The notes beneath the pieces are model-generated. The model was not told where the DNA came from and did no database searches. It was given only the letters and a program-made list of their open reading frames with translations. Source: Blastomonas sp. AAP53 (GTDB lineage Bacteria > Pseudomonadota > Alphaproteobacteria > Sphingomonadales > Sphingomonadaceae). From it: DNA of 64,000 nucleotides. Below, one piece after another: positions 1 to 64,000 of this stretch. The stretch covers positions 310,001 to 374,000 of the forward strand of contig NZ_ANFZ01000006.1 in the NCBI RefSeq assembly GCF_000331245.1. The letters are read 5' to 3'. How positions within the stretch are numbered: the stretch's first letter is position 1; every line of letters begins with the position of its first letter. A program made the translations under genes and the position numbers.

Positions 1-1681
1 TGGCGGGTGTCGGCAGGATTGCGCGGGCGATGCCATCAGGGCCGGTCGTTTCGTTATACAGGCTGACATTGCCGCTGACGATCGGCATGTCGAGCGCGAC
101 ACAGGCCTTGCCCATGCCCTCGATGCAGCCGACGAACTGGCCCATGATCTCGGGCCGCTCGGGATTGCCGAAGTTCATGCAATCGGTGGTCGCCAAGGGG
201 CGTGCGCCGACGCTGACGAGGTTGCGATAGCATTCGGCGATCGCCTGCTTGCCGCCCTCGAACGGATCGGCAAAGCAATAGCGCGGGGTGCAATCGGTGG
301 TGACCGCAAGACCGCGGTTGGTGCCATGGATGCGCACGACGCCAGCGTCGCCGCCGGGGATCTGCACCGTGTCAGCCATCACCATGTGGTCGTACTGCTG
401 CCAGATCCAGCTGCGGCTGGCGAGCGCGGGCGAGGCCATCAGCGCGGTCAGGTCCGCAGCCAGATCGGCGCTTTCGGGCACGTTGGTCAGCGGTTCGCAC
501 GGCGCGGTGGTGACATAGGGGCGGTTATAGGCAGGCGCATCGTCGGCCAGCGGACCCAGCGGAATGTCGCAGACGGTCTCGCCCTTGTGCGTGAGCACCA
601 TATGGCCGGTCTCGGTGACATGGCCGATGACGGCGAAGTCGAGCTCCCATTTGCGGAAGATGGCCTCGGCAAAGTCCTCGCGTCCGGGCTTGAGCACCAT
701 CAGCATGCGTTCCTGCGATTCGGACAGCATCATCTCGTACGCGGTCATGTTGGTTTCGCGCTGGGGAACGTTGTCGAGATTGAGCTCGATGCCGACGCCG
801 CCCTTGCTCGCCATTTCGACGCTCGATGAGGTCAGGCCCGCCGCGCCCATGTCCTGGATCGCGACGATCGCATCCGATGCCATCAGCTCGAGACAAGCTT
901 CGATCAGCAGCTTTTCGGTGAACGGGTCGCCGACCTGCACCGTGGGGCGCTTTTCCTCGCTGTCCTCGCCGAACTCGGCCGACGCCATCGTCGCGCCGTG
1001 GATGCCGTCGCGTCCGGTTTTCGAACCGACATAAACGATCGAATTGCCCGCGCCCGAGGCGGCGGAATAGAAGATCTTGTCCTGTTCGGCGATGCCCACG
1101 GCCATCGCGTTGACCAGGATGTTGCCGTCATACGCGGGGTCGAAATTGGTTTCGCCGCCCACGGTCGGCACGCCGACGCAATTGCCATAGCCGCCGATGC
1201 CCGCGACCACGCCCTGCACCAGATGCTTCATCTTGGGGTGATCGGGCCGCCCGAAGCGCAGCGCGTTCATCAGCGCGACGGGGCGCGCGCCCATGGTGAA
1301 CACATCGCGCAGGATTCCGCCGACGCCCGTCGCCGCGCCCTGATAGGGTTCGATATAGCTGGGGTGGTTGTGGCTCTCCATCTTGAAGATGGCGGCGAGC
1401 GGCTTGCCGTCAGGGCCGGGGCCGATATCGACGACGCCGGCGTTTTCACCGGGGCCGCAGATGACTTGCGGACCAGTGGTGGGCAGCGTCTTCAGATGCA
1501 CGCGCGAGCTCTTGTAGCTGCAATGCTCGGACCACATCACCGAGAAGATTCCCAGCTCGACCAGATTGGGCTCGCGCCCCAGGGCCGCCAGGATGCGCTG
1601 ATATTCGTCCGGCTTCAGGCCATGTTCGGCCACGATTTCGGGGGTGATGGGTGCCACGGGTGCTGTCTGGGTGTCGCTCAT
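1..1681 (-). CDS. purL: Phosphoribosylformylglycinamidine synthase subunit PurL (3' end outside window)
   Basis: PurL is the ATP-dependent synthetase subunit that makes formylglycinamidine ribonucleotide from FGAR and glutamine-derived ammonia in purine synthesis. Reading from the ATG at 1681, the N-terminal third shows the family signatures [13 protein letters not shown] and [10 protein letters not shown], followed by [12 protein letters not shown] and the catalytic-core segment GGETNFDP. The length (560 codons seen) and the absence of a fused glutaminase domain fit the small PurL of alphaproteobacteria, which works with separate PurS and PurQ. The gene runs off the left edge, so its C-terminus is not visible. 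No purS or purQ lies next to its 5' end in this window. Confidence 0.97.
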
Positions 1682-1762
1682 GGCCCCGCGCTTTACGCGG
1701 CTGTGCGCGATCGGGGAAGGGGGAGAATGCGCGGAAATCCAATCGCGGAAAAATTGTCGCAA

Positions 1763-1794
1763 CGGCGGGCTCGCGTGCATCGACGAGCCCGCCG
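1763..1794 (-). terminator. Probable intrinsic terminator of the small exported-protein gene
   Basis: An 11-bp perfect inverted repeat (CGGCGGGCTCG / CGAGCCCGCCG, 10-nt loop) begins 10 nt after the stop codon of the minus-strand gene at 1805. On that strand a T-run (about 1750-1754) follows roughly 8 nt beyond the stem. The offset of the T-run makes the call moderate rather than firm. Confidence 0.5.
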
Positions 1795-1804
1795 GGTTGC
1801 TGAA

Positions 1805-2101
1805 TCAGCGGTCGCTGGTAACTTCGGTATCAGCCAGGGGCATCACGGCGTCACGACGGAAACGCACCGCGCTTGAGCCGACCGTGCCGCTGACGCGCTT
1901 GTCGCTCACGCGCAGGGTGAAGCGCTTGCCGGAGCGGGTTTCGGTGCCGTCGATGATCTTGTCTTCGCCAACCTTTTTGACGGTATAGACATAGCGATCG
2001 CCTTCATGTTCGAAGGTCACTTCCTCGGGTTCTGCGGCATAGGCTGCTGCAGGCGCGGCCAGAGTTGCGAGCGGAAGAAGGCAAAGGATGAACTTTTTCA
2101 T
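1805..2101 (-). CDS. Small exported protein of unknown function (98 aa)
   Basis: The protein starts MKKFILCLLPLATLAAPAAA, a clear Sec signal peptide with likely cleavage after AYA near residue 22. The mature part is about 75 residues, rich in charged residues and predicted to be beta-stranded (VTFEHEGDRYVYTVKKVG, then a KRFTLRVSDKRVSG segment). A longer reading frame begins at 2143. The ATG at 2101 is preferred because the signal peptide starts there and an AGGGA ribosome-binding site lies just upstream. I do not recognise the family. Short periplasmic proteins of this look are common orphans in sphingomonads. It is divergent from xseB. Confidence 0.7.
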   Translation of the reverse strand: MKKFILCLLPLATLAAPAAAYAAEPEEVTFEHEGDRYVYTVKKVGEDKIIDGTETRSGKRFTLRVSDKRVSGTVGSSAVRFRRDAVMPLADTEVTSDR

Positions 2102-2304
2102 GATGTCGGTCCCTGTTCTTTTGAATTGAACTGCCGTCAACATCCTCTTGTTATTGTGCGGTGCAGCATGTCAAGGCGCCGGGAAACTGGCAAATGCAAA
2201 TAGCGTCTTCGCAGTTGCAGCATATGAAACTGCCCATAAGGCCACCCCATGGCGGCTGCGCAATCGCCTTGACCACGCGCAGGCCAGCGGTCAAAGCTGT
2301 GTGC

Positions 2305-2553
2305 ATGAGTGAAGCCAATACCGTTCCTGCCGACCTGTCGTTCGAAGATGCCCTCAAGGAGCTGGAGGTCATCGTCCGCCAGCTGGAATCGGGCGATGTC
2401 CCGCTCGATGCATCCATCAGCCTGTACGAGCGGGGGGATCTGCTGCGCGGTCATTGCCAGAAGCGGCTCGATGCGGCGCAAGCGCGGATCGAAAAGATTC
2501 GCATCGGTGCAGATGGCCAGGCTGCCGGCACGACGCCGTTCGATGCAGGCTGA
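2305..2553 (+). CDS. xseB: Exodeoxyribonuclease VII small subunit
   Basis: The 82-residue protein matches XseB in size and sequence. It contains the family core SFEDALKELEVIVRQLESG, then PLDASISLYERGDLLRGHCQ and KRLDAAQARIEKI. XseB forms a complex with XseA that degrades single-stranded DNA to oligonucleotides. The ATG at 2305 is chosen over in-frame upstream starts because it gives the normal family N-terminus (MSEANTVPADLSFEDAL). It is followed after 63 bp by ispA, the usual xseB-ispA arrangement of Proteobacteria. Confidence 0.95.
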   Translation: MSEANTVPADLSFEDALKELEVIVRQLESGDVPLDASISLYERGDLLRGHCQKRLDAAQARIEKIRIGADGQAAGTTPFDAG

Positions 2554-2616
2554 CGACAGAGCAATGCGCGCAGGCGTTCAAACCGGCGCACAGACCGGGG
2601 CAGGGGAGCAGAACCA

Positions 2617-3525
2617 ATGACCACCGTCATGATCAACGAGACCGTATTGGTGGATGCCTTCCGGCAGATCTCGCAGGATGTCGACGCCTGTTTCGAAGCG
2701 CTGCTGACGGTGCCGGACGATCCGCGCGCGGTGCTGTACGAGGCGATGCGCCATGCCGCGATCGGCGGGGGCAAGCGGGTGCGCCCGCTGCTGCTCACGG
2801 CAACGGCAGGCATGTTCAATGTCGATCGCCCGCTCGCCGTACGGGTCGCCTGCGCGGTCGAGGCTATCCACGTTTATTCGCTGATCCATGACGACCTGCC
2901 ATGCATGGACGATGATGATGTCCGGCGCGGCAAGCCGACAGTGCACAAGGCGTTCAGCGATGCGGTCGCGGTGTTGGCGGGGGATTCGCTGCATGCTCTG
3001 GCCTTCGAGATTCTGGCCGGCAGCCAGTCGCACCCTGACCCGTTCATTCGCTCGGAGCTGATCATGACCCTGGCCGAAGCCAGCGGCCCCAACGGCATGG
3101 CGGGCGGCCAGATGATGGATCTGGAGGCTGAAAAGGCACGGTTCGATCTGCCCACCGTGACCAAGCTGCAGCGATTGAAGACCGGTGCCTTGATCGCGGC
3201 ATCCGTCGAGATGGGGGCGATCCTGGGCAATGTCCCGGTTGAAGGCCGCACGGCGTTGCGCGCCTATGCCCGCGACATTGGCCTTGCCTTCCAGATCGCC
3301 GACGACATCATGGATGAAACCGGCGACGAGGCGCTGGCCGGCAAGGCGCTGCACAAGGATGCGGCGGCGGGCAAGGAAACGTTCCTCTCTTTGCTGGGGC
3401 TGGAGCGTGCGCGCGAACAGGCGTTCTTCCTGGTCGATCAGGCCATTGGTCATCTGGGCAGCTATGGGCGCGAAGCAGATCTGCTGCGTGCGCTGGCCCG
3501 CTACATCGTCGAGCGCGACAACTGA
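2617..3525 (+). CDS. ispA: Farnesyl/geranylgeranyl-type polyprenyl diphosphate synthase
   Basis: This is a cytoplasmic trans-isoprenyl diphosphate synthase that condenses isopentenyl diphosphate with allylic diphosphates, most likely giving farnesyl diphosphate. The 302-residue protein has the substrate-binding GGGKRVRPLL segment near residue 51, the first aspartate-rich motif DDLPCMDDD starting at residue 92, and the second motif DDIMD at 229-233. Length and the four-residue spacing in the first motif (DDxxxxD) fit bacterial IspA. It follows xseB closely. coaD starts 31 bp downstream, so the three genes are probably co-transcribed. Confidence 0.93.
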   Translation: MTTVMINETVLVDAFRQISQDVDACFEALLTVPDDPRAVLYEAMRHAAIGGGKRVRPLLLTATAGMFNVDRPLAVRVACAVEAIHVYSLIHDDLPCMDDDDVRRGKPTVHKAFSDAVAVLAGDSLHALAFEILAGSQSHPDPFIRSELIMTLAEASGPNGMAGGQMMDLEAEKARFDLPTVTKLQRLKTGALIAASVEMGAILGNVPVEGRTALRAYARDIGLAFQIADDIMDETGDEALAGKALHKDAAAGKETFLSLLGLERAREQAFFLVDQAIGHLGSYGREADLLRALARYIVERDN

Positions 3526-3556
3526 CCGCAACAGCGGCGCGAAAGGGAGCAGGCTG

Positions 3557-4060
3557 ATGCGCATAGGGGTTTATCCGGGGACGTTCGATCCCATCACTCT
3601 GGGCCATATGGACATCATCCGTCGTGGCGCGAAGCTGGTCGACCGGCTGATCATCGGCGTGACCACCAACATCGCCAAAAGCCCGATGTTCTCTGATGAC
3701 GAGCGGATGGAGATGGTGCGCCGCGAAGTCGCGCAGATCGAGGATTCGAATATCACGGTGGTGGGGTTCAGCTCGCTGCTGATGGATTTCGCCGAGGCGC
3801 AGGGCGCGTCGGTCGTCATTCGCGGCATCCGCGGCGTGACGGACTTCGAATACGAATATCAGCTTACCGGCATGAATCGCCAGCTGAACGACCGGATTGA
3901 AACCGTGTTCCTGATGGCAGACGTCTCGTTGCAGCCGATTGCATCACGCCTGGTCAAGGAAATCGCGATCTATGGCGGGCAGATCCATCGCTTCGTCACC
4001 GATGCGGTGCGCATCGACGTTGAAAAGCGGGTGCGCGAAATCGGTCTGAAGGGTGATTGA
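3557..4060 (+). CDS. coaD: Pantetheine-phosphate adenylyltransferase
   Basis: CoaD transfers AMP to 4'-phosphopantetheine, the penultimate step of coenzyme A synthesis. The 167-residue protein starts MRIGVYPGTFDPITLGHMDI, the nucleotidyltransferase T/HxGH region. It also has ISxxxxS/T-like and VVIRGIRGVTDFEYE segments and QPIASRLVKEIA, all typical of the family. The ATG at 3557 is preceded by a GGGAGC ribosome-binding region. The downstream cyclophilin and queA complete a neighbourhood common in alphaproteobacteria. Confidence 0.96.
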   Translation: MRIGVYPGTFDPITLGHMDIIRRGAKLVDRLIIGVTTNIAKSPMFSDDERMEMVRREVAQIEDSNITVVGFSSLLMDFAEAQGASVVIRGIRGVTDFEYEYQLTGMNRQLNDRIETVFLMADVSLQPIASRLVKEIAIYGGQIHRFVTDAVRIDVEKRVREIGLKGD

Positions 4061-4185
4061 GCGCACAAGGCGCTGCACCCAAGTTCATTCATGACAGGCT
4101 CAGACGCTTTGGCTATAGCCGTGCCCGAAATAGGGGTGCGATCCGCCTGTCCCTCCGCCTGAATCTAACAGGAATGCCTGGTTTT

Positions 4186-5055
4186 ATGCCCAATATCTTC
4201 AAATCGCTTGCAGCCTTGTCGTTCATTCCGATGCTGCTGGCTCCGATTACCGTTTCTGCCCAGGATGCGACGCCCACCGAACAGGCGTCCCCGGATGCAG
4301 CCCGCGCCGCGCGCCAGGCCGAGAAAGAGGCTGAAAAGGCTCGCAAGCAGCAGGAAAAGGAGGCGGCCAAACAGGCAGACGAGGCCCGGGACGCCGCCGA
4401 AAAGGCCGCCAAGGAAGCGCGCAAGGCCGCAGAGGATGCTGCCATCAATGGCGAGACTGGAGCCGCGGTCGCGGCGGCAGCGCCGACCCTGCCGACACCC
4501 GACAAGGCCGATCCGGACAACATCCTGTATCTCGATCTTTCGACCGGCGGACGCGTCGCCATCCAGCTCTATCCCGAAATCGCGCCCAACCATGTCGAGC
4601 GTATCAAGACGCTGACCCAGCAGGGCTTTTACGATGGCGTCATATTTCACCGCGTGATCGAAGGCTTCATGGCGCAGACCGGTGACCCCACCGGCACCGG
4701 CACCGGTGGGTCGGACCTTCCCGATGTTGTTGCCGAGTTCAACAAGTTCCCGCACCTTCGCGGCAGCCTCTCGATGGCGCGCGCGCAGGATCCGAACAGC
4801 GCCAACAGCCAGTTCTTCATCGTGTTCTATCCGCGCTTCTCGCTGGACAACAGCTACACCAACTTCGGGCGGGTGTTCTCGGGCATGCAGTATGTCGACA
4901 GCATCCCGCGCGGCGAACCGCCGACGGCTCCTGCACGCATCCTGCAGGCCTCGCTGAAATCCCAGAACAAGCCCGAGCCCAATTATGCCGCAGCGGCGCA
5001 GCCTGCGGATCGGGCGATCTCGGTCGATGATCTGAACGCCCCGATCGGCAATTGA
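4186..5055 (+). CDS. Periplasmic cyclophilin-type peptidyl-prolyl cis-trans isomerase
   Basis: The protein (about 289 aa) has an N-terminal signal peptide ending near VSAQDA. An Ala/Lys/Glu-rich helical stretch of about 75 residues follows (many EKARKQ and KAAKEA repeats). The C-terminal cyclophilin domain has YPEIAPNHVERI, FYDGVIFHRVIEGFMAQTGD, SANSQFFIV and FGRVFSGM. Cyclophilins catalyse proline isomerisation during folding; the export signal places this one in the periplasm. Two ATGs are possible, 4174 and 4186. The second is chosen because AGGA ends directly at the first. The charged helical linker is longer than in most PpiA proteins and may hold the domain away from the membrane. Confidence 0.9.
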   Translation: MPNIFKSLAALSFIPMLLAPITVSAQDATPTEQASPDAARAARQAEKEAEKARKQQEKEAAKQADEARDAAEKAAKEARKAAEDAAINGETGAAVAAAAPTLPTPDKADPDNILYLDLSTGGRVAIQLYPEIAPNHVERIKTLTQQGFYDGVIFHRVIEGFMAQTGDPTGTGTGGSDLPDVVAEFNKFPHLRGSLSMARAQDPNSANSQFFIVFYPRFSLDNSYTNFGRVFSGMQYVDSIPRGEPPTAPARILQASLKSQNKPEPNYAAAAQPADRAISVDDLNAPIGN

Positions 5056-5183
5056 CCGGGCGTTTACGCTCCGGCCAGTGCCGACGCGGTCGCCGATCAG
5101 CGCAAGACTGCCAAGGCCCGGTGGTTTTGCCAGCCTTGGATTCCAGCTTTCGCCCTGAATAATTTTGGTGTTAGGGGCGCGAC

Positions 5184-6215
5184 ATGCGCGTTGACGATTT
5201 CGATTTCGAACTTCCCCCCGAACGCATCGCCCTGCGGCCGGTGCGCCCGCGCGATGCGGCCAGGATGCTGTGCGCGCGGGGCAGCGCGCTCAGCGATGCC
5301 AGCGTGCGCGACCTGCCAAAGCTGCTCAATCCCGGCGATTGTCTGGTGTTCAACGACACCCGCGTCATCCCGGCACAGCTGGAAGGTGTCAAGCTTGGCG
5401 GGCAGGCACGGGTCGGCGCGACGCTGCACAAGCGCATCGATCTGCGCCGCTGGCAGGCCTTCGTCCGCAATGCCAAAAGGCTGCGCATCGGCGATGTCGT
5501 CGATTTTGGTGCAGGCGTGCTCGCTGATGTCGAGGCGCGCGGAGACGATGGATCGATCACGCTGGCATTCCAGGGCAATGAGCCCGTCGAGCTGTTGCTG
5601 GAACGCGCAGGCACCATGCCGCTGCCGCCCTATATCGCTGCCAAGCGCGCAATCGACGAGGCCGACCGCGAGGATTACCAGACCCGCTTTGCGCAGAAGG
5701 ACGGCGCGGTTGCAGCGCCCACGGCATCGCTGCATTTCACGGACCGGCTGATGGCGGAACTGGCGCAGGCGGGGATCGAGCATGCAACGCTGACGCTACA
5801 TGTCGGTGCGGGGACGTTCCTGCCGGTGAAGGCGGATGACACTGCCGATCACCAGATGCATGCCGAATGGGGACGGATCGATGCAGACACCGCCGCACGG
5901 CTGAACGCGGTGCGCGCGCGCGGCAACCGGGTGATCGCGGTGGGCACCACCGTGTTGCGCCTGATCGAAAGCGCGGCGGACGAGGACAACATCATCCAGC
6001 CGTTCGAGGGCGATACCGCGATCTTCATCACGCCGGGCTATCGCTTCAAGGGCATCGATGGCCTGATGACCAATTTCCACCTCCCGCGATCCACATTGTT
6101 CATGCTGGTCTCGGCGCTGATGGGGCTTGATGTGATGCGCGCGGTCTATGCGCATGCGATTGAAAACGAGTACCGGTTCTACTCTTATGGCGACTCTTCG
6201 CTCCTGCTCCCCTGA
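5184..6215 (+). CDS. queA: S-adenosylmethionine:tRNA ribosyltransferase-isomerase
   Basis: QueA transfers and isomerises the ribosyl group of S-adenosylmethionine onto preQ1 in tRNA, giving epoxyqueuosine at the wobble base. The 343-residue protein shows the family start [28 protein letters not shown] and [11 protein letters not shown], then MHAEWG and the C-terminal region [18 protein letters not shown]. It follows the cyclophilin gene by 128 bp. In many relatives tgt comes next; here katG does, so any tgt lies elsewhere. Confidence 0.96.
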
Positions 6216-6251
6216 GCGCGCAGGTGGTTGATCTATTTCGCCACTAACATA

Positions 6252-6277
6252 GATCAGGAAAATCGGTTTTCCCGATC
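6252..6277. promoter_or_regulatory. 26-bp imperfect palindrome upstream of katG, candidate operator
   Basis: The sequence reads GATC-A-GGAAAA-TCGG-TTTTCC-C-GATC, with mismatches only at the fifth pair and in the centre. It lies 37 bp after queA and 64 bp before the katG start codon. No T-run follows it, so an operator is more likely than a queA terminator. The regulator is unknown. Confidence 0.4.
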
Positions 6278-6335
6278 AGCCAGTCTGGGCTTAACGTCGA
6301 GTGAACGGCCAAACCGCCGCTTTGCAGGAGACTGA

Positions 6336-8582
<2,247 letters not shown>

Positions 8583-8605
8583 GCCTGATCCCCTCCACTT
8601 CATCC

Positions 8606-8639
8606 GGCGGCGCAGGGTTACCCTTGCGCCGCCGTTTTT
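8606..8639 (+). terminator. Intrinsic terminator of katG
   Basis: A GC-rich stem (GGCGGCGCAGGG pairing with CCCTTGCGCCGCC, one bulge, TTA loop) is followed by five T residues. It begins 24 nt after the katG stop and lies between convergent katG and the AsmA-like gene. Confidence 0.85.
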
Positions 8640-8648
8640 GTGTTTCGG

Positions 8649-10769
8649 TCAGAAGATCCCAAGGAACTTCTTGTCGTCCTTCTTGCCGCTGTCTGCCTTC
8701 TTGCCGTTGCCGACATCGTCGCGCGGCTTGCCCTGGGTGGTACGCTGGCCGGCGGCGCGCGCACCCTGCAGCACGGGAGCGCAATCGGCGGACTTGGCAT
8801 CGCCCACATCCACGAAGGCCAATACCGCAGCGGGCGGTGCTGCGAGCAGGGCAAGGCCCAGGCCGGCTCCGGCACGGCCCAGCAATTCAGGGCTGATCAC
8901 GTTGAGCTTTGCCGCAGAAAAATAGCCGCCAACCTGCACCGGCGACTGGCCCGAGATCAGGCTGAACTTCTTGCCATCGGCATTGAAGGCCAGGTCCATC
9001 TGCTCGGTGGCAAAGCTGAACCCGCCGCGTCCGGTGATGACGTTCTTGGTGGTGTCGATGAGGATCGGGTCGGCGGCGGCCTTGCCTCCGCGCACGGTGA
9101 ACGCGACCAGCCCGCAGTTGATCTGCACCGGCTGCTTCAACTTGTCCTCGAACATCTTCTGCACGAACGTGCCGAAATCGAGCTCGGCCAGCTGCACGTT
9201 GCGCGTCCAGAACGTGCCCCTGGGGATGACGAACGCCATGCGCCCCGACGCGCTGGCCAGCGAATCGTGCAGCGCATCGCCATCGCCGGTCAGCTGGATA
9301 CGGCCCTTGACCGTGCCGGTGGTGCCCGCTTCCACCACGCCGAAACCGCTGAGCAATTGCGCCATTGGCGTTGCAGCGAGGCGGATGTCGTATTGCGTCC
9401 GCGCCGGGCGGCGGCGCCAGTCGATGGTGATGTCAGACGCCAGCTTGCCCCGCGCCATGGTCAGCAGCAAGGGCGAGAGCTTGAGCATGCCATCGTCGAG
9501 ATCGACGGTGACCGATATGTCGCTGATCGGGATGCTGTCCGAACGCAGGCGGGCGGCGGTGTAGCGCACATCGGCATCGAACACCCTGAGGCCTTCGGCG
9601 CGCAGGCTCGCGTCGGGCAGCAGCCGGGCGGGGGCCGCACCGCTTTCTGCCGCCGCGGCCTGAACCCCGCGCGCGGCGACCACATCGGGGTTGTAGCCGA
9701 TGAACGGCGAGACATCGATGATGTCGAGGGTTTTGGTTGCAAGGTCGGCGTCCATGTGAACGCGCTCACCCGCCATGTCGACGGTGAACTTGCCCGCGAT
9801 ATCGCTCGCGCCGAACGTACCTTTGAGACCGGTGAACCGGTACTCGCGGTCCTGCTTGACCAACGTGGCGTTCAATTTGTAGCTGCGCGTCCGGGGGATG
9901 ACGACGCCGATGATGCCGAGCAGTTCGGCCGCGTTGCGCCCGCGCGCCTTTGTCGCCAGCGGAACCCCCTCGATATCGGCGAGGCTGGGCAGCGTGCCGG
10001 AAATGTCGATGATGTTGTTGGCGGCGCGCGCTTGCAGTTCGAGCGTGTTCTGGCCGCGCTGCACCGTCGCATCGGGAGTCAGCAGCGCACCCTTGAGGGT
10101 AAACGGGGTTGCGCGCAGCGTGCCATCACCGGTGAAGCGCACAGCCTCGCCGATCTTCGCATCGGTCGATTTCACCGTGGCGAAATCGAGGTCGGTCAGC
10201 AGTTGCAACACCGGGTCGCGGTATCGCACCGATGTGCCACGCAGCGATGCACGGTCGATGGTCGGAAGCTCGAGCGGCTTGGCCTGTTCGTCGCTGGCGA
10301 ATGTCCAGGTGTTGGCCGTGCGCTCGGCGTTCCATTCCAGATCCACCGCTCCATTGGTCAGGTCGAGCCAGTACAGGCGCCAGCTGCCGAACAGCAGCGC
10401 CAGCGGCGCAATGCGGGTATCGACCTTGCGCGCGGTGAACAGATAGGGCCGCGTTGCCCATTCGGGGTTCGATACGGTCAAACCTTCGGCCAGGAACTTG
10501 ATCTGGAACGGTGCGAAGTAAAGCTGGAAATCGCCTTTCACCGCCACTTCGCGTTCGGTCAGCGAGGAGGCGATGCCTTCGACCGGACCTTTCAGAAACC
10601 GGCCCTTGGTCACGAACAGGATCAGCCAGATGGCAAACAGCGTTCCCAGCACGCCGATCGCGACATTGCGCGCGATGCGCAGCCTGCGCTGGCGGCGTGC
10701 CTGCAGCTCAGGGGCTATTGCGGCGGGCGAAGCGGGAGATGCGGGGGGATCGTGCGGTGTCGGATTCAT
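8649..10769 (-). CDS. AsmA-family membrane-anchored protein
   Basis: The 706-residue protein has a proline/alanine-rich N-terminus, one transmembrane helix at about residues 36-56 (VAIGVLGTLFAIWLILFV) and a long periplasmic beta-rich region. It opens with FKGPVEGIA-like and VKGDFQLYFAPFQIKFLAEGLTVSNP segments typical of AsmA. AsmA-like (bridge-type) proteins are linked to lipid transport to the outer membrane and its assembly. The C-terminus ends in a lysine/aspartate-rich tail (GKKADSGKKDDKK). The ATG at 10769 is chosen over an upstream in-frame start at 10817 because it gives a compact cytoplasmic tail. It converges on katG and lies 143 bp downstream of the cyclase gene on the same strand. 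Confidence 0.85.
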   Translation of the reverse strand: MNPTPHDPPASPASPAAIAPELQARRQRRLRIARNVAIGVLGTLFAIWLILFVTKGRFLKGPVEGIASSLTEREVAVKGDFQLYFAPFQIKFLAEGLTVSNPEWATRPYLFTARKVDTRIAPLALLFGSWRLYWLDLTNGAVDLEWNAERTANTWTFASDEQAKPLELPTIDRASLRGTSVRYRDPVLQLLTDLDFATVKSTDAKIGEAVRFTGDGTLRATPFTLKGALLTPDATVQRGQNTLELQARAANNIIDISGTLPSLADIEGVPLATKARGRNAAELLGIIGVVIPRTRSYKLNATLVKQDREYRFTGLKGTFGASDIAGKFTVDMAGERVHMDADLATKTLDIIDVSPFIGYNPDVVAARGVQAAAAESGAAPARLLPDASLRAEGLRVFDADVRYTAARLRSDSIPISDISVTVDLDDGMLKLSPLLLTMARGKLASDITIDWRRRPARTQYDIRLAATPMAQLLSGFGVVEAGTTGTVKGRIQLTGDGDALHDSLASASGRMAFVIPRGTFWTRNVQLAELDFGTFVQKMFEDKLKQPVQINCGLVAFTVRGGKAAADPILIDTTKNVITGRGGFSFATEQMDLAFNADGKKFSLISGQSPVQVGGYFSAAKLNVISPELLGRAGAGLGLALLAAPPAAVLAFVDVGDAKSADCAPVLQGARAAGQRTTQGKPRDDVGNGKKADSGKKDDKKFLGIF

Positions 10770-10912
10770 GGTTGCGCCTAGCACGATTGGCCAGTGGCTC
10801 TGCCCTGATTTCCTCAAGGAAAAGGGGAGCAGCGGCGACCACCGGCGAAGAACTGCCTACAGCTTACCCGCAAACCCCCTGTTCGTTGCACGCGCGCGAC
10901 ATTCGGCGAGCC

Positions 10913-13207
10913 CTACTTGTCCTTCATCACCCAGACGCCGTCCCACTCGCCCTGCGGCGGCGTCGCCTGCATCACCCGGCAGCGATCGACATAGGTGCGC
11001 GACAGGCCATCGCCGGGGTTCAATGACAGGCATTTTTCGAAGCGCACGATCGCCTCGTCCCAGCGCGCGGTGCGATAGGCGATCATGCCGTCCTCGAAAT
11101 GGCCCAGAACATCGCGCATCGCCGGGAAGGTCTGCGCGTCGTGATAATCGAGCAGTTCGAACACGCGCACCGGCGCGGTCTTGCCCTTTACCACCACCAG
11201 GTCGATATCGCGCATCCGGTAGGTGCCATTGAGCTTGGCCACGGTGCTCTCGCTTGCCAGGATGCGCGCCGAATAGGCCTTGCAGGCGCTCTCCAATCGG
11301 CTGGCGAGGTTCACGCCGTCGCCGATCACGGTGTAATCCATCCTTTTGGGGCTGCCGATATTGCCCGAGACGACATGATCGGTGTGGATCCCCACGCCCA
11401 TGTCGACGGTCTTCAGCCCCTTGTCGCGGCGCTGGGCGTTCCACTCCCACAAGGTGCGGATCATGGCGATTGCGGCGCGCGCGGCGCGATCGGGATCGTC
11501 GTCATGCGCGATCGGCAGGCCGTAACAGGCCATGATCGCATCGCCGATGAACTTGTCGAGCATTCCCCCTTGGGCGGTGATGCAGTCGACCATCAGGCTG
11601 AAATATTCGTTGAGGAACGAGACCGTCCCTTGCGCGCCATATTCCTCGGTGATCGTGGTGAAGCCGCGCACGTCGGTGAACATGATCGTCGCTTCGGCGC
11701 TGACACCGCCCAGCAGATCGAGCGCATCGCCATCCATCATCTGTGCGGCGATCACCGGGTCCATGTAGCGCGACATCGTCGATTTCATGCGCTTTTCGCT
11801 GCTGATATCCTCGACCATCAGCATCGATCCCAGCTTGGAATCATCGCTGTCCGACACGAGCGGCATGATTGTCAGGTTGACCGACTTGTGCACGCCCGAC
11901 AGCGCAACGTCCGCGTCAGGGAAGACGTCGCTGGCTTTGTCCTGCTTGACCCGCTCGATGCGGTTCATGATCCAGCCGCCGTGTTCGCCCAGCAGATCGG
12001 CGAGCAATTGCCCCTGGATGTCCGCCGCCTTGCACGACCAGATGCGTTCGATCGCCTGGTTGCAGGTAATCACCTTGCCCAACGGATCGAGCGTGATGAC
12101 GCCGTTCGACATGCTTTGCAGCACCGACTCGTTGTACAGCTTCATCCGCTGAACATCATCGAACAGCTTGGAGTTCTCGAGCGCGATGGCGATCTGGCCG
12201 GTGAAGGTCTTGAGCTGCTGCTCGTCCTTGTCGCTGAACGCGCCGGTCTTCTTGTTGAGCACCTGGGTGACGCCGATGACCTCGCCCTGCTTGTTGACGA
12301 TCGGAACGCACAGGATGCAGCGGGTGAAGAACCCGGTCTGCCGGTCGAACGACGGATTGAAGCGCAGATCGGCATAGGCGTGCGGGATGTTCAGGCTCTG
12401 CCCGGTGGTGAACACCGTGCCGGCGATGCCGACGCTCGACGGAAACCGGATTTCGTTGACCTTGCCGCCCGCCGAGAACAGCGAGAACAAGGTGTCGGTG
12501 GCCTTGTCGTGGATGAAGATCGTCGCGCGCTCGGCCTCGAACATCCGCACGGTTTCCGCGACCACGCGCTGCAGCAGCCGTGTCAGGTCGACCTCGGAGC
12601 TGATCTCCGAGATCATCGACAGGAACGCGAGCTCCTTGGCGCGGACCTGCTCGATCTCCTCGATCGACTGCAGGCTCTGCAGGAACACGGTCGCCTGGCT
12701 GGTCATCTCCTCGAGCAGCGAAACGTCTTCGCTGGTGAAGTCGCCCTCGTGCTTGTTGATGTTCTGCATCACCCCGATGATCTGGCCCAATGGGGTACGT
12801 ACGGGAACGCAGACGATGTTGCGCGTCTTGTAGCCGGTGCGCTGGTCGACCGTGCTGTTGAAGCGCGGATCGGCATAGGCATCCTCGACCAGCAGCGACT
12901 GTCCGGTCTGGAAAACCTCGCCTGCAATCCCCGAGGTGTTGAGAATGCGGATTTCCTGGCTCTGGCTGCCTTGCGCAAAGCGCGAGTAGAGTTCGCCGGT
13001 CTTGGGGTCATTGAGGAACAATGTGCCGCGATCGCAATTCAGCTCGCGCGACGTCAGTTCGACCAGCATGGCAAGCACGCCATCGATCTGGGTCATGGTC
13101 GCGCATTTGCGCGTGACCTCCAGCAGCACCTCGGTCCGGCGCAGCGCAGAGGCGCGCTGCTCTTCGGTCATCGGGCGGATGAGGGTGTCGGCTGCGGGAG
13201 GTGTCAT
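10913..13207 (-). CDS. GAF-GAF-PAS adenylate/guanylate cyclase
   Basis: The 764-residue protein is a soluble class III nucleotide cyclase with sensory input. Two GAF domains (about 30-175 and 200-350) each contain the RFN...TGY/F-x-TR-x-I/ILCVPV pattern. A PAS domain lies at about 370-480 (NGVITLDPLGKVITCNQA). The cyclase domain at about 500-690 has metal-binding aspartates in FTDVRGFTTI and DKFIGDAIMACYG, the DYTVIGDGVN segment and the transition-state arginine in NLASRLES. A TPR-like tail follows (IAYRTARWDEAIVRFEKCLSLNPGD). It probably makes cAMP, but ATP or GTP preference is not certain from sequence. Its ATG overlaps the stop of the coiled-coil gene upstream (ATGA), so the two are translationally coupled. 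Confidence 0.93.
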   Translation of the reverse strand: MTPPAADTLIRPMTEEQRASALRRTEVLLEVTRKCATMTQIDGVLAMLVELTSRELNCDRGTLFLNDPKTGELYSRFAQGSQSQEIRILNTSGIAGEVFQTGQSLLVEDAYADPRFNSTVDQRTGYKTRNIVCVPVRTPLGQIIGVMQNINKHEGDFTSEDVSLLEEMTSQATVFLQSLQSIEEIEQVRAKELAFLSMISEISSEVDLTRLLQRVVAETVRMFEAERATIFIHDKATDTLFSLFSAGGKVNEIRFPSSVGIAGTVFTTGQSLNIPHAYADLRFNPSFDRQTGFFTRCILCVPIVNKQGEVIGVTQVLNKKTGAFSDKDEQQLKTFTGQIAIALENSKLFDDVQRMKLYNESVLQSMSNGVITLDPLGKVITCNQAIERIWSCKAADIQGQLLADLLGEHGGWIMNRIERVKQDKASDVFPDADVALSGVHKSVNLTIMPLVSDSDDSKLGSMLMVEDISSEKRMKSTMSRYMDPVIAAQMMDGDALDLLGGVSAEATIMFTDVRGFTTITEEYGAQGTVSFLNEYFSLMVDCITAQGGMLDKFIGDAIMACYGLPIAHDDDPDRAARAAIAMIRTLWEWNAQRRDKGLKTVDMGVGIHTDHVVSGNIGSPKRMDYTVIGDGVNLASRLESACKAYSARILASESTVAKLNGTYRMRDIDLVVVKGKTAPVRVFELLDYHDAQTFPAMRDVLGHFEDGMIAYRTARWDEAIVRFEKCLSLNPGDGLSRTYVDRCRVMQATPPQGEWDGVWVMKDK

Positions 13208-13653
13208 GCTGCGCTTTGCCCCATCATCTGATCCATCGTGTCGCGCAGCGCCTGTATCTGCTGCTGCAGGGCCTGCCGTTCGCGCGCGTGCTCGGCCTCC
13301 AGTGTCATTCGCGCTTGGTCGGCGGCGGCGCGTTCGTTGTCGAGTGTCAGCCGCAGTGCATCGATACTGCCCTTGAGCTGTCCGATCTCGGCCTGCGCGG
13401 CTGCGCGCTCGGCCTGCAGCGCGCGGTCATGCGTCTGCTGTTGCGCTTCCATCTGGTCCCGCATCTGCTGGATGGTCACGGTCAGCTCCGCGACCCGTGC
13501 CGCCTCCTCGGACTGAACGCGCGTGACGCGCCGATCCGCCTCCACGGCTGCCGCCTCCAGTGACTGGCGCAGGCCGTCAATCGTTGCCTGCAGATGCAGA
13601 TTGGCCGCGCGCAGATCAGACAGCGCGTCGGGCATGGTGTCCGGAAGTGTCAT
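13204..13653 (-). CDS. Coiled-coil protein coupled to the cyclase
   Basis: This 149-residue protein is almost entirely a predicted coiled coil, with long Gln/Glu/Ala/Arg-rich heptads and no cysteine after the start region. It has no signal peptide or membrane segment. The ATG at 13653 is chosen; a TTG at 13707 would add 18 residues. Its stop overlaps the start of the GAF-GAF-PAS cyclase, suggesting that it helps oligomerise or localise the cyclase. I do not recognise a named family, and the functional link rests on gene order alone. Confidence 0.7.
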   Translation of the reverse strand: MTLPDTMPDALSDLRAANLHLQATIDGLRQSLEAAAVEADRRVTRVQSEEAARVAELTVTIQQMRDQMEAQQQTHDRALQAERAAAQAEIGQLKGSIDALRLTLDNERAAADQARMTLEAEHARERQALQQQIQALRDTMDQMMGQSAA

Positions 13654-13814
13654 GTCGCAGTCGGTTGCCCCCGCCAAAATGGTCTTATCGGTAACGGCGC
13701 AAGTCAAGCGGCGTTAACCGGTCATTTGCCATATCGGCGTCGATATCCTGTGATGATCCGCACGCGGCTGAACATTTGTCCATGGCCACGTCCGCGATCG
13801 CAAAGGTGAGGGCG

Positions 13815-14102
13815 CTATCCGTCGAGTTTCAGCGCCTTGCGCAGTTCGGCGTTGATCCGGCTCTGCCAGCCGGGACCGGTGGCACGGAAGCCTTCCAGCA
13901 CTGCGCTGTCCAGCCGCAGGGTCACCTGCTGCTTGGGATCGTCCGACTTAGGGCGGCCCGGCTTGGTGAGGGTGCCGTCTGCTGGGCGGATGAGTTTCTT
14001 GCCATGCCACACAGCAGCGCGGCGAAACTGATCGTCGGTCCATTCTGGGAGGTCGTCATCATCCTCCCAACCATTGGGCAAATTTTCGCTTTTCTCTGTC
14101 AT
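13815..14102 (-). CDS. brnA: BrnA-family antitoxin
   Basis: The 95-residue protein has an acidic N-terminus (WEDDDDLPEWTDDQF) and a C-terminal ribbon-helix-helix segment (QQVTLRLDSAVLEGFRATGPGWQSRINAELRKAL) typical of BrnA. BrnA neutralises the BrnT ribonuclease by direct binding and represses its own operon. The start codon lies inside brnT: the two frames overlap by 44 nt (14059-14102). That is a larger overlap than the usual few bases and implies tight translational coupling. Confidence 0.9.
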   Translation of the reverse strand: MTEKSENLPNGWEDDDDLPEWTDDQFRRAAVWHGKKLIRPADGTLTKPGRPKSDDPKQQVTLRLDSAVLEGFRATGPGWQSRINAELRKALKLDG

Positions 14103-14334
14103 TGCATTTTCTCATCGAGATGACGCGGATTCCAGAATCCGTCTCTGCCCACGCAAACATAACCAATCTTGCACCAAGATAACCATAAGTCTGAAAGCGC
14201 GGTTCGGGATAGGGCTTGCGGTCATCTGGCAGGTCAACGTGAACATCTGCTGTGATCAAATGAACATCACGGAAATCCAGGCCGCGGTTTTCAAGCGTCC
14301 AGAGACGCTTGGCCTCGTCATAAGTGATTTCCAT
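14059..14334 (-). CDS. brnT: BrnT-family toxin (ribonuclease)
   Basis: The 91-residue protein matches BrnT, a RelE-fold ribonuclease of type II toxin-antitoxin systems. It has the family start ITYDEAKRLWTLENRGLDFRD, the central RFQTYGYLGARLVMFAW strand pair and the C-terminal GIRVISMRKCNDREKRKF that carries the catalytic arginine/lysine cluster. The order toxin then antitoxin is the normal brnTA arrangement. The operon sits between the cyclase cluster and smc, with its own upstream palindrome at 14352-14366. Confidence 0.92.
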   Translation of the reverse strand: MEITYDEAKRLWTLENRGLDFRDVHLITADVHVDLPDDRKPYPEPRFQTYGYLGARLVMFAWAETDSGIRVISMRKCNDREKRKFAQWLGG

Positions 14335-14351
14335 TCTATCCCCCCGCTCAC

Positions 14352-14366
14352 GAGGGTTAGACCCTC
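14352..14366. promoter_or_regulatory. Candidate BrnA operator
   Basis: A perfect inverted repeat GAGGGT-TAG-ACCCTC lies 18 bp upstream of the brnT start codon. BrnA proteins are known to autorepress, and this position overlaps where a core promoter would end. The assignment is by position and symmetry only. Confidence 0.45.
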
Positions 14367-14479
14367 AGTTGGATGACCCACACATAGCAACATTTCCTTT
14401 TATCGGCCCGGCTGTCTTGAAGAAGCGGCCAACCTTCTCCAGCGTATTTTATGTAACTACAAAAACTCCGTCCGTCAAC

Positions 14480-17400
14480 CTATCCTTCAGCCAGCAGCCC
14501 CACCGCGCCGCCCAGATCGACCGAGACCAGGCGGCTGACGCCTTGCTCCACCATCGTCACGCCGAACAGGCGGTGCATGCGGCTCATCGTGACGGCATTG
14601 TGGGTGACGATGAGGTAGCGGGTGTCGGTGACCACCGCCATGTGGTCGAGCAGATCGCAGAAGCGGTCGATATTGGCATCGTCGAGCGGAGCATCGACCT
14701 CGTCGAGCACGCAGATCGGCGCGGGGTTGGTGAGGAACAGCCCGAAGATCAGCGCGACCGCGGTTAACGCCTGTTCGCCGCCCGAGAGCAAGGTGAGCGA
14801 GGACAGCCGCTTGCCCGGCGGCTGAGCCATGATCTCGAGACCTGCCTCCAATGGATCGTCGCTGTCGATCATTTCCAGATGCGCCTTGCCGCCGTTGAAC
14901 AGTCGCGCGAACAGGTCTTGGAAATGGCCATCGACGGTCGCAAAGGCCGCGAGCAGCCGCTGCCGTCCCTCGCGGTTCAATGCGCCGATCGAGCCGCGCA
15001 GCCGCGCGATGGCTTCGACCAGCTCGTCATGCTCGGTGCGGATGGTGGCCATTTCGGCCTCCAGTGCCGCAAGCTCGTCGGCAGCGATCAGGTTGACCGC
15101 GCCCAGGCGTTCGCGCGCTTCGTAAAGCCGGTCGTGCTCGGCGGCTTCGGCCTCGGGCGAGGTGACCTGTGCAGGATCGAAATCGAAGCGCTCGGGCAGC
15201 ACCGGCGGCGGGCACTGGAAGCGTTCGCCGCAACCCTGTGCCAGCTCCACGCGACGCTGGTCCTGATGCTCGGCGCGGGCGCTGGCGCCGGCGCGCTGTT
15301 CGCGGGCCAGCGCCAGCGTTTCAGCGGTGGCGGCTGCGACGCGTTCCGCCTGTGCAAGCGCCTTTTCGTGGGTTTGCGACGCCGCTTCTGCCGCAGCCTG
15401 GGCCTCCCTGGCTTCGGTTGTCCTCCGTTCAAGTGCAACGATATCCTGCGCCAGCGCCTCTGGCTTGCCCGCAATCGCCGCGCGCTCGGCGGCCAGTTCT
15501 GCGGCACGGACCTGCATGTCGCGCAGCCTTTGTGCAGCCTCGCCCGAGCGGCCCTGCCAGCCCTTGATCTCGGCGCGCACACTCGCCCGGCGCTCGCGCA
15601 AGGCGGACACCGCCTGTGCCTGGACCGCGATCGCCGCCATCGCGGATCGAAGCGCGGCCTGTGCAGCCTGGGTGCGATCGACCAGCAGAGCGACCTGCTC
15701 ACGCTGGCCTGTGCCATCGGGAAGGGTGGCGCGGGCCGCCTGCGCTGCCTGCAGATCGGCCTTTGCGCCTTGCGCATCTGCCCCCAGCCGCTCGATCCGC
15801 TCGGCCAGGTCGTCGCGGCGCTCTGCATCGCGTTGCAGCGCATGCTCGGCCTGGTCGCGGTCGCGCAGGGCCTGGCGTTCTGCCGTCTCCGCTGCATTGA
15901 GTGCGCGGGTTTCGTCGGTGATCCGTGTCTGGAGGCTGGCCAGCTGCTGCTGCGAGATATCCAGTGCTGCCTGAGCCGCCTCCAGCCGGGAGGTCAGCGC
16001 GGGCCTGGATGCCTCCAGCTCCCTCAGCCTCGTGCGCCGCTCCAGCCGCTCGGCGGCACTCGCGCCATCGCCAGCAGACACAAAACCGTCCCAGCGCCGC
16101 ATCCTGCCATCGCGGGTGACGAGCCGCACGCCGGGGTTGAGCAGCAGGCCATTATCGCCGTCGGCCACCATGATCAGCGCCAGCCGCGCTGCCAGCGCCT
16201 CAGGCGCGCGGACATGATCGCCCAGCCAGACGCACCCCTCAGGCAACGCAGCGCGATCGACCGGCGTTTCGCGCCCGGTCCAGAAGCGTCCATCGCCGTG
16301 TGCCTGGCCGATGACCGCGCTCAGATCATCGCCCAGTGCCGCCGCAAGCGCCTTTTCAAAACCCTTGTCGGCCTGGACCTGATCGAGCGCACGGTCTGCG
16401 CCGCCCGGCTTCTTCGCCAGATCACGCGCCAAGGCCTCGATTTCGCGGGTCATGGCGGTCAGTTCGGCGCGCAGGGTCGCCAGGTCGGTCTGCGCAGCAT
16501 CGCGGGCCTGCACCAGAGCATCACGGCCCGATTGCGCCTGCGCGAGCGACGCAGCGGCTTTCGCTTTGTCAGCAGCCAGGCGTTCGCATTCTGCGACGGC
16601 CTCGTCGCGCAGGGTGGCAAGCTGTGTTGCGTCGCCCAGCCCAGCGCGCTGCGCGCGCGTGCGCTCCAGTTCGTCGGCAGCCCGGCGATAGCGTGTTTCG
16701 GCGGTGGCCAGCGCTGCCGCTGCGACCTTGATGTCGGCATCGGCGCGCGCCAGTTCGGCCCGCGCCTGCGCCAGAGCGACCTCGGATTCGCGGGCTGCGC
16801 GCTCGGCATTGTCCTGCGCCTGCGCGAGCGCAGGGCCGCGCGAATCCTCGGCGCTGATATCGACCTGCACGCGAGCGTTTTCGGCCTCCAGCCGCTCCAG
16901 CGCGGCGGTGGCATCATGCGTCAGCCGGTCTTCACGCGCGCTGTCCTCGGCGATGCGGGTCTGCTGGCGGTCAAGGTCTGCCAGCCGTTGCGCGGCTGCA
17001 TCACGCTCGGCGAGCAGGGTTGCGAGTTGGTGCGCGATTGACTGGCTGTCCTCGCGCGCGGATTGCAACGCGCTGCGCGCCTCTGCCAGTGCCTCGATCG
17101 CCAAGCGTTGCTGCGTCTGCGCATCGGTCTGCGCCTCTTGCGCGGTAGCGACCGCAGCCTCTGCCGCGGCGGCTTCGGCGCGGGCCTGTTTGGCAGCCTC
17201 TGCCGCCGTGCGCCAGCGCGCGAACAATGCGCGTGCTTCGGCGACCGCGATCTGCTGGCTGAGCGCGCGATAGCGTTCGGCTGCGCGCGCCTGCCGTGTC
17301 AGCGTGCCGGAGCGCGCTTCCATGTCGCCCAGCACCTGCTGCAGGCGTTCCAGATTGGCTTCGGTGGCGCGCAGCTTCTGTTCGGCGTCCTTGCGGCGAA

Positions 17401-17923
17401 CGTGCAGCCCGGCGATCCCGGCTGCCTCTTCAAGCATCTGGCGGCGTTCGACGGGTCGCGCGGAGATGACCGCGGCGATCCGCCCCTGGCTGACAAGCGC
17501 GGGACTGTGCGCGCCAGTGGCGGCGTCGGCAAAGAGCAATGCGACGTCCTTGGCGCGGACATCGCGGCCATTGGCGCGATAGGCGCTGCCTGCGCCGCGC
17601 TCGATCCGGCGGACGACTTCAAGCTCGCCATCCTCGACGGAAACTGCCGCCAGAACCGGTTGGCTGACTTCGGTCAGAAGCGAGACTTCGGCAAAGTTGC
17701 GCGACGGGCGCGTGGCGGTGCCGGCGAAGATCACGTCTTCCATCCCGCCGCCGCGCATCGACTTGGCAGAGCTTTCGCCCATGACCCAGCGGATGGCTTC
17801 GAGCAGATTGGACTTGCCGCACCCGTTGGGGCCGACGATTCCGGTCAGGCCGGGTTCTATGCGGAGTTCTGCGGGTTCGACAAAGCTCTTGAAGCCGCTC
17901 AGCTTCAGCCTTTTGAACCGCAT
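14480..17923 (-). CDS. smc: Chromosome segregation protein SMC
   Basis: SMC is the ATPase of the bacterial condensin that compacts and segregates chromosomes. The protein (1147 aa from the chosen start) begins MRFKRLKLSGFKSFVEPAEL. It has Walker A GPNGCGKS at about residues 31-38, two long coiled-coil arms around a hinge near the middle (AALGDDLSAVIGQ region), the signature LLSGGEQALTAVAL, and Walker B followed by the D-loop (CVLDEVDAPLDDAN). In-frame ATGs at 17971 and 18010 would add 16 or 29 residues. The conserved N-terminus of the family argues for 17923, although none of the three has a strong ribosome-binding site. It is last in the run DUF721, DsbA-fold, DsbA-fold, smc. Confidence 0.95.
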   Translation of the reverse strand: MRFKRLKLSGFKSFVEPAELRIEPGLTGIVGPNGCGKSNLLEAIRWVMGESSAKSMRGGGMEDVIFAGTATRPSRNFAEVSLLTEVSQPVLAAVSVEDGELEVVRRIERGAGSAYRANGRDVRAKDVALLFADAATGAHSPALVSQGRIAAVISARPVERRQMLEEAAGIAGLHVRRKDAEQKLRATEANLERLQQVLGDMEARSGTLTRQARAAERYRALSQQIAVAEARALFARWRTAAEAAKQARAEAAAAEAAVATAQEAQTDAQTQQRLAIEALAEARSALQSAREDSQSIAHQLATLLAERDAAAQRLADLDRQQTRIAEDSAREDRLTHDATAALERLEAENARVQVDISAEDSRGPALAQAQDNAERAARESEVALAQARAELARADADIKVAAAALATAETRYRRAADELERTRAQRAGLGDATQLATLRDEAVAECERLAADKAKAAASLAQAQSGRDALVQARDAAQTDLATLRAELTAMTREIEALARDLAKKPGGADRALDQVQADKGFEKALAAALGDDLSAVIGQAHGDGRFWTGRETPVDRAALPEGCVWLGDHVRAPEALAARLALIMVADGDNGLLLNPGVRLVTRDGRMRRWDGFVSAGDGASAAERLERRTRLRELEASRPALTSRLEAAQAALDISQQQLASLQTRITDETRALNAAETAERQALRDRDQAEHALQRDAERRDDLAERIERLGADAQGAKADLQAAQAARATLPDGTGQREQVALLVDRTQAAQAALRSAMAAIAVQAQAVSALRERRASVRAEIKGWQGRSGEAAQRLRDMQVRAAELAAERAAIAGKPEALAQDIVALERRTTEAREAQAAAEAASQTHEKALAQAERVAAATAETLALAREQRAGASARAEHQDQRRVELAQGCGERFQCPPPVLPERFDFDPAQVTSPEAEAAEHDRLYEARERLGAVNLIAADELAALEAEMATIRTEHDELVEAIARLRGSIGALNREGRQRLLAAFATVDGHFQDLFARLFNGGKAHLEMIDSDDPLEAGLEIMAQPPGKRLSSLTLLSGGEQALTAVALIFGLFLTNPAPICVLDEVDAPLDDANIDRFCDLLDHMAVVTDTRYLIVTHNAVTMSRMHRLFGVTMVEQGVSRLVSVDLGGAVGLLAEG

Positions 17924-18035
17924 GGGTGCGTGAAACGAGGGGGCGCTGACCGGCCCGCCGGATGTCGCCATCTGGCCGTGCGCGTCAACAATGAGCCCCC
18001 CATCGTCCATCTATCCCGTTGGCAGCCCTTGCAGG

Positions 18036-18782
18036 TCAGCGCGCTCCCATCGCCTGGATTTCGGTTTCCAGCGCCGGCCAACCAGTGAATTCGACCTGAC
18101 GGCCGTTGAGGAAGAAGGTGGGCGTGCCCTGGATCTTGTCCTCGCGCGTGGCGGTGCCCGTGTTGTCGGCCAGTGCGCGTGCGCTGTCGATGTTGGTCAG
18201 GCACTGGTTGGCCTGATCGCGCGAGATGCCGCGCTGGGCGAAGAAGTCGGTCAGGCCCGTGCCCTCTGCCAGTGCGACGTAGCGCTGGTTGTCGGGCAGC
18301 GCGAGCACGGCTTCAAACCGCTGCTGGCCCATGGCCTGCGCCTTGGTGAAGATGTCGGCCTGGTTGGCGAGTACCTGCTCGGTCAGCGCGAAATAGCTTT
18401 CGTCCGGGCCGCAGCGGGTCAGCATCGATGCCGTCAGGTCGAGCGGTTCGCGCACGAAATTGCGCAGCTCGAAGCTCACCCGGCCGCTGGCGACGTACTT
18501 GTCACGGATCGTGGCAAAGGCGGTTTCGGCAAAGTCGGCGCAATGGCTGCACGTCAGCGATGCGTATTCGACCAGCTTGATCGGTGCTTCGGGGTTGCCC
18601 AGGACATAATAGCCCTTGTCGGTCTTGGTGACCGTTTCCGCCCAGTTCTTGCCTGCAGGCGCAGGGATGGCGGCAATCGGTTCGCCCTTGGTGGCACCCT
18701 CAGCGGCGGTATCGGCCTCTCCGCCACAGGCGGCGAGCGACAGCATCAGGGGCAGGGCGATCAGGCTGGCAATACGCTTCAT
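18036..18782 (-). CDS. DsbA-fold thiol:disulfide lipoprotein
   Basis: The 248-residue protein starts MKRIASLIALPLMLSLAACG, a lipoprotein signal with lipobox LAAC (Cys 20). A thioredoxin-like DSBA domain follows, with active site CSHC in EYASLTCSHCADFAETAF and the cis-proline region IQGTPTFFLNGR. It should act in the periplasm, anchored to a membrane, in disulfide exchange. It is a paralogue of the next gene upstream, with the same fold and a different CxxC dipeptide. The ATG at 18782 is chosen over an upstream frame start because it begins the signal. Confidence 0.9.
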   Translation of the reverse strand: MKRIASLIALPLMLSLAACGGEADTAAEGATKGEPIAAIPAPAGKNWAETVTKTDKGYYVLGNPEAPIKLVEYASLTCSHCADFAETAFATIRDKYVASGRVSFELRNFVREPLDLTASMLTRCGPDESYFALTEQVLANQADIFTKAQAMGQQRFEAVLALPDNQRYVALAEGTGLTDFFAQRGISRDQANQCLTNIDSARALADNTGTATREDKIQGTPTFFLNGRQVEFTGWPALETEIQAMGAR

Positions 18783-18868
18783 ACAGGCTTGGTCCTTGCG
18801 ATGAACGTGCAAACCCTCCCGCATCGGGAGGGAGCTGTTTTTGAGCAATCTTGTCTTCTGGTCCCGCT

Positions 18869-19588
18869 CTAGCGGCTGGCCAGCAGCGGTTCCAGACTTT
18901 TCCAGTCGTAGACATCAGGCAGCAGCTTGCCGCCCAAAGTGAAGCTGGGGGTGCCTTGCACCTTGACGGTCTCGGTTGCGAACTTGGTCATCGCCAGAAC
19001 CTTGTTCTGCTCCGCCTTGTTGGTGAGACAGGCATTGATTTGGGCATCGGTCGCGAGCGGGGCGTGGCGGCGAAGCTCGTCATACAGACCAAGATCGCGG
19101 GCGATCCGCTGGAGCCGGGTGTTGGTGTCACCCTGATACCATGCCGCCTGGCCTTCGCGGCCCAGGCTTCCGGCCTTGCCCAGCCAGGTCTTCTGGCTGG
19201 CCAGCAGTCCCTTGTGGCGGCGGAAGAAGCTGCGCGGCTCGCCGCAGCGCGCCAGCAGCGCCACCGTCAGGTCGACCGGGTCGCGGATGAAGTTGCGCAC
19301 TTCGATGCTGGTCTTGCCGTTGGCGATGAATCCATTCGCCAGCGCCGGGTTCGAATCCTGCTCGAACGCTGCGCAATGCGGGCAGGTGTAGCTCATGTAT
19401 TCGACGATTTTCTGCGGTGCGGCGGTGTTGCCCAGCACATGCCCGCCGACCTGGCTCTGGCTGACCTTTTCGGTCGGCGAACTGGCCGGGGCTGTTTGCG
19501 CGCTGCCCGGTGCGACTGAGAATAGCCCGGCAGTGGCGGCAAGTGCGAAAGCGGACAGGGCAAGAAGGGGGCGCAGGGGCGCAGTCAT
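18869..19588 (-). CDS. Periplasmic DsbA-family thiol:disulfide protein
   Basis: The 239-residue protein has a signal peptide (PLLALSAFALAATAGLF, cleavage near SAQ-TA) and a DSBA-like thioredoxin domain. The active site is CPHC in EYMSYTCPHCAAFEQDS and the cis-Pro loop is VQGTPSFTLGG. CPHC is the active site of classical DsbA oxidases, so an oxidative role in the periplasm is plausible. The ATG at 19588 shares one base with the stop codon of the DUF721 gene (TGATG), indicating coupling. A TTG three bases upstream is also possible. Confidence 0.9.
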   Translation of the reverse strand: MTAPLRPLLALSAFALAATAGLFSVAPGSAQTAPASSPTEKVSQSQVGGHVLGNTAAPQKIVEYMSYTCPHCAAFEQDSNPALANGFIANGKTSIEVRNFIRDPVDLTVALLARCGEPRSFFRRHKGLLASQKTWLGKAGSLGREGQAAWYQGDTNTRLQRIARDLGLYDELRRHAPLATDAQINACLTNKAEQNKVLAMTKFATETVKVQGTPSFTLGGKLLPDVYDWKSLEPLLASR

Positions 19589-20253
19589 CAATGGACCTCA
19601 TCAGATGGTGGCGGCGCAAACAGGCGCACGGGTTTAAGATTGTCGCTTTTCAGCTGAACGGGGGCTGCACGGGCGGCGTCGGCGGCGGCCTCGCGTGCTT
19701 CCTTTTCCTCCATGGAACGGGCCAGCCTTTCCAGCACGGTCTGCAGTTCGGGGTCGGCGATCGGCTTGAGGCCATCGGCGGGCGCAATGCTGATCGGCTT
19801 GAGCGAGGGCGGCGCTGCCGGGCGCGGTTCTGGCCGCTTCGGGCGGGTCAGCGCGCCGTGGCGATAGCGGATCCGCGCCACCGCCTCATAGCCGAAGAAG
19901 CGGTTCACCCGCGATATGATCTCGGGCTCGGCATGCTGCATGAAGATCGCGGTTGCACTGGTGACGACGAGTTGCAGCGTGCCTTCGGCCTTCTTGCCGC
20001 GCGCAAAGACGATCGATTCAGGGCTTGCCATCGTGGCATAACGTGGCCCGGCAATCTCGGTCCAGCGGCTGAGCAGCGAGCTCTGGATGAAGCCGAACTT
20101 GCGGAAGCTGGTCTCGCCGATCGCCGGGATCAGATCGGCAATGCCGCGCGCCTCGCCACCCCGCATCCGCGCAGGGCGGGCGGAGGCCGATACAGGCTTT
20201 TTGCGCGGCTTAACAGGCAGGGGCTTATCACGTTCCATATGCGCTGCGACCAT
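19588..20253 (-). CDS. DUF721 / DciA-like protein
   Basis: The 221-residue protein contains a DUF721 domain at about residues 36-125 (ADLIPAIGETSFRKFGF, then LLSRWTEIAGPRYA, and LQLVVTSATAIFMQHAEPEIISRVNRFFGYEAVARIR). A basic N-terminus precedes it and an Ala/Pro-rich C-terminus follows. DUF721 is the family of DciA, which helps load the replicative helicase in most bacteria that lack DnaC. Alphaproteobacterial members are more distant, so the role is inferred. The start may be 20253 or 20238. It is divergent from mutY with a very short gap. Confidence 0.75.
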   Translation of the reverse strand: MVAAHMERDKPLPVKPRKKPVSASARPARMRGGEARGIADLIPAIGETSFRKFGFIQSSLLSRWTEIAGPRYATMASPESIVFARGKKAEGTLQLVVTSATAIFMQHAEPEIISRVNRFFGYEAVARIRYRHGALTRPKRPEPRPAAPPSLKPISIAPADGLKPIADPELQTVLERLARSMEEKEAREAAADAARAAPVQLKSDNLKPVRLFAPPPSDEVH

Positions 20254-20267
20254 GGCATAGCCGGGCC

Positions 20268-21371
20268 ATGTCCGTCGAGTGTCGCGAGAAAATTGTGGAT
20301 GAACCGAAGACGTCGCCGGTCGCGGCAGATTTGCTCGCGCATTATGATGCGCATGCGCGCGATCTGCCCTGGCGGGTTGCTCCGGCCGACCGCAGGGCAG
20401 GGGTCCGGCCCGACCCCTATCGCGTCTGGCTGTCCGAGGTGATGCTGCAGCAGACGACGGTCGCGGCCGTGACCGGCTATTTCGACCGGTTCGTCACCCG
20501 CTGGCCCACCGTCGATGCGCTGGCCGCTGCGCCTGACGAAGACGTGCTCGCCGCCTGGGCAGGGCTGGGCTATTACGCCCGCGCCCGCAATCTCATTGCG
20601 TGTGTGCGCACGGTCGCGGCAGGGCATGGCGGGCAATTCCCCGATACCGAGGCGGGATTGCGTACGCTGCCCGGCATCGGCGATTATACGGCGGCATCGG
20701 TGGCAGCGATCGCGTTCGACCGGCCCTCGGCGGTGGTCGACGCCAATGTCGAGCGGGTGACCGCGCGGCTGTATGCGATTGAAACACCGTTGCCAGCCGC
20801 GCGCACCGAAATCCGCGCGCGCGTCGCTGCACTCGTTCCTGCGGACCGGCCCGGAGATTTTGCCCAGGCGATGATGGACCTGGGCGCGACGGTCTGCACC
20901 CCGCGCAATCCTTCGTGCCTGCTCTGCCCGCTGGCCCAGCATTGCGCCGCGCGCGCGGCGGGCATTGCCGAATCATTGCCGGTCAAGCTGCCCAAGAAAC
21001 CGCGCCCGCAACGCACCGGCACCGCGTGGTGGATCGAACAGGACGGAAAGGTGCTGCTTGTGCAGCGGCCGGGCAGCGGCATGCTGGGCGGCATGCGGGC
21101 GCTTCCCGATGATGGCTGGTCCGCGCGTGGCGATGGCAACGCCGAGCCGCCGATGACTGGCCAATGGCAGCGGATTGACGCGGCGGTGGCGCATGTCTTC
21201 ACGCATTTTTCACTCGACCTTGCATTGGCGCTTTATCGCGGCCCCCAAATCGATAAGGTTGCCTTTGAAAACCTGAATGGTGCGATCTGGTGGCCGGTGG
21301 ACAATATTGCCGGCGCCGGGTTGCCGACGCTGTTCGCCAAGGCGGCGGCGGTGGCCATTCAGCATCGATAA
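20268..21371 (+). CDS. mutY: A/G-specific adenine glycosylase
   Basis: MutY removes adenine mispaired with 8-oxoguanine. The 367-residue protein has the HhH-GPD core (LSEVMLQQTTVAAV, LPGIGDYTAASVAAIAF, then VVDANVERV with the catalytic Asp). The 4Fe-4S ligands follow in CTPRNPSCLLCPLAQHC (Cx6Cx2Cx5C). The C-terminal NUDT1-like 8-oxoG recognition domain starts near TGTAWWIEQDGKVLLVQRP. All key residues are present. The gap to the divergent DUF721 gene is only 14 bp if both listed starts are right, so one true start or promoter may lie inside a coding region. Confidence 0.96.
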   Translation: MSVECREKIVDEPKTSPVAADLLAHYDAHARDLPWRVAPADRRAGVRPDPYRVWLSEVMLQQTTVAAVTGYFDRFVTRWPTVDALAAAPDEDVLAAWAGLGYYARARNLIACVRTVAAGHGGQFPDTEAGLRTLPGIGDYTAASVAAIAFDRPSAVVDANVERVTARLYAIETPLPAARTEIRARVAALVPADRPGDFAQAMMDLGATVCTPRNPSCLLCPLAQHCAARAAGIAESLPVKLPKKPRPQRTGTAWWIEQDGKVLLVQRPGSGMLGGMRALPDDGWSARGDGNAEPPMTGQWQRIDAAVAHVFTHFSLDLALALYRGPQIDKVAFENLNGAIWWPVDNIAGAGLPTLFAKAAAVAIQHR

Positions 21372-21415
21372 AGCCTGGCTCATCAAAGCGCAGGTTCGGT
21401 TATTGGGAGTATGAT

Positions 21416-22714
21416 ATGTCGAAGGTTTTGAGCCAGATGCCGCAGTTGAGCCGTCGCCATGTGCTGGGATCGGCGGGCCTGATGGGCCTGTTCGCCGCGA
21501 TGCCCGGCTATGCCCGCGCCATGGCGACGGGTGACTTCGCGCTCATTCGCAGCCAGGTCGAAGAGTATGTCGCCAGCAAGAAGGTGGCGGGCATGATCGT
21601 CTCGCTGGGCTTTGGCGCACAGCCGGCGGCGCTGATCGGCGCGGGCAATCTGGCGCTCGACATTCCTGTGGCGGTCGATGCCAATTCGCTGTGGCGCGTC
21701 TATTCGATGACCAAGCCTGTCACCGGCATGGCCGCGATGATGCTGATCGAACAGGGCAAGCTGGGTCTCGACCAACCGATCGCCGAGCTGATCCCCGAGT
21801 TCGCCAACATGAAGGTGCTCACCGATCCGGCCAATAGCCTCGATTCGGTTCCGGCCAAGACGCTGATCACGCCGCGCCACCTGATGACGCACACCGCTGG
21901 CCTGGGCTACAACATCGTCACCAAGGGCCCGCTACTCGAGGAATACAACAAGCTGGGCATCAACCCCGCCGCGGTCAGCAAGACGCCGATTCCCGGCTTC
22001 CCGATGCCCGCACCGACCCCGCCGATCGACGAGTTCGCGCGCCGCGTCGCCTCGCTGCCGCTGATCGCAGAACCGGGCTCGATCTGGAGCTATTCGATCG
22101 GGCTCGACCTGCTGGGCTATGTCATCCAGGTCGCATCGGGCATGGAACTGGGCGCATTCTTCCAGAAGAACCTGTTCGATCCGCTGGGCATGACCAGCAG
22201 CTACTGGACCGTGCCGCAGAGCGAAGTCCCCCGCCTCAGCACCAATTACGTGCCGTTTGCGGGTGCGCTGATCCCGGTCGATCCGGCGCAGGACAGCATC
22301 TTCACCACGCCGCCGGCCTTCCCGTTCGGCGGGGCGGGGCTGGTCAGCAGCGCCAGCGATTACGATCGCTTCCTGGCCATGCTGGTCGGCAAGGGGCAGC
22401 TCAACGGCACCCGCATCATGTCGGAGGCGACCGCGCTGATGGGCATGTCGAACCTGTTGCCATCCACCGCCGTGACGGCAGGCACCTGGATCGATGGCCA
22501 GGGCTTTGGCGCAGGTGGCCGCGTCGGCCTTGGCAACGACAAGGGCCCGGCAGGGACCTATGGTTGGGGCGGTGCAGCCGGCACAGTGGCGTTCGTCGAT
22601 CATATCCGCGGCATCCGCGCATCGGGCTACACGCAGTACATGCCGGCTGAAACCTATCCCTTCCAGCGCGAATTCCCCAAGATGATCTACGATCAGCTGC
22701 AGGCAATGGGCTGA
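21416..22714 (+). CDS. Exported beta-lactamase-fold serine hydrolase
   Basis: The 432-residue protein belongs to the class C beta-lactamase / esterase (EstB, DD-peptidase-like) superfamily. A twin-arginine-like leader (LSRRHVLGSAGLMGLFAAM) suggests export. The catalytic SxxK is SMTK in WRVYSMTKPVTGMAAM, the Tyr motif is YSI in GSIWSYSIGLDLLGYV, and the third motif is in the YGWGGAAGT region. The Y-S-N of true lactamases is replaced, which is more like esterases; the substrate is not predictable. A GGGAG site lies 6 nt before the ATG. nudC follows after 22 bp and is probably co-transcribed. Confidence 0.85.
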   Translation: MSKVLSQMPQLSRRHVLGSAGLMGLFAAMPGYARAMATGDFALIRSQVEEYVASKKVAGMIVSLGFGAQPAALIGAGNLALDIPVAVDANSLWRVYSMTKPVTGMAAMMLIEQGKLGLDQPIAELIPEFANMKVLTDPANSLDSVPAKTLITPRHLMTHTAGLGYNIVTKGPLLEEYNKLGINPAAVSKTPIPGFPMPAPTPPIDEFARRVASLPLIAEPGSIWSYSIGLDLLGYVIQVASGMELGAFFQKNLFDPLGMTSSYWTVPQSEVPRLSTNYVPFAGALIPVDPAQDSIFTTPPAFPFGGAGLVSSASDYDRFLAMLVGKGQLNGTRIMSEATALMGMSNLLPSTAVTAGTWIDGQGFGAGGRVGLGNDKGPAGTYGWGGAAGTVAFVDHIRGIRASGYTQYMPAETYPFQREFPKMIYDQLQAMG

Positions 22715-22736
22715 TCGGCGGGCAGGGGGCTCAGAC

Positions 22737-23621
22737 ATGTCGCTATCGTTGATTGCCCCGGCGCTGACCGGGGGGCAGATCGATCGTGCCGATCAGGTGC
22801 GCGTCGATCCCGACCGGCTGGCCGGGTACATGAACTGGAAGGCAAAGGTACTCAGCCTCAACGGGCTGGAACCCGAGATCAGCGCAGAGGGGCGGCTGGT
22901 GTGGCGCAGTCTTGCCGATGCCGCGCCCGACAGCGAGCTGATCTTTCTGGGCCTGATCGACGACAAGGCCCATTTTGCCGAGCTTCAGCGCGGCAATCCG
23001 GGCTCTGGCCTGCATTACAATCCGCGCATCTGGCAATTCCTGGCCAGCCTGCCAGCAGACGAGCTCGCGTTGTACGGCGGCGCGCGCACATTGGTCGACT
23101 GGCACGCACGCCACCGCTTCTGTTCGCTGTGCGGCGCGGGCAGCGCGATGAGCAAAGGTGGCTGGTCGCGCACCTGCACCGGCTGCGGGGCGGAGCATTT
23201 TCCGCGGGTCGATCCGGTGACGATCATGCTGTCCGAATATCAGGGCAAGGTGCTGCTGGGCCGCCAGCCGCGCTTTCCCCCGCGCCGCTTTTCGGCGCTG
23301 GCGGGCTTTGTCGAACCCGGCGAGAGCCTGGAGGAAGCGGTTGCGCGCGAGCTGTGGGAAGAGGCGGGCATCCGCGTGCGCAACGTGCGCTATCTCGCCA
23401 GCCAGCCCTGGCCGTTCCCGTCATCGCTGATGATCGCGTGCACGAGCGAGGCGTTGAGCGACGAACTGACGCTCGATACCACCGAGATCGAGGAGGCCGG
23501 CTGGTTCAGCGCCGCCGAGGTCCGCGCCGCGATGGCAGGCGATGAAACCGCCCCGTTCATCGCGCCGCCGCCGTTCGCGATTGCGCATGATCTGCTCAAG
23601 CACTGGCTGGAGCAGCAATAG
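22737..23621 (+). CDS. nudC: NAD(+) diphosphatase / NADH pyrophosphatase
   Basis: NudC cleaves NAD(H) to NMN(H) and AMP and can remove NAD caps from RNA. The 294-residue protein has the zinc ribbon (CSLCG and CTGCG around residues 130-150). The Nudix box GFVEPGESLEEAVARELWEE continues into AGI, and the NudC-specific SQPWPFPSS follows it. The length is normal for the family. It sits between the serine hydrolase gene and tRNA-Gly. Confidence 0.95.
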   Translation: MSLSLIAPALTGGQIDRADQVRVDPDRLAGYMNWKAKVLSLNGLEPEISAEGRLVWRSLADAAPDSELIFLGLIDDKAHFAELQRGNPGSGLHYNPRIWQFLASLPADELALYGGARTLVDWHARHRFCSLCGAGSAMSKGGWSRTCTGCGAEHFPRVDPVTIMLSEYQGKVLLGRQPRFPPRRFSALAGFVEPGESLEEAVARELWEEAGIRVRNVRYLASQPWPFPSSLMIACTSEALSDELTLDTTEIEEAGWFSAAEVRAAMAGDETAPFIAPPPFAIAHDLLKHWLEQQ

Positions 23622-23724
23622 GCCCCTGCAAAACGCGTCTCGCCGCAGAGCTGCAAACCAGATATTGACGACCAACCTGGCAAGTGGCATGAGCGCCCTC
23701 GCATCGCAGTCGCGACCCAGGCGC

Positions 23725-23798
23725 GCGGGTATAGCTTAGTGGTAAAGCTCCAGCCTTCCAAGCTGGCTATGAGGGTTCGATTCCCTCTACCCGCTCCA
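23725..23798 (+). tRNA. tRNA-Gly (anticodon TCC)
   Basis: The 74-nt sequence folds as a normal tRNA. The 7-bp acceptor stem is GCGGGTA/TACCCGC, the D-loop contains AGTGGTAA, and the anticodon stem-loop is CCAGC-CTTCCAA-GCTGG with anticodon TCC. The T-arm is GAGGG-TTCGATT-CCCTC, the discriminator base is T, and the CCA end is encoded. It reads GGA and, by wobble, GGG codons. Confidence 0.97.
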
Positions 23799-23873
23799 GG
23801 GCCTCTCTCAGGAGGTCCGGAAATGCCGCTCCGACAGTCGCTCTCCAACAGTTTCGGACATCGCCTCCAGCGC

Positions 23874-24432
23874 TCACCGGTGCGCGTTGACATCTGTTTG
23901 CCCGATGGTGGATTGCTGGCGCTGGACGATCAGAGTCCCGTCGCCGATGCGGATCAGGCCCATCGCCTCGAAGGCGCGCAACCACCCTTCCATCGGCCAG
24001 AAGCCCCAGCGGGCGTGGAAGATGGGGGCATTGCGGACGATATCGTCGAAATGCTGGAGCGGCGGGTCCTGGCAGTCGTGATGCTGGTGGAAGGCCCCCG
24101 GCCCGCCGATGAACCACAAGGGCAAGCCTGCTGCAGCCGCGCGAAAGCCGAAATCGGTGTCTTCCCCGCCATAGCCTGCATAGCTTTCGTCAAAGCCCCC
24201 TAACGCTTCAAACCGGCTGCGGCGGATGCCGCAATGCGAGATTTCGGGCCTGTGCTAGCGGCAGACGCTGGCTCGCCAGCGGTACAATGCGCACGGGAAA
24301 ATCCGCTTCGCCGACCGTCACGGCTGGGTCGCTTGCCATATCGATCATCACCAGTTCGGCATGCGTCCAGGCGATGCTCTGCAAGCCCAGCGGAAAGTCT
24401 CGTGTATCCGGTTTGTACCCTCGCGTTGACAT
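23874..24432 (-). pseudogene. Broken family-2 glycosyltransferase gene
   Basis: Two pieces of one glycosyltransferase are visible in different frames. The 5' piece (24432 down to about 24241) encodes PLGLQSIAWTHAELVMIDM and the ASQRLPLAQARN segment of a GT-A fold. The 3' piece (about 24254 down to 23874) encodes EISHCGIRRSRFEALGGFDE and GYGGEDTDFGFRA, then WGFWPMEGWLRAFE. An in-frame TAG (24255-24257) closes the 3' piece's frame. The roughly 100 residues normally between these parts, which hold the DxD nucleotide-sugar site, are missing. The N-terminus also appears short. An internal deletion with a frameshift explains all of this. The product would be inactive. Confidence 0.75.
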
Positions 24433-24686
24433 AGATAACTTTGCGTGGGGCGTGGCTCCTCACATCCTACGGACCTGCCCAAATGGCAGCATCGGTTGCA
24501 GGGGGTGCGCGCTGGCAGGTGGCCACCGGTACAGGGCATGCTGGATGCGGCGGACGGACGCCGGTCGTTTGATGCGGGCGGAGCTGGGCGATGCTGTTTG
24601 CAATACTGCAACAGGATGACAGGTAGCCATTCGCTTCACCTATCAATATAGGTCAGCAACGAGGGCCGGGGATTGGGCGAGTCAAT
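24433..24686. other. Intergenic region upstream of the efflux operon
   Basis: No coding potential or RNA gene is seen here. It separates the broken glycosyltransferase from the macA-like gene and must carry that operon's promoter, but no clear operator stands out. Confidence 0.4.
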
Positions 24687-25961
24687 ATGCTGACGAAATT
24701 GAGTTCTTGGGTGAAACGCCACAAGATTTGGACCGCGCTGATAGTGCTGGTCCTGCTGTTCGTGGTCTATCGGATCATCCGTCCAACGCCGCATGATTAC
24801 GAGTATATCGGCGAAACGGTGTCTCGCGGAGAGGTGCTCCGCGTTGTCTCGGCGAGCGGCAAGGTGCGCGCGCTCAACACCATCAAGGTCGGCACCGAGG
24901 TGTCGGGGCAGGTCACCAAGGTCTATGTCGATTTCAATTCACCTGTGAAGGCCGGACAGGTCCTGGCCGAAATCGATCCGACCCGCGTTCGCGCACGCGT
25001 GCAGCAGACCGAGGCCCAGGTCGCGCTGGCTGGCGCAGGTTTGCAGCAGACCCGCGCGAATGTCGAGCGGGCGCGCGCTGAGCTGGAAATCCAGGAGCGC
25101 GATTTTGCACGGCAGAGCGCGCTGGCAGAGCGCGGCTTTGTCTCGAAGGCCAATCTCGATACGGCACAGACCCGGCTGAACAGCGCGCGCAACGCGCTCG
25201 ATGTTGCGCTGGCGCAGACGCAAAGCGGCAATGCGCAGATCCGCCAGGCGACTGCGGAGCTGTCGTCGGCACGGCTGGATCTCAACAGGACGTTGATCAT
25301 CGCGCCGGCCAGCGGTGTGATCATCGACAAGCTGGTCGAGCCGGGAACCACGGTAGCCGCCAGCTTCCAGACGCCGAACCTGTTCGAGATCGCAGCCGAC
25401 ACCACCAAGATGCAAGTCGAGGCCTCGGTCGACGAGGCCGATATCGGCCAGATTGTCGAGGGCCAGAATGTGACCTTCACCGTCGACAGCTATCCCGACG
25501 ACGTGTTCCGCGCGAAGGTCCGCCAGGTCCGCAAGGCGCCTGTCGAAACCCAGAATGTGGTAAGCTATCTGGTGATCATCGATGTCGACAATCTGGACGG
25601 CAAGCTGCTGCCCGGCATGACCGCCAATGTCGAGATCATCACCGGGGCCAAGAAGAACGCCTTGCGCGTCCCCACCAATGCGCTGCGGTTCCGCCCGAAG
25701 GCGGCAGACCGGGGCCCGCCTGTCGAGGAGCAGCCTGCAACCCCCGGCAGGAAGGAAGCGCCGCGCCAGACGCTGTTCGTTGCGGGCGCCGATGCCTACA
25801 AGCCGGTCAGGAAGCGCGTGAAGGTCGGCCTGGAAGGCGACGAATATACCGAGATCCTGTCCGGCATCAAAGCGGGCGACAAGGTGCTGGTGCGCACCAA
25901 GTCGCTCAAGCCCAAGGCAGAGACCGACGATACGGATGACGATGACAGCGCCGCTTCTTGA
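24687..25961 (+). CDS. macA: MacA-like efflux periplasmic adaptor (membrane fusion protein)
   Basis: The 424-residue protein has one N-terminal membrane helix (residues about 15-30, TALIVLVLLFVVYRII). A biotinyl-lipoyl-like half follows (GTEVSGQVTKVYVDFNSPVK), then a long alpha-hairpin (about 105-200) with the usual Gln/Arg/Ala coiled coil, and the matching half LDLNRTLIIAPASGVI. The beta-barrel and C-terminal membrane-proximal domain come last, with a Pro-rich insertion (RGPPVEEQPATPGRK) and an acidic tail. It links a MacB-type ABC pump to an outer-membrane channel. The next gene starts inside its 3' end. Confidence 0.9.
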   Translation: MLTKLSSWVKRHKIWTALIVLVLLFVVYRIIRPTPHDYEYIGETVSRGEVLRVVSASGKVRALNTIKVGTEVSGQVTKVYVDFNSPVKAGQVLAEIDPTRVRARVQQTEAQVALAGAGLQQTRANVERARAELEIQERDFARQSALAERGFVSKANLDTAQTRLNSARNALDVALAQTQSGNAQIRQATAELSSARLDLNRTLIIAPASGVIIDKLVEPGTTVAASFQTPNLFEIAADTTKMQVEASVDEADIGQIVEGQNVTFTVDSYPDDVFRAKVRQVRKAPVETQNVVSYLVIIDVDNLDGKLLPGMTANVEIITGAKKNALRVPTNALRFRPKAADRGPPVEEQPATPGRKEAPRQTLFVAGADAYKPVRKRVKVGLEGDEYTEILSGIKAGDKVLVRTKSLKPKAETDDTDDDDSAAS

Positions 25962-26651
25962 AACGCATGATCTGGTCAAGGATTATGTGATCGGCGGCGA
26001 GCTGGTGCACGCCGTCAATCGCGTGTCGTTGCGCATCCAGCGCGGCGAGTTTGTCGCGATCATGGGGACGAGTGGCTCTGGCAAATCCACCTTCATGAAC
26101 ATGATCGGCTGCCTGGACGTGCCGACGTCGGGCACCTTGTTGCTCGACGGCATCGACACCAAGACGCTCGACAGCGATGCGCTGGCCGATATCCGCAACC
26201 GCAAGATCGGCTTCGTCTTCCAGCAGTTCAATCTGCTCGCCCGCACCAGCGCGCTCGACAATGTCGCGGTGCCGCTGATCTATGCAGGGGTGCGCGCGGC
26301 CGAGCGGCGGGAGCGCGCACAGGCCAAGCTTGAGGCGATGGGGCTGGCCAACCGGATGCAGAACACCCCGGCCAAGCTGTCGGGCGGGCAGCAGCAGCGG
26401 GTCGCGATCGCCCGCGCGCTGGTGACCGATCCGCTGATCCTGCTCGCCGACGAACCGACAGGCGCGCTCGATTCGCAGACGTCGCTCGACATCATGGGGA
26501 TTTTCCAGAAGCTCAACGATGAGGGCATCACATTGGTCATCGTCACCCATGAACCCGACATCGCCGAATATGCCGAGCGGCGGATCGTGTTCCGCGATGG
26601 GCAGGTGATCGAGGACGCGCCGGTCACGTCGCGCCGCCGGGCGACGGCCGC

Positions 26652-26655
<4 letters not shown>
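25936..26655 (+). CDS. MacB/LolD-type ABC transporter ATP-binding protein
   Basis: The 239-residue ATPase has Walker A GTSGSGKST, a Q-loop in IGFVFQQFNLL, signature LSGGQQQR, Walker B ILLADEPTGALD and a switch histidine in VIVTHEPD. This is the layout of the MacB/FtsE/LolD group that serves type VII (mechanotransmission) permeases. The start overlaps the adaptor gene by 26 bp; a second ATG at 25942 is equally possible. With the neighbours it forms a split MacAB tripartite pump whose outer-membrane partner is not nearby. The substrate is unknown. Confidence 0.93.
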
Positions 26656-27902
<1,247 letters not shown>

Positions 27903-27922
27903 CCGCAACGCGTCGTCCAGGT

Positions 27923-28606
27923 TCAGCCGTCTGCCCAGCGGCGCAGCAGGTTGTGATAGACGCCGGTCAGCCGGACCAGCGCGGGATGGCCCTGATCCAG
28001 TTCGGTGGAAAGCTGCTGGATCGACTGGTCGAGATCGAACAGCGACGATCTCGCGCGTTCATCCCGCACCATGGATTGCACCCACAGGAAGCTTGCGAGC
28101 CTCCGTCCGCGCGTGACCGGTTCGACCCTGTGCAGCGAGCTTGACGGATAGAGCACCGCATCCCCGGCGGGCAGCTTCACCCGCTGCACACCAAAGGCGG
28201 TCTCGATCGTGAGGTCTCCACCGTCATACGCTGCAGGATCTTCCAGAAATACCGTCATTGACAGGTCTGCGCGAACCGAGCCGCCGCCATCGGGCAGCAC
28301 GCGCACGGCATTGTCGACGTGCAGCCCGTAATTCTGGCCACCGGCGTAGCTGTTGAACATCGGCGGATAGATCCTGGCGGGCAACGCTGCGGAGATGAAT
28401 GCCGGATGGCGACCCAGCGCCGTCAGCACGACTTGGCGCGCGTGCTGCGCAGCCTCGCCGTTTTCGGGCAGTTGCAGATTGTCCTTCACCAGCCGCGCCT
28501 GATGGCCGCTGGTCGCATTGCCATCGATCCAGTCTGCACCGTCGATGATCGCGCGCAGCTGCTGAACTTCATCCTGCGTCAGCAGGCCTGGAATGGGCAG
28601 GAGCAT
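27923..28606 (-). CDS. Fe(II)/2-oxoglutarate dioxygenase, PiuC/PKHD type
   Basis: The 227-residue protein matches the PKHD-type hydroxylase family (PiuC, YbiX). The iron ligands fit HVDNAV and SLHRVEP, with the 2-oxoglutarate arginine in TRGRRLASFLWVQS. The N-terminus has WIDGNATSGHQARLVKDNLQL. These genes commonly sit beside TonB-dependent siderophore receptors, and here the receptor and tonB are directly upstream on the same strand. A role in siderophore processing is inferred from that pairing; the true substrate is unknown. Confidence 0.88.
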   Translation of the reverse strand: MLLPIPGLLTQDEVQQLRAIIDGADWIDGNATSGHQARLVKDNLQLPENGEAAQHARQVVLTALGRHPAFISAALPARIYPPMFNSYAGGQNYGLHVDNAVRVLPDGGGSVRADLSMTVFLEDPAAYDGGDLTIETAFGVQRVKLPAGDAVLYPSSSLHRVEPVTRGRRLASFLWVQSMVRDERARSSLFDLDQSIQQLSTELDQGHPALVRLTGVYHNLLRRWADG

Positions 28607-28615
28607 GCTGGCGCC

Positions 28616-29395
28616 TCAACCGTTGGTCAGCACGAAGGGAATTTCAACGACGCCCTTGACCTTGACCGGGCCGCCATCGCGCACGGTCGGGGCCCAGCGC
28701 CAGCGCCGGACGGCGCTCAAGGCGGCATCGTCAAGCCGCGCAAACCCGCTGCTTCGGGCGACCGATATGCTTTCAACGCGACCATCGGTGCCCAATATGA
28801 GCAGCAGTTCCACGATGCCCTGTTCTTTCTTGCGCCGGCTTTCGACCGGATAGCGTGGCGGGCTGCCAGAGATCATCCGTGTGCCCAGCGCGTCGGCGGT
28901 CACGGTGGGCGGTGCAGCAGGCGGGGCAGGGGCTGGGGCAGCGACGGCCGCCGGGGGAGCGGCGATCGACATCGCCGGAACCTGCGGCAGCGACGTCGGC
29001 ACCATCGCGATGACCGGTTTGGGGATCTGTGATGTGATGGTGACCTGCGCGGGCTCTACCGTGGTTTGCAAGGTCTGCGCCTTCGGCTCTGCGGGTGGGG
29101 AAGGCGGCGGGGGCGGCGGCGGGCTGAGGTTGATGGCTGTGAGGCTGGCGTCGTGCCGCTTGACTGCCTGGTATCCCAGGCTGAGCAAGGCAGGCGCCAG
29201 CGCCAGATGGATGCCGATCGCCAGCACGATGGCAGGGAGGCGTGACTTTCCGCCTTCGCCATAGCGGCCTGCTGTTGCGTGGGTCGAGGCGGTTCGTGAA
29301 GGGGAAGGCGCAGGCTCAGGCTCTGCTGTATACGCGGACGCGCTGCAGCTGCCATGCGCCATCGCCGAAGAGAGACTGTCGAATTCCAGCACCAT
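28616..29395 (-). CDS. tonB: Energy transducer TonB
   Basis: TonB carries proton-motive energy from ExbB/ExbD to outer-membrane receptors. The 259-residue protein has one membrane helix (IVLAIGIHLALAPALLSLGY), a proline-rich spacer (NLSPPPPPPPSPPAEP and further PAPAPPAAPP) and a C-terminal TonB domain (YPVESRRKKEQGIVELLLIL, then DDAALSAVRRWRWAP). It lies 9 bp upstream of the PiuC-like gene and 141 bp downstream of the receptor. That gap holds a strong hairpin and a Fur-like site, so tonB may also be transcribed on its own. No exbB or exbD is adjacent. Confidence 0.92.
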   Translation of the reverse strand: MVLEFDSLSSAMAHGSCSASAYTAEPEPAPSPSRTASTHATAGRYGEGGKSRLPAIVLAIGIHLALAPALLSLGYQAVKRHDASLTAINLSPPPPPPPSPPAEPKAQTLQTTVEPAQVTITSQIPKPVIAMVPTSLPQVPAMSIAAPPAAVAAPAPAPPAAPPTVTADALGTRMISGSPPRYPVESRRKKEQGIVELLLILGTDGRVESISVARSSGFARLDDAALSAVRRWRWAPTVRDGGPVKVKGVVEIPFVLTNG

Positions 29396-29406
29396 ATCGC
29401 CCCATT

Positions 29407-29421
29407 TGCGAGTCGTTGTCA
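29407..29421. promoter_or_regulatory. Weak Fur-like box upstream of tonB
   Basis: TGCGAGT-C-GTTGTCA matches 9 of the 14 defined positions of the 7-1-7 Fur consensus TGATAAT-N-ATTATCA. It lies just upstream of the tonB start. Its partner-like sequence ACTGACTCGCAAT follows at 29436-29448. The match is weak, and it is listed because the flanking genes are iron-related. Confidence 0.3.
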
Positions 29422-29495
29422 GAGTATTTATCGCAACTGACTCGCAATATACTCAATAGCGTTGTGTCGCTAGTGCCAATCCGGTCTGATGTTCA

Positions 29496-29530
29496 GCAAG
29501 GCTGCCCGGCCTTTAACCGGGCAGCCTTGC
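29496..29530 (-). terminator. Strong intercistronic hairpin after the siderophore receptor gene
   Basis: A perfect 14-bp stem (GCAAGGCTGCCCGG / CCGGGCAGCCTTGC) with a 7-nt loop starts 6 bp after the receptor stop codon. No T-run follows on the minus strand. It may act as an mRNA-stabilising or attenuating hairpin between receptor and tonB rather than a classical terminator. Confidence 0.55.
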
Positions 29531-29536
29531 GGTGGA

Positions 29537-31936
29537 TCAGAAGGTGTAACTCAGGCTGAACACCGCCTGGCGGTCGAGGCCAGGCTGCGCCCAGCTTCCG
29601 CCCAGCGCGTTGCGCACGGTGGTGACATATTTCTCGTTGGTGAAGTTCTGCACGTTGACCTGCGCCAGCAGGCGTTCGGTGACGGGATAGGATACCATCA
29701 GGCGGTGGATGGTGTAGCTGGGCACATTGTAGGCCGTGTAGGTGCCCGCAGCCCGTTCGGCGGCGGTCGGCAAGTTCAGCAGGAACTTGCCCTGATGATT
29801 GATACCATAGCCGAGCTCCAGCCCGAAATCGAACCGGTAGGTGGTGAACAGGCTGCCCGAATGGCGCGGCGTGTTCTGCAGCAGCGAACCGACGGTCGGA
29901 TCGGGGAAGGCGGCTGAGTTGTTGCAGCCGGTCGCGCCGGGATTGGCCAGGCAGAAGTCGGATACGCCCTGGCGAACCTTGGAATCGAGATACATGTAGT
30001 TGGCCGAGATCGTCCAGTTGTCGGTGATGTTGCCCGACGCGCCGAAGGAAATGCCCTGCACCCGCTGCTGCCCGTCAAGCCGCTGTTCGGGGAAGATCGG
30101 GTCGTTGGAATTGACCCGGATACTGTCGCGGTCGTTGCGGAACGCCGCCAGGTTGACCAGCAGCCGCTTGCCGAACAGGTCCGCCTTGGCGCCGATCTCG
30201 TAGTTGGTCGTCGTTTCGGGAGCGAGGTTGCAGTTGTTGGCCGTGCACGCGCCATCGACAGCGGCTTGCGACGGGTTCTTGGAGGTTCCCGTGGCGATAT
30301 ACAGGCTGGTGTTCTCGCTGGGCTTGAACACGGCGCCGACGCGGTAGGAGAACAGATTGTCCTCGTTGTCGAACGGGCCGGAGACGGTGTTGACCTGCCC
30401 CAACGTGGCGCCGGTCGTCACATAGGAAATCGTGCTGTTCGATCCGCGCGCGTTCTCATAGCGAAGGCCGCCGTTGATCTCGAACATGTCGCTGAACTTG
30501 ATCGTGTCGAACAGATATCCTGCGATAACACGGCGATCGCCACGATTCCTGCTGCCCAGGATAAAGTTTACAGGGCCGGTATAGATATTGCTGCCATAGA
30601 CGAAGCCTGCCGGCCCCTGGACCACCTCACCGGGATTGGCGATGTTGACGAGCGCGAAGGCAGGCGTGGTACCATCGGCGTTGCGCGGCAGCGCTCCGCT
30701 GGTCTGGCGATAGTCTTCCTGCAGATAGGATGCACCAACCACCAGCGAGTGCTCGATGCCCCCGGTCGTGAATTCGGCGGTGAGGTCCAGCTGGTTGTAG
30801 AAGGTGTCGTTGGTGATCAGGCGCTGCACGCCGCGACCGCCGGTGGGCAGGTAATAGCCCGCAGGGATGGTGGCAGGGCACGCGGCCTCGACAGACGGTA
30901 CGGCGAAATTGCCAGGCTGGCGTCCGGTCGAGGCCAGGCAGAAGGTGCCCGTCGGCTGGCTGGTGACGGTATCCTGGGTGATGCGCTCATAGCGGGTGAG
31001 GTTGCGTACCGATAAACTGTCGCTCAGCTGGTGGCTGAAAATCGCCTGCAGCGCATTGGTCTTGGAATTCTGCCGATCCAGGTTGGCAAAGCCGTAATAG
31101 CCTTCGCGATCGAAATCATCGAGGAAACCGCCGAGATTGGCGTAATAGCGCAGGCCATATTGCGGCATCGCCTTGTCATCGAGATGTTCGTATTGCAGCG
31201 TCAGATTGGTCGGGCTGTCGATGCCGATGGTGATCGCAGGTGCAACGCCCCAGCGCTTGTAGAACTCGACATCACGGCCCGGAACGTCGTTTTCATGATA
31301 GACCGCGTTGAGGCGCACCGCGATCAGGTCCGATACGCGCTGATTGATGTCGACGGTGCCGCGATAGTAGTTGTCGGTGCCGATGCCGCCGTTGATGACG
31401 CTCTGGTTGGTGCCAAGCGGCTTCTTGGTCACAAGGTTGATGTTGCCTGCAACGGATCCGCCACCGCTATAGACCGAATTGGCACCGTTTGTGACCTCGA
31501 CCTGCTCGATATTGTACGTCTCGTTGCGGTTCTGGAAGGCGCTGCTGCGCACACCGTCGATGGTGACGTCGTTCTTGGCATCCTGGCCGCGCAGGATGAT
31601 GCGGTCACCATAGCCAAAGCCGCCTTCGCCCGCGCCAAAGGTAACGCCGGGCACGTTCTGCAACACTTCGCGCAGGGTCAGCAGGTTCTGCTGCTGGATG
31701 CTCTTGGACGAGATCACCGTGATCGTCTGCGGGGTGTCGAGCAGCGGTGCGGTGTATTTGGGGGAGGCGGCCTGCTCAACCTTCACTTCGCTCTCCTCGA
31801 TCGCGCTGTCGGACACGGTCATGCCACCGAGTCGCGCCGCTCCTTCGGCGTCTTGGGCCATCGCCGGGCTGGCAAAGGCGATGGCGCTGACGCAGCTGAG
31901 CGCGAGCAAGGGCTGGGTAGTCTTGGCAGTTGTCAC
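29537..31936 (-). CDS. TonB-dependent siderophore receptor (catecholate, Fiu-like)
   Basis: The 799-residue outer-membrane receptor has a signal peptide ending in SPAMAQ. The plug domain has LLDTPQTITVISSKSIQQQN, LREVLQNVPGVTF, then the DVTIDGVRSSAF and VEVTNGANSVYSGGGSVAGN segments. A 22-strand barrel ends in SLSYTF with terminal Phe. The siderophore-receptor subfamily signature and the adjacent PiuC-like gene suggest a catecholate ferric siderophore such as Fiu takes. The start is GTG (31936), with GGGGGA 8 nt upstream. Two Fur-like boxes lie between it and the divergent PepSY gene. Confidence 0.92.
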   Translation of the reverse strand: MTTAKTTQPLLALSCVSAIAFASPAMAQDAEGAARLGGMTVSDSAIEESEVKVEQAASPKYTAPLLDTPQTITVISSKSIQQQNLLTLREVLQNVPGVTFGAGEGGFGYGDRIILRGQDAKNDVTIDGVRSSAFQNRNETYNIEQVEVTNGANSVYSGGGSVAGNINLVTKKPLGTNQSVINGGIGTDNYYRGTVDINQRVSDLIAVRLNAVYHENDVPGRDVEFYKRWGVAPAITIGIDSPTNLTLQYEHLDDKAMPQYGLRYYANLGGFLDDFDREGYYGFANLDRQNSKTNALQAIFSHQLSDSLSVRNLTRYERITQDTVTSQPTGTFCLASTGRQPGNFAVPSVEAACPATIPAGYYLPTGGRGVQRLITNDTFYNQLDLTAEFTTGGIEHSLVVGASYLQEDYRQTSGALPRNADGTTPAFALVNIANPGEVVQGPAGFVYGSNIYTGPVNFILGSRNRGDRRVIAGYLFDTIKFSDMFEINGGLRYENARGSNSTISYVTTGATLGQVNTVSGPFDNEDNLFSYRVGAVFKPSENTSLYIATGTSKNPSQAAVDGACTANNCNLAPETTTNYEIGAKADLFGKRLLVNLAAFRNDRDSIRVNSNDPIFPEQRLDGQQRVQGISFGASGNITDNWTISANYMYLDSKVRQGVSDFCLANPGATGCNNSAAFPDPTVGSLLQNTPRHSGSLFTTYRFDFGLELGYGINHQGKFLLNLPTAAERAAGTYTAYNVPSYTIHRLMVSYPVTERLLAQVNVQNFTNEKYVTTVRNALGGSWAQPGLDRQAVFSLSYTF

Positions 31937-31981
31937 GGAAAATTCCCCCGAGGTGAGTGGACACGATGGACGCTCCGCTAT

Positions 31982-31996
31982 TGCGAACTATTCTCA
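31982..31996. promoter_or_regulatory. Fur box 1 between the receptor and PepSY genes
   Basis: TGCGAAC-T-ATTCTCA matches 11 of 14 defined positions of the 7-1-7 Fur consensus. It is 46 bp upstream of the receptor start codon, a position that fits repression of the receptor by iron-loaded Fur. Confidence 0.6.
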
Positions 31997-32032
31997 GAGT
32001 CAACACGAGAGGCAATCGATTGGTCTTTTTAT

Positions 32033-32047
32033 TAAAAATGATTCGCA
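32033..32047. promoter_or_regulatory. Fur box 2 between the receptor and PepSY genes
   Basis: TAAAAAT-G-ATTCGCA matches 10 of 14 consensus positions. It lies about 90 bp upstream of the GTG of the PepSY gene. Together with box 1 it could give iron control of both divergent transcripts. Confidence 0.5.
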
Positions 32048-32137
32048 ATTGCGTTTATGGCGTTGACAGCAGCGGTGCCGTTGCGCAGTGGGGCAGGGAA
32101 GCCCGGCTCGAATTCAGCCGCAGGGCAGGAGGTGCCA

Positions 32138-32887
32138 GTGTCGCTGCAACAGCCAATGTCGTCGCATCGTGAGCCCCAGCGGGCCGATGGGGCTGCCTCG
32201 GTCGCAGCCGTTCGCGATCGGACTGCAGCGCCTGCCGCAACGTCCTCGCAGAACGCAGCACGTGCTCGCAAGCCGCGTCGTGCCAAGCAGTTCTGGATGA
32301 AGCAGTTGCACAGCTGGCACTGGATCAGTGCGGCGATTTCGCTGGCGGCGATGTTTGTGTTCTCGGTGACCGGCATCACGCTCAATCACGCAGCGACAAT
32401 CTCTGCCAAGCCGCAGATCGTGACCACGACCGCCGTGCTGCCGGCATCGGTTGCCGGGCTGCTTGCGCGTATCGAGCCTGCAGACAATACGCCGCTGCCC
32501 GATGCCGTGCGCGCCGAAGTGGAAGCTCTGGTGGGCGTCGATACCGGCGCTGTCGCAGCCGAATGGAGCGAGGACGAGGTCTATGTCGCAGTGCCCGGCC
32601 CCGGCAGCGACGCCTGGGTCAGCATTGACCGCGCCACCGGGGCGATCGAGGCGGAAAAGACCGACCGGGGCTGGGTCTCGTTTTTCAACGATCTGCACAA
32701 GGGGCGCAACACCGGCGCGGCGTGGTTCTGGCTGATCGATGTGCTGGCGGTGGCCTGCATCATCTTCACCTTCACCGGCCTGCTGCTGCTGCAGCTGCAT
32801 GCCCGCAACCGCCCGTCAACCTGGCCCCTGGTCGGGCTGGGGGTTGTGGTGCCTGCGGCCATCATCCTGCTTTTCATGCATTTCTGA
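32138..32887 (+). CDS. PepSY-type inner-membrane protein
   Basis: The 249-residue protein has an Arg/Ala-rich cytoplasmic N-terminus of about 50 residues. A first helix with LHSWHWISAAISLAAMFVFS follows, then a periplasmic PepSY region (about 115-180), and two C-terminal helices starting at WFWLIDVLAVACIIFTFTGL. Histidines in LHSWHW, TLNHA and FNDLHKGRN are in the usual PepSY places and could bind haem or carry electrons. The start is taken as GTG at 32138, since AGGAGG lies 5 nt upstream; ATGs at 32057 and 32156 lack such a site. PepSY proteins with ApbE and flavinylated partners form electron-transfer chains that reduce periplasmic ferric complexes. Confidence 0.85.
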   Translation: MSLQQPMSSHREPQRADGAASVAAVRDRTAAPAATSSQNAARARKPRRAKQFWMKQLHSWHWISAAISLAAMFVFSVTGITLNHAATISAKPQIVTTTAVLPASVAGLLARIEPADNTPLPDAVRAEVEALVGVDTGAVAAEWSEDEVYVAVPGPGSDAWVSIDRATGAIEAEKTDRGWVSFFNDLHKGRNTGAAWFWLIDVLAVACIIFTFTGLLLLQLHARNRPSTWPLVGLGVVVPAAIILLFMHF

Positions 32888-32912
32888 CAGATCAGTCGAG
32901 GAGCTACCGAAC

Positions 32913-33389
32913 GTGAAAAAGAGCCTTGCCATCGCGGTCAGCGTGATTGCGGCGCCCGCATCTGCCGGGACCGTGACCGTCACCATCCCGCGCATCGCCG
33001 TTGCGGAATATCATGTGCCCTATGTCGCGGTGTGGATCGAACCCAAGGCAGGCGGTCCGGCGCGCACGCTGGCAGTGTGGTATGATGTCGCCAAGCGCGG
33101 CAACGAGCCGGGTACCAAATGGCTGGCCGATCTGCGCACCTGGTGGCGCAAGGGCGGCCGCAGCCTGAAGCTGCCCGCCGATGGCGTCAGCGGCGCGACC
33201 CGCGCTCCCGGCGCGCACCGCATCGCCATCCCCGCCAATGTCAAACCCGGCAGCTACACGCTGTTCGTCGAGGCGGCGCGTGAAGATGGCGGGCGCGAAC
33301 TCGTGTCGATGCCGCTCACCGTTCCTGCGGGGTCCGCCAAGGCCGCCGGCAAGACCGAGCTGGGCGCCATCGTCGTCAAATCCCGTTGA
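32913..33389 (+). CDS. DUF2271 periplasmic protein with a flavinylation motif
   Basis: The 158-residue protein has a signal peptide (KKSLAIAVSVIAAPASA) and a DUF2271 domain (PYVAVWIEPKAG, LAVWYDVAKRGNEPGTKWL). Residues 90-96 read DGVSGAT, matching the D-x-[ST]-G-A-T motif whose threonine is covalently FMN-modified by ApbE in FMN-binding proteins. T96 is therefore a likely FMN site. The start is GTG at 32913 with GAGGAG upstream. It sits between the PepSY membrane protein and DUF4198, with apbE two genes on, which supports a role as an electron carrier. Confidence 0.85.
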   Translation: MKKSLAIAVSVIAAPASAGTVTVTIPRIAVAEYHVPYVAVWIEPKAGGPARTLAVWYDVAKRGNEPGTKWLADLRTWWRKGGRSLKLPADGVSGATRAPGAHRIAIPANVKPGSYTLFVEAAREDGGRELVSMPLTVPAGSAKAAGKTELGAIVVKSR

Positions 33390-33412
33390 TTTCCTGTCAG
33401 AAAGGCTGTGCC

Positions 33413-34354
33413 ATGATCGCCAAGTCCCTGTTCTTCACCACTGCTGCCCTTGGTCTGACCGTGCCTGCTTTTGCGCACAACCAGTGGCTGCTGCCCTCGA
33501 CCACGGTGCTCTCCGATACGCAGCAAAGCGTCACCGTGGATGCAGGCGCATCGACGGCCCCGTTCGAGCCTAACCACAATGCGCTTAGCGTAGAGGGCGT
33601 GAAGGTCTGGGCGCCTGATGGATCGATGGGGGCCATCGAGAATGCGGCGCGGAGCAAGTATCGCTCTACCTTCGACGTCAAGATCGACAAGCCCGGCACC
33701 TGGCGCATCGGCATGGAAAATGGCGGTATATCCGGCAGCTTCAAGGTGGACGGCGAGCCGTGGATGGTTGGCCGCAGGCGGGGTCCGCCAGCCGGTGGTC
33801 CGGGGGCAGCAGGTGGTGCCCGGGCAGGTGGTGCTGGTGCGGGCCGGCCTGGTCCCGCTGCAGCGATGGGCCCGGGTGCGCCCGGCGGCAGGCCGCAGAT
33901 CGACCCCAGCCATATCGTCGCCAGCGTGGACGACATCCCGGCGAATGCCACCGATCTCGATCTTACCGAAACCGTGGGTCGCAACGAGTTCTTCGTCAGC
34001 GCAGGCGAGCCGAGCGACGCGCTGTTCAAGCCGACCGGCAGGGGACTGGAGTTCGTTCCCGTGACGCTGCCCACCGATCTGGTTTCCAATGAACCCGGCC
34101 AGTTCCGCTTTCTGGTCGATGGCCAGCCCGCTGCCGGGCTGGAGGTCGAGGTGATCCCCGGTGGCCGCCGCTACCGCGAGAGTGACGGAACCCAGAAGCT
34201 CAAGACCGACGACCAGGGCATGGTGACCGTGCAATGGCCGATGGCGGGCATGTACTGGCTGAACGCCAGCCTGACCGATGCCAAGCCCGGCAACCCCAAG
34301 GCGAGCAAGCGCCGGATGAGCTACACCGCAACGCTGGAAGTGCTCGCGCCATGA
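33413..34354 (+). CDS. DUF4198 exported protein
   Basis: The 313-residue protein has a signal peptide ending at VPAFA, and the mature protein begins HNQWLLPS. The N-terminal His after cleavage is common in DUF4198 and could bind a metal. Two beta-rich parts are separated by a Gly/Ala/Pro/Arg-rich low-complexity stretch at about residues 121-161. The C-terminal half (FRFLVDGQPAAGLEVEVIPGG, then MVTVQWPMAGMYWLNAS) resembles NikM/DUF4198 beta domains tied to metal uptake. The function is unproven. It is flanked by DUF2271 and apbE and overlaps apbE by ATGA. Confidence 0.85.
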   Translation: MIAKSLFFTTAALGLTVPAFAHNQWLLPSTTVLSDTQQSVTVDAGASTAPFEPNHNALSVEGVKVWAPDGSMGAIENAARSKYRSTFDVKIDKPGTWRIGMENGGISGSFKVDGEPWMVGRRRGPPAGGPGAAGGARAGGAGAGRPGPAAAMGPGAPGGRPQIDPSHIVASVDDIPANATDLDLTETVGRNEFFVSAGEPSDALFKPTGRGLEFVPVTLPTDLVSNEPGQFRFLVDGQPAAGLEVEVIPGGRRYRESDGTQKLKTDDQGMVTVQWPMAGMYWLNASLTDAKPGNPKASKRRMSYTATLEVLAP

Positions 34355-35358
34355 CACAGGCCTGTCCGGCGCTGCGGATCGCAGTGCCGGAGGCCGTCGA
34401 TCTGGCGGCCTTTCGCAGCTTTGATCCCAGCGCGCCGGTCGTGCATCTGGCAGGCGAGACGATGGGAACGCGCTGGCATGTGCGCGCCGCCGTGCCGCAG
34501 TCGGCAGGGCTCGATGTGCAGCAGTTGCAGGCATTGGTGCAGGCGCGGCTCGATGCCATCGTCGCCGACATGAGCCACTGGGAGCCGGGCTCGCTTCTAT
34601 CGCGGTTCAACCATGCCGATGGGGGGGCTCAGGTGGCTCTTTCTGAAGATTTTGCCGCCGTGATGGCGGTAGCGCTCGACATTGCATCAGCATCGGGCGG
34701 TGCGTTCGATCCAGCGCTGGGGCGGATCACCGATCTATGGGGCCTGGGCCCGCGGCAGATGACCATCGATCCGGGTCAGCGCCAGATCGACGAGACTTTA
34801 AGCCATGTCGGGTGGCAGCGGCTCGCGTTTGACGAACGCAGTCGCACGCTGCGCCAGCCCGGCGGCGTGTGGCTGGATCTCTCCGGCATTGCCAAGGGCT
34901 TTGCTGCCGACGCCGTCGCAGACACGCTGGCGGGGCAGGGCGTCTATCATGCGCTGGTCGAAATTGGCGGGGAGTGCACCGGGCGTGGCCTTCGCCCCGA
35001 TGGCGATCCGTGGTGGGTCGATATCGAAAATCCGACCGGTGTGCAGCTGCCGCCGCTGCGCGTTGCGTTGCACCAGCTTTCGGTGGCAACCTCGGGCGAT
35101 TATCTGCGCGGCGGCCACACCATCGATCCGCGCACCGGCTGGCCCGCCATGCACCAGTCCACGGCGGTCACGGTGCTGCACAGCCGCTGCATGATCGCCG
35201 ATGCCTGGGCGACAGCGCTCAGTGTGCTGGATGACGCCTCCGCGCAGCAGATGGCGCGCAAGCAGCGCCTGATCGCGCGGATCGTGGCGCGCGATGGCAG
35301 CGAGTGGCTCAGCCCTGGTCTTGCAGAGATGGTGGGTGCCGATGCTGCCGCCGCTTGA
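34351..35358 (+). CDS. apbE: FAD:protein FMN transferase
   Basis: ApbE attaches FMN to threonine or serine in target proteins using FAD. The 335-residue protein has GETMGTRWHV, MSHWEPGSLLSRFN, then GGAFDPALGRI, VWLDLSGIAKGFAADAVA, and the metal/FAD site in TSGDYLRGGHTIDPRTG. No signal peptide is obvious, although bacterial ApbE enzymes usually act in the periplasm; export could need a different start. Its natural target here is the DUF2271 protein two genes upstream. The start overlaps the DUF4198 stop. Confidence 0.93.
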   Translation: MTQACPALRIAVPEAVDLAAFRSFDPSAPVVHLAGETMGTRWHVRAAVPQSAGLDVQQLQALVQARLDAIVADMSHWEPGSLLSRFNHADGGAQVALSEDFAAVMAVALDIASASGGAFDPALGRITDLWGLGPRQMTIDPGQRQIDETLSHVGWQRLAFDERSRTLRQPGGVWLDLSGIAKGFAADAVADTLAGQGVYHALVEIGGECTGRGLRPDGDPWWVDIENPTGVQLPPLRVALHQLSVATSGDYLRGGHTIDPRTGWPAMHQSTAVTVLHSRCMIADAWATALSVLDDASAQQMARKQRLIARIVARDGSEWLSPGLAEMVGADAAAA

Positions 35359-36475
35359 CCATATTCCGCCCGATCTCGCGTCGCTGAGCGATTACGAAGC
35401 GTTTGGCCGGGCGCGGGTCGCGCCTGCCGCCTGGGCGTATCTCAACGCCGGAGCGGGCGATGAATGGACGATGCGCGAAAACATCGCCGCGTTCGCGCGG
35501 CTGCCGTTGCGCAGCCGGGTGCTGCGCAGCATGCGGGAAGGATCGACGGCGACGCATCTGCTGGGGCTGGAGCTTGAGGCTCCCATCATGCTGGCCCCCA
35601 CCGCCTATCACAGCCTGGCCCACAGCGATGGCGAGAGCGCAACCGCGCTGGCCGCGGGTGCGACCGGTACCTGCATGGTGGTCAGCACGCAGGCAAGCCA
35701 GCCGATCGAGGATATTGCAGCATCAGCCACCGCACCCTTGTGGTTCCAGCTCTATATCCAGCCCGACCGCGCTTTCACGCGCGCGCTGATCCAGCGGGCA
35801 GAGGCAGCAGGCTATCGCGCTTTGGTGGTGACGGTCGACGCCCCGGTCAACGGCCTGCGCAATGCAGAGGCGCGCGCCGGGTTCGTGCTGCCGCCGCAAG
35901 TGCGCCCGGTGAACCTTGCCGGGATGCAGCTGCCGCCCGCCGAGGCCCCGTCCAGCGCCTCGCTGTTCGGCACCGCGATCATCGACCATGCGCCGGTGTG
36001 GGATGACATCGCCTGGCTGCGAACGCAAACCCGGCTGCCGGTGATCGTCAAGGGCATTACCGACCCGGACGATGCCAGGCTTGCGCTGGAGTGCGGTGTC
36101 GATGGCATCATCGTGTCCAACCATGGCGGCAGGGTGCTCGACGGGGTGCCTGCGAGCATCGACCTGCTGCCCGCCGTCGTCGAGGCTGTCGAAGGATGGG
36201 TGCCGGTGCTGATGGATGGCGGAGTGCGCCGCGGCAATGATGTGCTGCGCGCGCTGGCGCTGGGGGCTCAAGCGGTGCTCATCGGCAGGCCGGTCCTGCA
36301 TGCGCTGGCAACCGCAGGCGCGCTGGGCGTCGCGCACGCTATCCGCGTGCTCCGCGCCGAGCTGGAACTGGCGATGGCGCTGACCGGATGCCGGACGATC
36401 GCTGACATCGGCCGGCAATGCCTTCATCTTCCCGACGCTGGCCCAGTCTTCACGGGCAGATCAGCGTTGCGATAA
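35342..36475 (+). CDS. FMN-dependent alpha-hydroxy-acid oxidase/dehydrogenase
   Basis: The 377-residue enzyme is a TIM-barrel flavoprotein of the lactate dehydrogenase / glycolate oxidase family. It has IMLAPTAYHSLAHSDGE, WFQLYIQPDR, LVVTVDAPVNGLRN, and the lysine in PVIVKGITDPDDA. The catalytic histidine and arginine are in VSNHGGRVLDG, and FMN phosphate binding is in LMDGGVRRGNDVLRAL. Such enzymes oxidise L-2-hydroxyacids such as lactate or mandelate. The ATG at 35342 lies 17 bp inside apbE, so it is the last gene of the PepSY-DUF2271-DUF4198-ApbE operon. Why a hydroxyacid oxidase is included is unclear. Confidence 0.9.
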   Translation: MLPPLDHIPPDLASLSDYEAFGRARVAPAAWAYLNAGAGDEWTMRENIAAFARLPLRSRVLRSMREGSTATHLLGLELEAPIMLAPTAYHSLAHSDGESATALAAGATGTCMVVSTQASQPIEDIAASATAPLWFQLYIQPDRAFTRALIQRAEAAGYRALVVTVDAPVNGLRNAEARAGFVLPPQVRPVNLAGMQLPPAEAPSSASLFGTAIIDHAPVWDDIAWLRTQTRLPVIVKGITDPDDARLALECGVDGIIVSNHGGRVLDGVPASIDLLPAVVEAVEGWVPVLMDGGVRRGNDVLRALALGAQAVLIGRPVLHALATAGALGVAHAIRVLRAELELAMALTGCRTIADIGRQCLHLPDAGPVFTGRSALR

Positions 36476-38263
36476 CGTCCTGGCAGGCTGGCGGGGCAGC
36501 ACCCGCCACGCCCGCAAGCCATCCGGTCCACCTAGCGCGATTGGTTCCAGCCAGTCGGGAGGATTGCCGGAAACCAGCCGCGCGGCCAGCGACTGCGGGT
36601 CGCCCTCTTTCTCGTACAGCAACACCTCGTGCATATCGACACACGCCACCACATAGTCCGCCTTGTGGGCCAGGATATGGCGTCGTGCGGTCTCGGGATC
36701 GCTGGTAAACGCCTCGATCACATCGTGCATTGCCGCCTCTGAGCGGTGATGGCCCGACGCGATGATGCTGTGATGGGTATCCAGCAGCAGATTGGGACCG
36801 ATGTCCAGAGGTGCAAACAGCGTGCCGGTCGGCAGGCGGTTGAGCAGCCCGGCGGTGCGGTGAATGGCACAGGTCATGTCGGTGTCGTCCAGCAACGCGT
36901 CTTCTTCCGGCGTCGCCAGCACGCTGTAGAGAACCGACATCAAAGGATATGGCATCAGCACAAGATAGAGCGCTGCTGCTGCCAGAAGCTTGGGGCGCAG
37001 CGCTTGGGCACTTTGCCAACGTGCGATCATCTGCGCTGCAAACCATCCGAAGGGGATCGTGGCCATCAGCCCGGCAAAGGCGATGGATCGGTACGTCAGC
37101 AAGCCGCTGACGACCGCCACGGCCAGCAATACCGCATATTCGCCCCACCAGCGGCGTAAGCCCTGGTCGCCGCGAACCGCACAATGGATGGCAATGCCCA
37201 GGGCGCACAGGCATTGGAAGGCTTCTGCCGATGCATGGACCCAGGCCTGCTGCCACAAGGGCCGCCCTTCGCCGACATTCTCGTACCAGAATTCGCGCAC
37301 CAGCGGATCGAGTCCGGCAAACGGAGGGGCCAGAATCTGGGGGGCCCACCATCCGATCACCGCCAGTCCGGCGACGCCGCAGCCAGCCAGCCCGCCCAGC
37401 ATCAGCGCGCGCGACGGCTGCCTCACCATCGCCAGTGCGGTTGCGCCTGCCGCCATGATCACGAAAAACGCCAGATGCGGCGGGGAAATCGCGTCCCGAT
37501 GCGCGGCAAGGTCGGGCAAGCCGCGAGTCAGCGCGAACAACACCAGCAGTCCGCCAGCCAGCGATTGCAGGTAACGCACCAGATTGTGACGCTGCTCATG
37601 ATCCGCCAGCCATCGTCCAGCCAGCACCAGTGCGAAGCCTGCGGACATGAAGATCGTTTCCAGCGAAATGATCAGCCCTGCTGCCATGGCCAGGCCTGCC
37701 ACGATGGCACCGCGCGCCGCGTCGCGCCGGGCGATGCCCCACATGGCGATGGCGATGGTCATCACCTGCCAGCCATGGTGGTCGATCCGCAGCGGTTGAA
37801 ATTGCGCGGGAACCATTGGCGCCAGCGCAAAAATGGCGCAGGCTAGAGTAGCTACCTTCAGGCCCAGTTTCTCATGGGCGAGCTTGCCGACCGTCAGCAT
37901 CGTGCCAAGCAGCAGCAAAAGCGGCACGGTAACCGCTGTCGCATATTCGGCCGTCGCCAACGGCATGAACAGCGCCAGCAGCCGGATCATGCCGGCAAGA
38001 GGCAGGTCCACCAGTCGCGACCAGTGCATCAGCGTGCCGTCGGGCGGGGTCATCCGGTACTGGTGCAGATCGAACCACCCCTGCCCGGTCATCAAGTCGC
38101 GCACCTGCACCAGCCGCAACGCATCATCGACGTCCGGAAAGCGGTGCTTGAAGATGTGCGGCGACAGCAAGACCATCATCGCAACGACGCCCAGCCAGAC
38201 TAGGATGAACACCGGCACGGGCCGGCGGGCCATGCCCAGGCGCTGGCGTTGTTCGCCGATCAT
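36461..38263 (-). CDS. Polytopic GT-C-like membrane glycosyltransferase
   Basis: The 600-residue protein has about 11-13 membrane helices. An early extracytoplasmic loop bears a GT-C-like acidic motif (FPDVDDALRLVQVRDL) and DGTLMHWSRLVDLP. A soluble C-terminal part of about 130 residues follows. This is the plan of STT3/PMT-like transferases that use lipid-linked sugars. The donor and acceptor are unknown. It overlaps the gtrA gene by ATGA and the hydroxyacid oxidase tail by 15 bp at its 3' end (convergent). Confidence 0.75.
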   Translation of the reverse strand: MIGEQRQRLGMARRPVPVFILVWLGVVAMMVLLSPHIFKHRFPDVDDALRLVQVRDLMTGQGWFDLHQYRMTPPDGTLMHWSRLVDLPLAGMIRLLALFMPLATAEYATAVTVPLLLLLGTMLTVGKLAHEKLGLKVATLACAIFALAPMVPAQFQPLRIDHHGWQVMTIAIAMWGIARRDAARGAIVAGLAMAAGLIISLETIFMSAGFALVLAGRWLADHEQRHNLVRYLQSLAGGLLVLFALTRGLPDLAAHRDAISPPHLAFFVIMAAGATALAMVRQPSRALMLGGLAGCGVAGLAVIGWWAPQILAPPFAGLDPLVREFWYENVGEGRPLWQQAWVHASAEAFQCLCALGIAIHCAVRGDQGLRRWWGEYAVLLAVAVVSGLLTYRSIAFAGLMATIPFGWFAAQMIARWQSAQALRPKLLAAAALYLVLMPYPLMSVLYSVLATPEEDALLDDTDMTCAIHRTAGLLNRLPTGTLFAPLDIGPNLLLDTHHSIIASGHHRSEAAMHDVIEAFTSDPETARRHILAHKADYVVACVDMHEVLLYEKEGDPQSLAARLVSGNPPDWLEPIALGGPDGLRAWRVLPRQPARTLSQR

Positions 38264-38697
38264 CTGCCGGCGTCTTTGAACACGATCTGAGAGCGCACGA
38301 TATAGGTCAGGAGAAAGCTGGCTGCGATGGCCACCATCTTGGCCGGGCGCGGATCGAACCCGGCCCGGTCAGCCGCCGTGACGATCAGGGTGGTCAGCGC
38401 AAGGCCCGCCAGCGTTGAAACCACAAACAGCAGTTTCTGCAGCATGCGCGCGCGGCCGGTCACCGCGAGGCTGCCCTGGAATACCGCGCGCGAAGAGAAC
38501 AGCCAGTGTGCAATGATCCCCAGCGAATAGCCGATGGCCGAGGCAAGGCCCGCTGCCATGCCCAGTGCAAGGCAGGCGAGAAACGTGCCAACGTCGATAC
38601 CCAGCGCGCCGACACTGGCCGCCAGATAGCGCAGGAAACGAATGTCCCTGACCCTGGCGGATACCTTGGCGAGCGGACGGATCAAGGCGTGCTCCAC
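38260..38697 (-). CDS. GtrA-family membrane protein
   Basis: The 145-residue protein has four predicted membrane helices and the GtrA core (LRYLAASVGALGIDVGTFLACLAL, SLGIIAHWLFSSRAVF, then TYIVRSQIVF). GtrA proteins are thought to move polyprenyl-phosphate-linked sugars across the inner membrane. It sits between the UDP-galactopyranose-mutase-like flavoprotein and the GT-C-like protein. The three could decorate a surface glycan together. Confidence 0.88.
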   Translation of the reverse strand: MEHALIRPLAKVSARVRDIRFLRYLAASVGALGIDVGTFLACLALGMAAGLASAIGYSLGIIAHWLFSSRAVFQGSLAVTGRARMLQKLLFVVSTLAGLALTTLIVTAADRAGFDPRPAKMVAIAASFLLTYIVRSQIVFKDAGR

Positions 38698-38708
38698 AAC
38701 GGGAGGTC

Positions 38709-40346
38709 TCAGGCCGATTTGCGCAGCGGCTCGGGCGTCTCGGTGTCTGCCAATATCCGTTCGGGCACCCCGCGCAGGCTGGTCAGGGCTGCGATCTGAT
38801 CCTCGCTCAATGGCTGCGTCTGGGCCATCTCGCGTGCCGGCAGGGCAGCTTCCGCCCCCTCGTCGCCGGCTTCGTGATACTCGGCATCCTCATTGACGCA
38901 CCAGGTGTCGTACACGCGCCGTCCTGCCAGGATGTTCTCGACCGTGAGCATCGCGGTCATCATGGCGTGGTCCTGGTTGTTATAGCGGTGCATGCCGTTG
39001 CGGCCCACAAGGTGCAGCGTCGGATGGCGCTCTTCCAGTTCGTGGCGCATCGCAGCGACATTGGCCGCATAATCCTCGTCATAGACGGGATAGGCCTTTT
39101 CCTGCCGAACCACGGCGCCGCCGATCACCTTGGCCGGATCGACGAGCCCCAGGATCTCCATCTCGCGCTTGGCCAGCTCGATCAGCTCGGCATCGGGCGC
39201 CGACCACAGACCATCGCCTTCGAAGCAGAAATATTCCAGGCCGACACAGGCGACCTTGGGGTCGGGGACCATTTCGGGCGACCACGAGCGGAAGTTCTGC
39301 ACCCGGCCGACCTTCACCTTGCTGTCGTGGATGTAGATCCAGTTGTCGGGGAACAAGTCTTCGCTGTCGATCATCAGCGCCACGGTGAGGAAGTCGCGGT
39401 AGCGCAGCTTGCTCGCCTCCAGCGTGGTGGCGGGAAGGGGGTGGAGCCGCTTGGCCAGCTCTCGCATCGGGGCGGAGCTGATCGCATGTGCGGCGCGAAT
39501 CTGGACCACGCCATCGGGGCCCTGGGCGGTCATCGACCAGCCGTCCGGGCCGGCGCTGCCAAGCCGTTCCAGCGCATGGCCCATCAGCACGGTGCCCTTG
39601 CCGGTTGCCAGAATCTTGTCGCGCGCGGCATCCCACATCATGCCCGGACCCAGCCGCGGATACCGGAATGTCTCGAGCAGGGTCTTGACCGCCTGGCCAT
39701 CGTTGGGCCGCTTGTTCAGACCCAGGCTGCGCTTCAGCCCGTCGATCACCGCGCTCATCAGCGACAGACCCTTGATCCGCTGGGCGGCCCAATCGGCGCT
39801 CATCTCGTTGCAGGGCATGCCCCACACCTTCTCGGTATAGGTCTTGAAGAAGATGGAATAGAGTTTTTCGCCGAACTGGTTGGTGGTCCAGTCCTCGAAA
39901 CTGCGCACGTCCTTGATCGGGAAGGCGCGCCGCCACAGATAGCTTGTCATGCAGGCGGTCGAACGCAGGATGCCCAGGTTGCCCAGCGCCTCGAAGGCGC
40001 GCAGCGGATAGGAGTAGAACTTGCCCTCGTAATAGATGCGGCTCATGCGCGGGCGCTGGATGAAATCGTCGGGCAGAATCTCGTTCCACAGATCGACGAC
40101 CGCCTGCGATTTGGAAAAGAACCGGTGCCCGCCGATGTCGAACCTGTAGCCTTCATGTTCGACCGTACGGCTGATGCCGCCGACATAGGTGGCATCCTGT
40201 TCGATGATCGCAACGGTCTTGCCCGCCTTGGTGAGCAGATAGCCTGCAGTCAGGCCTGCTGGACCCGCACCGATGATAGCGACATCCACATCCAGCACGC
40301 CCGGCGCTGCATTGATGTCGTGCGATGTTTCGAAGTCGTTTGGCAT
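38709..40346 (-). CDS. FAD-dependent oxidoreductase, UDP-galactopyranose mutase-like
   Basis: The 545-residue flavoprotein has the FAD-binding dinucleotide motif VAIIGAGPAGLTAGYLL at about residue 22. YRFDIGGHRFFSKS, YYEGKFYSYPLRAFEALGN and TYTEKVWGMPCNEMSADWA follow, features of the amine-oxidase / UDP-galactopyranose mutase superfamily. The C-terminal FAD contact is RNGMHRYNNQDHAMMTAM. A ring-contracting mutase or another sugar-nucleotide reaction is plausible; a true Glf is shorter (about 370-400 aa), so the exact reaction is open. The ATG at 40346 is preceded by AGGGGA. It heads the flavoprotein-gtrA-GT-C operon. Confidence 0.85.
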   Translation of the reverse strand: MPNDFETSHDINAAPGVLDVDVAIIGAGPAGLTAGYLLTKAGKTVAIIEQDATYVGGISRTVEHEGYRFDIGGHRFFSKSQAVVDLWNEILPDDFIQRPRMSRIYYEGKFYSYPLRAFEALGNLGILRSTACMTSYLWRRAFPIKDVRSFEDWTTNQFGEKLYSIFFKTYTEKVWGMPCNEMSADWAAQRIKGLSLMSAVIDGLKRSLGLNKRPNDGQAVKTLLETFRYPRLGPGMMWDAARDKILATGKGTVLMGHALERLGSAGPDGWSMTAQGPDGVVQIRAAHAISSAPMRELAKRLHPLPATTLEASKLRYRDFLTVALMIDSEDLFPDNWIYIHDSKVKVGRVQNFRSWSPEMVPDPKVACVGLEYFCFEGDGLWSAPDAELIELAKREMEILGLVDPAKVIGGAVVRQEKAYPVYDEDYAANVAAMRHELEERHPTLHLVGRNGMHRYNNQDHAMMTAMLTVENILAGRRVYDTWCVNEDAEYHEAGDEGAEAALPAREMAQTQPLSEDQIAALTSLRGVPERILADTETPEPLRKSA

Positions 40347-40864
40347 GCCATGTCCCCTGTTCGCACAGACGTTCGGGCACCACCGGGTGAACGCCTTGCT
40401 CAGCTTGGTAACGAATGAACAAAAATGGTTACCATAATGTAAACAAGGCACCTTTTTCGGCCAATACACAGAACATCCGGTGTCCTTGTTGGCGCATGTT
40501 CTTGTCATTGCTGTTCAACGGCGGGCATCATCGCCAGCCGGACCAATATCTGCGTCACCCACTCCCTCTGCGATCCCCGTTGGCGGCTGCATTCCGGGCG
40601 ACGCTCATGCCGGCGGCATGCACAACGACAGCTCGACCGCGCTGCCTTCGGGCCTGGCGATGGCAGCGAGCTGGAGCCTGCAGCCCGTCGAGGACGATGG
40701 TCGCATGATCGGCTTCGGGGCACGCGCCTGCCGCAACTGCAGCGTACGGCAAAATTGTCCCTGCTCCTGAGCCTCCGGTTGAATGCCATGGCGGAAACGG
40801 CCATAGATGCCGCCCGCTGCCATGCGCGAGCGGCAAGCCCGCGTCGTCAAGCTAGAGGATCATC
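40347..40864. other. 518-bp region between the glycan operon and uxaC
   Basis: This interval has no intact gene. It holds an inverted repeat (GGTAAC at 40407-40412 and GTTACC at 40428-40433) just upstream of the flavoprotein gene. It also holds a relic of a GH3 glucosidase (40612-40728), and the uxaC promoter must lie in its right part. Confidence 0.6.
40612..40728 (+). pseudogene. Relic of a GH3-family glycoside hydrolase
   Basis: One short stretch in a single frame encodes GGMHNDSSTALPSGLAMAAS, then EDDGRMIGFGARA. This resembles the N-terminal part of GH3 beta-glucosidases, where ALPxGLALAAS and a G-x-xIGxEARA segment are conserved. No other part of the gene is visible on either side, and the frame closes soon after. 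It is best read as a decayed fragment. The match is by eye and short. Confidence 0.45.
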
Positions 40865-42280
40865 ATGCGACCGCTTCATCTGCATCCCGACCGTCTGTTC
40901 CCCGTCGATCCCGAGATTCGTGCCATTACGCGCACGCTCTACGATTCGGTCGCTGCTTTGCCGATCATCAGCCCGCACGGCCATACCGATCCGATCTGGT
41001 TTGCCGAAGATGCGCCGTTTGCCAATGCCAGCGAGCTGTTGCTGCAGCCCGACCATTATGTGTTCCGCATGCTGTACAGCCAGGGAATTTCGCTCGAATC
41101 TCTTGGGCTGACACCGGTGTCTCAGCCGGGCGCACCCTCGGTCGATCCGCGCGAAGCCTGGCGCATTCTGGCGGCACATTACCACCTGTTCAGGGGAACG
41201 CCGTCGCGCATGTGGCTCGACTGGGTGTTTGCGCAGGCCTTTGCGATCGATGTGCAGCTGACACCGGAAACGTCGGACCTGTATTACGACCGCATCACCG
41301 AAGCGCTGGCGACACCAGCGTTTCGCCCGCGTGCCTTGTTCGAGCGGTTCAATATCGAGGTGATCACCACCACGGAATCGCCGCTCGATACACTGGAGCA
41401 TCATCGCACGATTGCCCAAAGCGGATGGAAGGGCCGGGTGCTCACTGCTTACCGTCCCGATCCGGTGATCGATCCCGAATTTGAGGGTTTCCGCGACAAT
41501 CTGGGCCGGTTTGCCGAACTGACCGGGGAAGACGTTTTCAGCTGGACCGGCTATCTCGCCGCGCACCGCAAGCGCCGGGCGTTCTTCGCCGAACATGGCG
41601 CGACCTCGACCGATCATGGTCACCCCAGCGCGTTGACCGCTGATCTGTCTCCGGCCGAAGCCGAGGCGCTGTTCGCGCGCGTTATCCGTCCCGATGTCAC
41701 GCCGCAGGATGCCGAATTGTTCCGTGCGCAGATGCTGACCGAAATGGCCGGGATGAGCGTCGAGGACGGGCTGGTGATGCAGATCCATCCCGGCGCGCTG
41801 CGCAACCACAATCCGCACGTATTCGCGCATTTCGGGCGCGACAAGGGTGCCGACATGCCGATGCGCACCGACTATGTCCACGCATTGCGGCCCTTGCTCG
41901 GTCGCTATGGCAACAACCCGGACCTGACGATCATATTGTTCACGCTGGACGAGACCGTCTACGCGCGCGAACTCGCGCCGCTGGCCGGGCATTATCCCGC
42001 CTTGAAGCTTGGCCCGGCCTGGTGGTTCCATGACAGTCCCGAAGGCATGCGTCGTTTCCGCAATGCGATGACCGAGACGGCAGGCTTCTACAACACGGTC
42101 GGCTTCAACGACGACACCCGCGCCTTCCTGTCCATTCCCGCGCGTCACGATGTCGCGCGGCGGATCGATTGCGGCTTTCTGGCGACCCTGGTGGCAGAGC
42201 ACCGGATGGAGGAATGGGAGGCCGCTGAACTGGCACACGACCTTTCCTATACGCTGGCGAAGAAGGCGTACCGGCTGTGA
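40865..42280 (+). CDS. uxaC: Glucuronate isomerase
   Basis: UxaC interconverts D-glucuronate and D-fructuronate (and galacturonate and tagaturonate), the first step of hexuronate breakdown. The 471-residue protein has the metal-site region IISPHGHTDPIWFAED near residue 37, then WRILAAHYHLFRGTPSRMWLD, TTESPLDTLEHH and RTDYVHALRPLLGRYG, ending LSYTLAKKAYRL. AGAGGA lies 9 nt before the ATG. The stop overlaps the uxuB start (GTGA). Confidence 0.96.
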   Translation: MRPLHLHPDRLFPVDPEIRAITRTLYDSVAALPIISPHGHTDPIWFAEDAPFANASELLLQPDHYVFRMLYSQGISLESLGLTPVSQPGAPSVDPREAWRILAAHYHLFRGTPSRMWLDWVFAQAFAIDVQLTPETSDLYYDRITEALATPAFRPRALFERFNIEVITTTESPLDTLEHHRTIAQSGWKGRVLTAYRPDPVIDPEFEGFRDNLGRFAELTGEDVFSWTGYLAAHRKRRAFFAEHGATSTDHGHPSALTADLSPAEAEALFARVIRPDVTPQDAELFRAQMLTEMAGMSVEDGLVMQIHPGALRNHNPHVFAHFGRDKGADMPMRTDYVHALRPLLGRYGNNPDLTIILFTLDETVYARELAPLAGHYPALKLGPAWWFHDSPEGMRRFRNAMTETAGFYNTVGFNDDTRAFLSIPARHDVARRIDCGFLATLVAEHRMEEWEAAELAHDLSYTLAKKAYRL

Positions 42281-43704
42281 GGGTTTCGCGCGCCACAATG
42301 AACTCGCTCGCAGCTGACGTCGCCCGGCCGGGCTATGATGTCGCAAGCCAGGCTGTCGGCATCGTGCACTTTGGCATCGGTGCCTTCCACCGCGCGCACC
42401 AGGCGGTGTACACCGACGATGCGATGGCGGCGGGGGATCGCGACTGGCGGATCCTCGGCGTGTCGTTGCGCTCCGCCGATGTTGCCGACCAGCTCAATCC
42501 GCAGGACGGGCTGTTCACGCTGGTTGAACGGTCGAGCGACCGGGTGGCCGCACGGTTGATCGGATCGGTGGCGGGGGTGATCGTCGCTCCTGAGCATCCG
42601 GAGGCAGTGATTGACGCGCTGGCAGCGCCGACGACGCATATCGTCAGCTTCACCGTGACCGAAAAAGGCTATGTCCGCCGTCCCGATGGCACGCTGGACT
42701 GGGACAATGCCGCCGTTCACGCCGACAGCACGGGTTCCGGGCCGCCGCAGACCATCTACGGCTTTATTGCAGCCGGTCTGGCGCGCCGCAAGGCGGCAGG
42801 ACTGGCCGGGCTGACGCTGCTCAGCTGTGACAATCTGGCCGACAATGGCGCGCGGCTGAACCGGCTGATGACCGACTATCTGACCGCAACCGACCCGGAC
42901 CTGGCAGGCTGGTTCGCGCAGCATTGCCGCTGCCCCGGGACGATGGTCGACCGGATCGTACCGGCGATGACCGACGAGGATCGCGGCTGGATCGCCTCGC
43001 TCAGCGGGCTCGAGGATGCGGGCGCGGTGATCACCGAACCGTTCTGCCAATGGGTGATCGAAGATGACTTCGCCGGGCCGCGTCCACGCTGGGAGGCCGT
43101 GGGTGCGCAGATCGTCAGCGATGTCGAGCCCTATGAAGCTGCCAAGCTGCGGATGCTCAACGGCGCGCATTCGGCGCTCGCCTATCTCGGGCTCGATCGG
43201 GGCCATGACTATGTGCATCAAGCGATTGCCGATCCGGCGCTGCGCGGCATCATCGAAAGCTTGATGCGCGACGAAGCCGCACAGACGCTCCATGCCGATT
43301 CCGGCATCGATCTGGCAGCCTATGCCGATGCGCTGATCGCGCGATTCGCCAACGCCTCGCTCCAGCACCGCCTGGCGCAGATCGCGATGGATGGATCGCA
43401 GAAGGTCCCCCAGCGCTGGCTGGAGCCATTGGCGATCAACCAGGCCGCCGGACGGGATTGCCCGGCAACCCTGCAGGCGCTGGCGGCGTGGATAGGCCAT
43501 ATCAGCGGGACCAGGCGCCCGGTCGATGACCCGATGGCGGTCCAATTGGCTGAGTTGTGGACCACACACGGGCCAGATGGCATTGTCGCGGCGCTGTTCG
43601 GGCAGGATGGTCTCTACAGCGGCAGCTGGACCGCAACGCCCGAGGCAGCAGTAGCCTTGCAGGCGCACCTGGCTGTAAGCGGACAGGCAACCGCAGCGGT
43701 CTAG
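42277..43704 (+). CDS. uxuB: D-mannonate oxidoreductase / fructuronate reductase (mannitol dehydrogenase family)
   Basis: This NAD-dependent polyol-type dehydrogenase (475 aa) most likely reduces fructuronate to mannonate after UxaC. The nucleotide-binding region is IVHFGIGAFHRAHQAVY. The catalytic Lys-x4-Asn-x2-His pattern is KLRMLNGAH in the C-terminal half. The family also contains mannitol and altronate dehydrogenases; the coupling to uxaC favours uronate use. The start is taken as GTG at 42277 with AAGAAGG upstream, though an ATG at 42298 is possible. uxuA and the later Entner-Doudoroff genes are not in the window. Confidence 0.88.
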   Translation: MRVSRATMNSLAADVARPGYDVASQAVGIVHFGIGAFHRAHQAVYTDDAMAAGDRDWRILGVSLRSADVADQLNPQDGLFTLVERSSDRVAARLIGSVAGVIVAPEHPEAVIDALAAPTTHIVSFTVTEKGYVRRPDGTLDWDNAAVHADSTGSGPPQTIYGFIAAGLARRKAAGLAGLTLLSCDNLADNGARLNRLMTDYLTATDPDLAGWFAQHCRCPGTMVDRIVPAMTDEDRGWIASLSGLEDAGAVITEPFCQWVIEDDFAGPRPRWEAVGAQIVSDVEPYEAAKLRMLNGAHSALAYLGLDRGHDYVHQAIADPALRGIIESLMRDEAAQTLHADSGIDLAAYADALIARFANASLQHRLAQIAMDGSQKVPQRWLEPLAINQAAGRDCPATLQALAAWIGHISGTRRPVDDPMAVQLAELWTTHGPDGIVAALFGQDGLYSGSWTATPEAAVALQAHLAVSGQATAAV

Positions 43705-43826
43705 TCCCCTGAACCGCGGTCACCTGGCCTTTCACCCTGCAGCAGGCTTGCTGACAGGCTGACAACTGGCGTAGCGTGCCCCCGGGAAAAGCCGGCAGCG
43801 GCGCATGGGGGGAGGTTGGCACTCGG

Positions 43827-46800
43827 ATGAGCCTGCCGTCGGCAGCATTGATCGGGCTTGCGGTCATCCTGCTGCTGTTCGCGGTGGCGGCAGTGGTGGA
43901 GGGGCGCGGCGGACTTGCCGTGCGCAGGCCCTGGTTGCGGCAGGGTGCCTATACGCTGGCCTTGGGCGTCTATTGCTCCAGCTGGACGTTCTACGGCGCG
44001 GTCGGCAGCATCGTGCGCGACGGCTGGTTCTATCTGCCGATCTATCTCGCGCCGATCTTCCTGTTGCTGGGCGCGCCGCGTTTTCTGAAACGTCTGGCGC
44101 AAGCGGTGGCCGAAGAGCAGGCGACCACGGTATCGGACTTCATCGCCGCGCGCTTCGGCCATGACGGCGGTGTGGCGCGGCTGGTCACGCTGATCGCGCT
44201 CGTTGGCACCATTCCGTATGTTGCGCTGCAGTTCCGGTCGATCGGTGGGGCGATCTCGCTCGCATCCGGCAGGCCGATCGCCGACGCGGCGATGATCGGC
44301 GCGGCGGGGCTGCTCGCGTTGTTCGCGATCCTGTTCGGTGCGCGCCGCTATGAGCTCGCCGGGCGCAGCGAGGGGCTGCTCTACGCCATCGGCCTGGAAT
44401 CGGTGATCAAGATCGTCGCGCTGACCACGGTCGCTGCGGTTGCGGTAGCGTTGCTGATGCGCGCCGATGCTGCTGCAGTCGACCAGGGCATGCTGCTGCT
44501 GGCGGACAATTTTCGCCCCGAGCGACTGTCGGTCGAGTTCGGCGTAATCTTCCTCATCTCGCTGATGGCGATCATCGCGCTGCCGCGGCAATTCTATATG
44601 GGGCTGGTCGAGGCGCACGATTCAGGGTCGCTGGGCCGGGCACGCTATGGTCTGGCCGCCTATCTGGCGGTGATGGCGATCATGGCGCTGCCGATCGCGC
44701 TCGCCGGAGCCAGCCTGGTGCAGGGCGGGGCGGGGGCAGACCTTTATGTGCTGCAGATTCCGGCGCTGGCCGGAAGCGGGCTCGTGCTCACGCTGGCGCT
44801 GGTTGGCGGCATCAGCGCGGCAGCGTCGATGGTGATCGTCGATTCGACGGCGCTGGCCACGATGGTCTCGAACGACTTGATCTTCCCCGCCCTGCTGCGC
44901 AGCAACCGCTCCGATGCTGGTGAAGGTGCGTTCGGCCGCCGGATGCTGCGGCTGCGGCGCGCCTCGATCCTGGGCATCGTCGCCGCCGCGCTCGCTTGGG
45001 CACTGCTGATCCCGGCGGACAATACGCTGGCCTCGATCGGTCTGGTCGCCTTTGCCGCGATGGCACAGTTCACCCCGCACCTGATCCTGGCGACGCAGCG
45101 CGGCGGGCGCGATGCAATGGCGGCCCGCGCCAGCCTGTCGATCGGCTTTGCCCTGTGGGTCTACACGCTGGCGCTGCCGCCCATCCTGCCCGATGGCCTG
45201 GCCGACATGCTGGCGGGCTCTGCGCTCGATCCGCTGCGTCTGTTCGGCATCGGCAATGCCTCGCCGCTGGTACACGGCGTGGCCTGGAGCCTGGGGGCAA
45301 ATCTGCTTGTCTATGGGCTGGTCGCCGCGCGCAAGGTGCAGCCTCGGCCGTTGCTGCTGCAGCTGCGCGGCCAGCAGAAGATCAGCGACCTCGACGACCT
45401 TTCCCGGCTGACGGCCAGCTTTGTCGGCACCGAGCGGGCGAGGGAAGAGTTTCCCGATGCCGCGCCCGGCGTGCCGGTCACGCGCGAGGCGGCGCAGCGG
45501 GCGCGCGACCTGATCGCACGCGTGGTCGGGGCCTCATCGGCGCGGGCGCTGGTCGCATCGGCGCTGGCGGGCAGCCAGATGAGCCTGGCCGATGTCACCC
45601 GGCTGCTGGGCGAACGCGGCCAGTCGCTGCGCTTCTCGCGCGAACTGCTCGCGGCGACCTTCGAGAATGTCGATGCCGGGATCAGCGTGGTCGATTCCGA
45701 GATGAACCTGGTCGCGTGGAACAGCCAGTATCTCGACATCTTCGGCTATCCGCCAGCTCTGGTCCAGGTGGGCGCTCCGATTGCCGAGCTGATCCGCTAC
45801 AACGCCCGGCTGGGCGATTTCGGATCGGAGGATATCGAGCACCATGTCGACAAGCGGCTGGGGCACATGCGCCGGGGCCAGCCGCACAGCTTCGAGCGGC
45901 AGCGCAAGGACGGCCGCGTCATCAAGACCGTGGGCGGGCCGATGCCCGGCGGCGGCTATGTCACCAGCTTCACTGATATCACCAGCGAGGCTCAGGTGCG
46001 CGACGAGCTCGAGCGGACATTGGCGCAGCTGGAACAGCGCGTGGTCGACCGGACGCAGGAATTGAGCGCCGCCAACGCCCAACTGGCCAAGGCGACGCGC
46101 GACAAGACGCGCTTTCTCGCCGCCGCGAGCCATGATCTGCTGCAACCGCTGCACGCCGCGCGGTTGTTCACGGCGGCGCTCACCCGCGACGCCGAGGCGG
46201 GAACGCAGATGCTGGCGCGGCGGATCGACAGCGCGATCGGCGCTGCGGATGGGCTGATCCGCGCATTGCTCGACATCAGCCGACTGGACGCAGGCGGGGT
46301 GGAGCCCAGCCCCGAGCCCGTGGCGCTGAAGCCTTTCATCATCGATCTGGCCGAGAGCTTCGCCCCGATGGCCGATGGCAAGGGGCTGCGGTTGCGGATT
46401 GGTGCGTTGCCCGGCGATGTGCATACCGATCCTGGCCTGTTGCGGTCAGTGCTGCAGAACTTCCTCTCCAACGCGGTGCGCTATACGTCGCAGGGCGTGG
46501 TGCTGATCGGTACGCGGCGGCGAGGCCAGCGCATCCGCATCGACATCATCGATACCGGTGTCGGCATCGCGGCGGACCAGATCGACATGATCTTCGCCGA
46601 GTTCACCCGGCTGGGGCAGGTCGAGGCCGAAGGGCTGGGGCTGGGGCTGGCGCTGTGTGACCGGATTGCGCGGCTGCTGGGTGGCGAGATCGAGGTGCGG
46701 TCGGTACCGGGCAGGGGCAGCCGGTTCAGCCTGTATCTGCCGGCAAGCACGCCACAGCCGGCCACGGCGATCCACCCGCAGGCCGCCATTGCCGCGGGGC

Positions 46801-47177
46801 CAAGGCGCGCCTTGAATGTGCTGGTGGTCGATAACGATCCGATGATCGTCGAGGGCACGCTCGAGCTGCTTGCGTCTCTTGGCCATGGCGCGAGTGGCGC
46901 AGGCGATCCGATGAGCGCGCTGGCTCTGGCAGGCCCGTTCGACGTCGCGCTGATCGATTTCCACCTCGGCACCGCGACCGACGGGCTCGCGCTGATCGCT
47001 GCGCTGCGCGAGCGGCATCCCGGCCTTCCCGCCGCGCTCGTAACCGCGCAAGGATCGTCCGATCTGGCGAAGCGCGCTGCGCTGCTGGGTGTCCCGATAA
47101 TCGCCAAACCTGCAGGCGCAGAGACCATCGGCGGGTTTCTGGCCAGCGTTGGCGAGGTGCCCGCCACAGCGAACTAA
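43827..47177 (+). CDS. crbS: Transporter-fused hybrid sensor histidine kinase (CrbS-like)
   Basis: The 1116-residue protein joins a sodium/solute symporter-like region of about 12-13 helices (residues about 1-520) to a PAS domain (SVVDSEMNLVAWNSQYL), a short coiled coil, HisKA, HATPase and a receiver. The phospho-histidine is H769 in FLAAASHDLLQPLH. The ATPase has DNA-gyrase-fold boxes IDIIDTGVGIA and GLGLGLALCDRIAR. The receiver Asp is D1044 in VALIDFHLG. This is the architecture of CrbS, which controls acs with CrbR in gammaproteobacteria. GGGGGAGG lies upstream of the ATG. It converges on its regulator, and the two stop codons overlap by 4 nt. Confidence 0.9.
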   Translation: MSLPSAALIGLAVILLLFAVAAVVEGRGGLAVRRPWLRQGAYTLALGVYCSSWTFYGAVGSIVRDGWFYLPIYLAPIFLLLGAPRFLKRLAQAVAEEQATTVSDFIAARFGHDGGVARLVTLIALVGTIPYVALQFRSIGGAISLASGRPIADAAMIGAAGLLALFAILFGARRYELAGRSEGLLYAIGLESVIKIVALTTVAAVAVALLMRADAAAVDQGMLLLADNFRPERLSVEFGVIFLISLMAIIALPRQFYMGLVEAHDSGSLGRARYGLAAYLAVMAIMALPIALAGASLVQGGAGADLYVLQIPALAGSGLVLTLALVGGISAAASMVIVDSTALATMVSNDLIFPALLRSNRSDAGEGAFGRRMLRLRRASILGIVAAALAWALLIPADNTLASIGLVAFAAMAQFTPHLILATQRGGRDAMAARASLSIGFALWVYTLALPPILPDGLADMLAGSALDPLRLFGIGNASPLVHGVAWSLGANLLVYGLVAARKVQPRPLLLQLRGQQKISDLDDLSRLTASFVGTERAREEFPDAAPGVPVTREAAQRARDLIARVVGASSARALVASALAGSQMSLADVTRLLGERGQSLRFSRELLAATFENVDAGISVVDSEMNLVAWNSQYLDIFGYPPALVQVGAPIAELIRYNARLGDFGSEDIEHHVDKRLGHMRRGQPHSFERQRKDGRVIKTVGGPMPGGGYVTSFTDITSEAQVRDELERTLAQLEQRVVDRTQELSAANAQLAKATRDKTRFLAAASHDLLQPLHAARLFTAALTRDAEAGTQMLARRIDSAIGAADGLIRALLDISRLDAGGVEPSPEPVALKPFIIDLAESFAPMADGKGLRLRIGALPGDVHTDPGLLRSVLQNFLSNAVRYTSQGVVLIGTRRRGQRIRIDIIDTGVGIAADQIDMIFAEFTRLGQVEAEGLGLGLALCDRIARLLGGEIEVRSVPGRGSRFSLYLPASTPQPATAIHPQAAIAAGPRRALNVLVVDNDPMIVEGTLELLASLGHGASGAGDPMSALALAGPFDVALIDFHLGTATDGLALIAALRERHPGLPAALVTAQGSSDLAKRAALLGVPIIAKPAGAETIGGFLASVGEVPATAN

Positions 47178-47790
47178 TGCTTGAGGTCGAGCCCCAGCGA
47201 GCGCGCGACCAAGGCCGCCTGGGTGCGGTTCTGCACCCCCAGTTTGCGCATGATCGTGGTCATATGCGCCTTCACCGTGGCTTCGCTCATCCCCAGATCA
47301 TGCGCGATCTGCTTGTTGAGCTTGCCGTCGAGCACCTCGAGCAGCACCTTGAGCTGGGTGGGGGTGAGCGAGGCAATCTCCTGCTGGACCTGCTCTTCGG
47401 GCCGGGTCGGCGGCGGCATCGTTGTGCGCCCGCCGAGCGCGCGGGCGATAGCCTGCTCGATCGCGTCGAGATCGCTGTCCTTGGGGATGAAGCCGACTGC
47501 GCCCAGTTGCCGGGCCTCGTCTGCCACGCCTGAACCTTCAGCGCTCGAGACGACGAGGATCGGCACTTCGGGGCGTTCGGCGTGCAGCAGCGCGATGCCC
47601 GAATAGCCGATCGCGCCGGGCATCTTGAGGTCGAGCAGAATCAGGCGCAGGCCTTCCGCCGTGCTGGCCGCAGCGGCGGCGGCGGCCAGCGTGCCGGTTT
47701 CCAGGATCTGCGCCTGCGGAGCCACCCGGCTGACCGCCAGGATCAAGGCCTGGCGAAACAGCGGGTGGTCATCCGCGATCAGGATCGTTT

Positions 47791-47794
<4 letters not shown>
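47174..47794 (-). CDS. crbR: LuxR/NarL-type response regulator (CrbR-like) with no standard start codon
   Basis: The frame encodes [20 protein letters not shown], then phospho-acceptor D55 in [10 protein letters not shown] and the receiver lysine in [11 protein letters not shown]-terminal LuxR HTH follows ([44 protein letters not shown]). A full receiver needs residues upstream of the first standard start (TTG at 47746). Between the in-frame stop and that TTG the only codon in the expected place is ATA at 47794, overlapping the acs stop TAG (ACATAG). Relatives usually have an ATG at such a junction. The regulator should control acs and nearby carboxylate genes with the adjacent CrbS-like kinase. 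Confidence 0.85.
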
Positions 47795-49746
<1,952 letters not shown>

Positions 49747-49818
49747 GCTTATCTCTCCTCGTGTGCTTGCGTCTAGGGCGCTAGGCTGGTCGCATGATAA
49801 GGCGTCGGGCGGCACGCC

Positions 49819-49857
49819 GGACCTTAGACAAAGGTCGTAGGCCTTCGACCATGGTCC
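49819..49857. promoter_or_regulatory. Cluster of GACC/GGTC inverted repeats between acs and the porin gene
   Basis: Four half-sites alternate in 39 bp. GACCTT-N5-AAGGTC spans 49820-49836, a near-perfect 18-bp palindrome GGTCGTAGGCCTTCGACC spans 49833-49850, and a perfect GACCATGGTC spans 49847-49856. They lie in the divergent control region about 75 bp from the acs start and 80 bp from the porin start. A dimeric regulator, perhaps the CrbR-like protein, could bind here; this is inference. Confidence 0.45.
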
Positions 49858-49935
49858 ATCTGGCAGGCGCCGGGCTTTCGGCGAACACTCAGTCCACTAC
49901 CGGGAGAACCCGGAGCAGGGGGTGAGGAGAGACCG

Positions 49936-51333
49936 ATGGTAAGGGCAGGCCGTTCATACTGGCTGGCATTGCTGGCCGCGAGCGCACTGGTAGCGCCGCA
50001 AACCGCATCAGCACAAAGTGCCCGCGAACAGGCGCTGGAAGAGCGACTGGCGCGGCTGGAGGCGGAGATGACGGCGCTGCGCGCCGATCTCGTCTCCGCC
50101 CGCGATGCCCAGGCACAGACAGCAGCCGCTGCGACCGAGGCGACAGCGCGCAGCGAGGAGGCGGTCACCCGTCTGGCGACGCTCGAAAGCAAGCCGACCG
50201 CGCCCGCCGAGGGTTTCCGCGTTGGCAGCACCACGTTCAAGCTGGGCGGTTTCGTCAAGGCGGTCGCGAGCGCCACGCGCTATGACGACGGCATGCTGGC
50301 AGGCGGTTCGCTCGGCAAGGAGTTCTACCTGCCGCAGCAGATCCCGGTCGGCGGAACCTCGACCCGCGATTTCATGGCCAACGCGCGGCAGACGCGATTG
50401 TTCTTCACCAGCTCGACCCCGGTCGGCGGCAAGGACGTCAAGAGCCACATCGAGTTCGACTTTGCGCTGGCGACGGCTCCTGCAGGCGCACAGCGTGCAA
50501 CCAACGCCTATACGCCGACGCTGCGCCGGGCCTTTCTGACATTCGATCGCTTCCTGATCGGCCAGGAGTGGACCACCTTCCAGAACCCTGCGCTGCTGCC
50601 CGAAAGCACCGATTTCGTCGGCCCGCTCGAAGGCACGGTGTTCGTCCGGCAGATGATGGTCCAGTACCGCCAGCCGCTGGGGCAGGGGCTGGACCTGTAT
50701 CTCGCGCTGGAAAATCCGCAGACCGAGACGGTGAACACCACCAATGCCGCGCTCGCCGACAACGATCAGGATCGCGTTCCCGACCTCGTCGGCAAGCTGG
50801 TCTACAAGGCGGCGGGGCTCGACCTGCATCTGGCCGGGCTGGTGCGCCAGCTTTCGGTGCATGATGGCGGCAACGGCGATGATGCGCTGGGCTGGGGCGT
50901 GTCGGCAGGTGGCCGGTTCGCCTTCGGTCCGGACAAGCGCCACGATATCCGTCTCAGCGCGACCTATGGCAATGGCATCGGGCGGTATCTTGGCTTGGGC
51001 TATGCGCCCGACGCGCTTTACGATCGCGGCGCGCTGGGCAACCGGCTGGTCAATGTCGGCAACTTCGCGGGCTTTGCGTCGCTCAAGCTGGGCTGGACCG
51101 CCAATGTGCGGTCCACATTTGCTGCCGGGTATCAGCATGCCGACTATCCTGATCGCATCACGGTGCCGGGCCTTGCCAACGTGTCCGCCTACAGCCTGGC
51201 CGCCAATCTGTTCTGGTCACCGGTCAAAAATCTCGACATCGGCATAGAGGTGCGTCACGCCGGGCGTGAGGTGGCCAACGGCCTGAAGGGACAGATGGAC
51301 CGCGTCGAGATGGCGGCAAAATACACCTTCTAA
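49936..51333 (+). CDS. DcaP-like trimeric outer-membrane porin
   Basis: The 465-residue protein has a signal peptide ending TASAQS. A coiled coil of about 60 residues follows (EERLARLEAEMTALRADL), then a beta barrel opening FKLGGFVKAVASATRYD and closing MAAKYTF with terminal Phe. This matches DcaP porins, which pass dicarboxylates and other small anions. The segment GQEWTTFQNPALLPES is typical of the family. It is followed 20 bp later by an MFS permease, so the pair likely brings one substrate across both membranes. A GAGGAG site precedes the ATG. Confidence 0.88.
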   Translation: MVRAGRSYWLALLAASALVAPQTASAQSAREQALEERLARLEAEMTALRADLVSARDAQAQTAAAATEATARSEEAVTRLATLESKPTAPAEGFRVGSTTFKLGGFVKAVASATRYDDGMLAGGSLGKEFYLPQQIPVGGTSTRDFMANARQTRLFFTSSTPVGGKDVKSHIEFDFALATAPAGAQRATNAYTPTLRRAFLTFDRFLIGQEWTTFQNPALLPESTDFVGPLEGTVFVRQMMVQYRQPLGQGLDLYLALENPQTETVNTTNAALADNDQDRVPDLVGKLVYKAAGLDLHLAGLVRQLSVHDGGNGDDALGWGVSAGGRFAFGPDKRHDIRLSATYGNGIGRYLGLGYAPDALYDRGALGNRLVNVGNFAGFASLKLGWTANVRSTFAAGYQHADYPDRITVPGLANVSAYSLAANLFWSPVKNLDIGIEVRHAGREVANGLKGQMDRVEMAAKYTF

Positions 51334-51353
51334 CAACACACAAAGGAGTGGGG

Positions 51354-53027
51354 ATGATGGCTACAATTCCGGAGGATGCTTTACCCAAGCATCACCAGGC
51401 GACGCAGGGGGAGAAGCTGGTCATCGCCGCTTCGTCCCTTGGCACGGTGTTCGAATGGTATGATTTCTACCTGTACGGCCTGCTGGCAACCTATATCTCG
51501 GCGCAGTTCTTTTCGGGCGTCAACGAGACGACGGGCTTCATCTTCGCGCTTGCCGCCTTTGCCGCCGGGTTCGCGGTGCGACCCTTCGGCGCGCTCGTCT
51601 TCGGGCGGATCGGCGATCTGGTCGGTCGCAAGAACACGTTCCTGGTGACGATGGGGATCATGGGCATTTCGACCTTCGCGGTCGGCCTGCTGCCCAGCTA
51701 CACCTCGATCGGCGTCGCGGCTCCGATCATCCTGGTCGCGCTGCGTCTGGCACAGGGGCTTGCGCTCGGCGGTGAATATGGCGGCGCGGCAACTTACGTC
51801 GCCGAACATGCCCCCGAGGGCAAACGTGGGCTGTATACCAGCTGGATCCAGACCACGGCGACCTTCGGGCTGTTCGCGGCCTTGCTGGTGGTCATCGGTT
51901 TCCGCTTCGCGCTGGGCGAAGAGGCATTCGCGGCCTGGGGTTGGCGCCTGCCGTTCCTGATCTCGATCGTCCTGCTGGGCGTGTCGATGTGGATCCGCCT
52001 GCAGCTCAACGAAAGCCCCGTCTTCCAGAAGATGAAGGACGAAGGCACCACCTCCAAGGCACCGCTGACCGAAGCGTTCGCTCAATGGGGCAACCTGCGC
52101 TGGGTCATCATCGCGCTGCTGGGGGCTGTGATGGGGCAGGCGGTGGTCTGGTACGCCGGGCAGTTCTACGCCTTGTTCTTCCTGGAAAAGACGCTGCGGG
52201 TCGATGGTGCGACGGCGAACATCCTGATTGCGATTGCATTGGCACTGGCAACGCCGTTCTTCGTGTTCTTCGGCTGGCTTTCGGACAAGATCGGCCGCAA
52301 GCCGATCATCCTGGGCGGTTGCGCGCTGGCAGCGATCACCTACTTCCCGCTGTTCGGCGCACTGACTCAGGCCGCCAACCCTGCGCTGGCTGAAGCGCAG
52401 ATTTCGGCCCCGGTCAGCATCACTGCCCACCAGGACGAGTGCTCGTTCCAGTTCGATCCGATCGGCAAGAACACCTTCGACACCTCCAGCTGCGACATCG
52501 CCAAGACCTATCTGGCCAAGGCGGGCGTCAGCTACACCAATGTCGAGGCACCTGCAGGCACGGTGGCGACGGTCAGCGTTGGCGATACGGTGTTCACCGC
52601 CCCCAATCCGGACGCATTGCAGGGCGATGCCAAGAAGGCTGCGATCAAGGCATTTCAGGATGACCTGAAGGCCGGGCTGGTCAAGGTCGGCTATCCTGAG
52701 AAGGCGGACAATGCCCGCATCGACAAGGTGGCCGTGGTGGCGATCCTGTGGGCGTTGGCGATGCTGGTGACGATGGTCTACGGGCCGATTGCAGCCCTGC
52801 TGGTGGAACTGTTCCCCACCCGCATCCGCTATACCTCGATGTCGCTGCCCTATCATATCGGCAACGGCTGGTTCGGCGGCTTCCTGCCGACCACTGCCTT
52901 CGCAATGGTCGCTGCCACTGGCAATATCTATTACGGTCTGTGGTATCCGGTGGTCGTGGCAGCAGCAACCGTGGTGATCGGTCTGCTGTTCCTGCCCGAA
53001 ACCTTCCGCCGCAACATCGACGACTAA
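51354..53027 (+). CDS. MFS metabolite:H+ symporter with a long inserted loop
   Basis: The 557-residue permease belongs to the metabolite:H+ symporter group (ProP, ShiA, KgtP-like): VFEWYDFYLYGLLA in helix 1, GRIGDLVGRKNTFL between helices 2 and 3, and LGGEYGGAATYVAEH. About 115 residues (roughly 340-455) are inserted in the C-terminal half after FGALTQAANPAL, before the helix starting AVVAILWALAML. The insert has two cysteines (C363, C380) and looks soluble, so it is probably a periplasmic domain. The substrate is likely an organic acid, given acs and the porin. The ATG at 51354 follows AGGAG. Confidence 0.88.
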   Translation: MMATIPEDALPKHHQATQGEKLVIAASSLGTVFEWYDFYLYGLLATYISAQFFSGVNETTGFIFALAAFAAGFAVRPFGALVFGRIGDLVGRKNTFLVTMGIMGISTFAVGLLPSYTSIGVAAPIILVALRLAQGLALGGEYGGAATYVAEHAPEGKRGLYTSWIQTTATFGLFAALLVVIGFRFALGEEAFAAWGWRLPFLISIVLLGVSMWIRLQLNESPVFQKMKDEGTTSKAPLTEAFAQWGNLRWVIIALLGAVMGQAVVWYAGQFYALFFLEKTLRVDGATANILIAIALALATPFFVFFGWLSDKIGRKPIILGGCALAAITYFPLFGALTQAANPALAEAQISAPVSITAHQDECSFQFDPIGKNTFDTSSCDIAKTYLAKAGVSYTNVEAPAGTVATVSVGDTVFTAPNPDALQGDAKKAAIKAFQDDLKAGLVKVGYPEKADNARIDKVAVVAILWALAMLVTMVYGPIAALLVELFPTRIRYTSMSLPYHIGNGWFGGFLPTTAFAMVAATGNIYYGLWYPVVVAAATVVIGLLFLPETFRRNIDD

Positions 53028-53050
53028 GCCCGGATCGGGTGAGACTTGAT

Positions 53051-53090
53051 GCCAGCGTGCCCGTTCATCCAGGCACGCTGGCTTTTCTTT
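53051..53090 (+). terminator. Intrinsic terminator of the porin-permease operon
   Basis: An 11-bp perfect stem (GCCAGCGTGCC / GGCACGCTGGC) with a 10-nt loop is followed by TTTTCTTT. It begins 24 nt after the permease stop and lies between convergent genes. Confidence 0.9.
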
Positions 53091-53096
53091 GGGTGA

Positions 53097-53804
53097 TCAG
53101 TCCGACAGGCTGCGGCGGAACCGGATGTTGATGAGCCGGTCCTCCAGCACGCGGCCGACGCCGTAGAGGATGGCAAACAGGACGGCGAAGACATAGGCCG
53201 AAGTGGGCGACTGCTTGTTGCCCTGTTCCTTCTCCTTGTCCTTTTCCTTCGATTTCTCGTCCTTTTTCGGCTTTTCCGGCGCGGGTGCGCCCAGGAACTG
53301 GTCGATCGGATGAAGGGTGCGGACCTTTTTCTCCTCCTCCTTCTTCTTTTCTTCCTGCAGCTTCTTTTCGGCTGCGGTCGGCGGGCCCTCGAGCAGGCCG
53401 ATGCCCACGATCAACTGGCCAAAGGCCACAAACAGCAGCGGCGCCAGAAAGCAGAACAGCAATGCCTTGCTGACCATGCGATAGCGCAACAGCGCCCCGC
53501 CTTCGTTCTGCTCGACCTGCAGGATGCCCTCATCGTAGATCGACATCCGGTCCTGTGCCAGCTGGTCCTTCTTGGTGAAGGTCAGCGTATCGCCTGCACG
53601 ATCGAAGCTGGTACCAGGTGCCAGAAAGAACGGCTCCAGCCGGTCGAAAGCCTCGGCTGCGGACTGGCCCGGGGCGAGCGGAACGCTGCCACGGACTGTC
53701 CAGATCCAGTCGATCATTCGCATATTGGGCTTGCTCTGGTCGGAATGGCCGTGATCGGGCAGCGGATGGCTCGTGGTGTCGAGCATCTGGGTCCGGTCGA
53801 TCAT
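53097..53804 (-). CDS. Membrane protein with a Lys/Glu-rich linker, unknown function
   Basis: The 235-residue protein has a soluble N-terminal part of about 105 residues (RGSVPLAPGQSAAEAFDRLEPFF region). A membrane helix follows (ALLFCFLAPLLFVAFGQLIVGIGLL), then a highly charged stretch of about 60 residues full of EEKKK and KEKDKEKE, and a second helix (YVFAVLFAILYGVGRVLE). I do not recognise a family. Its ATG overlaps the stop of the sterol-desaturase-like gene, so the two are co-translated and may act together at the membrane. Confidence 0.75.
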   Translation of the reverse strand: MIDRTQMLDTTSHPLPDHGHSDQSKPNMRMIDWIWTVRGSVPLAPGQSAAEAFDRLEPFFLAPGTSFDRAGDTLTFTKKDQLAQDRMSIYDEGILQVEQNEGGALLRYRMVSKALLFCFLAPLLFVAFGQLIVGIGLLEGPPTAAEKKLQEEKKKEEEKKVRTLHPIDQFLGAPAPEKPKKDEKSKEKDKEKEQGNKQSPTSAYVFAVLFAILYGVGRVLEDRLINIRFRRSLSD

Positions 53805-54811
53805 TCTGCTCGCACCGGCTGGGTTTCGCCGAACAGACCACTGTCTGCGTCGGCCTTGCCAAAGCGTGCCTTCATCGTTTTCCAGCCTTCGGTAAACGGG
53901 TAGCTCATCTGCTCGCGGATCGACATGCGGCGGCCGCCTTCCATGCCCAGCAGTTCTGCCTCGCCATCGACACAGGTGCCGAACATCCGGTCGATGAAGA
54001 TGAAGGTGCTGGCATAGTTGCTGCGCGTCGCTTCAAAATCCTGCGAGTGATGCAAGCTGTGATGTTCGGTCGTGTTGAACAGGTACCGCCACCAGGCCGG
54101 CGTGTTGAAGCGCACGTTGATGTGCTGATACACCCCGACCGACATTCCGATGGCGCCTGCGAGCAATGCTGCACGCGGCAGGAAGTCGAACAGCCCGCCG
54201 ATGCCCAAGCCGATCAGGAACAGCTCCACGGGATTGCCGACCGCGCCCTTGTTGATATTCAGCTGGGTGATGTAATGGTGCACCGAGTGCGTCAACCACA
54301 GCGGGTACCAGTTGTGCATGCCGCGATGCATCCAGTACTGGCCAAAGTCGAAGATGAACAGGATCGCGAAGGCCTGAACCAGCAAGGGCAGGCCGGTGAA
54401 CCACGAAAACTTGGCCCAGTCGAAGCTGGCCATGAGCCCTTCGAGGATCACATCGGCTCCGATGTAGTTATCGACCATGTTGAGGATAGTGTAGCCAAGA
54501 CCGACGTAGAACAGGTCGGTGACGCATTCCTTCCATGTCAGCTGCCAGCTTTCGAAGCGCGGATTGACCCATTCCAGCGCGAGCAGCAGGACCTTGAAGG
54601 CAATGCCGATGCCGATCGCGGTCGAGGCCTTGGCGATCGAGTTGGGCGCATAATACCAGAACGCGATCATCGCAAAGAGCACGGCGGGCTGGAAGTAGGT
54701 GAAGACGAACTGCTTGATCGGCCCGCCCTGGACACGGGGAACATTTTCCCATCCGATGGTCACCGGGGCCTGCGCTCCGATCACCCGATTGCCTACGCGC
54801 ACTCCGTTCAT
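53801..54811 (-). CDS. Sterol desaturase / fatty acid hydroxylase family protein
   Basis: The 336-residue membrane protein has four or more helices and the three histidine clusters of the di-iron hydroxylase superfamily: HRGMH (162-166), HSVHH (175-179) and HHSLHH (250-255). Members hydroxylate or desaturate lipids such as fatty acids, carotenoids or sterols. The lipid substrate here is unknown. The ATG at 54811 is used; a GTG at 54838 would add nine residues. It is followed by an overlapping gene for a two-helix protein that could be an accessory. Confidence 0.88.
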   Translation of the reverse strand: MNGVRVGNRVIGAQAPVTIGWENVPRVQGGPIKQFVFTYFQPAVLFAMIAFWYYAPNSIAKASTAIGIGIAFKVLLLALEWVNPRFESWQLTWKECVTDLFYVGLGYTILNMVDNYIGADVILEGLMASFDWAKFSWFTGLPLLVQAFAILFIFDFGQYWMHRGMHNWYPLWLTHSVHHYITQLNINKGAVGNPVELFLIGLGIGGLFDFLPRAALLAGAIGMSVGVYQHINVRFNTPAWWRYLFNTTEHHSLHHSQDFEATRSNYASTFIFIDRMFGTCVDGEAELLGMEGGRRMSIREQMSYPFTEGWKTMKARFGKADADSGLFGETQPVRAE

Positions 54812-54955
54812 GGGCCTGTACTCGCAATAATGCCCCACGCGCCCGGTGCGCTGGCGGGGTCAGGTTGAAATCGTCCGTCCCGCTACCCTTGTAAAATCCA
54901 GCCCATCACGCCAGACGGCATTATGGTATAGTTGCCATAGACTGGATTGATGGGC

Positions 54956-55882
54956 TCATTCGGTTCGGGCCGGTACCGGGGTGATGATGAAATGGTCGTG
55001 GACCTGCGGTTGATCTGGCTGATCGAGCCTGGCTTTCAGGCCTGATTGCAGCTCGCGGATGGCCCCGGCGGGCAGTTCCAGCCGATGTTCGTCGGGATGC
55101 GACAGAGCCTCATGCCCGTAATCGCGGCCCGGCGTGCGGGTCATCTCGATATGTGCGCCCAGAACGGCGCGGATCGGATGGTGCTTGGCAAAGGCGGCCA
55201 GGCGATCGATGCTCGCGCGGTTGTCTGGAAGGAAATTCACCGGAATGTACAGCCGCCCCGGATAGAGCGTGTCGCCCGAGATCAGGATCTTGAGGCGCGG
55301 ATCATACACCATGATGGCCGCTGCCTGATGACCGGGGGTGGGCAGAATGCGCAGCGCACGTCCGCCCAGATCGTAGGTTGCAATCTGATCGGGCCAGCTG
55401 CCGATGCCGAAGAAGCTGGCGACATCGGCAGGCTTGAGCCCGACAACGGTGGTATCGGGTCGCTCGCGAAAGGCCGCGTCGCCTGCGATATGGTCGCCAT
55501 GGCTGTGGCTGTGGGCCACGATCAGCGGAATGGATGTGCGCTTGTGCGCCGCCAGCCATTCGCCGATCAGATGATCGACCACCGGTCTTATCCGGCCATT
55601 TTCCGCGCCGCTGTCGATCAGCAGCACCTTGTCGCGTCCGAACAGCAGATAGAGGAACGGCGCTTCGAAATTGGTGGCGATCGACTGGCGGATGACAAAG
55701 GTGTCCGCATCGAGCGCCTGGACCTGTGTGGCGGGCTCCGCCCCGTTGGTGCCGTCGATCCAGCGTTCCGGGAAAAGATGGGGCGGTGCAGCGGCTTTTG
55801 CCCCGGTCGATGGGGTGCCAAGCAGGCACCCCATTACCAAAACCGCTGCACCAGCCCGGACAGAAGGCATCAGTTTTGCCAT
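54956..55882 (-). CDS. Exported metallo-beta-lactamase-fold hydrolase
   Basis: The 308-residue protein has an N-terminal export signal with a possible lipobox (VMGC, Cys 19). The metallo-beta-lactamase zinc motif is AHSHSHGDH, giving HxHxDH at residues 126-131. A further histidine is in LPTPGHQAAA, the Asp ligand is in ISGDTLYPG, and the last His is in VLGAHIEMT. The substrate is not evident; MBL-fold enzymes include lactonases and thioesterases. It lies 11 bp downstream of the TonB-dependent receptor gene on the same strand and is probably co-expressed with it. Confidence 0.85.
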   Translation of the reverse strand: MAKLMPSVRAGAAVLVMGCLLGTPSTGAKAAAPPHLFPERWIDGTNGAEPATQVQALDADTFVIRQSIATNFEAPFLYLLFGRDKVLLIDSGAENGRIRPVVDHLIGEWLAAHKRTSIPLIVAHSHSHGDHIAGDAAFRERPDTTVVGLKPADVASFFGIGSWPDQIATYDLGGRALRILPTPGHQAAAIMVYDPRLKILISGDTLYPGRLYIPVNFLPDNRASIDRLAAFAKHHPIRAVLGAHIEMTRTPGRDYGHEALSHPDEHRLELPAGAIRELQSGLKARLDQPDQPQVHDHFIITPVPARTE

Positions 55883-55893
55883 GTCCGGCGCGG

Positions 55894-58335
55894 TCAGTAT
55901 CTGAGCCGTGCCTCGATGCCGATCACCCGGGGGGTCAACACCGAACGCCCGTAATAGCGCGAGATCACGCCACCATTGACGAAGCCGAAGCGGCTGCGAT
56001 CGTTGCTGATTCCGGTCACGGCATATTCGTTGGTCAGGTTGTTGGCGAACAGCGACACCTCGTAGGAATCGCCCATCTGGTAGGTGATGGCGGCGCGGTG
56101 CGTCAGATAATCGGGCAATGTCTCACCGAAGCCCCGATTGCCGACCCGGCTCAGGATGTTGCCGGTATAGGTCGCGGTCCAGTTGAGTTTCAGCTCGCTG
56201 TTGTCGCCCACCGGAACCACGTAATCTGCGGCAATCGACCCGCTGTGCTTGGCCGATCCGGGCAGACGGTCGCCATCGAATACGCCGACACGAACAAACT
56301 TGGGTCGGACACTGGCAACCTGGCTGTTGCGGATCTGCAGCAGGTTGGGAACATCCGCTGTCAGCTGCGCGTCGAGATAGGAATAGTTCCCCCGCAGCGA
56401 GAATTCCGGCGTGATCTGCGCTCTGAAGGAGACATCGAACCCTCGGTTACGCGCGGCACCGCCGTTGGTCAGGATACCGATCCCGCCGAATTCCGTTGCA
56501 CTTGCCAGCTGAATTCCATCCCAGTTGACCTGGAATACCGACAGATTCATCGAAAGCCTTTTGTCGAACATGCTTGCACGGACGCCCAGCTCGATGTTCT
56601 CGGTCTCGTCCGGAGAATAGAACAATTCATTTGGCAGCGCGCAAATGTTCTGCTGGTTCAGGTTGAGCGGAAGCACGCATGGTGCCGCCCCGGTATTTGC
56701 GCCACCCAGCCTGTATCCGGTGCTGTAGGTCAAATAGACCAGTGCATCGTCACCAAATTTGTAAGAGGTGTTTGCCTTGTAGACAACGCCGGACGCGCTT
56801 GCCTGACCCTGGCTGGAAGGAATATCGTCATCGCTGGCGACCGGCCCGTCAAAATAGGGCAGGGTCGATCCGCCAAAACGTTCGAGATCATAGCCGTAAT
56901 ACCGCAAACCGCCGGTAATCTGCCATTCTGGCGTAACGTTATAGGTGAGCTCACCAAATATCGCACGTTCCTTGATGCTGTTGCGTCCAAACGAGGCATA
57001 TTCGTTGTCGTCGGCATTGGGGATGACGCCGAACGCTGTGCCAGTGGGCGAGGCACCAAAGCCCGGAATGAACTCGCGATAGCTGTTACGAGAATTCGAG
57101 TTATTGTAAAATGCGCCGAGAACCCAATTGAACGGCCCGCCATGCGTCGACAACAGTCGAATTTCCTGGTTGAATTGCTTGGTGCTGGCATTGGAACGGG
57201 TGAATCCGGTGAACGCCGGGAAGCCCTCATAGCCATAGTCAAGGTCGAGCAACAGGTCGGTGACGTCGACCGAGCCCTGGTTGGTCGTCTTGGTGTAGGC
57301 CGTGGAAGAGATCAGCTGTGCAAAATCGCCGATCTGCGCTTCGACTTCAAGGCTGAGCAGATGGGCTCGCCGGGTCGCAGGCTCCAGTACACGCCACGGG
57401 CCTTCATAGCGGCCTTCGCCGAGAACACCGCCACCATTAGCCTGACGGCCCTCGGTCTTCACCTCCTGGAATGCATAGGTCAGGTAGACCTTTGTCGTGT
57501 CCAGCGTCAGACCCAGCTGGTTACGGGTTGTGAAGGTCTTGCCATAGTTCACGTCCCGCTCACGTTTCAAATTGGCGGCCTGCTGCGCTGGCGTACCCAA
57601 CGGATTGGAGGCGGGCCCAGGTTGCGGCAAGGACACGCCGATTGTCTGCACCGTGAACGGATAATCGATGAAGCCCGGATCGTAGAAATAGCCGGTGGCG
57701 CTGCGGAATGCCAGCAGATCGCTGATGATCGGCAGATTGATGACCCCGTCGAACACATGGCCAATGTCTTTGCTCTGCTCCATCGCAAACGCGCGGGCGT
57801 GGACACTGCCCGATATCTTTGTGGGGTCCGGGCGTTCCGGAATATAGCGGATGGCTCCCGCCAGTGTGCCAAGGCCATAGAGCGTTCCTTGAGGTCCAAG
57901 CAGGACCTCGACGCGCGCCATGTCGATCAGCTTGAAATCGAAATAGAGCGGCACTTCGCCCAGATAAATTCCGATAGCGCTATTGCCGTTGTCCGCAAAG
58001 GTGCTGCTGTCGTCGGCGGAGAGACCGCGCATCACGATGGTGCCGGCGCCGCGTGGCCCGGTGTCCGTGATCGTGATGCCCGGCGTAAAGGCCCCCAGGT
58101 CGCGAATATCGTTCAGGCGCTGATCCGCCAGTTCGTCGGCACCGATGGCCGAGACGTTCATCGGCACGTCTTGCAGCGATAGTGCACGACGCGTGGCGGT
58201 CACCACGATGACATTGCCGGGCTCGCCGTCAGTCTCGGCTTCCTGCGCGGACTCCTGCGCGAAGGCCGGTGCAGCGCTTACGCCCATCAGCATGGTTGCG
58301 CCCATCAGCGCTGTACGGAACATTGTATTTGTCAT
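55894..58335 (-). CDS. TonB-dependent receptor
   Basis: The 813-residue outer-membrane receptor has a signal peptide (MLMGVSAAPAFA) and a TonB box region NVIVVTATRR. The plug contains LQDVPMNVSAIGADELADQR and RVEVLLGPQGTLYGLGTLAGAI, and the barrel ends GIEARLRY. This is the type expanded in sphingomonads for uptake of large or scarce substrates, not a clear siderophore subtype. The ligand is unknown; the adjacent MBL-fold hydrolase suggests an ester or lactone compound. The ATG at 58335 has AGGGGGG upstream, rather than a start at 58377. Confidence 0.9.
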   Translation of the reverse strand: MTNTMFRTALMGATMLMGVSAAPAFAQESAQEAETDGEPGNVIVVTATRRALSLQDVPMNVSAIGADELADQRLNDIRDLGAFTPGITITDTGPRGAGTIVMRGLSADDSSTFADNGNSAIGIYLGEVPLYFDFKLIDMARVEVLLGPQGTLYGLGTLAGAIRYIPERPDPTKISGSVHARAFAMEQSKDIGHVFDGVINLPIISDLLAFRSATGYFYDPGFIDYPFTVQTIGVSLPQPGPASNPLGTPAQQAANLKRERDVNYGKTFTTRNQLGLTLDTTKVYLTYAFQEVKTEGRQANGGGVLGEGRYEGPWRVLEPATRRAHLLSLEVEAQIGDFAQLISSTAYTKTTNQGSVDVTDLLLDLDYGYEGFPAFTGFTRSNASTKQFNQEIRLLSTHGGPFNWVLGAFYNNSNSRNSYREFIPGFGASPTGTAFGVIPNADDNEYASFGRNSIKERAIFGELTYNVTPEWQITGGLRYYGYDLERFGGSTLPYFDGPVASDDDIPSSQGQASASGVVYKANTSYKFGDDALVYLTYSTGYRLGGANTGAAPCVLPLNLNQQNICALPNELFYSPDETENIELGVRASMFDKRLSMNLSVFQVNWDGIQLASATEFGGIGILTNGGAARNRGFDVSFRAQITPEFSLRGNYSYLDAQLTADVPNLLQIRNSQVASVRPKFVRVGVFDGDRLPGSAKHSGSIAADYVVPVGDNSELKLNWTATYTGNILSRVGNRGFGETLPDYLTHRAAITYQMGDSYEVSLFANNLTNEYAVTGISNDRSRFGFVNGGVISRYYGRSVLTPRVIGIEARLRY

Positions 58336-58682
58336 GGATCGACCCCCCTTCAAAGGTGAGCCTTTCACAAATGACACCCCACTCCCTTGGCGCTCTGGCT
58401 AGGCCGGCACCTTGCATGCCGTTTTCCGGCATGATTGTTTTGTCGTCTGCATCCCGCGCCCCTGAGCGCGCAGGCGGTATCCGTCGCATGGAGCCGATGG
58501 GGCCCATGCGCTGTCTTCGATCGCCAGCTTTGGTCTGCAGATCCGGGTGGCTGCACCGTGTGACCGGTGGAAGCGGCGAACCGCAACCCCTGTGTCAGCA
58601 TCCGTACAAGCTGCCCTTCGATCCACGAAACCTCACTGCACGATTAGTGGTTTTCCTGATTTCGCCGTGTCTGCGGCGATGT

Positions 58683-58710
58683 CCATTACGGTATGGATAT
58701 TACGTAATGG
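58683..58710. promoter_or_regulatory. Inverted repeat with ATTAC/GTAAT half-sites
   Basis: CCATTACG (58683-58690) and CGTAATGG (58703-58710) form 8-bp arms. The right arm also lies in a perfect palindrome ATTACGTAAT (58699-58708), and a further GTAAT follows at 58718-58722. The same pentamers recur in the palindrome at 59020-59045. Confidence 0.5.
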
Positions 58711-59019
58711 GTCAAGCGTAATATTTGTGCACCTGCTCAGTGTGATTCGAAATCATGTTGCGGTGCACAAGAATGCCGCTTTTCTGCTGGTTTTGGCCGC
58801 AACCCCTGTGGCCATGGACGAACGGCTGAAAGCGCATCCGGGCAGGTCAGGGAAGGCCGAGATGCGAATCGCCCCGGTGGAGCCTGCACAAGCGCGATTC
58901 GCGCCGACCATTTCAAAACGCTTGGTTTTCCGAAGATATGCAGGGTGATGGGGGGCTTGATACGGCCATGGCGGGCAGATGCAGGCTTGAAAGGAGCCGA
59001 CCCGCGCTCGACGGCAGGT

Positions 59020-59045
59020 TATTACCAAATTTATCGTTGGTAATA
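59020..59045. promoter_or_regulatory. Palindrome TATTACCAA-N8-TTGGTAATA upstream of the ABC transporter
   Basis: Nine-base perfect arms are separated by 8 nt, ending 60 bp before the start of the substrate-binding protein gene. The size and spacing suit a dimeric or tetrameric repressor such as a ribbon-helix-helix protein. The NikR-like regulator encoded in the same operon is the first candidate. Confidence 0.55.
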
Positions 59046-59105
59046 TTTTTCGATGGACAAGCTCTCGGCATGGGGTGATGCTGCACTGCGAAAGGGGATC
59101 GAATC

Positions 59106-60188
59106 ATGATGAGGCTGCTGGGGAAAGTCGGGACCATGATCGCGATGGCGGGGGCGCTGATGCTGGCAGCCTGTTCGCAATCGCCAGATCCTGCAGCCAA
59201 GCCGCGCACCGAGTTCAACATCGGCTGGTCGATCTATGCCGGATGGATGCCCTGGCCCTATGCGCAGCAAGCGGGCATCGTGAAGAAATGGGCCGACAAA
59301 TACGGCATCACCATCAACGTCGTGCAGGTCAACGACTATGTGGAGTCGGTCAACCAGTACACCGCGGGCAAGTTCGATGGCGTCACCGTCACCAACATGG
59401 ACGCGCTGACCATTCCCGCTGCCGGCGGCAAGGATACCACCGCAATCATCGTGGGCGACTATTCCAACGGCAATGACGGCGTTCTGCTCAAGGGGGCCAA
59501 TTCGCTCGCCGCGATCAAGGGTCGCCAGGTCTATCTGGTCGAGCTCTCGGTCTCGCATTACCTGCTGACGCGCGGCCTGGAAAAGGCTGGCCTCAAATCG
59601 ACCGACGTCAAGACGATCAACACGTCCGATGCCGATATCGTCGCGGCCTTCAGCGCGGCCGACGTCAACGCTGCCGTCGCCTGGAACCCGCAATTGTCAG
59701 TAATGAAGGGCGGGGCAGGGGTGACCCAGGTGTTCAGCTCGGCCGATATTCCGGGTGAGATCCTCGACCTGATGGTGGTCGATACCGCCACGCTCAAGGC
59801 CAACCCCAATCTGGGCAAGGCGCTGGCTGGCATCTGGTACGAAACCGTTGCGCTGATGCAGCGTGACGATGCCGAAGGCAAGGCAGCGCGCGCCGCGATG
59901 GCCAAGCTCTCCGGCGCAACGCCAGCCATGTTCGACAGCCAGCTGGCAACGACGTTCCTCTACGCCGACCCCAAGGCTGCGGTTGCTGCGACAACCTCAC
60001 CCAATCTGGTGGCGACGATGACCGCAGTGCGCGACTTCAGCTTCTCCAAGGGCCTGTTCCAGGGCGCAAGCAGCGCCGACGCGGTGGGCATCGCCTTTCC
60101 CGGCGGAAAGGTCCTGGGCGATCCAGGCCGGGTGACGCTGCGCTTCGACGATGCCTTCATGAAGCTCGCTGCCGACGGCAAGCTTTGA
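59106..60188 (+). CDS. ABC transporter substrate-binding lipoprotein (NMT1/taurine-like)
   Basis: The 360-residue protein has a lipoprotein signal (ALMLAACS, Cys 23) and a type II periplasmic-binding fold. It contains NIGWSIYAGWMPWPYAQQAGI, VTVTNMDALTIPAAGGKD, then LVELSVSHYLLTRGL and VAAFSAADVNAAVAWNPQ. It resembles the binding proteins of nitrate/taurine/urea-carboxylase-linked ABC systems. As first gene of the carboxylase operon it probably captures guanidine, urea or a related amidine; which one is not shown by sequence. Confidence 0.9.
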   Translation: MMRLLGKVGTMIAMAGALMLAACSQSPDPAAKPRTEFNIGWSIYAGWMPWPYAQQAGIVKKWADKYGITINVVQVNDYVESVNQYTAGKFDGVTVTNMDALTIPAAGGKDTTAIIVGDYSNGNDGVLLKGANSLAAIKGRQVYLVELSVSHYLLTRGLEKAGLKSTDVKTINTSDADIVAAFSAADVNAAVAWNPQLSVMKGGAGVTQVFSSADIPGEILDLMVVDTATLKANPNLGKALAGIWYETVALMQRDDAEGKAARAAMAKLSGATPAMFDSQLATTFLYADPKAAVAATTSPNLVATMTAVRDFSFSKGLFQGASSADAVGIAFPGGKVLGDPGRVTLRFDDAFMKLAADGKL

Positions 60189-60226
60189 TCGCGCCGGGCG
60201 GCAACGGACCAGGGAAGGAAGCACGC

Positions 60227-61042
60227 ATGCGCTGGGTCAACCGCCATCTGCGCCGCAGCGAACGCATCGCGCTGGGTGCCCTGCCGATCGCCTTGCTGCT
60301 GATCGTCTACATCGTGATGGCCGCACAGCGCCACGCCGACAACCCGATGGACAAGATACTGCCGCTGCCAGGCGCCATGGCGCAGGCGATGTCGCTGCTG
60401 ATCTTCCAGACCGACCAACTGACAGGCCAGATCATCTTCTGGGTGGACACGCTGGCCAGCCTGCAGCGGCTGGCTTTGGGGTTGGGGATTGCGACCGTGA
60501 TCTCGCTGGTCGTCAGCCTGCTTCTGGGCGTGCTGCCCCCGGTACGCGCGACCTTCGGCCCGCTGGTGACCGGCATCGCTGTCATCCCGCCGATCGCGCT
60601 GCTGCCGATCCTGTTCATTGCCTTGGGCCTGGGTGAGACCGCCAAGGTGGCGCTGATCGCCATCGGGGTCGCCCCGGTGATGATCCGCGACATAACCGCG
60701 CATATTGCCGCGCTGCCCGCCGAGCAGATCGTCAAGGCGCAGACCTTGGGTGCAAGCTCGTGGCAGATCATGATCCGCGTTGCGCTGCCGCAGGCGATGC
60801 CGCGCCTGATCCACGCGGTGCGGCTCGCTTTGGGTCCGGCCTGGGTGTTCCTGATCTCGGCCGAAGCGATCGCCGCCGATACCGGGCTGGGCTACCGCAT
60901 CTTCCTGGTGCGCCGCTATCTCGCGATGGACGTCATCATTCCCTATGTCGCGTGGATCGCGTTCCTTGCGATCGTGATGGATGCGACGCTTGCCTATGCC
61001 AACCGCAAGGCCTTCCCCTGGGCACAGGGGGCAAGCCATTGA
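60227..61042 (+). CDS. ABC transporter permease of the carboxylase operon
   Basis: The 271-residue permease has six predicted helices and the SsuC/TauC/NrtB-type coupling loop with the EAA motif (IVKAQTLGASSWQIMIRVALPQAMP). The region IPPIALLPILFIALGLGE is also typical. The ATG at 60227 follows GGGAAGGAA. A TTG at 60185 would overlap the previous gene but lacks a good site. It partners the lipoprotein upstream and the ATPase that begins at its stop codon. Confidence 0.92.
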   Translation: MRWVNRHLRRSERIALGALPIALLLIVYIVMAAQRHADNPMDKILPLPGAMAQAMSLLIFQTDQLTGQIIFWVDTLASLQRLALGLGIATVISLVVSLLLGVLPPVRATFGPLVTGIAVIPPIALLPILFIALGLGETAKVALIAIGVAPVMIRDITAHIAALPAEQIVKAQTLGASSWQIMIRVALPQAMPRLIHAVRLALGPAWVFLISAEAIAADTGLGYRIFLVRRYLAMDVIIPYVAWIAFLAIVMDATLAYANRKAFPWAQGASH

Positions 61043-61044
61043 GC

Positions 61045-61845
61045 ATGCCCGCCAACCCCATCCTCAGCCTGCAGAATGTGTGGGTCGAATATGGCGACAA
61101 GATCGTGCTCGAGAAGGTCGATCTCGATATCCAGCCCGGCTCGTTCGTCTCGATCATCGGCCCCTCGGGTGCGGGCAAGAGCAGCCTGCTCCGCATCATC
61201 CTGGGGCAGGAGCGCCCGACGCGCGGACGTATCGAACTCGATGGCGCGCCGCTGTCGCCCGAATGCGGGCCCGATCGCGGCGTTGTCTTCCAGAAATACT
61301 CGGTGTTCCCGCACCTGACCGTGCTGGGCAACACGATGTTCGGGCTCGAGTGTGCGCAGGCGCCGCTCACCGCCCGGCTGTTCGGCTCGGCCCGCCGCGC
61401 AGCCCGGGCTGAGGCTATTGCGATGTTGCAGGCTGTCGGCCTGGGCGACACGCTCGACCAATATCCCGCGCAGCTGTCCGGCGGGATGCAGCAAAGGCTG
61501 GCGATCGCGCAGGCCTTGATCAAGCGGCCGCGCATCCTGCTGCTCGACGAACCCTTTGGCGCGCTCGATCCGGGCATCCGCGCGGACATGCACGCGCTGA
61601 TCAGGACGCTGTGGCGCGATTATGCGCTGACCATCGTGATGGTGACGCACGATCTGCGCGAGGCCTTCACGCTGGGCACGCGCGTGCTGGCGCTCGACAA
61701 GCGCCGGCACGATCCGCACGCGCCGCACCGCTTCGGTGCAACCGCCGTCTATGATCTGATACTCGACAAGAAGAGCGACCCGGAAGAGGCTGAGCCCAAA
61801 GCTATTCTTTCTGAAGAGATCACTCTCAGCCAGGAGAGCGCGTGA
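61045..61845 (+). CDS. ABC transporter ATP-binding protein of the carboxylase operon
   Basis: The 266-residue ATPase has Walker A GPSGAGKSS, a Q-loop in VVFQKYSVFPHL, signature LSGGMQQRLAIAQAL, Walker B ILLLDEPFGALD and H-loop MVTHDLREAF. This is the nitrate/sulfonate (SsuB/TauB) group. A C-terminal extension of about 35 residues (DLILDKKSDPEEAEPKAI) follows. The start may be ATG 61045 or TTG 61039; the TTG overlaps the permease stop and is better spaced from a GGGGG run. Confidence 0.93.
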   Translation: MPANPILSLQNVWVEYGDKIVLEKVDLDIQPGSFVSIIGPSGAGKSSLLRIILGQERPTRGRIELDGAPLSPECGPDRGVVFQKYSVFPHLTVLGNTMFGLECAQAPLTARLFGSARRAARAEAIAMLQAVGLGDTLDQYPAQLSGGMQQRLAIAQALIKRPRILLLDEPFGALDPGIRADMHALIRTLWRDYALTIVMVTHDLREAFTLGTRVLALDKRRHDPHAPHRFGATAVYDLILDKKSDPEEAEPKAILSEEITLSQESA

Positions 61846-61846
61846 C

Positions 61847-62323
61847 GTGACTACCGAACCGACCAGCGTAGCCAGGCTCTCGATGAGCCTTCCGGGCGAA
61901 CTGTTTCGCCAGCTCGATATCATGGTGGAAGAGCGCGGCCTGCCGTCGCGGTCGCAGCTGATCGCCGAGCTGATCCGCCATGCGCTCGCCGCGCACGAGG
62001 CGCATACGCGGCCCGACGAGATGCTCGCGGGCACGATCACCATCGTCTATCGCGGCGACCGGGGCCGCGTGCGCCATCAGCTGGCGCAGACCCAGGCCGA
62101 GTATCTGAAAGAGGTCATCTCCTCGCAACACGTGTTTCTGGAGGATGACCAGTCGCTCGAGGTGCTGCTGGTGCAGGGCCCCGCCGTGCGCCTCAACGAT
62201 CTGTGCGATGCCCTGCGCCGGGTGCGCGGCGTCCACCAGCTGCAACTTGTCACCACCACCGCCCTGCTGCCGCCGCTCTACGAGCCGGGCGCGGGCGAGA
62301 CCTCCAAGGGAGCCGCCGCATGA
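61847..62323 (+). CDS. NikR-like ribbon-helix-helix/ACT regulator lacking the nickel site
   Basis: The 158-residue protein has an N-terminal ribbon-helix-helix (ARLSMSLPGELFRQLDIMVE, then RSQLIAELIRHAL) and a C-terminal ACT-like domain (TITIVYRGDRGRVRHQL ... SQHVFLEDDQSLEVLLVQG) as in NikR. Aligned without gaps to E. coli NikR, ligand H87 is kept (H95), but H76, H89 and C95 become A84, F97 and S103. Nickel sensing by the usual square-planar site is therefore unlikely. It starts at GTG 61847, 2 nt after the ATPase stop, with AGGAG upstream, and overlaps the next gene. It probably senses another ligand and controls this operon. Confidence 0.88.
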   Translation: MTTEPTSVARLSMSLPGELFRQLDIMVEERGLPSRSQLIAELIRHALAAHEAHTRPDEMLAGTITIVYRGDRGRVRHQLAQTQAEYLKEVISSQHVFLEDDQSLEVLLVQGPAVRLNDLCDALRRVRGVHQLQLVTTTALLPPLYEPGAGETSKGAAA

Positions 62324-63144
62324 CTGCCGTATTGAGCGATCCGCTCGCCGCCCGCGACCACGCCCGCGCCATGGCGGGCACCAAGGTCGAAGCCATGCCA
62401 GTGCTGCCACCGGTGGCGGATGATCTGCCCGCCGGTGTCTCCGCCGACGGTCTGGTGTGGGAAGAGACCATCGCGGCCGGAGGCTATGCCACCCGTCGGC
62501 TAGCGCGGGGCACGCGGCTGCGGCTGATCGACACCCAGGGAGATGCCTGCGCAGGCCTGCAACTGTTCAATGCCGAGATGCCGACCGAGCGGCTGAATGT
62601 CGCCGACACGGTCAAGGTGCAGTGGAACGCCTATCTGGGTGCGGGCAAGCTGCTGCTGTCCGACATGGGCCGCGTGCTGATGAGCATTCTCGAGGACGAT
62701 GCAGGCACGCACGATGCATTCTGCGGCACCTCGAACGCGGCCACTAACGCGGCCAAATATGGCAACGGGACCAACAGCGGGCCTTGTCCCAATGGTCGCG
62801 ACCGCTTTCTGCTGGGCGCGGGCAAGCATGGCCTCGGGCGGCGTGACGTGCACCCATGCATCAACCTGTTCAAGGGCGCGAAGATTGCCGCAGACGGTGC
62901 CATCGTTCCCGATATCGGCCCGTTCGCGCCAGGGCGCAGCGTCGTGCTGCGCGCGGAGATGGAGCTGATCGTGGTGATCGCCAACGTGCCGCACGTGCTC
63001 GATCGGCGCCCCGCCTACACGGTGTCGCCGCTGCGCGCGACGGCGTGGCGCGGGCCGGTGACGCCGCCGGGCGACCCCATCCGCAATGCGACGCCGGAGG
63101 GCCAGCGCGCCTTTCTGAACGTCGAAGACCATTTCCGCCGCTGA
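62320..63144 (+). CDS. DUF1989 protein, urea carboxylase-associated protein 2 (carboxyguanidine deiminase subunit)
   Basis: The 274-residue protein has a DUF1989 domain: ETIAAGGYATRRLARGTRLR, DTQGDACAGLQLFNA, then FCGTSNAATNAAKYG and the DVHPCINLFKGAKIA segment. In guanidine-degrading bacteria two DUF1989 proteins (CgdA and CgdB) together deiminate carboxyguanidine made by the carboxylase, giving allophanate. This longer member fits the protein called urea carboxylase-associated protein 2. It overlaps the regulator by ATGA. The pair argues for guanidine rather than plain urea as substrate, although this is inferred from context. Confidence 0.85.
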   Translation: MTAVLSDPLAARDHARAMAGTKVEAMPVLPPVADDLPAGVSADGLVWEETIAAGGYATRRLARGTRLRLIDTQGDACAGLQLFNAEMPTERLNVADTVKVQWNAYLGAGKLLLSDMGRVLMSILEDDAGTHDAFCGTSNAATNAAKYGNGTNSGPCPNGRDRFLLGAGKHGLGRRDVHPCINLFKGAKIAADGAIVPDIGPFAPGRSVVLRAEMELIVVIANVPHVLDRRPAYTVSPLRATAWRGPVTPPGDPIRNATPEGQRAFLNVEDHFRR

Positions 63145-63161
63145 TCCGCAGGAGCAGACCC

Positions 63162-63797
63162 ATGAGCGTCGATCCCTATCTCGCCGGGCTGAACGGCCCC
63201 ATCGTCCACGATGAAATCGTGGCAGCCCGTGCGCCCTGGCTGCACCATGTCGCTGCCGGGCAGACGTTGCGCATCGTCGATCTGGAGGGAAACCAGGCGG
63301 TCGATTTCCTGCTCTATGCCACCGCCAATGATGCCGAGCGCTACAGCGCGCAGGACACGGTCGCCGCGCAAGGCAACCTGTTCCTGCGCGAAGGGACCGT
63401 GCTGCGCTCCAACGAGGGCCGCGCGATGATGACCATCGCAGCGACTTCGGTCGATTATCACGACACTATTGGCGGTGCGTGCTCGTGTGAATCCAATACC
63501 TTGCGTTACGGACATCACACCAAATCCGAGCACGCCTGCGTCGAGAACTTCCTCGAGGCCAACCTGCTCGAGGGACGCGGCAAGCGCGACATCGTCTCGA
63601 ATATCAACTTCTTCATGAACGTGCCGGTCGAGCCCGATGGGTCGCTGGGCATTGTCGATGGCATTTCGGCGCCGGGCCTCACCGTCGATCTGCGCGCCGA
63701 GATGGATGTGACCGTGGTCGTCTCCAACTGCCCGCAGATCAACAACCCCTGCAACGGCTTCAACCCCACGCCCGTCCGAATGATCGTTGCCGCATGA
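63162..63797 (+). CDS. DUF1989 protein, urea carboxylase-associated protein 1 (carboxyguanidine deiminase subunit)
   Basis: The 211-residue protein is the shorter DUF1989 member: [20 protein letters not shown], then [12 protein letters not shown], a cysteine pair in [14 protein letters not shown], and [16 protein letters not shown] before the [11 protein letters not shown] segment. The cysteines and nearby histidines could form a metal site. With the upstream DUF1989 protein it should form the deiminase complex that acts after the carboxylase. AGGAG lies 8 nt before the ATG, and the stop overlaps the carboxylase start (ATGA). Confidence 0.87.
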
Positions 63798-64000
63798 GCT
63801 ATGACACCGTCCTGATTGCCAACCGCGGTGCCATCGCCACCCGGATCATCCGCACCTTGAGGCGCATGGGGCTGCGCTCGGTTGCGGTCTATTCGGAGGC
63901 CGACGAGGCATCGCTGCACGTTGCGATGGCTGACGAGGCCGTGTGCATCGGCGGTGCGCGCGCGACCGAGAGCTATCTCAACATCGCCGCGATCCTGGAG
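63794..64000 (+). CDS. Urea/guanidine carboxylase, N-terminal biotin carboxylase part (cut by window end)
   Basis: Only 69 codons are visible. They show the start of a biotin carboxylase domain: [37 protein letters not shown] and ADEAVCIGG. After the ABC transporter and both DUF1989 genes, the expected protein is the large multidomain urea carboxylase / guanidine carboxylase that uses biotin, ATP and bicarbonate. An allophanate hydrolase gene would normally follow. The visible part cannot tell urea from guanidine preference. Confidence 0.85.

Follow-up and report, generated by a model that had tools for sequence, protein, structure and literature searches.

A regulator encoded inside a guanidine operon of Blastomonas sp. 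AAP53 is, judging from its sequence, a NikR relative that has retained the DNA-binding and ACT-like sensor domains of that family and in which the nickel site has been dismantled; it belongs to a whole group of NikR relatives that lack the nickel site and share an operator of their own. We lean toward the reading that it is a NikR-derived, nickel-independent repressor that guanidine, or one of its close relatives, would release from its operators. All positions refer to the window, that is, the whole stretch of 64,000 nucleotides that was analyzed, unless another locus is named.

Domain architecture and the former nickel site

The regulator (158 residues, positions 61847–62323, forward strand, GTG start codon) carries both members of the NikR domain pair above their Pfam cut-offs: a ribbon-helix-helix (RHH) DNA-binding domain at residues 10–48 (61874–61990; RHH_1, 22.2 bits vs. 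a cut-off of 20.5), in which the R10-S12-S14 strand occupies the position of R3-T5-T7 in E. coli-type NikR, and an ACT-like NikR_C domain at residues 61–137 (62027–62257; 73.3 bits vs. 22). Five NCBIfam NikR models match it as well, all of them below cut-off (best 93.4 bits vs. 105). The original prediction had described an ungapped alignment to E. coli NikR through the ACT domain, and this is what we find, with residues 59–141 matching 51–133 of the E. coli-type protein at a constant offset of 8 and only the linker requiring a gap, of a single residue. The nearest solved structure is the NikR of Pyrococcus horikoshii (E 5e-24; 40% identity by Foldseek); the predicted fold has the NikR structure 2bj7 as its best whole-chain match, and the predicted C-terminal domain superimposes on NikR 3qsi with a TM score of 0.92 (by target length) at 1.5 Å, in a monomer model of modest confidence (mean pLDDT 63.7) from which the pocket cannot be read. 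The closest protein relatives are from Sphingomonas sp. 35-24ZXX (97%) and Blastomonas natatoria (94%).

In E. coli NikR the nickel ligands are H76, H87, H89, and C95 (PMC7055735). Aligned with the E. coli-type and P. horikoshii proteins, the regulator has A84 (codon 62096–62098), H95 (62129–62131), F97 (62135–62137), and S103 (62153–62155) in these columns, so that H95, at the place of H87, is the sole ligand retained and the high-affinity His/His/His/Cys site is absent. The loss of three ligands had been claimed from this one protein, and it extends to its relatives. Our scan of public genomes kept the best 80 of 179 matching loci, all Sphingomonadales by title and together holding 97 gene copies; most of these loci are closely related, and the counts drawn from them are accordingly not independent. 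Among the window and one copy per locus from these best 80 of 179, column 84 is never histidine (0/81; alanine in 62), and H95, F97, and S103 are each present in 81/81, so that the loss is no sequencing error; H50 is likewise invariant in all 81, as is much of the sensor domain over long runs of residues. The second copies found in 17 of the 80 loci have A or T, H, V or F, and S at the ligand columns (16 read by pattern and the seventeenth by eye), and the inner copy of these two-copy loci has valine rather than phenylalanine at column 97 in 12 of the 17. Three of the four ligands are thus gone in all 97 sphingomonad copies. When 20 further relatives are added to these 97, giving 117 aligned sequences (a few of which may be repeats, since identical or nearly identical genomes can occur in two collections, and two of which, L182 and L188, are from outside guanidine clusters), none has histidine at column 84 or cysteine at column 103, and Q83, H95, and E105 are retained in every one. 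A full nickel site in relatives from other such operons had been named as an observation that would count against the idea; it was seen in 0 of these 117. Beyond the 117, a homologue in an A. baumannii record (L232) reads by eye as Q, H, Q, I, with glutamine at the place of E105.

A maximum-likelihood tree built without the four ligand columns splits 24 members of the group from 48 other NikR rows with support of 96/96; the tree has 131 columns and is unrooted, so that the word “clade” presumes a root among the canonical rows. This is the separate group, without the His/His/His/Cys set, that the original prediction had suggested looking for. It comprises sphingomonad rows, G434 (same order, second family), G847 (same class, another family), Asticcacaulis, and Acinetobacter, and three further members that keep H89, with RHHT or YHHT at the ligand columns (L176, L182, L188). 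A main branch (support 100/99) unites the sphingomonad rows with G434, G847, and Asticcacaulis; Acinetobacter and the three RHHT/YHHT members form a distant branch whose support is weaker (95/55). The tree omits 17 sphingomonad or duplicate loci, eight near-duplicate canonical rows, L099, and the duplicate L096; it holds 15 of the 97 sphingomonad copies, from 12 of the 80 loci. L182 and L188, which have no carboxylase in their 12 kb, were placed in its “guanidine” group by sequence likeness. The complete HHHC set is present in 44 of the 48 other rows. Four NikR_C proteins outside guanidine loci (L148, L185, L186, L187), which fall in the “NikR” group of the tree and were excluded from the column comparison, have the ligand sets HTVS, LSPA, NLCR, and LSPS; ligand loss alone is therefore not unique to the group.

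The operon and its operator

The regulator is the fourth gene of a forward-strand run that begins with an ABC transporter: substrate-binding protein (59106–60188, TIGR03427), permease (60185–61042), and ATPase (61045–61845), the latter two identified by Pfam. It is followed by two DUF1989 genes, UAAP1 (62320–63144, TIGR03425) and UAAP2 (63162–63797, TIGR03424), and by a urea/guanidine carboxylase of 1196 residues (TIGR02712) that starts at 63794 and runs past position 64000, the end of the window (L002:5795–9385), with an allophanate hydrolase (L002:9382–11151, TIGR02713) after it. The Pfam and NCBIfam matches agree with the carboxylase operon originally described. UAAP1 and UAAP2 we take to be the subunits of carboxyguanidine deiminase, and because both are present we regard this as a guanidine rather than a urea operon. 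A reference title in PMC9800807 is in line with that assignment of the two subunits.

The association between regulator and pathway is close. UAAP1 lies beside the regulator in 80/80 of the loci kept (the best 80 of 179) and the carboxylase in 79/80, the contig ending too early in the remaining one (L072). The regulator sits inside the operon in 63 of these loci; in the other 17 it stands first and a second copy lies inside, and in 16 of these 17 two-paralogue loci (e.g., L036, L058, L081) an operator within one mismatch is found just before the inner copy. The regulator gene occurs in 13 of 196 genomes sampled from this order, and UAAP1 scores above cut-off in the same 13; UAAP1-like matches occur in 53 of the 196, 40 of them below cut-off only. 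Outside the order, a plasmid of Asticcacaulis excentricus carries the regulator with UAAP1, UAAP2, uca, atzF, and a divergent transporter, and a plasmid of Acinetobacter sp. NCu2D-2 carries the pathway together with an SMR transporter, a 2-oxoglutarate oxygenase, and the regulator. We discounted the SMR gene as evidence for guanidinium, the nearest of the solved SMR proteins being EmrE.

The palindrome at 59020–59045 named in the original prediction is real: it is an exact copy of a conserved inverted repeat of 26 bp, TATTAC-N14-GTAATA, that we call the operator. This first predicted site lies upstream of the transporter genes, about 84 bp before the aligned start of the substrate-binding protein gene in most relatives, and a second (58698–58723) lies about 320–360 bp upstream of the likely start of a divergent TonB-dependent receptor gene (55894–58377, reverse strand; TonB_dep_Rec_b-barrel 109 bits, Plug 57.3 bits); these two are the only perfect copies in the genome. 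The receptor is a probable member of the regulon, and the fetched stretches of 53 of the 80 loci (best 80 of 179) include a homologue. A DUF6923 beta-propeller protein is encoded downstream of the allophanate hydrolase (L002:11177–12112), with homologues in 20 of the 80 loci as fetched (best 80 of 179); in one genome (G559) two operators (L147:14694 and 14777) lie directly upstream of such a homologue, and the protein probably belongs to the regulon as well.

The 80 loci (best 80 of 179) hold 133 perfect copies of the operator, and the same half-sites at 17 other spacings between 6 and 23 give no copy at all. A perfect operator is present in 77 of the 80, the other three being contigs that end before the promoter, and hence in 77/77 of the sphingomonad loci that include it. 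These loci are the ones that defined the motif, which makes tests on other material important. Across the 196 genomes of the order, a perfect site occurs in 12 of the 13 with the regulator gene vs. 15 of the 183 without it (Fisher p 4e-11, uncorrected for relatedness), and the 22 perfect sites of those 12 genomes are all on the contig of the regulator and within 9 kb. In the thirteenth genome, G434, the two regulator copies are directly preceded by TGTTAC-N14-GTAACA. Nine of nine distant loci carry the operator with up to two mismatches. Among distant members it is perfect in L184, L192, L188, and one of two sites in L193, has one mismatch in L176, reads TATGAC-N14-GTCATA in L182, and occurs at three sites with zero or one mismatch in L232. 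By comparison, no copy within one mismatch is found in 39 canonical NikR loci of about 3.2 kb each. The operator follows the regulator gene through Sphingomonadales, Asticcacaulis, Acinetobacter, and creatininase clusters, whatever the neighboring genes.

Read as TATTA-N16-TAATA, the element has its half-sites spaced exactly as in GTATGA-N16-TCATAC, the operator of E. coli NikR (PMC7055735), and the variant in G434 is identical to the consensus for delta-proteobacterial NikR, GTGTTAC-N13/14-GTAACAC (PMC545781). On the DNA-binding side the system thus resembles NikR, in contrast to the genes it would regulate, and control of the operon by the regulator through the 59020–59045 palindrome is well supported at the level of sequence. 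Two earlier attempts were set aside: our first guess at the motif, TTACC-N12-GGTAA, was too narrow and fits less well, and a search of the Blastomonas genome with that early pattern at three mismatches, which returned mostly background (21 per strand vs. 45 for a control), was not used. Even the final motif at two mismatches gives 10 sites per strand in this genome vs. 38 for the control pattern, and therefore only perfect or near-perfect sites carry weight. We also dropped the idea that TTGAC, found inside many sphingomonad sites, is a -35 box, as we could assign no -10 box at a suitable distance.

The distant-branch operator has a further companion. A sigma-54-like -24/-12 motif directed toward the site starts 20–27 bp upstream of 6 of 8 sites (in the L193, L232, L188, and L182 loci), vs. 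168 of 20000 positions drawn at random from these loci, and it is found at only 1 of the 133 sphingomonad sites. This suggests that nitrogen control and specific repression may meet at one promoter in the distant branch.

Riboswitches, the probable ligand, and other readings

No guanidine riboswitch is matched by Rfam anywhere in the window, and we compared guanidine loci with and without the regulator on this point. A sample of the phylum contained UAAP1 above cut-off in 42 of 398 genomes, and 30 of the 35 such genomes that lack a neighboring NikR-like gene, together with G266 from a class sample, supplied 31 loci (G608, G623, G686, G693, and G881 were left out). A guanidine-I riboswitch is present in 30 of these 31, with guanidine-II in addition in six; L264 has none. 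No operator lies at the operon in any of the 31, a stray perfect copy at L290:717 being about 5 kb from the operon there. The main-branch guanidine loci that carry the regulator are the reverse: 0 of 18 (the window and L003, L008, L017, L026, L032, L036, L045, L046, L047, L058, L059, L078, L081, L145, L146, L184, and L192) has a guanidine riboswitch, vs. 30/31 without the regulator (Fisher p 2e-12, uncorrected for relatedness and with 16 of the 18 from one order). In the main branch, then, the regulator takes the place that a guanidine riboswitch occupies in other proteobacteria, and we limit this statement to that branch.

In the distant branch riboswitch and regulator occur together in 3/3 guanidine clusters: guanidine-II precedes UAAP1 in L176, and guanidine-I precedes it in both Acinetobacter clusters (L294 and L232), which brings the overall figures to 3 of 21 loci with the regulator vs. 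30 of 31 without. One Acinetobacter locus, L193, had looked free of a riboswitch and was rejected as such, since it ends inside UAAP1 and the missing leader, seen in L294, has guanidine-I. One operator of the A. baumannii record is about 35 bp upstream of its guanidine-I riboswitch; there, L232:2852–3008 holds an operator, a sigma-54-like motif, and guanidine-I in succession before UAAP1, two layers of control in one leader. Because the distant-branch guanidine clusters carry riboswitches, the regulator is no substitute for one there and its ligand may be another; with both controls in place, guanidine could be read twice or the regulator could follow a separate cue.

The absence of the riboswitch from the main branch points to guanidine as the ligand. 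The original prediction had proposed a re-tooled NikR sensing guanidine, urea, or a nitrogen signal. Its first half stands, with the nickel site gone and a separate group found; on the second we would place guanidine ahead of urea because of the pathway genes and the missing main-branch riboswitch, though the ligand is inferred and may differ between branches. On the favored reading of a guanidine-released repressor, a tetramer would bridge both half-sites in the manner of NikR and keep the operon and the divergent TonB-dependent receptor gene off. Guanidine or a close relative, on entering the cell, would bind in or near the former nickel site, where H95 and its conserved neighbors Q83 and E105 are now accompanied by F97, S103, and a residue other than histidine at 84; the repressor would then be released and the genes for uptake, carboxylation, deimination, and allophanate hydrolysis would be expressed. 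The logic would be opposite to that of nickel and NikR, with the ligand inducing rather than co-repressing, as might be expected because the operon serves uptake and breakdown. The regulator would act in place of a riboswitch in the main branch and beside one in the distant branch.

More tentatively, this may be the first protein receptor to control transcription in response to guanidine: a square-planar nickel site would have become a pocket for a planar organic cation, binding would mean release, and the protein would have replaced the riboswitch in one large branch and, in the sister branch, would work beside a riboswitch or answer to another nitrogen compound. If true, it would be an example of a metal site turned into a small-molecule site and a natural case of a protein standing where relatives have a riboswitch, and it could possibly be used as a guanidine biosensor.

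The same repressor and operators could instead serve a ligand other than guanidine or a close guanidino relative. Candidates are a small nitrogen compound, creatinine-like or of another kind, an intermediate of the pathway, and an amino acid held in the ACT-like domain, such as glutamine reporting nitrogen status. Amino acids are common ligands of ACT domains, and the pairing of regulator and guanidine riboswitch in all three distant-branch guanidine clusters suggests a second, different signal. The regulators of L176, L182, and L188 adjoin a creatininase-family gene (Pfam 225.5, 224.5, and 230.9 bits, respectively) and a type III glutamine synthetase gene (636–651 bits; cut-off 469.6); L176 and L188 also have the ABC transporter. 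The genome of L188 (G884) has no UAAP1 match, and that of L182 (G893) keeps its guanidine operon elsewhere (L283), under guanidine-I and -II riboswitches and lacking the operator. In these three loci the regulator must respond to a compound that fits the creatininase and glutamine synthetase genes, whether or not this is guanidine; the genes themselves suggest a pathway for a small nitrogen compound. The sphingomonad gene, however, tracks UAAP1 exactly, and the riboswitch count of 0/18 vs. 30/31 in the main branch also speaks against another ligand; we hold this reading to be rather unlikely, though a serious one.

We give considerably less credence to the idea that the protein still senses a metal, bound through H95 together with H50 or other residues, and couples guanidine use to metal supply. 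Both histidines are invariant in 81/81 sequences and a TonB-dependent receptor gene has the same operator, and H. pylori NikR has the nickel uptake genes fecA3 and frpB4 among its targets (PMC7055735). Against this, three of four ligands are gone in every sphingomonad copy. The operon has no nickel enzyme gene, as had been claimed, and the cited source states that urea carboxylase is biotin-dependent (PMC13296017); where NikR is expected beside nickel genes, the constant neighbor here is UAAP1, and the genome itself gives no match to urease alpha (PF00449) or NiFe hydrogenase (PF00374). Among the 13 genomes with the regulator one has a NiFe hydrogenase match (G526) and four have urease matches (21.6–34.5 bits, two over cut-off, covering at most 50 of 121 positions), which we read as other amidohydrolases, being short and weak. 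A nickel role for the regulator is unlikely.

It is very improbable, in our judgment, that small-molecule sensing has been lost altogether and the protein is a constant brake or an autoregulator, induction by nitrogen status passing through another regulator. Nitrogen status probably matters in the distant branch, where 6 of 8 operators adjoin a sigma-54-like promoter, and the two regulator copies in 17 of 80 loci would suit such a role; but the long invariant stretches of sensor domain in 81 sequences need a purpose, and the sigma-54-like motif is all but confined to the distant branch (1/133 sphingomonad sites). That the palindrome is bound by a regulator encoded elsewhere, the NikR-like protein acting at other sites, is hardly credible, since the repeat tracks the NikR-like gene across taxa and contexts, has the geometry of a NikR operator, and is absent both from all 39 canonical NikR loci (within one mismatch) and from the operons of all 31 guanidine loci without the regulator gene.

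Relation to known systems

In the open-license literature that our search covered, we recognized no description of a protein, NikR-like or otherwise, that regulates guanidine genes, and a 2019 review describes NikR as the sole metal-regulated RHH protein (PMC7055735). The regulator resembles the NikR of E. coli, H. pylori, and P. horikoshii in its RHH domain, its ACT-like C-terminal domain, and the half-site spacing of the E. coli operator; it differs in having A/H/F/S for H/H/H/C, in falling below the NCBIfam cut-offs, in the absence of nickel genes from its operon, and, we infer, in an inverted ligand logic. Several of its relatives are annotated as “CopG family ribbon-helix-helix protein,” and the RHH domain is indeed common to both, but the regulator adds a sensor domain of the NikR type and is no bare RHH protein. 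The operons under guanidine-I and -II riboswitches encode the same ABC transporter, UAAP1 and UAAP2, carboxylase, and allophanate hydrolase; the main branch has a regulator gene and DNA operators instead of the riboswitch, whereas the distant branch has both.
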